23,590 nt of DNA from a virus. The notes below the pieces were generated by a model that was not told the DNA's origin, made no database searches, and saw only the letters and a program-made list of their open reading frames with translations. Both the position numbers and the translations under genes were made by a program. How positions within the stretch are numbered: the stretch's first letter is position 1; each line of letters starts with the position of its first letter. The DNA lies in the IMG/VR virus record IMGVR_UViG_3300037193_001675, positions 1-23,590 of that record. One strand, 5' to 3'. Shown here one piece after another: positions 1-23,590 of this stretch.

Positions 1-20
1 CTCGCGTAGGATATAGTGCA
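1..20 (+). promoter_or_regulatory. Possible -10 element (TATAGT)
   Basis: TATAGT at 12-17 lies about 40 bases before the RBS of the first gene and matches the -10 of the better-supported promoter at 1202-1230. The -35 region lies outside or at the edge of the window, so this stays tentative. Confidence 0.35.
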
Positions 21-61
21 GGAGTAGGAAGTCTTGCTCCGGTCCCCCACCAAGGAGAGTA

Positions 62-1093
62 GTGGAGAGTGGCACACTAGTACCCGCCGTCAAAATGGAC
101 GGCTATCAAGCGGCTTCCCTCATGGAGCAGCTCCAGGCACGGAAAACTCCACTAGCTGAGCAGCTGTGGAAGAGAGTCCATACCGCCTGGTTACTCCGCG
201 GGATAGCCAGGGAGGTGGTAGTTCCTCTAAGCGCACGGGAACTGAAACTGGTCTCGAAACTCGGTTGTAGCACGAAGGCACCGGGTGTAGTAGACTATCG
301 GTACCTGGCCATCTACCGCCACCCCGAATACAAACAGGAGGTACGAGTCAGAAGTCATGACCGGCCGGCCAAGCGCCGGACCTTCCGCATCGCCGGCCAA
401 GGCCGGAAGAAGTTCAAGAGGGTCAAGCTGTACCGCATCAAACCAGTAACCACATCAACCAAGGAGAGCGAACCAAGTATGGCTCGCAAGTCGCAGACGA
501 AGAAGAAGCAGAACACCAAGGACGCCGACGACGACCTCGAGGACGAGCTGGAGGGTCTGGAGGAGCTCGAGGACCTGGAGGACGAGGACATCGAGGAGCC
601 GGACGTCGACGAGGACGAGGACGAAGAGGAGGAGAAGCCCAAGGCCAAGCGCCGCAAGAAGAAGGCCCCCGCGGCCGGCGGCAAGCGCGCCAAGAAGAAG
701 GCGGTCGTCGAAGAGGACGAGGAGGAGGATGACGAGGACGACGAGGAGGACGAGGAGGAGCCCGCCCCCAAGAAGTCCAAGTCCAAGAAGTCCAAGACCT
801 CGGTGAAGGCCGGCAAGAAGTCGAAGGACAAGAAGAAGTCCAGCAAGGGCACGCCCGCCGCCGGCAAGACGACGGCCGAGGCCACCGGCGGGGTCGGCAC
901 CTCCGAGCTCGCGGAGGCCGCCTCCGAGATCGCCGAGGTGGAGATCACCGGGCGGGACGTCCGGGTCTACCTCCGCCGGGAGGGCATCCCCAAGGACGAG
1001 GAGCACGGCCGCTACGTCTGGTCCTCCGTCAAGAACAAGGAGTTCAAGAAGCTCGCCAAGGCCATCGCGGCCGAGTTCGGCGACGAGGAGTAG
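62..1093 (+). CDS. Mixed-charge block protein with C-terminal HTH-like domain (possible internal start at 479)
   Basis: The 343-aa frame opens at GTG 62 behind AAGGAGAG (52-59). Residues 1-139 are a basic, otherwise ordinary-looking domain that I do not recognise. Residues 154-191 are almost all D/E, 192-213 are K/R-rich, 216-233 are D/E again and 236-263 are K/S-rich. Residues about 280-335 (core GRDVRVYLRREGIP...GRYVW) resemble the HTH of the three small leftward paralogues at 6975, 11426 and 12466. An internal ATG at 479 (MARKSQTKKK) has its own AAGGAGAG upstream with a rather long spacer, and codon choice becomes markedly GC-richer from there. The frame may therefore give a 343-aa and a 204-aa product, or be two genes joined without a stop. 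A nucleoid-associated or DNA-masking role is inference. A strong terminator follows. Confidence 0.75.
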   Translation: MESGTLVPAVKMDGYQAASLMEQLQARKTPLAEQLWKRVHTAWLLRGIAREVVVPLSARELKLVSKLGCSTKAPGVVDYRYLAIYRHPEYKQEVRVRSHDRPAKRRTFRIAGQGRKKFKRVKLYRIKPVTTSTKESEPSMARKSQTKKKQNTKDADDDLEDELEGLEELEDLEDEDIEEPDVDEDEDEEEEKPKAKRRKKKAPAAGGKRAKKKAVVEEDEEEDDEDDEEDEEEPAPKKSKSKKSKTSVKAGKKSKDKKKSSKGTPAAGKTTAEATGGVGTSELAEAASEIAEVEITGRDVRVYLRREGIPKDEEHGRYVWSSVKNKEFKKLAKAIAAEFGDEE

Positions 1094-1117
1094 CCACCGG
1101 GACCGGCTACGCAAGCG

Positions 1118-1148
1118 GAGGGGTCGGCTTCGGTCGGCCCCTCTTTTT
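1118..1148 (+). terminator. Rho-independent terminator
   Basis: An 11-bp stem (GAGGGGTCGGC with GTCGGCCCCTC, two wobble pairs) is closed by a TTCG tetraloop and followed by TTTTT. It ends the transcript of the first gene, 25 bases after its stop codon. Confidence 0.92.
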
Positions 1149-1201
1149 GTGTGCATTAGAGGGAAAATGGGACTAAAGAGTCACACCTCTGTGGGGACCA
1201 G

Positions 1202-1230
1202 TAGACACCAGTTCAGCCTTCTGGTATAGT
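1202..1230 (+). promoter_or_regulatory. Sigma70-type promoter
   Basis: TAGACA (1202-1207) and TATAGT (1225-1230) are separated by exactly 17 bases. Each matches its consensus hexamer at five of six positions. It lies downstream of the terminator at 1118 and drives the winged-helix gene at 1286. Confidence 0.75.
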
Positions 1231-1285
1231 GGTCTTGTTGGAGCAGTGGACTCCACACCCTACGAGCCCTGGAAAGGAGAGCAAC

Positions 1286-1576
1286 TTGCCAGGGACAGTC
1301 CAGAGGACGACGCGACAGGATGAGCTGATGGTGGCCATCCTATGCATGACCTCCGAGAAGGGAACGGTCATTAGTGCGCGGCGACTCCATAAGCAGTACC
1401 GCACGAGGTACTCAAGTTACCGAGGCATGGCAGCCGCTCTCGGACGGCTAGCAGACCACGGTTACCTCATCAAGCACGGACCGAATCGGTGGGAGCTTAC
1501 CGCTGAAGGCCTGTACTTTGCCCTAGAGGCTTTGACCCGCCGCTACAAGCGGGCCACTGAAACTCAGGCTGCATAA
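1286..1576 (+). CDS. Small winged-helix DNA-binding protein
   Basis: The 96-aa protein reads as a winged helix-turn-helix. Residues about 15-75 hold helices around DELMVAILCM, ISARRLHKQY and YRGMAAALGRLADHGYL, followed by a wing-like stretch (IKHGPNRWELTAEGLYFAL). I chose TTG 1286 because AAAGGAGAG (1273-1281) sits six bases upstream. The longer GTG frame at 1229 would begin inside the -10 hexamer, and ATG 1328 has no RBS. The gene is a single unit bounded by its own promoter and a strong terminator, as expected for a small phage transcriptional regulator. The target is unknown. Confidence 0.8.
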   Translation: MPGTVQRTTRQDELMVAILCMTSEKGTVISARRLHKQYRTRYSSYRGMAAALGRLADHGYLIKHGPNRWELTAEGLYFALEALTRRYKRATETQAA

Positions 1577-1580
1577 CTAA

Positions 1581-1623
1581 GAGCGGTCGTTGGTTTGGGG
1601 GAGACCAGCGGCCGCTCCTTTTT
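1581..1623 (+). terminator. Rho-independent terminator
   Basis: A 14-bp stem (1581-1594 with 1604-1617, two wobble pairs) with a nine-base loop is followed by CTTTTT. It ends the winged-helix transcript and lies directly against the next -10 element at 1629. Confidence 0.93.
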
Positions 1624-1628
1624 GTGTG

Positions 1629-1641
1629 TATAATGGGGGGA
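1629..1641 (+). promoter_or_regulatory. Promoter -10 of a probable leaderless gene
   Basis: A perfect TATAAT (1629-1634) is followed by six G and then ATG 1641. Initiation at the usual distance from the -10 would place the first transcribed base on or beside the A of the start codon. No clear -35 hexamer is visible, because the terminator stem occupies that position. Confidence 0.6.
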
Positions 1642-2021
1642 TGACATCACGTGACAAGGCGTTCATCATCGCCCTGGTGTGGACGGCGGCTTGCCTCCTC
1701 TACCTCATCATTACCGCTACCCCCGCGTATGCGCACTTCTACAGCGGATGCGAGAAGCGACCGTGCAAGAGGCACGTCATCAAGCCCTACAACGACAGAC
1801 TCAATCGGATGGCCTACTGCGAATCTACCCACAGGTGGCACCTGGATGGTCGTTTTGACGGTGGACTCCAGTTCCATCCACAGACGTGGAGAGCTACCGG
1901 TTCGCGCTATGCCTACGCTCATCATGCTCCTCGGTACGAGCAGAAGTACCGCGCGGTGATCTGGGCCAACATGATTGGGTGGGCTTGGAGGTCTACCGCC
2001 GGATGGCCGCGATGCGGATAA
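1641..2021 (+). CDS. Secreted Rpf-like transglycosylase-fold protein
   Basis: This 126-aa protein has an N-terminal signal peptide: a hydrophobic stretch at about residues 9-27, then TPAYA with likely cleavage before His32. The mature part has the hallmarks of the Rpf/transglycosylase-like domain. RMAYCES places the catalytic Glu at 61, followed by the FDGGLQFHPQTW core (about 72-83), a glutamine/alanine-rich helix and the closing GW...WPRC. Family members cleave the glycan strand of peptidoglycan. The export signal implies action in the cell wall rather than as an injected virion protein. There is no Shine-Dalgarno, and the ATG follows TATAAT by six bases, which suggests a leaderless transcript. 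Its position between a regulator and the replication gene is unusual for a lysis gene, so it could also be an accessory wall-modifying protein. Confidence 0.85.
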   Translation: MTSRDKAFIIALVWTAACLLYLIITATPAYAHFYSGCEKRPCKRHVIKPYNDRLNRMAYCESTHRWHLDGRFDGGLQFHPQTWRATGSRYAYAHHAPRYEQKYRAVIWANMIGWAWRSTAGWPRCG

Positions 2022-2039
2022 CGCCTTACTAGGTGGATA

Positions 2040-2063
2040 TGCGATCTATAATGGTAGGTCGCA
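2040..2063 (+). promoter_or_regulatory. Promoter -10 inside an inverted repeat
   Basis: TATAAT (2047-2052) is bracketed by TGCGA (2040-2044) and TCGCA (2059-2063), so a repressor could cover the -10 and start site of the primase-helicase gene. The -35 is poor (TTACTA-like). The repeat could be chance. Confidence 0.45.
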
Positions 2064-2081
2064 ATCTACTGGGGAGGATCG

Positions 2082-4037
2082 TTGTCACTAGCAGAACGGT
2101 TCCTTCGCGCGGTGTGGGGAAAGCAGCCGGGCGGGGAGTCTTGGTTCTTTGTTTCCGTGAAGGACTGGGAAACAGGTGAGTGGTCAGACCATGCCATCGG
2201 GTATGGTGACGAACCACCAACTCTGAAGGACTTGTATTTCGCACCCAACGGCTATGCCAAGAGAGCTAGACGGAAGGTGCACTGCTTGTCTGGGCGTTGG
2301 CTTTACGCCGACCTCGATGAAGTGGACCCACGCAAGCTGGAACTGCAACCTACTCTGGCATGGAGGACCAGTCCAGGTAGGTACCAGTGCATGTGGCTCC
2401 TAGAAAGGCCACTGAAGCCCGCCATCCTTGGAAAGCTAAATCAGAAGCTCACGTACTTCTGCGGCGCCGACAGAGGCGGGTGGAGTCTCACGAAGGTTCT
2501 CAGGGTGCCTGGGTCGTTCTCGACCAAGCACGGTACCCGTCATGAGGTCAAGTTGCTGTGGAGTAATGGCCCGGTATACGAGGCTGGCGTCCTGTGGGAC
2601 ATGGTCAAACGGACCGAGACTCCCGGCGACCTCGACACCAAACTGCCAAACCTGCGAGTCCCAGACCTCGAGCCACGCGAGATTCTGGACGATGCGATGG
2701 TCAAGCCTTCCACACGCAAGCTGGCTTTGGCAGATGACGCTTCCGGCCAGGATCGATCAGCCACCCTGTGGAAGTTGGAGCGCGAGCTACTAGAGCAGGG
2801 GGTGACACCTGAGGGAGCGTTCGTGGTATGTAAGGCATCCGTCTGGAACAAGTACCGAGGGCAGGGAAGGGAGAACGTCCAGCTATGGAGAGAGATTCAG
2901 AGAGCAGTCCATTCATCCACGGTAAACCAAGTGTCAAAATCCTCAAAGTCCCGGACACGGTCGAAGAACTCCAACAAGGGAAAGGATGGGAAAATCTCCC
3001 CGTCAAGGAAACGACGCTCCATGTCACTCGAGGAGTTCATGGGGAGGGACATCCGCAAGCCAACGTGGATGGTCGAGGGCATCTGGAGCGAATCAGCACA
3101 CGGTGTCCTTGCGGGACCCCCAAAAACGTACAAGAGTGTATTGTCGACCGATCTAGCTGTATCTGTCGCCTCTGGCACCAAGTTTTTGGATCACTTCCCG
3201 GTTCCCCAACAGGGCCCAGTGATCTTGATCCAGAAGGAGAACGATGAGGGTGAGGTTCACGATCGCTTCGCTCGCATCCTCCACAGCCGTGGCCTTATGG
3301 GAAGTGCCACGATCAATCGCGGGAGTCTTACGTACACTCGCGACAACCTTCCCCCGGTGCACGTCTTCGACACTGACTTCGACCTCACGGACCCCTCCGA
3401 CCTCAAGTTCCTCCGAAGCCAGTGCAGGAAGATCGCTCCAGTATTGGTCGTCTTCGACCCGTTGTACCTCCTTGTCCCGGGAGTCGACGAGAACTCGGCG
3501 CACGAGATGACTCCGGTCCTAGAGCGCCTACTTCGCATCAAGCAGAACTACAACGCCGGCACTCTGATCATTCACCACTTCAAGAAGGCCAACGAGGCCA
3601 ACCCCGTCAAGTCGATGCTGGAGAGAATCTCTGGCACGGGCGTCTTCGGTAGGTGGTATGAGAGCGCACTCCTCCTCGATAAGCCGGACGAGGGGGAGAA
3701 CACGATCAGGATCATCCCCACCCACAGAGGACATCCCTCAGGCGGGGTCATCTGGGCCGAGTTCGACCTGGGCTCTGAGTTCGACTTCCACTACTCGGTG
3801 GATATCGAGAGCAAGAAGGAGAAGGCGGCCAAGGAGTACGACGAGCTCAGGAAGGCCATCGACGACAATGGGGGCAAGGCCACTTTCCGAATGCTTGAGG
3901 ACATCCTTGGCATGAATCGACACGCCATCGAGAGAAAAGTGGAGGCGGCCGGCTTCGAGGTACAGAAGGCCAAGCTCGGCGGTAGGGTGCAGACAGTCGT
4001 CGTGGATACCTCTCGTAACGGCAACGGGCGTAGGTGA
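2082..4037 (+). CDS. DNA primase-helicase fusion (RepB-like primase plus RepA-like helicase)
   Basis: This is a 651-aa bifunctional replication protein. Residues about 1-180 look like an archaeo-eukaryotic-type primase/polymerase: YADLDE carries the metal-binding Asp77 and Asp79, and KVLRVPGSFSTKH (138-150) matches the conserved RepB-primase motif. A linker rich in S/K (about 280-315) leads to a RecA-fold helicase domain. There GVLAGPPKTYKS (341-352) is Walker A, LVVFDPLYLL (455-464) is Walker B and TLIIHHFKK (494-502) is the sensor-like motif. This is typical of hexameric RepA/AAA_25 helicases. A helical segment at about 585-625 may be a winged helix. Walker A has Tyr where Gly usually precedes Lys-Ser. 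The start is TTG 2082 with GGGGAGGA (2071-2078) upstream, and no other start fits. It should prime and unwind DNA at the phage fork. Confidence 0.9.
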   Translation: MSLAERFLRAVWGKQPGGESWFFVSVKDWETGEWSDHAIGYGDEPPTLKDLYFAPNGYAKRARRKVHCLSGRWLYADLDEVDPRKLELQPTLAWRTSPGRYQCMWLLERPLKPAILGKLNQKLTYFCGADRGGWSLTKVLRVPGSFSTKHGTRHEVKLLWSNGPVYEAGVLWDMVKRTETPGDLDTKLPNLRVPDLEPREILDDAMVKPSTRKLALADDASGQDRSATLWKLERELLEQGVTPEGAFVVCKASVWNKYRGQGRENVQLWREIQRAVHSSTVNQVSKSSKSRTRSKNSNKGKDGKISPSRKRRSMSLEEFMGRDIRKPTWMVEGIWSESAHGVLAGPPKTYKSVLSTDLAVSVASGTKFLDHFPVPQQGPVILIQKENDEGEVHDRFARILHSRGLMGSATINRGSLTYTRDNLPPVHVFDTDFDLTDPSDLKFLRSQCRKIAPVLVVFDPLYLLVPGVDENSAHEMTPVLERLLRIKQNYNAGTLIIHHFKKANEANPVKSMLERISGTGVFGRWYESALLLDKPDEGENTIRIIPTHRGHPSGGVIWAEFDLGSEFDFHYSVDIESKKEKAAKEYDELRKAIDDNGGKATFRMLEDILGMNRHAIERKVEAAGFEVQKAKLGGRVQTVVVDTSRNGNGRR

Positions 4038-4062
4038 GGCCACAACATTTTCTGGCCCCGTA

Positions 4063-4081
4063 GAGTCCCCTAGGGGGACTC
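4063..4081 (+). terminator. Stem-loop after the primase-helicase gene
   Basis: GAGTCCCC and GGGGACTC form a perfect 8-bp stem with a TAG loop, 26 bases after the stop. There is no T-run, so it may be a weak terminator or an mRNA-end hairpin. Confidence 0.45.
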
Positions 4082-4118
4082 GTAGGGCATCCGACGCAAA
4101 AATATTTGGTGAGGATTG

Positions 4119-4778
4119 ATGAAACCGAGAATGATTGGTCCAACGATAGCCGGTGTGGTCTGCGGCAAAAAGTTCTGCAGCTACTGCAAACGATGGCGTC
4201 ACGTTATAGACTTCAACGTCCGCACCTGGCGAGGTGAAATCGGCGAGGAGCTATGGGTGCAAACCCTTTCATCCGAGTGCAAGACTTGCAACACGGTCAA
4301 GTATCGACAGCGTCGAGGCTTTCAAGCCAGGAAGCGTGTTCCCCATCCTTCCACACCTGCTGGCAGGGAACACCGCAATGCCAAGAACCGGGCAAGCGCC
4401 GCTCGAAGGCGACAGGACCCGGAGTACCGGAAACGTGAACGTGAGTACCAGCGAATCTGGCGCTCGAAAAGAGCAGCCGCCGAGGGCCGTGAGTTCAAGC
4501 CTCGCCCAAGGGCAGAGAATCGAGTTGAGTTCGAAAGCACTTGGAACTGGAATCCTCGGTACGATGCCACACCCTTCCTCTTGTGGTGGGATTCTCTCAA
4601 CGGCTCAAGGAGCCAGGCCGCGGCGGAAATAGTCGATCTGGTTCGCATCTGTCGAAGGAACAACTCCATTCGCCTGCAGACACTTGACAGAATCTGCATG
4701 GAGATAGGACGCCTAGAGATGGTGCCTATCCTACTGGACGAAATGGAGGAAGTGGCTCCAAGAAGGGTTAGGTCCTGA
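4119..4778 (+). CDS. Zinc-ribbon DNA-binding-like protein
   Basis: The 219-aa protein starts at ATG 4119, with GAGG four bases upstream. CSYC (20-23) and CKTC (54-57) form a four-cysteine zinc ribbon. The spacing recalls the N-terminal ribbon of phage endonuclease VII-like proteins (C-x2-C ... C-x2-C-N), but I see no catalytic HNH pattern. Residues about 65-135 are strongly basic and helical, with many RR and KR pairs. Residues about 150-210 (FLLWWDSL ... LQTLDRICMEIGRLEMVPILLDEME) form a compact helical domain that may be a second DNA-contacting unit. It is the last rightward gene before the convergent region. A role as a transcription or recombination factor is possible. I cannot assign one. 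Confidence 0.75.
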   Translation: MKPRMIGPTIAGVVCGKKFCSYCKRWRHVIDFNVRTWRGEIGEELWVQTLSSECKTCNTVKYRQRRGFQARKRVPHPSTPAGREHRNAKNRASAARRRQDPEYRKREREYQRIWRSKRAAAEGREFKPRPRAENRVEFESTWNWNPRYDATPFLLWWDSLNGSRSQAAAEIVDLVRICRRNNSIRLQTLDRICMEIGRLEMVPILLDEMEEVAPRRVRS

Positions 4779-4803
4779 GAGTTGACCCTTCAAGTGACTC
4801 TCA
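4776..4803 (+). terminator. Stem-loop at the end of the rightward early block
   Basis: TGAGAGT and ACTCTCA form a perfect 7-bp stem, beginning on the stop codon of the zinc-ribbon gene. There is no T-tract. The rest of 4804-4912 is purine-rich and shows no convincing gene. Confidence 0.4.
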
Positions 4804-4912
4804 CGCGTTAGACAGAGAGGCCCGCAGAGGGAAGGAGAGGGGTCTCAGAAGGGTAGGGCCTACACAGGACCACATGAAGCCTTGCTTGGACGTGGGAGTT
4901 AGCACACAACAA

Positions 4913-4932
4913 TGGCCCCGGAAAAGGGGCCA
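4913..4932 (-). terminator. Terminator of the leftward gene block
   Basis: TGGCCCC and GGGGCCA form a perfect 7-bp stem around a six-base loop. On the minus strand the stem is followed by TTGTTGTGTG, a modest T-rich tail. It lies 9 bases beyond the last leftward stop codon and may work in both directions. Confidence 0.65.
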
Positions 4933-4941
4933 CCGCTGTGA

Positions 4942-5241
4942 TTATTCCCAGACCCAGCTCAGTACGGGAGCGTTCAGTAGCTCCTCGATGAGCTGGGGAT
5001 AGTGCTCGAAGTGGCCAAGGGGGGTTTCCACTTGCAGCTCCTCGGTGTACTTACCAGTGAGTGGGTCGGTAATGTGGACGAAGGTGTAGGCCAACGTCCA
5101 GTCTCTCGGATCGATGTCGAAGATGGCCTCGATGGAGTAGCTGATGTCGAGGTTGGTCTCGACGTCGAGTATGGCCAGGTTGTCGTCCTCCGGGTCGTTG
5201 ATGTCGAAGCCTCGTTGATCGATGTGGATGCCTGTGATCAC
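4942..5241 (-). CDS. Hypothetical acidic protein, last gene of leftward block
   Basis: This 99-aa, Asp/Glu-rich protein (GFDINDPEDDNLAILDVETN, then DWTLAYTFVHITDPLTGKY) matches no family I know. The alternating hydrophobic pattern suggests a beta-rich fold. A longer frame reaches 5364, but GTG 5241 overlaps the upstream stop as GTGA and has GGAG eight bases before it. The shorter start is therefore preferred and translation is probably coupled. The terminator at 4913 follows. Confidence 0.7.
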   Translation of the reverse strand: MITGIHIDQRGFDINDPEDDNLAILDVETNLDISYSIEAIFDIDPRDWTLAYTFVHITDPLTGKYTEELQVETPLGHFEHYPQLIEELLNAPVLSWVWE

Positions 5242-5504
5242 GTGAGGTTCTCCGCCGCCCACTTCAGGTACCGCTCCTGCTCGTTCATGGTGGGAATGTG
5301 GGGCCGAAGGTGGCCAACCGGCTTGGTGTGGATCATACCCTCCATGATGAGGCTTATCCCCCACCAGCGGTGCTCTGCGGCTATCTCGACGACCTGGTAG
5401 AAACCAGCCCTTTGGTCGTCGGAGATAACCACACCATAGGCGTAGCTGTTGCCGTCCAGGTTGAATCGGACCCAGCTACCGACCTCGTAGGTGTTTCGTT
5501 TCAC
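5238..5504 (-). CDS. Hypothetical protein, SH3-like barrel pattern
   Basis: The 88-aa protein starts at GTG 5504, overlapping the previous stop, with AGGAG eight bases upstream. Residues 6-42 (YEVGSWVRF ... YAYGVVISDD ... FYQVVEI) show the short alternating strands of an SH3-like barrel. The C-terminus (MNEQERYLKWAAENL) is helical. No function can be assigned. Its RBS lies in a GAC-ACAGGA-GTC sequence, the weakest member of the hairpin family described in the findings. Confidence 0.75.
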   Translation of the reverse strand: MKRNTYEVGSWVRFNLDGNSYAYGVVISDDQRAGFYQVVEIAAEHRWWGISLIMEGMIHTKPVGHLRPHIPTMNEQERYLKWAAENLT

Positions 5505-5641
5505 TGGCGTGACTCCTGTGTCGTCTTGAGTACCTCGCAGAGACTGATCAGCATCTCCGCGTACTGGATGAGCCTCTTGGCCTCCGCGAGGAGGTCTTCG
5601 GCGATGTCGTCAGCTGTCCTGGTTTTGGTTTGTATAGCCAT
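5501..5641 (-). CDS. Small helical protein (46 aa)
   Basis: ATG 5641 begins a 46-aa reading frame (MAIQTKTRTADDIAEDLL ... EMLISLCEVLKTTQESRQ) that is almost entirely amphipathic helix. It overlaps the end of the upstream gene by 32 bases and its stop overlaps the next start as GTGA. There is no good Shine-Dalgarno, so coupled translation is likely. Both overlaps and the lack of any other gene in this gap support it. Confidence 0.6.
   Translation of the reverse strand: MAIQTKTRTADDIAEDLLAEAKRLIQYAEMLISLCEVLKTTQESRQ
5511..5522 (-). promoter_or_regulatory. SD-hairpin element, weak copy (GAC-ACAGGA-GTC)
   Basis: Three complementary bases flank the ACAGGA loop before GTG 5504. It lies inside the coding region of the 46-aa gene. 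Three pairs could be chance. Confidence 0.35.
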
Positions 5642-6023
5642 GGTCTGGGTGTGCGGTTTGGTCCTTGAGCTTTGCCACAGCTGCTAGTGGGGCGAATACG
5701 ATTGGCCCGAACCTTCTGACCCTGCCGGCGTCGAGCCGAACGGGTACGAAGTCCGGGTTGTTGCCCCGCCGTAGCAGCAGATGCTCGGCGGACTCGGCGT
5801 CTACCACCGTGCCCTTCTGGTTGGAGAGGTACTGTGGCTTGATGGTGGTGAGCTTGACTCGTGTTCCCGGAGTGAGCAGAATCCTGTTGCGGGTGATCTG
5901 CTCCTGGCGAAGGGTCTTACGCCTGGCCACGATAGCCTGTTGGATGATGTCCAGCTGGCTGTCTAGCCGACCTCGCAGTATGTGCTTGGTCAGGCTGAGG
6001 GTGTAGTCGTCGGTTCGACTCAC
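5610..6023 (-). CDS. Hypothetical protein with KOW/SH3-like segment
   Basis: The 137-aa protein starts at GTG 6023, which overlaps the upstream stop as GTGA, with GGGGAGG ten bases before it. The longer frame to 6392 only shadows neighbouring genes. Residues about 15-50 are a long basic helix (LDSQLDIIQQAIVARRKTLRQEQI). Residues 51-75 (TPGTRVKLTTIKPQYLSNQKGTVV) look like a KOW/SH3-type turn, often found in RNA- or ribosome-binding proteins. Residues 76-110 add further strands. Function is unknown, and an RNA-binding role is only a suggestion from the fold pattern. Confidence 0.72.
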   Translation of the reverse strand: MSRTDDYTLSLTKHILRGRLDSQLDIIQQAIVARRKTLRQEQITRNRILLTPGTRVKLTTIKPQYLSNQKGTVVDAESAEHLLLRRGNNPDFVPVRLDAGRVRRFGPIVFAPLAAVAKLKDQTAHPDHGYTNQNQDS

Positions 6024-6328
6024 TTTGGCGACGCCTCCCCGTGAGTTAGCCAGCGTACGTCCTGGCGATCGGATTTCTCTGCCCACAGCCGCTCTCTGAC
6101 GAGAAACACCTCGTACAGCTGGGTGTAGGTACGGACTGATGGGTTTACGTTCCACCTCTTGCACATCTGCTTGACGGTGGGAAAGTGCCGGGTTGGGCTG
6201 AGGCCGGTGGCGCGGAGCTTGAGGGCGTACTTTGCCGCCTGGAAGGCGTAGAGCGAGGTGCCGGCGTGACCCTCTGCGATGATGGTCCCGTCCGGTTTCA
6301 CTTCGATGCCTGGTGGCTTCTTTTTCAT
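6020..6328 (-). CDS. Hypothetical protein
   Basis: The 102-aa, basic protein (pattern KYALKLRATG ... TVKQMCKRWNVNPSVRTYTQLYEVFLVRERLW) has a helical middle that could form an HTH around TVKQMCKRWNV, but I cannot confirm it. ATG 6328 overlaps the upstream stop as ATGA, with only a weak GGGAAAG upstream, so translation is probably coupled. Its stop overlaps the next start. Confidence 0.72.
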   Translation of the reverse strand: MKKKPPGIEVKPDGTIIAEGHAGTSLYAFQAAKYALKLRATGLSPTRHFPTVKQMCKRWNVNPSVRTYTQLYEVFLVRERLWAEKSDRQDVRWLTHGEASPK

Positions 6329-6519
6329 GAGGGCTTTCCCGCCAGCTGAGAGGCTGCCTTGTAGATGGCTTCTGCGGGGTCCATCCCCACACCGGCTGCG
6401 ATGGGCTTGTCGTGTGCTATGTAGACCGTGGGGTCGAAGCCTCCCGAGTCCGCCACGTACATAGTGGCCGTGTAGCCTCCTTGGAGGCGTTGGTCCACCG
6501 TGATGATGACTGCCTTCAT
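6325..6519 (-). CDS. Hypothetical protein (64 aa)
   Basis: ATG 6519 starts a 64-aa protein with two strands (MKAVIITVDQ and YTATMYVADSGG) and a C-terminal helix (DPAEAIYKAASQLAG). The beta-beta-alpha order resembles small phage proteins with a dsRBD-like or DUF1508-like layout, but no family is recognised. ATGA overlaps occur at both ends and there is no independent RBS. Confidence 0.7.
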   Translation of the reverse strand: MKAVIITVDQRLQGGYTATMYVADSGGFDPTVYIAHDKPIAAGVGMDPAEAIYKAASQLAGKPS

Positions 6520-6776
6520 GACTTGAGGGGAATGCCGAACTCGTGCTGACGGGCTCCCCACAGGTCCCGGTACCACCTGCGAGTGCGGATGTCGATGTGT
6601 CCGAAGGTCAGCTGGAGGCTTCCCTCGGCCTTGGCCTTGACGCCTATGTCGTACGGATCCTTGCTGACCGGCTCTCGCCCGAACCAACCGTGTACTTCTC
6701 GGTACCGAACGAGGGCCTTGGCGTCCTCCAACTCCACGAGAGAGAGGGGGCCGATGGGATACTTGAACTGGATCAT
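6516..6776 (-). CDS. Hypothetical protein (86 aa)
   Basis: ATG 6776 overlaps the upstream stop as ATGA, so I prefer it to the in-frame start 18 bases earlier. The protein (MIQFKYPIGPLSLVELEDAK ... GSLQLTFGHIDIRTRRWYRD) is mixed alpha/beta with a basic, aromatic C-terminal third. No family is recognised. Confidence 0.7.
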   Translation of the reverse strand: MIQFKYPIGPLSLVELEDAKALVRYREVHGWFGREPVSKDPYDIGVKAKAEGSLQLTFGHIDIRTRRWYRDLWGARQHEFGIPLKS

Positions 6777-6970
6777 GAGCAGAAGTCGCTCCAATCGGTG
6801 CTGTCGAAGTTGGCTTTGCAGATGAGACGTCCATCTCGGTCGATGAAAGACACGACCACCCGACTGTCGCCCTTGTGACGGGCGATCAGCCGGTGGCCGC
6901 TTGCAGAGACGATGGTCTTGACCGTCTTTGTCCTCGACCGAAACTTCCGCTCTCGACGGAAGCTCGGCAC
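6773..6970 (-). CDS. Hypothetical basic protein (65 aa)
   Basis: GTG 6970 starts five bases after the stop of the HTH gene, with GAGGA upstream inside that gene's end. The N-terminus is strongly basic (SFRRERKFRSRTKTVKT). The rest is beta-like (RVVVSFIDRDGRLICKANF). It may bind nucleic acid, but no family is recognised. It is co-transcribed with the HTH gene at 6975. Confidence 0.68.
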   Translation of the reverse strand: MPSFRRERKFRSRTKTVKTIVSASGHRLIARHKGDSRVVVSFIDRDGRLICKANFDSTDWSDFCS

Positions 6971-6974
6971 GGAG

Positions 6975-7217
6975 CTAGTCCTCGTCGTCGGTCTCGTCGT
7001 CCTCGACCTCGTCCTCGTTGCGGTACTCCTCGAGGATGCGATCGCGCTGCTTCTGCGAGAACTTGTACTGCTTCCCGCGACCGACGCCGAGGTTGTTGTC
7101 TCGGAGCCACACCCGAAGCGTCTTGGCCTCGATGCCCAGCTCCTCGGCGACGTCCGAGGTGGTGAAGGTCTTCACCTTCTTGTTGCTCTTCTTGTCCTTC
7201 TTGGCCGCCTTGGCCAT
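6975..7217 (-). CDS. Small HTH protein with acidic tail (paralogue B)
   Basis: The 80-aa protein has a Lys-rich N-terminus (2-17), a helix-turn-helix core at 18-53 (TTSDVAEELGIEAKTLRVWL, then GRGKQYKFS) and an all-acidic tail (68-80). The core aligns with the proteins at 11426 and 12466: D-V/L-A-E/D ... G-x-E ... T-L/F-R ... L/I/V-R and a following R-G-K-x-Y-x-F. Family resemblance to MerR/excisionase-type HTH is plausible. ATG 7217 follows AGGAGG by eight bases, and that SD lies in the ACAGGA hairpin at 7225. It is first behind the promoter at 7265, and autoregulation is an inference. Confidence 0.82.
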   Translation of the reverse strand: MAKAAKKDKKSNKKVKTFTTSDVAEELGIEAKTLRVWLRDNNLGVGRGKQYKFSQKQRDRILEEYRNEDEVEDDETDDED

Positions 7218-7224
7218 TGTACTG

Positions 7225-7236
7225 CCCTCCTGTGGG
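7225..7236 (-). promoter_or_regulatory. SD-hairpin element (CCC-ACAGGA-GGG)
   Basis: A 3-bp stem with the ACAGGA hexaloop contains the AGGAGG Shine-Dalgarno of the HTH gene at 7217. Confidence 0.6.
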
Positions 7237-7264
7237 TGGGTGGATACAGTTTTCCTACTCTTCA

Positions 7265-7296
7265 AGTATACCTATCACAGGTAACAACTTGATAAA
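7265..7296 (-). promoter_or_regulatory. Leftward promoter with TTTATCAA / CTGTGA / TATACTT layout
   Basis: On the minus strand TTTATCAA (7296-7289), CTGTGA (7280-7275) and TATACT (7270-7265) occur at exactly the spacing seen at 8977-9008. TATCAA to TATACT is 18 bases. The predicted leader to ATG 7217 is about 41 bases. Confidence 0.7.
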
Positions 7297-7299
7297 GTG

Positions 7300-7491
7300 T
7301 TAGCCTGATGACTGGAGTCCCATCATGATGTCGATGGCGGCCTCGAACTCCTCGAGCGTCAGCTTTCCCATCACGTAGAGGTGTTTCCACGCGGCAATCT
7401 GTCCATCCCACAGCCGCTCTGGTAGCCGGCCGTAGTCGAACCACTGCTGGTACTCGGTGGTGCTGAGGAGTCCTTCAGGCCCGAGGCTCAC
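7300..7491 (-). CDS. Hypothetical protein (63 aa)
   Basis: GTG 7491 starts a helical 63-aa protein (YQQWFDYGRLPERLWDGQIA ... LTLEEFEAAIDIMMGL) just after the stop of the gene at 7495. The SD is weak (AAGGGG, 12 bases upstream). The LTLEEFEAAIDIMMG segment is EF-hand-sized but lacks a calcium loop. It ends four bases before the promoter at 7265-7296, so the operon from 8934 stops here. Confidence 0.68.
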   Translation of the reverse strand: MSLGPEGLLSTTEYQQWFDYGRLPERLWDGQIAAWKHLYVMGKLTLEEFEAAIDIMMGLQSSG

Positions 7492-7494
7492 AGC

Positions 7495-7764
7495 CTAGTT
7501 GCGCCCCTTACGTTTTCTCGGCGTTTCCACTTGCACTCCCACCTTCTGTGCCTGGGTGGAGCGCTTGGCGTCGGTCTTGAGCAGGCGGTACTCGTAGTTT
7601 GCCGCCCCGATGGCGACGTTGCTCAGGGCGTCCCATGGGGTGGTCCCGTACGCAGTGATTCCCCTGCGGGGTAGCGGGTCGCCGTATGCCGTGGCGGCGA
7701 AGGGCTTTTTGTACCCCTCGCCGAGATGCACCAGCTCGAAGCGGTAGTTGTTGGTCAGTTCCAC
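7495..7764 (-). CDS. Hypothetical basic protein (89 aa)
   Basis: I chose GTG 7764 because AAGGAG lies ten bases upstream. The frame opens at GTG 7791, but that start has no RBS and would place AAGGAG inside the gene. The protein (VELTNNYRFELVHLGEGYKK ... WDALSNVAIGAANYEYRLL) looks alpha/beta, with a very basic C-terminal tail (PRKRKGRN). No family is recognised. The tail suggests nucleic-acid contact. Confidence 0.68.
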   Translation of the reverse strand: MELTNNYRFELVHLGEGYKKPFAATAYGDPLPRRGITAYGTTPWDALSNVAIGAANYEYRLLKTDAKRSTQAQKVGVQVETPRKRKGRN

Positions 7765-7801
7765 AGCGATATGTCTCCTTGATGGGGGCACTTACTTTTG
7801 G

Positions 7802-8308
7802 TTAGCTGGGGTCGGGCCTGTGACTGTTGACCTTCTCGTGGGTGGTAGCCCACTCCTGTTTCATCCAGTCCTCTTGCTTGTCGTACACTTCGTTGAACTC
7901 CCGGGCGACGCGCTCCCGACGGATGGCGTTGTTCTGGTACAGCTCGTCCAGGTCGGTGGCCATGGAGTAGCTGAGTTCCACAGCTTCTGGCCAGTAGTCG
8001 AAGTGGTCGTCGTCGGCTCCTGTCGGCCCGTCGGCCCAGGTGAGAATGTGCTTGTGGAACCTGTCGTCGATGTGTCCTCTGGTGCCTCGGTAGCCGATGA
8101 GGAGGCCGAACGGGTCTAGCTCGGAGTCGTAACCGATTGCCAGAGCGGCTTTTCTGGCTGCCTCGTAGGCCCGCGGAGACTCTGAGAGGGCTTCCATGAG
8201 GTTGAAGAAGTTGATGAGGGTATGGAAGCCCTCGGGCGTGTACTCACCGTGGTAATCATGGTAAAGGACTGTCACCACGTTGCCTTTGGTGTATTGGTGG
8301 GCGATCAC
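7802..8308 (-). CDS. Hypothetical acidic protein (168 aa)
   Basis: This is the largest leftward protein. GTG 8308 overlaps the upstream stop as GTGA, and a full AGGAGG lies ten bases before it. The composition is acidic and rich in Asp, His and aromatic residues (VTVLYHDYHGEYTPEGFHTL, HFDYWPEAVELSY). Two helical stretches occupy residues about 30-60 and 105-150. No catalytic motif or family is recognised. Confidence 0.75.
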   Translation of the reverse strand: MIAHQYTKGNVVTVLYHDYHGEYTPEGFHTLINFFNLMEALSESPRAYEAARKAALAIGYDSELDPFGLLIGYRGTRGHIDDRFHKHILTWADGPTGADDDHFDYWPEAVELSYSMATDLDELYQNNAIRRERVAREFNEVYDKQEDWMKQEWATTHEKVNSHRPDPS

Positions 8309-8622
8309 TGCTTGATGTCCTCCTGGGGGATGATGCGGAACTCGTCGTCATCGTCTCCGATGAAGACGGCCGCGGTGATTGACCAGCTGATGCCGTCGAA
8401 GTATGCTCGGCCGAACAGGCGTGTGCCGTAGCCCTCGTCCACTATCCACAGGCAGATGTCGTGGCTGTCGTCGAAGTCCACGGAGATGTCGGGACTGTTG
8501 GCTTGGTAGAACTCGACGTCGTTGGGCCAGGCGAGTTCTCGGCGGGCGTGGCGCTCAAAGACGGCGAGGAGTTCTCGTTTGCGTTGGGAGTGTCCTGCGC
8601 CGTACTCGTGGGTGTGTGCCAT
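8305..8622 (-). CDS. Hypothetical acidic protein (105 aa)
   Basis: ATG 8622 lies three bases after the upstream TAG, with AGAGGA ten bases before it. After a basic helical start (QRKRELLAVFERHARRELAW) the protein is strongly acidic (DISVDFDDSHD, IGDDDDEFR). Alternation of charged and hydrophobic residues suggests a beta sheet. Acidic small proteins of this kind can mimic DNA, but nothing specific supports that here. Confidence 0.72.
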   Translation of the reverse strand: MAHTHEYGAGHSQRKRELLAVFERHARRELAWPNDVEFYQANSPDISVDFDDSHDICLWIVDEGYGTRLFGRAYFDGISWSITAAVFIGDDDDEFRIIPQEDIKQ

Positions 8623-8625
8623 TGG

Positions 8626-8934
8626 CTACTGTTCCTCTTGGCCTTCGATGGAGAGGGCTGCCTTGGTGTAGAGAGTGTCGGTGAGGTCCATCAGCTCGAT
8701 CTCGACTTGGACGTACTCGTCGCTGGGAGCGTTGAGCACCTGTTGGGCCTGGTCGGAGCTGTGGGGTGAGATGCCTAGGCGGTCAATGTACTGCTTGGCC
8801 TCGTCTTGGGTGGCGAACTCGCGCTTGATGAAGACGTGAGGCGGTGGACTGTCTGGTGTTGGCGAGAGCGGGTCGTCCTTGCTCCACACCACTTCTTTGT
8901 AGTGGGGCTCGGTGCTGATCTCGATGTGGATCAT
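8626..8934 (-). CDS. Hypothetical protein, first gene of the P8977 operon (102 aa)
   Basis: I chose ATG 8934, with AAGGAG about 11 bases upstream, over the longer frame to 9042, which would run through the promoter. Residues 1-17 (MIHIEISTEPHYKEVVW) and 34-42 are strands, followed by helices (ATQDEAKQYIDRLG, SSDQAQQVLNA). The leader is about 36 bases and has no ACAGGA hairpin, unlike most independently initiated leftward genes. No family is recognised. Confidence 0.7.
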   Translation of the reverse strand: MIHIEISTEPHYKEVVWSKDDPLSPTPDSPPPHVFIKREFATQDEAKQYIDRLGISPHSSDQAQQVLNAPSDEYVQVEIELMDLTDTLYTKAALSIEGQEEQ

Positions 8935-8976
8935 CCGCTTTGTGGCTCCTTGTGTAGCAGGTTTCCTGACTCTGAA

Positions 8977-9008
8977 AGTATAGCTCTCACAGTTTTCACT
9001 TTGATAAA
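8977..9008 (-). promoter_or_regulatory. Leftward promoter with TTTATCAA / CTGTGA / TATACTT layout
   Basis: On the minus strand TTTATCAA (9008-9001), CTGTGA (8992-8987) and TATACT (8982-8977) repeat the arrangement at 7265-7296 with identical spacing, while most bases between differ. It drives the operon from 8934 down to 7300. Confidence 0.72.
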
Positions 9009-9083
9009 TCTTTGTGGGGGCCACAGGGGAGTTCTTCCACACCCGCTACGCTTTTTGGTCTGTGGTGCCACAAAAATGTCGTT

Positions 9084-9105
9084 GGGCCCCTCTAAAGAGG
9101 GGTCC
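9084..9105 (-). terminator. Probable leftward terminator hairpin
   Basis: GGGCCCCTC pairs with GAGGGGTCC over about 9-10 bp with a small TAAA loop. On the minus strand a TTTTT run appears about eight bases after the stem. It sits between the last gene of the upstream unit (stop at 9312) and the promoter at 8977. Confidence 0.55.
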
Positions 9106-9113
9106 CAGAAAAT

Positions 9114-9134
9114 CGCAAAATGTGACAATTTGCG
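9114..9134. promoter_or_regulatory. Operator-like inverted repeat (CGCAAA-N9-TTTGCG)
   Basis: CGCAAA (9114-9119) and TTTGCG (9129-9134) flank TGTGACA. A further TTTTTGCG half-site lies about 30 bases to the right (9161-9168). It lies in the gene-free island upstream of the promoter at 8977, which suggests a repressor site. No regulator can be matched to it. Confidence 0.4.
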
Positions 9135-9210
9135 GCAGGGGGTACCAGGAGTTGGAAGGATTTTTGCGACTCGTGGAATAGAAGGTGGCGGTGGGGGGGT
9201 TGGTGATAGG

Positions 9211-9254
9211 GCTCGGTGAGGGACTTGAACCCTCTGTTTTGACCTGGACCGAGC
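9211..9254 (-). other. tRNA-like acceptor/T-arm minihelix
   Basis: On the minus strand a perfect 7-bp acceptor (GCTCGGT with ACCGAGC) encloses a perfect 5-bp T stem (GAGGG/CCCTC) and a canonical seven-base T loop (TTCAAGT). Only 13 bases (CCAGGTCAAAACA) separate the 5' acceptor strand from the T arm, so the D and anticodon arms are absent. CCA is not encoded. It could be a decayed tRNA, a tRNA mimic or a remnant of an attachment site. Confidence 0.45.
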
Positions 9255-9287
9255 TTCTTGTGCTGTGGTGTGGGCCGAGGGTAGCGT

Positions 9288-9303
9288 CAACCCTATAGGG
9301 TTG
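9288..9303. repeat. 16-bp perfect palindrome
   Basis: CAACCCTATAGGGTTG is fully self-complementary and lies eight bases beyond the leftward stop at 9312. On the plus strand it is followed by TTTTCTG, on the minus strand by no T-run. It could be an operator or a terminator for antisense transcription. Confidence 0.5.
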
Positions 9304-9311
9304 TTTTCTGA

Positions 9312-9497
9312 CTACTCCACGGCCAACAGTGCTGACCAGCGGTTGACGGCCTCGTACTCGAGCTCGACGGCTCGGATGCGACGCCATTCGCGGCGACGGC
9401 CAAAGAACAGCTCGGCCTGGTCCTTGTACGCCTTCGACAGGTCGTACAGGCGCTGGATCAGTTCCAGCTCACGGCTGATGGGATCGATGTTGTTCAC
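9312..9497 (-). CDS. Hypothetical helical protein, start uncertain
   Basis: The protein is one long basic amphipathic helix (ELELIQRLYDLSKAYKDQAE, then REWRRIRAVELEYEAV), possibly a coiled coil. Three starts are possible. ATG 9530 has no RBS and overlaps the upstream gene by 37 bases. GTG 9497 overlaps the upstream stop as GTGA, but AGGAG abuts it. ATC 9488 is exactly eight bases after AGGAGG. I give the GTG, which fits the local overlap habit. The leader carries a degenerate ACAGAGGA version of the hairpin loop. Confidence 0.62.
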   Translation of the reverse strand: MNNIDPISRELELIQRLYDLSKAYKDQAELFFGRRREWRRIRAVELEYEAVNRWSALLAVE

Positions 9498-9838
9498 CTC
9501 CTCTGTGGGTCGAAGAATGGGTGTTCCCATCCGAGGGAGATGGGCTTGTCGTTGATCGGTTGGTCCTCGATAGTGGCGACCCCACCGTTGAGGAAGTCTC
9601 CCTCACAGTCTCGGATGAGGAACTGGATGAAGAGGCTGTCCGTATCGGTGTAGGAGATGAAGACGGTGAAGTTGTCCCCCTCCGACTCCAGAATGAACGG
9701 TCCTGCCATCCACTCTGCGAATCCATGGTCGGAGTCGATCATCATCTCACCTGTGAGGGACGTGCCCTTGAGGTCGAGGCCCCGCTCGGACCTAATCAGG
9801 TCGAGCAGAGCCTCGTTGTTGAACTCGCGGGTGATCAT
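9494..9838 (-). CDS. Hypothetical acidic protein (114 aa)
   Basis: ATG 9838 overlaps the upstream stop as ATGA. The protein starts with a helix (NNEALLDLIRSERGLDL) and continues as an acidic beta-rich region (GDNFTVFISYTDTDSLFIQF). No family is recognised. Translation is probably coupled to the gene at 9835-10125. Confidence 0.72.
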   Translation of the reverse strand: MITREFNNEALLDLIRSERGLDLKGTSLTGEMMIDSDHGFAEWMAGPFILESEGDNFTVFISYTDTDSLFIQFLIRDCEGDFLNGGVATIEDQPINDKPISLGWEHPFFDPQRR

Positions 9839-10125
9839 TCGTAATGTGGCCTCGGTTTGTCGGTGTCGTCGAGCTTGCCCGGCTCGTCCTCGACGAAGTA
9901 GTAGTGGTCGGTGTGGTTGGCGACCGAGAAGCGGCCCTGGTAGGTGCCGGAGGGCTGGAGCCGGTCCGCCTTGGCTCTGGCATTGAGCTCTCCTGCGAGC
10001 TGCTTGGCCTCTTCTTTGGACAGATCGGAGGCGATGGTGCCCGAGAACCTCTGGCGGTCATACCACCATCCTCCCTCCTCCGGCCCGCCATAGTGGCGAG
10101 TGATCTTGTATCGACTGACGTACAT
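9835..10125 (-). CDS. Hypothetical protein (96 aa)
   Basis: ATG 10125 overlaps the previous stop as TGATG, with GGAGGA nine bases upstream. The N-terminus is aromatic and beta-like (MYVSRYKITRHYGG, GGWWYDRQRFSGTI), followed by a helix (SKEEAKQLAGELNARAKAD) and another strand pair (QGRFSVANHTDHYYFVEDE). This order is that of many small phage accessory proteins, but no family is recognised. Confidence 0.72.
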   Translation of the reverse strand: MYVSRYKITRHYGGPEEGGWWYDRQRFSGTIASDLSKEEAKQLAGELNARAKADRLQPSGTYQGRFSVANHTDHYYFVEDEPGKLDDTDKPRPHYE

Positions 10126-10328
10126 CAGATGACGTCCTCCGGCCCGAGAACGTGGGCCATCTCGTTGGGGTTGTAGACGGAGCCTCCCACGACGGAGAAG
10201 CTGGCGAGGCAGATCGTGCAGCGGGCGCTGTACCCGATGCCCGGAGCTGCGTAGTGGGCGACGTACTCCAACGTGGAGTCATCCTCGGAGCAGGCGAAGT
10301 GCCTGCAGTCCGGGTTGATGTCGTTCAT
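10125..10328 (-). CDS. Small Cys/His-rich protein (67 aa), possible zinc binding
   Basis: ATG 10328 is ten bases after AGGAGG, and the in-frame start further upstream would run through the hairpin. CRHFAC (Cys8, His10, Cys13) and CTIC (Cys37, Cys40) could bind one zinc ion, a frequent layout of small phage DNA- or protein-binding modules. Asp/Glu residues follow the first pair. It heads the 10328-9312 chain of overlapping genes and carries an AACC/GGTT SD hairpin. Confidence 0.72.
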   Translation of the reverse strand: MNDINPDCRHFACSEDDSTLEYVAHYAAPGIGYSARCTICLASFSVVGGSVYNPNEMAHVLGPEDVI

Positions 10329-10336
10329 CCCTGTGG

Positions 10337-10350
10337 AACCTCCTGTGGTT
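10337..10350 (-). promoter_or_regulatory. SD-hairpin element (AACC-ACAGGA-GGTT)
   Basis: A 4-bp stem closes the ACAGGA loop over the Shine-Dalgarno of the gene at 10328. Positions three and four of the stem are A-T, unlike the C-G or G-C in other copies. Confidence 0.68.
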
Positions 10351-10398
10351 GATAGACAGGGCACCCTCCCCACCCGGTGGATGGAGAGAGTGTCGAGC

Positions 10399-10650
10399 CT
10401 ACTCGCCTCTGGGGTCGTCCCAGGCGTCGGGGTTGGCCGGCGGGTTCGTGTCGCTCTTGGTGAGCGTGATCGAGAACTCGGTGTTCATGAGCTCGAACTC
10501 GTAGGACTGGACGGCGTCCGAGTCGGTGATGCTGTTCTCGAAGTCCTTGCCGGCCAAGGCGGCCGCGGCCTCGATGGGGCCCTGGCGGCCCTTGCCGGAG
10601 TGGGTGGACACCGTTCCGACGGTGACCAGCTTGGTGACTACGAAATCCAT
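10399..10650 (-). CDS. Hypothetical protein (83 aa)
   Basis: ATG 10650 is five bases after AGGAGG. The protein begins with a strand (MDFVVTKLVTVGTVST), continues with AAAALAGKDFENSITDSD and a second strand pair (YEFELMNTEFSITLT), and ends in a Pro/Asp-rich tail (PPANPDAWDDPRGE). It looks like a small independently expressed monocistron: a GC hairpin lies upstream, and a 47-base gap follows. No family is recognised. Confidence 0.72.
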   Translation of the reverse strand: MDFVVTKLVTVGTVSTHSGKGRQGPIEAAAALAGKDFENSITDSDAVQSYEFELMNTEFSITLTKSDTNPPANPDAWDDPRGE

Positions 10651-10652
10651 GA

Positions 10653-10668
10653 CGACCTCCTGTGGTCG
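10653..10668 (-). promoter_or_regulatory. SD-hairpin element (CGACC-ACAGGA-GGTCG)
   Basis: A 5-bp perfect stem closes the ACAGGA loop five bases before ATG 10650. It is one of the two longest stems of the set. Confidence 0.7.
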
Positions 10669-10693
10669 GTTAGCTCGGCGATAGTGCCGACCA

Positions 10694-10720
10694 GGCCCCC
10701 CGCCTATGCGACGGAGGGCC
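10694..10720 (-). terminator. GC-rich intergenic hairpin
   Basis: On the minus strand GGCCCTCCGTC pairs with GGCGGGGGGCC over 11 bp (two wobbles) around a GCATA loop. It lies nine bases after the stop at 10730 and has no T-run. It could be a terminator of the kind without a U tract, or a 3'-end stabiliser. Confidence 0.5.
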
Positions 10721-10729
10721 TCGTCGAAG

Positions 10730-10873
10730 CTACCAGCTGGTGTACTGACGGACCCTTCTGGTGGCCTCGTAGGACTGGCGCTGCTTGGCCTCTGCTCGTC
10801 GGTCCATGACGATGGCGTAGAGGAGGATGAGTGCCGCGTAGAGGATGAAGGCGGCGGCCTCGAGGACGGTCAT
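10730..10873 (-). CDS. Small single-pass membrane protein (47 aa)
   Basis: ATG 10873 overlaps the upstream stop as ATGA. The 47-aa product has one transmembrane helix (residues about 5-22, LEAAAFILYAALILLYAIVM) and a basic cytosolic tail (DRRAEAKQRQSYEATRRVRQ), giving an outside-to-inside orientation by the positive-inside rule. GAGGAG abuts the start. It could be a membrane-stress, exclusion or holin-like peptide, but nothing specific supports any of these. Confidence 0.7.
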   Translation of the reverse strand: MTVLEAAAFILYAALILLYAIVMDRRAEAKQRQSYEATRRVRQYTSW

Positions 10874-11136
10874 GCTCCTCGGAAGCCTCGGCGCTTGGCG
10901 TACTCGATGGTGCAGATCCTCTGGCCGTTGAGGATGGCGGAGTGCCTGCCGTCGTCCTGGACGGTGTCGAACCAGATGTCCTGGTTGGCGTCGGCCCCCT
11001 CGTGGTAGATGGTCGGGCCGTATGGGCCGAACTTGATGGTGCAGGGGACCATGTCGTAGTAGTTGTAGACTCGGTCACCGTCGTGGACGATCTTGCCGTC
11101 CTCGGTGCGAATCCCGATCTTGGTCTCGTTGTTCAC
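10870..11136 (-). CDS. Hypothetical protein (88 aa)
   Basis: GTG 11136 overlaps the stop of the ATC-start gene as GTGA, with GAGGA ten bases upstream. The pattern (TKIGIRTEDGKIVHDGDRVY, YDMVPCTIKFGPYG, RHSAILNGQRICTIEYA) resembles a small SH3-like barrel with a short basic tail (KRRGFRGA). No known family is recognised. Coupled translation with its neighbours is likely. Confidence 0.72.
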   Translation of the reverse strand: MNNETKIGIRTEDGKIVHDGDRVYNYYDMVPCTIKFGPYGPTIYHEGADANQDIWFDTVQDDGRHSAILNGQRICTIEYAKRRGFRGA

Positions 11137-11333
11137 TGGATGTGAATCCTCGGATCGAGGTTGGGTGATATGTCTCGGAGCCTGTTAGCGGACTCGTGGA
11201 AGAGCCGGCCGTGCTCCAGATGCTCGTCCAGGTCGAACGAATCGTGCTGGATGAAGTAGGCGGCGAGTGAAGCGTGGGCCTCGACTGCCTTCTGGAGGTC
11301 GATGACCTCGTCCAGATTGGGTTGCTGCTCGAT
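11133..11333 (-). CDS. Hypothetical helical protein with apparent ATC start (66 aa)
   Basis: An open frame of 66 codons ends as GTGA on the next start. It has no ATG, GTG or TTG anywhere near its 5' end. AGGAGG at 11346-11341, in the hairpin at 11338, lies seven bases before ATC 11333 and four before ATC 11336. The protein (IEQQPNLDEVIDLQKAVEAH ... FDLDEHLEHGRLFHESANRL) is acidic and helical, like its neighbours. I therefore propose translation from ATC. A lost start codon or a sequence error is the alternative. Function is unknown. Confidence 0.6.
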   Translation of the reverse strand: MEQQPNLDEVIDLQKAVEAHASLAAYFIQHDSFDLDEHLEHGRLFHESANRLRDISPNLDPRIHIQ

Positions 11334-11337
11334 GATG

Positions 11338-11353
11338 AACCCTCCTGTGGGTT
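11338..11353 (-). promoter_or_regulatory. SD-hairpin element (AACCC-ACAGGA-GGGTT)
   Basis: A 5-bp perfect stem closes the ACAGGA loop over the only Shine-Dalgarno available to the ATC-start gene. This supports the idea that the gene is translated. Confidence 0.7.
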
Positions 11354-11425
11354 GTGGACTATGGATAACGGAGCGGGGGAGCCTCGATGCCCCCCCTGCC
11401 GGCCTGGTTACCGGTTCTCCCGATG

Positions 11426-11842
11426 CTACTCGGTGTCGGACTCCTCGTTCTCGTCCTCCTCGGAGCTGAGCTCGTCGGTGAGCTCCTCCTCGGCGGCCGG
11501 CGTCTCCTCGGTCTCCTCGTCCTCGGAGTCCTCGGTGTCGTCCTCCTCCTCGGTCTCGGCCTCGGCGTCCTCGCTGATGAGCTTCTCGGCGATCTCGGCG
11601 GCCTGCTCCTCGGAGAGCTTCTTGACGGTCTCGGTGTTGCCCTCCTCGTCGGTGACCTCGGCCTCGCGGCCGGTGAGGAAGCCGGTGAGGAGGAGCGTGG
11701 CGTCCTCCGTGTTGAAGCTGTACTTCTTGCCCCGGCCGACTCGGGTGCCGTCGGACCGGATGTAGCGGCGGAAGGTGATGCCTTCGACCCCGACGAGGTC
11801 GGCGAGGTCCTGGCCGCTGTACGACTTGCTGGTGTTGCTCAT
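11426..11842 (-). CDS. HTH protein with long acidic tail (paralogue C)
   Basis: The 138-aa protein has the HTH core at residues 8-42 (YSGQDLADLVGVEGITFRRY, then GRGKKYSF), very close to the 12466 protein (shared GVEGITFRR and DGTRV). A helical middle follows (about 68-92), then about 45 residues that are nearly all D/E. ATG 11842 is five bases after AGGAGG inside the hairpin at 11846, and the longer frame to 11950 would cross it. It is first behind the promoter at 11973. A DNA-binding regulator or silencer antagonist is plausible from the HTH plus polyanionic tail. The function is not established. Confidence 0.82.
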   Translation of the reverse strand: MSNTSKSYSGQDLADLVGVEGITFRRYIRSDGTRVGRGKKYSFNTEDATLLLTGFLTGREAEVTDEEGNTETVKKLSEEQAAEIAEKLISEDAEAETEEEDDTEDSEDEETEETPAAEEELTDELSSEEDENEESDTE

Positions 11843-11845
11843 GGT

Positions 11846-11859
11846 GCCCTCCTGTGGGC
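11846..11859 (-). promoter_or_regulatory. SD-hairpin element (GCCC-ACAGGA-GGGC)
   Basis: A 4-bp stem closes the ACAGGA loop before ATG 11842. An upstream GGGC (11866-11863) can pair with the same GCCC arm, so two alternative structures are possible, one exposing and one enclosing the Shine-Dalgarno. Confidence 0.68.
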
Positions 11860-11972
11860 TTAGCCCGGCGGGATTGCCGGCGAGAGTGGACGATTCTCCT
11901 CTCGTCGGAAATCCTCGGTGGAGGGTTAGATGTCGTTGGCTCCTTTCCATCTTTTGACTTTCTCCTACGAGT

Positions 11973-12002
11973 AGTATATGCTACGCAGGCCCATCGCGTC
12001 TA
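11973..12002 (-). promoter_or_regulatory. Leftward promoter (TAGACG-18-TATACT)
   Basis: TATACT (11978-11973) matches the -10 of the promoters at 7265 and 8977. TAGACG (12002-11997) lies 18 bases upstream. GTAG and CTAC flank the -10 as a small inverted repeat. The leader to ATG 11842 is about 124 bases and contains no clear ORF. Confidence 0.55.
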
Positions 12003-12136
12003 CAGTGGCGGGCAAGTTTTTCCTAACACGTGGATAAATCTTTTGTGAGTGCTCGATGAATGTGACCAAAATCTGTGACGATGGGGTGGGGGCGTGATGG
12101 GGCCTTTAGTGGGTGATGTTGCACTGCATTTTGCGG

Positions 12137-12196
12137 CTATGGGAGGGTGATGACGGTGATGATACCGAGGATGATCGCGAGGATGGAGATGGTCAT
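12137..12196 (-). CDS. 19-aa hydrophobic peptide
   Basis: ATG 12196 lies four bases after AGGAG and seven after the stop of the previous gene. It encodes MTISILAIILGIITVITLP, which is almost entirely Ile/Leu/Val/Thr and long enough for one membrane helix. Small hydrophobic phage peptides can be toxins, holin modulators or protease inhibitors. None of these is shown here. The 12040-12136 stretch beyond it has no gene. Confidence 0.5.
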   Translation of the reverse strand: MTISILAIILGIITVITLP

Positions 12197-12203
12197 GATG
12201 CTC

Positions 12204-12392
12204 CTAGTTGGCCTGTGGGTCGATGTAGACGTAGAGGGGGAACCGCTCGTTGCCGACCTGGATGGGCGGGATGTGGCGGGGGATGGCGTACTGCCGGTTG
12301 GTCTCGTTCTCGAGGTAGTTCGACACTCCGTCCGCGGTGGGGTAGATGACGTTGAGCCGCTTCTCGATCATGGTGATGATGTCCTGATGCAT
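12204..12392 (-). CDS. Hypothetical protein (62 aa)
   Basis: ATG 12392 is five bases after AGGAGG. The protein (MHQDIITMIEKRLNVIYPTA ... YAIPRHIPPIQVGNERFPLY) has an N-terminal helix and a Pro/aromatic-rich C-terminal half. No family is recognised. It is separated from the HTH gene at 12466 by a strong GC hairpin, so it may be expressed as its own unit together with the 19-aa peptide downstream. Confidence 0.7.
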   Translation of the reverse strand: MHQDIITMIEKRLNVIYPTADGVSNYLENETNRQYAIPRHIPPIQVGNERFPLYVYIDPQAN

Positions 12393-12396
12393 GTGC

Positions 12397-12408
12397 CCCT
12401 CCTGTGGG
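12397..12408 (-). promoter_or_regulatory. SD-hairpin element (CCC-ACAGGA-GGG)
   Basis: A 3-bp stem closes the ACAGGA loop, placing AGGAGG five bases before ATG 12392. Confidence 0.58.
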
Positions 12409-12436
12409 ACGGTGGTTTTTTCGGGCAGGCGGCGTT

Positions 12437-12454
12437 GGGGGGCCGGAGCCCCCC
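12437..12454 (-). terminator. Strong GC hairpin after HTH paralogue D
   Basis: GGGGGGC and GCCCCCC form a perfect 7-bp stem with a TCCG loop on the minus strand, about 11 bases beyond the stop at 12466. No T-run follows directly. It is a probable terminator or transcript-end hairpin. Confidence 0.55.
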
Positions 12455-12465
12455 TGTGCCTGGTG

Positions 12466-12684
12466 CTACTCGGCGTCCGCGAGGAGCTGCTCGGCGGCGG
12501 TGAGCTCGATGTCGAGGAAGGCGGCCAGGTAGGCGCGGGCCTCGTCTCGGTCGAAGCGGTAGCTGCGGGCGCGGGGGGCCTCGCGGTTGGCGACGCGGGT
12601 CCCGTCCCTGCGGACGAAGCGGCGGAACGTGATGCCCTCCACCCCGGCGATGTCGGCGAGCTGCTGGCCCGTGAAGCGATGCAT
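12466..12684 (-). CDS. Small HTH protein (paralogue D)
   Basis: The 72-aa protein is close to the N-terminal part of the 11426 product: FTGQQLADIAGVEGITFRRF, then RRDGTRV and a basic loop (NREAPRARSYRF) longer than in the paralogue. It lacks the long acidic tail and ends in a short helix (DIELTAAEQLLADAE). ATG 12684 is six bases after AGGAGG, in the hairpin at 12689. It is the first well-supported gene behind the leftward promoter at 12743 and the closest to the late rightward genes, so it may control the early-late divergence. That is inference. Confidence 0.8.
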   Translation of the reverse strand: MHRFTGQQLADIAGVEGITFRRFVRRDGTRVANREAPRARSYRFDRDEARAYLAAFLDIELTAAEQLLADAE

Positions 12685-12688
12685 GGTT

Positions 12689-12702
12689 GGCCTCCTGTGG
12701 CC
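12689..12702 (-). promoter_or_regulatory. SD-hairpin element (GGCC-ACAGGA-GGCC)
   Basis: A 4-bp stem closes the ACAGGA loop. A second small hairpin (GCTCC/GGAGC with a five-base loop, 12707-12721) lies just upstream in the same leader. Confidence 0.66.
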
Positions 12703-12875
12703 TAGGGCTCCTTTTTGGAGCGTTGATTGAACTTACTCCCTAAGTCTATCCGCCAGAGGGGGGGAAGTCCACAGCATCTCACTCGCAGAATACACACCAA
12801 AGTGCCTATGCGTGACCAAAAACGCTTGAAAACACACAAAAAACACCAAAAAAGCAGAATCCCTGCTCCAAACAC
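12702..12875 (-). CDS. Candidate small hydrophobic protein (57 aa)
   Basis: GTG 12875 has a perfect AGGAGG eight bases upstream and opens a 57-codon frame with a hydrophobic start (FGAGILLFWCFLCVF) and a basic Cys-containing remainder. However, the leftward promoter at 12743 would lie inside it, and the hydrophobicity follows from T-rich DNA. It may be real and translationally coupled to the HTH gene at 12684, or a chance frame. Confidence 0.3.
   Translation of the reverse strand: MFGAGILLFWCFLCVFKRFWSRIGTLVCILRVRCCGLPPLWRIDLGSKFNQRSKKEP
12743..12771 (-). promoter_or_regulatory. Leftward promoter (TGGACT-17-TAGACT)
   Basis: TGGACT (12771-12766) and TAGACT (12748-12743) are separated by 17 bases, and each matches the consensus at four positions. 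It reads into HTH paralogue D. The surrounding 12776-12910 region is A-rich, with repeated CCAAAAA tracts. Confidence 0.5.
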
Positions 12876-12970
12876 TTCGCGGGCCTCCTGCAAGTGCCAA
12901 AAACAGCCATATGAGGCTCCTAATGAGCGAAGTAGGCCAACAAACGCTTCTGTTTCACCGTCTGATGCTC

Positions 12971-12976
12971 TAAACT
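12971..12976 (+). promoter_or_regulatory. Possible -10 (TAAACT) before the late genes
   Basis: TAAACT lies 12 bases before ATG 12989. The -35 (TTCTGT at 12948) is poor, so an activator or a promoter further upstream may be needed. Confidence 0.28.
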
Positions 12977-12988
12977 CTGGAACAGACC

Positions 12989-13654
12989 ATGTACTACGAA
13001 CTCCAACCCCTCACCAAGAGCGCCCGCAGGAAACTGCGGAAGATGAATGGAGGCGTCGGCCTTCGGTGCCACTTCGAGATGCTCAACGGCAATCGGTGCC
13101 AACAGGGCGCGCTAGTGGTCCGCGTCAAGCGCAGGGCCACCGACCCACAGCCGCTGAAGATGATGCGCACCAAGTATTGCCGTGCGCACTCGGACCCAGC
13201 GCTGCTGGAGCGCCTCGGTGCATCCCGCTTCGGCGGCAAGGTCTCCACATCGGGCGACAACCGCGGAGCAAGGGCAGCACGAGGAGTCAACCCGCACAAG
13301 GCAATGCGGGAAATGGTCGAGGAGCACCTCGTCGAGTTCCTCAAGCCGTACATGGAGGCGCTGACGGCAACCAAGGAGGTCGTCGTCGGCCACGGGAGGC
13401 ATGCCCGTGTGGAAGTGGTCCCAGACCACCGAGCACGCATGCAGGCCGCAGAGTCTCTGTTCGATCGCGTGTACGGCAAGCCCAAGCAGTCCACGGTGCT
13501 CGAGGGCGGCATCACCGTCGAGCCGGTGGAAGTCCCGACCGATCAGCAGCGAGAGCTGGAAGTCGCCAAGATTCTCGCGGCAGCCGGGGCTGTGGCTCCC
13601 ATGGCCGGCGCCGAGTCCGCCATCAAGAAGGCATCGAAGGCGAGCCAGAACTGA
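12989..13654 (+). CDS. terS: Terminase small subunit
   Basis: The 221-aa protein begins with a zinc-motif region (Cys27, Cys37, Cys64, His67: RCHF ... GNRCQQ ... YCRAHS) of the kind found at the N-terminus of many actinophage small terminases. A helical region about residues 105-165 follows (AMREMVEEHLVEFLKPYMEA ... RMQAAESLFDRVYGKPKQ). The DRVYGKPKQ turn is typical of small terminases. It binds the packaging site and delivers DNA to the large subunit. The RBS is weak (GGAA). It overlaps the next micro-ORF as TGATG and lies just before terL, which supports the call. Confidence 0.8.
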   Translation: MYYELQPLTKSARRKLRKMNGGVGLRCHFEMLNGNRCQQGALVVRVKRRATDPQPLKMMRTKYCRAHSDPALLERLGASRFGGKVSTSGDNRGARAARGVNPHKAMREMVEEHLVEFLKPYMEALTATKEVVVGHGRHARVEVVPDHRARMQAAESLFDRVYGKPKQSTVLEGGITVEPVEVPTDQQRELEVAKILAAAGAVAPMAGAESAIKKASKASQN

Positions 13655-13704
13655 TGTTCAGCAACAACTTGCGACCCACCGTCTACCCCGAGCCTCAGGG
13701 CTGA
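13654..13704 (+). CDS. Bridging micro-ORF (16 aa)
   Basis: ATG 13654 overlaps the terS stop as TGATG, and its own stop overlaps ATG 13704 as TGATG. It encodes MFSNNLRPTVYPEPQG. Its product is not recognisable. It may simply carry ribosomes from terS to the membrane-protein gene. Confidence 0.4.
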   Translation: MFSNNLRPTVYPEPQG

Positions 13705-13946
13705 TGGTCCGTCGCTACTCCGCCGCCATTGTACTCCTCGGCCTGTGGGTTCTTCTCCTCGCCGCCCACGGCATGCTCGAGTACACCGTGTCCACCGAGC
13801 CCCACGCTACTCCTCCCTGGGCGCTCGAGTGGGCACGGGCGGCGGTGGAGAATCTGCAGTCTGAGGTATGGCAGGTAGCTCTAGCAGCTTGGGTGTTCAA
13901 GCACTTCTTCTGGAAGGGCTCGCCCGAGAGCAAGGATACACCGTGA
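13704..13946 (+). CDS. Small membrane protein with SPESKD tail
   Basis: The 80-aa protein has a first transmembrane helix (residues about 6-24, SAAIVLLGLWVLLLAAHGML), an amphipathic middle (EWARAAVENLQSEVWQVALA) whose second half may form a second membrane segment, and the tail KGSPESKDTP. The NLQSE...GSPESKD pattern matches the DUF6766-type small membrane proteins of actinobacteria and their phages, as far as I recall. The role is unknown. It sits between the terminase genes, overlaps terL as GTGA and starts by TGATG overlap. Confidence 0.75.
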   Translation: MVRRYSAAIVLLGLWVLLLAAHGMLEYTVSTEPHATPPWALEWARAAVENLQSEVWQVALAAWVFKHFFWKGSPESKDTP

Positions 13947-15403
13947 GTGCCGTAGAAATCAAGTGGTCACAGTACATACCACACGTTCCCACCCCCAAGC
14001 AGCATGCTTTCCTGTGGCTACAGTCCAAGGAGGCATTCTTCGGGGGAGCAGCGGGCGGGGGTAAGTCAGATGCACTGCTTATGGCGGCACTGCAGTACGT
14101 GGACGTGCCCGGCTACGCCGCGGTGCTGTTCCGTCGTACATACACCGACCTATCCCTGCCGGGAGCAATCATGTCCCGAGCCCAGGAGTGGCTGGCCAAC
14201 ACCGACGCTAAGTGGAACGACAACGAGAAGCAGTTCACATTCCCGTCAGGTGCAGTGCTCACGTTCAGCTACCTCAAAGGGCCAAACGACAAGTTCCGCT
14301 ACCAGTCGGCAGAGTTCCAGTTCGTCGGCTTCGACGAGATCACACAGTTTCCTGAGGATGACTACACGTACCTCATGTCAAGACTTCGCCGCCCGAGCGT
14401 AGGGCCGCTGTCGAAAGTGCCCCTCAGGGCCAGGGCCGCTGCAAACCCCGGAGGTGTCGGACATGTCTGGGTCAAGAAGCGGTTCGTCGATGGACGCTCG
14501 CCTGATCGTGTGTTCATTCCGTCATCTCTGGACGACAACCCCCATCTCGACCAGGAGACGTACGAGCAAAGCCTCTCATTGCTGGACCCGATCACGCACG
14601 CTCAGCTCAGGCACGGCGACTGGGCCATTCGGCCTCCGGGTTTGTGGACCTTCGACCATGTCCATGTGGAAGCGGCTGTGGAACTAGGCCGTCACTTCGA
14701 CCGCCTTGTCAAGGCAGGCAAGATGCCTCCCCCCATGCACCAGCGTATGGTGAGTGGGACTGACTTTGGCGACTTCCAGACTGTGTTCGAGCCCGGCTGG
14801 GAACTCGAGCGCGGTGGAATGTACACCCCGCCCGGGGAGGTGGTCTCGTCACGGCTGGACCTGGAGGACATCAGTACAGACTTCCTGTCGTCCATGAAGC
14901 AGTACAGGTATTGGTGGAAAGACAACAGGTACGACAGTTCCTTTGCCCAATCGGCGCGCACGGTCGGCAAGATGCTGCAAAGGGAGATGGGTCGACACAA
15001 CCCCATCACTCAGACGGGCCGTCCAAACATGGTGCCGATCAGCTTCAAGGAGTACAAGCAGCTGTCGATCAAGTACGGGCGCCTACTGCTAAAAAACGCG
15101 GCCAGCTGGAGCGGGGACGCCGACGACGTGCCAACGCGGGCGGCAGCGATTAGCCCGACCAACATGTTGCTCGACGAGCAGCTCCAGACCGTGCAGCAGA
15201 AGGAAACCAACCCTGACCTCACCGACAAAAAGAACGACGATGCCGTTGACGCCTGGCTGGCAAAGATCGCTCCACTCGCTCGAGCTCACCGCCACGTGAT
15301 AGAAGCGATGGAAGCCGACGCCAAGAACCGAGCCGTACTCCAGCCTCCTGTGGCTCCAGGGGTCGAGGATGATGTCGCCATAACCGAGGAGCAGATGGCC
15401 TGA
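13943..15403 (+). CDS. terL: Terminase large subunit
   Basis: The 486-aa packaging motor starts at GTG 13943, overlapping the upstream stop. Walker A is GGAAGGGKS (34-42), Walker B with the catalytic Glu is FVGFDE (127-132), and the coupling motif is AAANPGG (165-171). The nuclease half has TDFGD (Asp274), a second acidic site near Asp331 and KKNDDAVDAW (Asp432/433, Asp436), the usual RNase H-like metal set. It cuts concatemeric DNA and pumps it through the portal. The longer frame to 13868 is rejected because it covers the membrane-protein gene. The last codons contain an antisense copy of the SD hairpin. Confidence 0.96.
   Translation: MSAVEIKWSQYIPHVPTPKQHAFLWLQSKEAFFGGAAGGGKSDALLMAALQYVDVPGYAAVLFRRTYTDLSLPGAIMSRAQEWLANTDAKWNDNEKQFTFPSGAVLTFSYLKGPNDKFRYQSAEFQFVGFDEITQFPEDDYTYLMSRLRRPSVGPLSKVPLRARAAANPGGVGHVWVKKRFVDGRSPDRVFIPSSLDDNPHLDQETYEQSLSLLDPITHAQLRHGDWAIRPPGLWTFDHVHVEAAVELGRHFDRLVKAGKMPPPMHQRMVSGTDFGDFQTVFEPGWELERGGMYTPPGEVVSSRLDLEDISTDFLSSMKQYRYWWKDNRYDSSFAQSARTVGKMLQREMGRHNPITQTGRPNMVPISFKEYKQLSIKYGRLLLKNAASWSGDADDVPTRAAAISPTNMLLDEQLQTVQQKETNPDLTDKKNDDAVDAWLAKIAPLARAHRHVIEAMEADAKNRAVLQPPVAPGVEDDVAITEEQMA
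15342..15355 (-). repeat. Antisense copy of the SD-hairpin sequence inside terL
   Basis: On the minus strand AGCC-ACAGGA-GGCT forms the same 4-bp stem and ACAGGA loop, but no start codon follows at a useful distance and the region codes for terL on the other strand. It could be chance or a remnant. Confidence 0.35.
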
Positions 15404-16953
15404 TGCCTGCTGGGAACGGAACATTCCTGTTTGACGTTGGGCTGCAATATGCTCAACGGCTCATTCGTGAAATAGAGGAGTCACGTACCGGCTGGCGTCT
15501 GGAACGGGAGAGCAAGTACCGGCGGGACATCGAGACGTACGTCGCCATTCGGGAGTCCATCGCCGAGAAGCTAGCACCATCTTGGTGGTGGAGCGATGCA
15601 GAACGGCTGGCGCGACAGGTCTACCTGGTGGACCCGCTCGGCGAGCGCATTCCAGCGGTGTGGGCTGACCTCATGTTCGGTGAGGAGCCAGTCTTCGAGG
15701 CCGGGCTCAAGGGTGATCAGGATCACCTCGACGAGTGGATCGAGGTCAACGAGTTCCCCAGCCAGCTTCGCTGGGCCGAGGAGATGTGCAGCTCCGAGGG
15801 CGAGACTTGGTGGCGACACGTCTCAGTGCCCGCCCTAGGCCACTGCATCACCGAGTTTCACTCGCGCCTCAACGTCATCCCCCTCTTCATCGGGCGTAAG
15901 CTCGTCGCCGCCGCGTTCGTCTCCATCCTGGAACAGACCGACCGTGAGGAGACCGTCTACCTCGAGGTTCACGGCGAGGGTGTCATCCTCAATCGGCTCT
16001 ATCGCGCGGCGCCGGGAACAAAACTGTCGGGCAAGGGGTTGCCTCTCGGGTCGCACGATGCCACGGAGAATCTTCTGCCCGTGTGGAGCCACGGGTTGGA
16101 GATGCTCTGTGGCCGCGTGCCCAACAAGCTCGGACGGGACTGGCGCATCGGCCTCAGTGACTACAAAGGCATTTCCGGGCTGCTGCTCGCACTCAACGAG
16201 ACGGTCAACGTTGCCCAAGAGAATCTACGGCTTACCGGCAAACAGAAGGTGGTCATCCCGGAACGTTACTTGAACCTGCAGGGGCGGCTACCACAGGGCA
16301 CCGAGATCATCGTCGCCACCGAGGTTGACCAAGACCCCGACAAAGTCAAGAACGACTTCGCCCAGATCACCTGGGAGTTCGACGCAGCAGCACTGATCGC
16401 CTATCAGGAGTCCCTGACCAACACCATCCTGACCAGAGCCCGTGTGGCTCCCCAGCTGGCCGGCATGGGTAGCGAGGGTCCGGCTACAGGTCCGGGCTGG
16501 CGCTCGAGACTTGTGGATACGCTCCTGGCCCTGGATGGAAAGGCAGCCTACTGGGACGACGCTCTACCCGACATGCTGCAAGCTGCAATGCGCGTCGAGA
16601 ACCTTCGAGGGCTGAGGGGTGGCTGGAAGAACCCCGACAAGCCACCGACGTTCAAGAGGAACGACGCGCTGCCTGACGACCCCGAGGGGCTCAGCCGACG
16701 CACCGTGATGGAAGTCAACGCCAACGTTCGTTCGCGCAAGACGGCCATCGCCATGAACAACCCCAACTGGGGTGATCAGCGCGTTGACGAGGAGCTGGAG
16801 CGTATCCGCGCTGAGAAAGACTTGATGCTGAAGGCGACAGCAGCGCCTGACGGCAACCAAAGGATTCCGGACCCGGCGGGAGGTATTCCGCGGGAGCCGG
16901 GACGAGAGGACCCAACAGCGGTCCCAGACCCAAGGAGAGCGCCGTCCGGGTGA
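15403..16953 (+). CDS. Portal protein (SPP1 gp6-like)
   Basis: The 516-aa protein starts at ATG 15403, overlapping terL by one base as TGATG. Its size, the early YRRDIETYVAIRE and VYLVDPLGERIPAVWADLMFGEEP region, the central WSHGLEMLCGRVPNKLGRDW and the helical VNVAQENLRLTGKQKVVIPE agree with SPP1-type portals. It forms the 12-fold ring at one vertex, binding the terminase and later the connector. The C-terminus is disordered and Pro-rich. An SD (AAGGAG) for the scaffold follows after 21 bases. Confidence 0.92.
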   Translation: MPAGNGTFLFDVGLQYAQRLIREIEESRTGWRLERESKYRRDIETYVAIRESIAEKLAPSWWWSDAERLARQVYLVDPLGERIPAVWADLMFGEEPVFEAGLKGDQDHLDEWIEVNEFPSQLRWAEEMCSSEGETWWRHVSVPALGHCITEFHSRLNVIPLFIGRKLVAAAFVSILEQTDREETVYLEVHGEGVILNRLYRAAPGTKLSGKGLPLGSHDATENLLPVWSHGLEMLCGRVPNKLGRDWRIGLSDYKGISGLLLALNETVNVAQENLRLTGKQKVVIPERYLNLQGRLPQGTEIIVATEVDQDPDKVKNDFAQITWEFDAAALIAYQESLTNTILTRARVAPQLAGMGSEGPATGPGWRSRLVDTLLALDGKAAYWDDALPDMLQAAMRVENLRGLRGGWKNPDKPPTFKRNDALPDDPEGLSRRTVMEVNANVRSRKTAIAMNNPNWGDQRVDEELERIRAEKDLMLKATAAPDGNQRIPDPAGGIPREPGREDPTAVPDPRRAPSG

Positions 16954-16985
16954 TCCGGCGGCCTAATAACAAGGAGTGACCCGAG

Positions 16986-17558
16986 ATGGGCACAGTTTTC
17001 AATCCAATCCGCCGTTCCATGATCGTCTTCGACGGTAAGGAAAGCGGCGGTGGCGGCGGGGGGAACCCGCCTGACCCCAACAGCGAGGTGGCGAAGGCGT
17101 ACGAGAAGCTGCGTCAGGCCGAGTCCGAGAGGGACCGGCTCAAGGCAGAGAACCGCACGCTCAAGCAGAACGCGGATCAGAACACCGTCGAGGAGCTGCA
17201 GAAGCGCGTCCAGACACTGGAGTCCGAGAGGGACACCGCCGTCAAGGAGCGCGACGAGGCTCGCGGCGAGTTCGGGCAGTTCAAAACCCGCATCGACGTG
17301 GAGAAGGCCGCGCGAGACGCCGGCTTCCGCTCCCCTGGTGTGGCTGTGGACCTCCTGATGTTCCGCAAGGCCGACCTGACCGATCAGGGCAAGATCACGA
17401 AGGCCCTGACCGACCTCGCTCAGGAGGACCCGGGCATGGTCACCAGCGCTCCGCCTTCCGGGGGGCCGGTGAACCCACAGAACGGGGACAAGAACAACTC
17501 CGGCGGTTCGGGGTTCAACCAGGCCATTCGCGCTGCGGCCGGAAGGCCCACCGCGTAG
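16986..17558 (+). CDS. Head scaffolding protein
   Basis: The 190-aa protein starts at ATG 16986, nine bases after AAGGAG. A Gly-rich N-terminus (20-33) leads to a long charged coiled coil (residues about 35-110, AKAYEKLRQAESERDRLKAE and following heptads). A helix (KAARDAGFRSPGVAVDLLMF) and a disordered Gly/Asn tail ending in FNQAIRAAAGR follow. That terminal helix is typical of the capsid-binding end of actinophage scaffolds. It directs procapsid assembly and leaves before maturation. Its place between portal and capsid supports the call. Confidence 0.9.
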   Translation: MGTVFNPIRRSMIVFDGKESGGGGGGNPPDPNSEVAKAYEKLRQAESERDRLKAENRTLKQNADQNTVEELQKRVQTLESERDTAVKERDEARGEFGQFKTRIDVEKAARDAGFRSPGVAVDLLMFRKADLTDQGKITKALTDLAQEDPGMVTSAPPSGGPVNPQNGDKNNSGGSGFNQAIRAAAGRPTA

Positions 17559-17561
17559 TAC

Positions 17562-17596
17562 ACCGGATGCCCCCCAGGCACGGGGGGTGATCCGGT
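17562..17596 (+). promoter_or_regulatory. Strong hairpin between scaffold and capsid genes
   Basis: ACCGGAT (17562-17568) and ATCCGGT (17590-17596) enclose CCCCCC/GGGGGG with an AGGCAC loop, 13 pairs in all with a small bulge. There is no T-run. It may protect the 5' end of a processed capsid mRNA, or act as a weak terminator. Confidence 0.6.
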
Positions 17597-17622
17597 AAAC
17601 CACAACAGGAGGAACATCTCCC

Positions 17623-18564
17623 GTGCCCTATGACAATATCGTTTCGCGGACCGACGCTGCCGCCCTCATCCCTGAGGACGTGGCCCGCGACATCCTGAGC
17701 AAGGCTCCGGACGAGTCGGGTGCTCTCACCCTCTTCCGCCGAGTGCGGATGAGCTCCAAGCAGCAGCGCATGCCGGTCCTCGCGGCGCTGCCCGTGGCGT
17801 ACTTCGTCAACGGTGACACCGGCCTCAAGCAGACGACCGAGCTCAACTGGGCCAACAAGTACCTGGAGGCCGAGGAGATCGCGGTCATCGTCCCGGTGCC
17901 GGATGCCGTCCTCGACGACGCCGACTTCGACATCTGGGGCGAGGCCAAGCCGCTGATCGTGGAGGCGATCGGGCGTACGCTCGACGCTGCCGTGTTCTTC
18001 GGTACCAACAAGCCGGCCACCTGGCCGACCCACATCGTGGGTATCGCCACGGGGGCGGGCAACTCCGCGGCTCGAGGGACCAACACCGCTGCCGAGGGCG
18101 GCATCGCCGAGGACTTCAACGACGTGTTCTCGACGGTGGAGGCCGACGGCTTCGACGTCAACGGGATCATCGCCAACCGGACCATGCGTGGCCGGCTCCG
18201 CGGTGCCCGTGACGCCAACGGCGTTCGCCTCGACGACGTCTCTCCCAACTCGGTGTTCGGAGAGGACGTGGTCTACCCCATGCGCGGCCTGTGGCCGACG
18301 GGGCTCTCGGCTGCCGAGGCCATCGTGGGGGACTTCTCCCACGGCATCATCGGAATCCGCCAGGACATCACCTGGAAGATTCTGGACCAGGCGGTGATCC
18401 AGGACAACACTGGAGCCATCGTCTACAACCTGGCACAGCAGGACATGGTCGCCATGCGCTGTGTCTTCCGGGTCGGCTTCGCCGTCTCGAACGTGATCAA
18501 CTACGACCAGCCGACCGAGGCGAATCGCTCCCCGTGGGGCGTCCTCCTCTCGCCGGCCGCCTAG
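17623..18564 (+). CDS. Major capsid protein (HK97 fold)
   Basis: The 313-aa protein starts at GTG 17623, ten bases after AGGAGG. The N-terminal helix (YDNIVSRTDAAALIPEDVAR), the ALPVAYFVNGDTGLKQTTEL and YLEAEEIAVIVPVPDAVLDD stretches, GRTLDAAVFFGT, and the late DFSHGIIGIRQDITWKILDQ are hallmarks of phage HK97-fold capsid proteins. Its length is on the short side but normal for actinophages without a separate protease domain. It forms the icosahedral shell on the scaffold. The following genes encode likely capsid accessory proteins. Confidence 0.94.
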   Translation: MPYDNIVSRTDAAALIPEDVARDILSKAPDESGALTLFRRVRMSSKQQRMPVLAALPVAYFVNGDTGLKQTTELNWANKYLEAEEIAVIVPVPDAVLDDADFDIWGEAKPLIVEAIGRTLDAAVFFGTNKPATWPTHIVGIATGAGNSAARGTNTAAEGGIAEDFNDVFSTVEADGFDVNGIIANRTMRGRLRGARDANGVRLDDVSPNSVFGEDVVYPMRGLWPTGLSAAEAIVGDFSHGIIGIRQDITWKILDQAVIQDNTGAIVYNLAQQDMVAMRCVFRVGFAVSNVINYDQPTEANRSPWGVLLSPAA

Positions 18565-18590
18565 CACCAGAAAGGAGCTGAGCGTCAACC

Positions 18591-18950
18591 ATGGCCGAGA
18601 ACGACACCGACCAGCCGCGGACCAAGAAGTCCGCCAAGAAGACCCAGACCAATCCGTCGAGGGATATGCACTCCGACAAGGAGGCGCAGGTCCGCGACGA
18701 CGTCACCCTGGCCAAGGACATCCGTCTCGTCCCCGACGCCGGGGAGGATGCCGGCGAGGAGCAGGTCCAGGAGCTCAAGGACCGAGAGGACGAGGTGGGG
18801 TTTCGTGGGGCAGCGGCTGACCCCACGCCCAACGAGAACTACACGGTGGCCGGCGTGACTTCCGGCGCTCCGACGCCCGAGACGCACTTCGGGCAGCGTC
18901 GGGCGGCTCGGGAGGCCCGCACCCTCAACGAGGGCGTGGAGCCGATCTAG
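18591..18950 (+). CDS. Hypothetical capsid-region protein
   Basis: The 119-aa protein has a Lys-rich N-terminus (TKKSAKKTQ), an acidic centre (DAGEDAGEEQVQELKDREDE) and a polar, probably disordered C-terminus. AAAGGAG lies 13 bases upstream, rather far. No family is recognised. The position right after the capsid gene suggests a capsid-associated or neck accessory protein, but it could also be unrelated. Confidence 0.7.
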   Translation: MAENDTDQPRTKKSAKKTQTNPSRDMHSDKEAQVRDDVTLAKDIRLVPDAGEDAGEEQVQELKDREDEVGFRGAAADPTPNENYTVAGVTSGAPTPETHFGQRRAAREARTLNEGVEPI

Positions 18951-18959
18951 GAACATGGT

Positions 18960-19004
18960 GGGCCGAGGGATACTGGCAGCCTCCCGCCAAGCCGCCCTCG
19001 GCCC
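18960..19004 (+). terminator. Perfect 10-bp stem-loop in the capsid region
   Basis: GGGCCGAGGG (18960-18969) pairs exactly with CCCTCGGCCC (18995-19004). The loop contains an inner TGGC/GCCA pair. It begins ten bases after the stop at 18950 and ends before the RBS of the gene at 19026. It could partially terminate or process the capsid transcript. Confidence 0.55.
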
Positions 19005-19025
19005 GCCTCCTACCGGAGATAACAC

Positions 19026-19421
19026 ATGGCAAACGCAATGTACGACAGTGCCCGAGAGGGTTTTTCGGGTGACTGGAACTGGCTGACGGACGAGTTTCGC
19101 TGGGTCCTGGTGGACCTCGCCGACTACACGTTCGCGGCCACTCACGACACTCTCGCCGACGTCCCTGACGTGGCTGTGGTTGCTCTTTCTCCGGCTCTGG
19201 CTGGAAAGACCAACACGGATGGCTATCTGGATGCCACAGACCCCTCGTTCGGCAACGTGACCGGAGATCAGGCCGAGGCGCTCATCCTCATTCGAGGCAC
19301 CGGCATCGAGACCAGCAACCTCGTGGCCTTCTTCGACACGGGCGTGACCGGGCTTCCGGTGACTCCCAACACCGGTCCCATCGACATCACGCATAACGCC
19401 AGCGGGATTCTTCGCATCTAG
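19026..19421 (+). CDS. Virion protein of the capsid-neighbour family
   Basis: The 131-aa protein starts at ATG 19026, seven bases after GGAG. The opening MANAMYDSAREGFSGDWNWL, the middle FRWVLVDLADYTFAATHDTL, and the end LVAFFDTGVTGLPVTPNTGP match a common phage family encoded near the capsid genes. In that family an early YDxAREkF motif precedes VVLVD and LPVTPN. The members are probably structural (head decoration or fibre base), but their exact place in the virion is not settled. Confidence 0.75.
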   Translation: MANAMYDSAREGFSGDWNWLTDEFRWVLVDLADYTFAATHDTLADVPDVAVVALSPALAGKTNTDGYLDATDPSFGNVTGDQAEALILIRGTGIETSNLVAFFDTGVTGLPVTPNTGPIDITHNASGILRI

Positions 19422-19442
19422 TCGGAGCCCGGGACCGAGAAC

Positions 19443-21596
19443 ATGGCTCCCACCTGGAGGAGCACCGGCGCTGGTGGCGCTACCGCGGGCAACAACCTCT
19501 TTACTCCACCAGCCCCTGCAGGACTCGCCGTAGGTGATCTTGATGTCTTGTGCGTTTACGCGGACGCAGGAGCCATCGACTTCCAGTCGGCAGACAACAA
19601 GGGTTATGTTGCCGTAGAGGGCTCACCTTTCTCTGGGCCAGGAACAGAGAAGCTGTATATCTGGCAACGGATATATGGAGGTGAAGGCAGCGCAACCCTG
19701 GTTTCATCAGGTATGGGAGCCACCGACTCGGTGCTTGGTGTCAGACTCGCCTACCAGGGCACTACCTTTGACACTGAGACTCCCATCGCCGATGTGGGAA
19801 CTCCCAACAACGGTACGGGAACTGCAGTTTCCAACACGGGAGTGACAGCTCCTCACCCCGACTGTGTGGCTCTGCATGTCTTTGGTCTAGGTGACAATGG
19901 ATCCGCTTCTGGCTGGGCGTTCGGCGGGAGCACTACGGGGGTTACCGAGAGAGCGGACATAGCATCTTCAGCCGGTGCTGATGCACAGCTCAGTGTAGCA
20001 GAGAAAACGGTAGCTTCTCAGGGAGCAACTGGTTCGGCTACGGCTACAGGTACATTGTCCGCTCCGTGGGTCTCAGTCACCTTGGCTATAGCACCTGTCT
20101 TGGTCACCCAGACCTTGATAGTGCCGTTGCTCACCGTGAATCCTGACCTCTTCGCTCCCACAGTGGAGGCTGGACTTCCTCCTCAGGTTCTGGAGACTCC
20201 ACTTCACGATGAACCTCCGGTTCTCTTTGCACCCACCGTGGTACAGAGTCCACCCGAGTGGTCCCTGTGGGAGAGTGTTTCTCCCCCGTCCGCTGGTGGC
20301 TCTCTGTTGGAGGATTCCGCTGCAGTTTCTCTGGGCACCCGTTTCACGGTCGATGCAGAGACTTCCATCACTCACGTCCGGTTCTACTTCCCAGCAGGTG
20401 GGGACGTTCGTGGAGCTACTCCGGATGAGGTGGCGATCTACAACACCAGTGGTACTCAGCTGGGATATGCCTCCAATCCCTTGGCTCCCAGCAGTGGGGC
20501 TTCTGTTGGGTGGAACGACATCGAGCTTGACACTCCAGTCACGGCTCAGCCCGGTACGACCTACGTGGCCGTTGCTCACTTTGTTGGTGGGTCGGACTTC
20601 CGGCCCCGGTACTTTGGCGATGCGGGCTACTGGAGCGAGAGAGGATCGGACATTGATGTCGGTCAACTCCATGCCGATTGGGAGTCTCCAGGGTCAGGGT
20701 ATTACGAGTATGGCGCCGATATTGTCCATCCAACCAATACCTTCGGCTCGGCTTCATACTTCGTTGACGTCATTGCTACGCTGCCCACTGAGGGAGCAAC
20801 CCAGACGCTCGTGGTCCCCCTGCTTACAGTGGACCCGACGCTATTCCCTCCAGAGGTAGAGCCGCCTCCGCAGACCCTCACCCTGCCTCTCCTAACGGTC
20901 GCGCCTGACTTCTACGCCCCTTCCCTTGGGTTGGGGTCCGTGACCCTAGAAACGCCCCTCCTGGCCGTTGAGCCTGAGCTATTTGCTCCAACGGTGAGCG
21001 CGGGTGCTGTGGACCTGATAGTTCCTCTGCTCGAGATTTCACCCGAGCTGTTTGCTCCCACGGTGGAGACGCCGGAAACGGCAACACTTGTTGTTCCTCT
21101 GCTCGATGTAGTTCCCCAGCTGTTTGCTCCCACCGTGGAAGTTGGAACCACCGAGCTGGTGGTCCCTCTCCTTGATGTTTCACCTCAGCTCTTTGCTCCC
21201 GCGGTACAGTTGGGTGGCATCACTATCGTGGTGCCTCTGCTGGAGATACCTCCACAGCTCTTTGGTCCAACAGTCGTTCCAGGATCGGTCGAACTCACGC
21301 TCCCTCTCTTGGAGGTTGAGCCACAGCTTCTCGAGCCTACAGTCCGTCAACGTATTGTTCTGCAGCTGCTGGAGGTTGACCCTGAGCTTCTTGCACCCGA
21401 GCTGGTTCTTGGCCCCGTCGAGCTTAGCGTTCCTTTGCTCGATATTGCTCCCAGCTTTTTTCCGCCGACACTGCTACGACGTGTCTGGAAAAGTCATCCC
21501 GGTGTACGAAAGGTCACTAAGGTGGCCGGAACCCGACAAAGCAACAATCCCGGCCATAAGGAACTGCAGATCCCAGGCCATGTCGAGGAGGTGTAG
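19443..21596 (+). CDS. Large repeat protein, head or tail fibre-like, with DUF4082-like module
   Basis: The 717-aa protein has an N-terminal beta-rich domain (about 1-215) and then about 12 degenerate 20-24-residue repeats with consensus TLVVPLLEVxPELFAPTVE (224-266 and 454-678). Between repeats two and three lies a module at about 285-447 that resembles DUF4082: GTRFTVDAETSITHVRFYF, VGWNDIELDTPVTAQPGTTY and YVAVAHF. The C-terminus (679-717) is basic and unstructured. The repeats suggest an elongated surface fibre, and the inserted module could bind a glycan or surface target. That is inference. ATG 19443 has only a weak RBS (GACCGAGAAC). Codon use is less GC-rich than in the capsid genes, which hints at transfer or faster evolution. 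Confidence 0.8.
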   Translation: MAPTWRSTGAGGATAGNNLFTPPAPAGLAVGDLDVLCVYADAGAIDFQSADNKGYVAVEGSPFSGPGTEKLYIWQRIYGGEGSATLVSSGMGATDSVLGVRLAYQGTTFDTETPIADVGTPNNGTGTAVSNTGVTAPHPDCVALHVFGLGDNGSASGWAFGGSTTGVTERADIASSAGADAQLSVAEKTVASQGATGSATATGTLSAPWVSVTLAIAPVLVTQTLIVPLLTVNPDLFAPTVEAGLPPQVLETPLHDEPPVLFAPTVVQSPPEWSLWESVSPPSAGGSLLEDSAAVSLGTRFTVDAETSITHVRFYFPAGGDVRGATPDEVAIYNTSGTQLGYASNPLAPSSGASVGWNDIELDTPVTAQPGTTYVAVAHFVGGSDFRPRYFGDAGYWSERGSDIDVGQLHADWESPGSGYYEYGADIVHPTNTFGSASYFVDVIATLPTEGATQTLVVPLLTVDPTLFPPEVEPPPQTLTLPLLTVAPDFYAPSLGLGSVTLETPLLAVEPELFAPTVSAGAVDLIVPLLEISPELFAPTVETPETATLVVPLLDVVPQLFAPTVEVGTTELVVPLLDVSPQLFAPAVQLGGITIVVPLLEIPPQLFGPTVVPGSVELTLPLLEVEPQLLEPTVRQRIVLQLLEVDPELLAPELVLGPVELSVPLLDIAPSFFPPTLLRRVWKSHPGVRKVTKVAGTRQSNNPGHKELQIPGHVEEV

Positions 21597-21598
21597 TG

Positions 21599-22024
21599 AT
21601 GGCTACGTATGCAACACAGGTCGACTTCGTTCAGTTCGTCCCCGGCTTCGTCATCGAGGATGTTGACGCACTGGAACAGTTGCTTCTGGACGCCGAGAAC
21701 GACATCGATGCTGCTGTCGGTCGAGGGAACGTGATCGGAGACAACCGAAAGTTCGATCTTGACCTTATGACCGACAACGAGGCGTACTGCCTCATGCGGG
21801 CCACCTGTGCTCAGGCCGAGTACCGGCTGCACATGGGTGAGCAGTTTTTCATCGAGGGACGCCAAAAGGAGGTGACTGGACGTGACGCCAAAATCCAAGG
21901 ACCGCTCCCGTACATCGGACCCAAAGCCAAGATCGAGCTCACCCGAGGCCGACTCTGGAAGCTCAACGGACGACTTTCCGGAGTCGCCCTCCCAAACCAG
22001 AACGTTGACGACATCATCCCGTGA
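21599..22024 (+). CDS. Head-tail connector/adaptor protein
   Basis: The 141-aa protein starts at ATG 21599, seven bases after GAGGAGG. The pattern (QVDFVQFVPGFVIEDVDALE, QLLLDAENDIDAAVG, LMRATCAQAEYRLHMG) matches the helical bundle of gp6/gp15-type adaptors that bind the portal. Position between the capsid and head-closure genes agrees. A GTG micro-ORF overlaps its stop. Confidence 0.82.
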   Translation: MATYATQVDFVQFVPGFVIEDVDALEQLLLDAENDIDAAVGRGNVIGDNRKFDLDLMTDNEAYCLMRATCAQAEYRLHMGEQFFIEGRQKEVTGRDAKIQGPLPYIGPKAKIELTRGRLWKLNGRLSGVALPNQNVDDIIP

Positions 22025-22077
22025 ACTCGACGTTCCTCGGTCTGGTAAACGCCAACTACCCATGCTGGAGAGACTGA
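22021..22077 (+). CDS. Bridging micro-ORF (18 aa)
   Basis: GTG 22021 overlaps the adaptor stop as GTGA and encodes VNSTFLGLVNANYPCWRD, ending seven bases before ATG 22085. There is no separate RBS. It may couple translation across the gap, or be chance. Confidence 0.28.
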   Translation: MNSTFLGLVNANYPCWRD

Positions 22078-22084
22078 GACTCTG

Positions 22085-22699
22085 ATGCCCCTTCGAACCG
22101 ACCACATTCGGATCACCCGTCGCGTTACCGTTAGTGAGGAGCGCGTTATCACGGTGACCCCTGTGGTCGATAGTCCTTACTTCGAAGTGGAAATCACCCC
22201 GCCCTCCCTCCGCCAGGCAGTGAGGTCAACCTCTCCTCAGGACACGGCCAGGTACAACCTGCGCTACTGGAAGTCACCTGTTGCCTTCTACGAGGAACCT
22301 CTCAACGCAGGTGACCGCTTCACCTCCAGAGGAGCAGAGTGGGAGGTGCTTAGCGATGCCGAGAACGTCCTGACTGGCACTCAGGCAGGGGTTCAGTTCT
22401 GCCAAGTGATGCCTATCACCTTGCTATATCCTCACGTGGGAGATGTGCAAGAGATAGGGGGCACCCTGGTCGAGCCCGACATTCGACTGGCCCTGTGGTC
22501 ACCAAGCGAGACCCACAGAGAGTCGGGGGGGAACTACCGAGACTTCAGTGCTCAGGCTCCGATCGAACATCGAGCTGCTGTCTCCACCAACAACCAGTTG
22601 GTCATCGGTACCAACTCTTTCAAGATTCTGGAGTCCAACATCAACTACAAGCAGATGCACATGGAGCTGTCTATCCGCAAGCAGGGGTTGCAGCCATGA
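22085..22699 (+). CDS. Head closure (stopper)-like protein
   Basis: The 204-aa protein begins with a basic strand pair (HIRITRRVTVSEERVITV). Residues about 75-95 (NAGDRFTSRGAEWEVLSDAE) form the W-containing turn common to head-closure or stopper proteins, and the rest is beta-rich. It probably seals the portal channel after packaging. It is longer than the typical 110-130-aa stopper, so an extra C-terminal domain may be present. Its stop overlaps the next gene as ATGA. Confidence 0.65.
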   Translation: MPLRTDHIRITRRVTVSEERVITVTPVVDSPYFEVEITPPSLRQAVRSTSPQDTARYNLRYWKSPVAFYEEPLNAGDRFTSRGAEWEVLSDAENVLTGTQAGVQFCQVMPITLLYPHVGDVQEIGGTLVEPDIRLALWSPSETHRESGGNYRDFSAQAPIEHRAAVSTNNQLVIGTNSFKILESNINYKQMHMELSIRKQGLQP

Positions 22700-23199
22700 C
22701 CGGCATCCGCTTCAGAGTTCGAGCCGACAACGCCCGGCGTGTAGCCCAGAAGTTTGGTCGTACTGCTTCTCAGTTTGAGCGCATCATCGACAGGCGCATG
22801 GAGCAGGCCGGGGACTTCATGGTGCAGAAGATTTACCGGCATCCAAAGATTGTTCCCAGGGACACCGGGCACCTATCAAGAGGAATCGGCTGGAGGAGAG
22901 GCGGTAGCTTGGTGATCCATATCACCGGTGAGGCCATCGACCCCGAGACAGGGTTTGACTACTTCCCCGTCAGTCGGTTTGGTCACGAGACGGAACTGAT
23001 CCTTCCCAGTCACCACTTCGTGGGGGTGGGCATCTTGTACTGGGAGACACCGGATGGTCTAGAAGTGTTCTCTACCTTCTCAAGAGGCTTTCATCCTAGC
23101 TCTGATTGGACTGATAAGGCGGAGCCACTGGCTAGGGAAGTGGTTCGCAGAACTGGTAGACTTATCGCCAGGGACATCATGCAGGAGCTAGAACGATGA
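22696..23199 (+). CDS. HK97 gp10-like tail-completion or neck protein
   Basis: I chose ATG 22696, which overlaps the previous stop as ATGA. The longer frame from 22495 is an out-of-frame shadow of the previous gene. The 167-aa protein opens with a basic helix (RRVAQKFGRTASQFERIIDR) and has the family-like MVQKIYRHPKIVPRDTGHLS motif (RDTGxLxxGI), then a strand-rich part and a C-terminal helix (LAREVVRRTGRLIARDIMQE). The family acts at the head-tail junction. Confidence 0.78.
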   Translation: MTGIRFRVRADNARRVAQKFGRTASQFERIIDRRMEQAGDFMVQKIYRHPKIVPRDTGHLSRGIGWRRGGSLVIHITGEAIDPETGFDYFPVSRFGHETELILPSHHFVGVGILYWETPDGLEVFSTFSRGFHPSSDWTDKAEPLAREVVRRTGRLIARDIMQELER

Positions 23200-23590
23200 G
23201 AACCACAGACCTGGCCACAGCGCTGGAACAGTGGGCCGCTTCGGTGATCGGCTTCAACGCCTATGAACACCAGCCGTCCTCTATCCAGAAAGCGTTGCCT
23301 CTGGTCCTGTGTGAGCTCCAAGAAGATGTACGTCGGGACGACAACCGTGAGCTTCCAGGGATCAGCAAGTTCCAGCAGGCGTTGGTCAGGGGTAGAGTGG
23401 CTGAGCTCCTGCTCATGATCGACCCTGAGCCCTCCTGGACCGCCAGTCAGACGCTCTACGATGCTGTGGACCTGCTGGGAGAATCCGTCCGCGATGACCC
23501 GACGCTAGGAGGCCGAGTCTTTCAAGCATCCTTGTTCTACACTGCCCGATACACACCTCCGGAGGTCAGACACGCCGATGGGACCATCGC
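23196..23590 (+). CDS. Tail terminator-like protein (partial, runs off the window)
   Basis: ATG 23196 overlaps the previous stop as ATGA, and the frame stays open to the end of the window (131 complete codons). The visible part (RTTDLATALEQWAASVIGFN, LPLVLCELQEDVRRDD, ELLLMIDPEPSW, LYDAVDLLGESV, LFYTARYTPPEV) has the alternating helix-strand pattern of gpU-like or gp17-like tail terminators. Position after the gp10-like gene fits that role. The end of the gene is not visible. Confidence 0.65.
   Translation, partial: MRTTDLATALEQWAASVIGFNAYEHQPSSIQKALPLVLCELQEDVRRDDNRELPGISKFQQALVRGRVAELLLMIDPEPSWTASQTLYDAVDLLGESVRDDPTLGGRVFQASLFYTARYTPPEVRHADGTI

Follow-up and report, generated by a model that had tools for sequence, protein, structure and literature searches.

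A window of 23,590 nucleotides, positions 1 to 23,590 of the IMG/VR virus record IMGVR_UViG_3300037193_001675, contains an intergenic sequence that can be read as the acceptor stem and T arm of a tRNA without the arms between them. This raises the question of whether the locus is a product of chance, the remnant of a tRNA gene, or a functional RNA of minimal tRNA shape, and in the last case what such an RNA might do between the genes of a phage.

Anatomy and setting of the window minihelix

The preliminary description of this locus had proposed a perfect 7-bp acceptor, a perfect T stem and a canonical T loop with a joint of 13 bases, and this anatomy was confirmed (Table 1), all 12 pairs of the 7-bp acceptor and 5-bp T stem being Watson-Crick. 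The element reads on the minus strand, which that description had left unstated and which is also the strand of the flanking genes. Chance pairing had been judged unlikely, in agreement with our calculation, which allows 61 linker lengths and gives an expectation of 3.2e-4 per window for the whole arrangement; it occurs once in the window and was not encountered in 6 Mb of first-order Markov sequence. Counting both strands, the T arm of the minihelix is the only perfect one in the window, where 0.13 would be expected.

Table 1. Positions of the minihelix and its neighbours in the 23,590-nt window
Feature	Position	Strand	Basis
Whole acceptor/T-arm minihelix, 44 nt	9211..9254	minus	read from sequence, arrangement scan, fold
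5' acceptor strand GCTCGGT, G1 at 9254	9248..9254	minus	
13-nt linker CCAGGTCAAAACA, in place of D and anticodon arms	9235..9247	minus	
T arm GAGGG-TTCAAGT-CCCTC (5' stem 9234-9230, loop 9229-9223, 3' stem 9222-9218)	9218..9234	minus	
3' acceptor strand ACCGAGC, C72 at 9211	9211..9217	minus	
Positions 73-74, C and C (mycobacteriophage elements mostly A73 C74)	9209..9210	minus	
Upstream small ORF; better-supported start ATC at 9488 behind GAGGAGGTGAACAAC	9312..9530	minus	
Downstream gene, function unassigned, ATG at 8940	8626..8940	minus	57% identical over the alignment to the gene following minihelix MH3 in G002
G+C-rich hairpin GGGACCCCTCTTTAGAGGGGCCC then AACGACATTTTT, between minihelix and downstream gene	9084..9106	minus	read from sequence

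The linker contains GG at 9244-9243, a feature of the wider family described below, and we propose that this GG takes the place of G18 and G19 of the D loop. The acceptor and T stem (7 + 5 bp), closed by the loop TTCAAGT, likewise fall within the stack of 11-12 bp that characterizes the family. Among the determinants of RNase P, G1:C72 and C74 are present, whereas position 73 is C and not A or G. An isolated 51-mer of this copy folds as the minihelix, with −17.8 kcal/mol and z = −3.3. By thermodynamic prediction, competing pairings lower the helix probability to 0.14-0.43 once the flank is at least 30 nt long, compared with a median of 0.87 for the elements of five mycobacteriophages with 40-nt flanks.

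The minihelix is intergenic and on the strand of the genes; 57 nt separate it from the stop of the upstream ORF and about 270 nt from the next start. A perfect palindrome, CAACCCTATAGGGTTG, occupies 9288-9303, between the upstream stop and the minihelix. The hairpin on the downstream side (9084..9106) is a possible transcript end, which is absent from the list of the terminator scan, and the promoter scan of the window gave no sigma-70-like site near the minihelix. The window virus is probably an actinobacterial phage: megablast of all 23,590 bases matched only two Microbacterium phages, at 74% over 207 bases of the capsid gene. BLAST of the locus against phages gave short unrelated matches only, and no relatives were found through the neighbouring 72-aa protein.

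The suggested check for a tRNA was negative, as ARAGORN found no tRNA in the window and Rfam gave no match at the minihelix; the 13-nt linker is too short for the missing arms. In the related phages introduced below, ARAGORN calls none of the elements in L194, L197-L201 and L203 as a tRNA gene, and searches for a tmRNA, tRNA or Rfam-based identity of the elements failed. Comparison with host tRNA 3' ends had also been proposed, in case the sequence were a phage attachment site (attP). The 22-mer that forms the 3' half of the window element, GGGTTCAAGTCCCTCACCGAGC, has no exact match in genome_contigs (84,980 species, among which the true host may be absent) or in IMG/VR, and a pattern exact to the window element has no match in IMG/VR.

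Related elements in other phages

Relatives were gathered through the capsid protein, taking the best 80 of 155. One of these, locus L014 in record G002 (49,882 bases), has the early gene block in common with the window. The gene behind the window minihelix has a homologue in G002, and directly upstream of it G002 carries a copy (GCCGGG..GAGGGTTCGACTCCCTC..CCCGGC) of the same plan with a different acceptor, which reads GCCGGG-ggttggtgaagtg-GAGGG-TTCGACT-CCCTC-g-CCCGGC-A in full. Two further minihelices are found in the same gene block of G002 and on the same strand. The G002 copies follow stop codons by about 6-11 nt, compared with the 57 nt seen in the window. Over the whole records of these best 80 of 155 capsid relatives, copies at E < 0.01 were found in G002 alone, so that the element appears restricted in the capsid lineage. 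Strict T arms in the loci of the capsid relatives (1.0 Mb) number 17, against 1 in reversed sequence, a count that includes real tRNAs, coding matches and repeated contigs.

Genes beside minihelices seem to start with ATC after a strong Shine-Dalgarno sequence (window 9488 on the minus strand; L089 3155, 4489 and 5537 on the plus strand), and in the window homologue of one such gene ATG replaces ATC at the same codon (8940). Judged from these start regions, AUC initiation in the lineage of the window and G002 is possible; in G002 overall, ATC starts are not clearly enriched (6 observed, 3.94 expected).

A second set of relatives, gathered through the neighbouring protein A3 (the best 80 of 236), gave further single copies in L150 (E 5e-4), L118 (E 6e-4) and, more weakly, L165 (0.043). 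In loci L111 and L112, a T-loop hairpin stands between each of a row of small genes. These rows (L111 7012-11862 and L112 7009-10315) comprise about 13 small genes, each behind a near-identical module in the order T-loop hairpin, CCCC-ATTA-GGGG hairpin, ribosome-binding site and ATG. The two loci have 14 and 10 T arms, and we treat their repeats as related in kind only, because 8 of the 14 T arms in L111 have no acceptor under the acceptor rule.

Cultured phages were reached by BLAST with the L111 module and then with the gaps of Indlulamithi. Roughly a dozen unannotated elements are present in each of the Mycobacterium phages Indlulamithi, Cuke, Fowlmouth, MrMiyagi and Papyrus, while the Gordonia phage Octobien14 has three, OneUp one and the Corynebacterium phage PSonyx two. 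One PSonyx element (L195 15825-15864) lies directly between gene 91, which encodes an RtcB-like RNA ligase, and gene 92. Applied as one rule to 16 sources, the scan gave 76 acceptor-bearing calls, and none in the reversed sequences. BLAST also led to Parabacteroides phage PDS1, in which no T arm qualifies; Courthouse has two real tRNAs only, and Peas has no element under the scan rule.

Two covariance models were built. The first (R1), trained only on the window copy and the three G002 copies, produced 60 matches at E ≤ 1, with 21 below 0.01, in 11 sources from the named phages (228,554 bases); of all 60, three come from annotated tRNAs, at their T arms. The second (R2) was trained on 28 mycobacteriophage elements and gave no match in the window at E ≤ 10, which leaves the window copy unscored by the model built without it. 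In G002 it matched one of the three copies at full length (E 0.017). The commonest linker of R2, AACGGTTTTCG, is absent from the window and G002 copies. The window copy is the single member in 23.6 kb and is placed more loosely than the elements of the mycobacteriophages. Nevertheless, it probably belongs to a phage family of minimal tRNA mimics, because of its anatomy, the differently sequenced copy at the syntenic position of G002, and the ability of R1, a model that contains the window copy, to find the other families.

Other tRNA-like sequences were seen in the material. A 354-kb phage contig (L144 8483-15045) shows, by eye, reduced tRNA-like structures, for example a 7-bp acceptor with a short hairpin, an AAAGG linker and a T arm. 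Three loci have a TATAAT box followed, about 20 nt on, by the T arm ACGGGTTCAAGTCCCGT (L006 20572-20588, L008 19211-19227 and L010 13675-13691, the last on the minus strand), which is possibly a T-arm leader in another lineage. Equal-scoring matches resembling tRNA 3' ends lie near both ends of a 36.9-kb contig (G010 C1:56-96 and 36822-36862), and represent either a terminal overlap or attL/attR.

The elements covary and recur on the gene strand near stop codons

When 28 mycobacteriophage elements are aligned without gaps, 93.2% of the cells are paired, while slid registers give 38-47%. Double-sided changes account for 122 cells, compared with 35.8 in shuffles, and the 28 sequences show changes on both sides at 11 of the 12 pairs. 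Since the scan rule itself required most of the aligned pairs, greater weight falls on pair 18:36, which lies outside the search rule and is standard in 28 of 28 elements, and on searches that were blind to the stems. For the latter we used IMG/VR patterns with the letters of the linker and T loop fixed, plus one or two T-stem letters, and collapsed identical cores. With the first linker type the T stem is complete in 29 of 29 distinct matches and a 5-bp acceptor is present in 24; with the second, ACTGGCAGACA, the T stem is complete in 33 of 35 and the acceptor in 34. Both types together give 64 distinct elements, 62 with a full T stem and 58 with a full acceptor, the chance of a full acceptor being below 1% per match. 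The second linker presumably resembles the D loop of tRNA-Leu.

The qualifying T arms of the five mycobacteriophages, annotated tRNAs included, number 72 on the gene strand and 0 on the opposite one, which indicates that the signal belongs to the transcript. In a full count of 256 loop motifs, TTCxA occurs 73 times, two motifs 44 and 19 times, and the next one 8 times, with a median of 1; in our own reading, the motifs counted 44 and 19 times are the TTCxA hairpins read on the opposite strand.

Several features are conserved among the 52 distinct elements of these five phages. GG is present in every linker, at the same offset in 36 elements, and the helix measures 11 bp in 35, 12 bp in 16 and 10 bp in one, mostly as a 5-6 bp acceptor on a 6-bp T stem rather than the 7 + 5 bp of the window. 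The first pair is G1:C72 in 42 elements and G:T in 5, with A73 in 43 and C74 in 49. In L194 5315-5366, L203 7310-7362 and L198 5908, a small additional hairpin that separates the linker from the T stem, similar to a class II variable arm, was noticed by eye.

The placement of the elements is also regular. In the five phages, the first base of 55 of 58 acceptor-bearing elements falls between −6 and +18 nt of a coding-sequence end, with a median of 9 nt, the remaining three being far outliers, one of them measured from an annotated tRNA. On the other side, 43 of 48 scored elements are followed by the next annotated start after 28-58 nt, usually after about 45 nt. Among 35 measurable leaders, the distance from position 73 to the beginning of a leader hairpin is usually 2-5 nt; 30 of the leaders have z < −1, and the mean is −2.2. 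Cuke, Fowlmouth and MrMiyagi share one orthologous element whose sequence overlaps the annotated stop codon. As a warning to annotators, 11 of 68 T-arm elements lie inside annotated genes (e.g. L198 3982-4021 and L198 8440-8486), and the starts of these genes have probably been called too early, because the enclosed elements are mostly found just behind the stop of another gene.

Putative processing, alternatives and known counterparts

In tRNA the elbow is made by docking of G18 and G19 of the D loop into the T loop (excerpt of PMC4810234). Bacterial RNase P clamps this elbow, measures 12 bp to the 5' end, makes contact with G1:C72 and base-pairs with RCCA at the 3' end (excerpts of PMC4919913 and PMC11143913). 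Model hairpins that consist of acceptor, T stem and T loop are cut by RNase P at the canonical site (PMC11143913, in part), and for this enzyme the D loop is dispensable and the T loop needed (PMC4919913, in part). With their conserved GG, stack length, G1:C72, A73 and C74, the elements thus retain the features that RNase P recognizes and have shed those required for translation. On balance, we favour the reading that they are minimal tRNA mimics cut by host RNase P, perhaps also by RNase Z, between co-directional genes; the comparison shows their fold, covariation, repetition, strand and placement, whereas the elbow contact, the cleavage, the identity of the enzyme and the benefit to the phage are what we infer from their form and position.

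According to this model, the transcribed element would fold into a tRNA-like coaxial stack of acceptor and T arm, and the two G residues of the short linker would dock into the T loop to form an elbow as in tRNA. Host RNase P would then measure from the elbow and cut before G1, and RNase Z might cut after position 73. The polycistronic message would thereby be divided after one stop codon and ahead of the ribosome-binding site that follows, and in the mycobacteriophages the small hairpin behind position 73 would shield the new 5' end of the downstream message. The preliminary description had suggested recognition by T-arm-binding enzymes, which is supported in part, insofar as the relatives keep covarying stems, the T loop and the RNase P features.

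The main rival to cleavage by RNase P is processing on the 3' side only, by RNase Z and CCA addition, which would cap the 3' end of the upstream message with a tRNA-like structure and let the downstream message start at the leader hairpin. The start of that hairpin about 2-5 nt past position 73 is as this reading predicts, and the element that overlaps a stop codon is a point against 5' cleavage, since a cut before G1 would do harm there by removing the stop codon. The elbow and T arm are, moreover, also read by RNase Z and the CCA-adding enzyme (excerpts of PMC4810234 and PMC4919913). However, conservation of G1:C72 and C74 is a feature of RNase P rather than RNase Z substrates, and we regard exclusive 3' processing as unlikely, though worth serious consideration.

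For the window copy alone, a chance hairpin or a terminator-like hairpin of the plus strand has to be weighed. It is single in the window, missed by R2 and predicted to fold poorly with long flanks, and its plus-strand T arm is listed as terminator-like, in a scan that found 3 such hairpins against 1.6 in shuffles. Against this stand the expectation of about 3e-4 and the different minihelix at the syntenic spot of G002, which make this explanation doubtful.

The description had also considered a decoy, and one can imagine a sponge that titrates tRNA-binding enzymes or protects from tRNA-targeting defences. An acceptor with a T arm is indeed what such enzymes bind, and the copies are many, but a decoy needs neither a leader hairpin nor a fixed spot a few nucleotides after stop codons, so that the position of the elements between a stop codon and the following start would go unexplained, and the stem sequences vary freely. 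We therefore consider this role improbable.

Still less probable is an element acting as DNA, such as a promoter, an operator or a recombination site (SAS/ESAS or an integron-like cassette border). The elements resemble the SAS/ESAS of cluster K mycobacteriophages in being repeated between genes upstream of the starts of small genes (PMC3203893, in part), and the repeats of L111 and L112 look like borders of gene cassettes. The single orientation of the T arms (72 plus, 0 minus), the asymmetry of the loop and the compensatory stems argue instead for RNA, and the window copy has no sigma-70-like site nearby. Moreover, ESAS are inverted repeats of 17 bp and, in the view of the authors, their differences give no support to pairing as RNA (excerpt of PMC3203893); none of these repeats, found next to SAS (GGGATAGGAGCCC), occurs in the region of the window minihelix. 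Conversely, the stretches of Pixie, with ESAS, and Pherobrine, with cluster DJ repeats, contain no mini-tRNA element. Repeats upstream of starts in cluster DJ are already in print (PMC9753669, in part), and other repeated motifs in Microbacterium phages are positional analogues (PMC7302621, in part). Seen by eye, the published repeats in the gaps of Pherobrine (L226) look like modules of a terminator and a TATAAT promoter, not like mini-tRNAs.

The last of the earlier suggestions, a tRNA gene in decay or the 3' end of a tRNA that was captured at attP, is strongly disfavoured even though phages of this group carry tRNA genes next to such regions and partial tRNA genes are known at integration sites (excerpt of PMC9897764). 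The 5' acceptor strand, which would be missing from an attP, is present here, no exact match was found in genome_contigs or IMG/VR, and several differently sequenced copies in one genome that have lost and kept the same arms, with compensatory changes, point to selection and not decay.

The RNase P reading has counterparts among known RNAs. The mascRNA and menRNA of MALAT1 and NEAT1 (RF01684) are likewise tRNA-like structures within a longer RNA that recruit tRNA-processing enzymes, and Indlulamithi elements score 23.0 and 22.3 bits against this family, below its gathering threshold of 42.5, with no match for the window. They stand as single copies at the 3' end of mammalian lncRNAs, whereas the phage elements are intergenic, numerous and smaller, with a cleavage that is put forward from their features. 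The tRNA-like domain of tmRNA has an acceptor and a T arm without an anticodon arm, and its Rfam model gave a sub-threshold match of 25.6 bits (gathering 47); the phage elements, of 40-odd nt, have neither a tag reading frame nor pseudoknots. The tRNA-like structures of plant viruses form the 3' ends of RNA virus genomes, are pseudoknotted and are aminoacylated. They too mimic the elbow of tRNA, including the contact between D and T loops (PMC4810234, in part). The model RNase P hairpins AT1 and the pMini series, in which acceptor, T stem and T loop suffice for cleavage at the canonical site (excerpt of PMC11143913), are synthetic, whereas the phage elements are natural and have a linker bulge bearing GG. 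Finally, mitochondrial tRNA punctuation also places tRNA-shaped RNA between the genes of a polycistronic transcript (excerpt of PMC8601606), but with full tRNAs in organelles, while the phage elements are miniature and have no anticodon. Judged by titles and the beginnings of abstracts, the open PMC literature yielded no account of phage intergenic elements with a tRNA-like form. Processing signals of tRNA-like shape are known from mascRNA and organelles, and it is the phage form, the small size and the repetition that appear new.

It may well be that many phages, especially actinobacterial ones, punctuate their transcripts with a dozen or more mini-tRNAs, at which host tRNA enzymes cut out single-gene messages capped by a hairpin. 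If this is true, the elements would provide dozens of natural minimal substrates for probing the needs of RNase P, RNase Z and CCA-adding enzymes, and the unexplained gaps of 90 nt in phage operons would be accounted for. RNase P would then be a direct mRNA-processing enzyme of phages, and tRNA punctuation would occur outside organelles, with about the smallest natural tRNA-like substrates imaginable.
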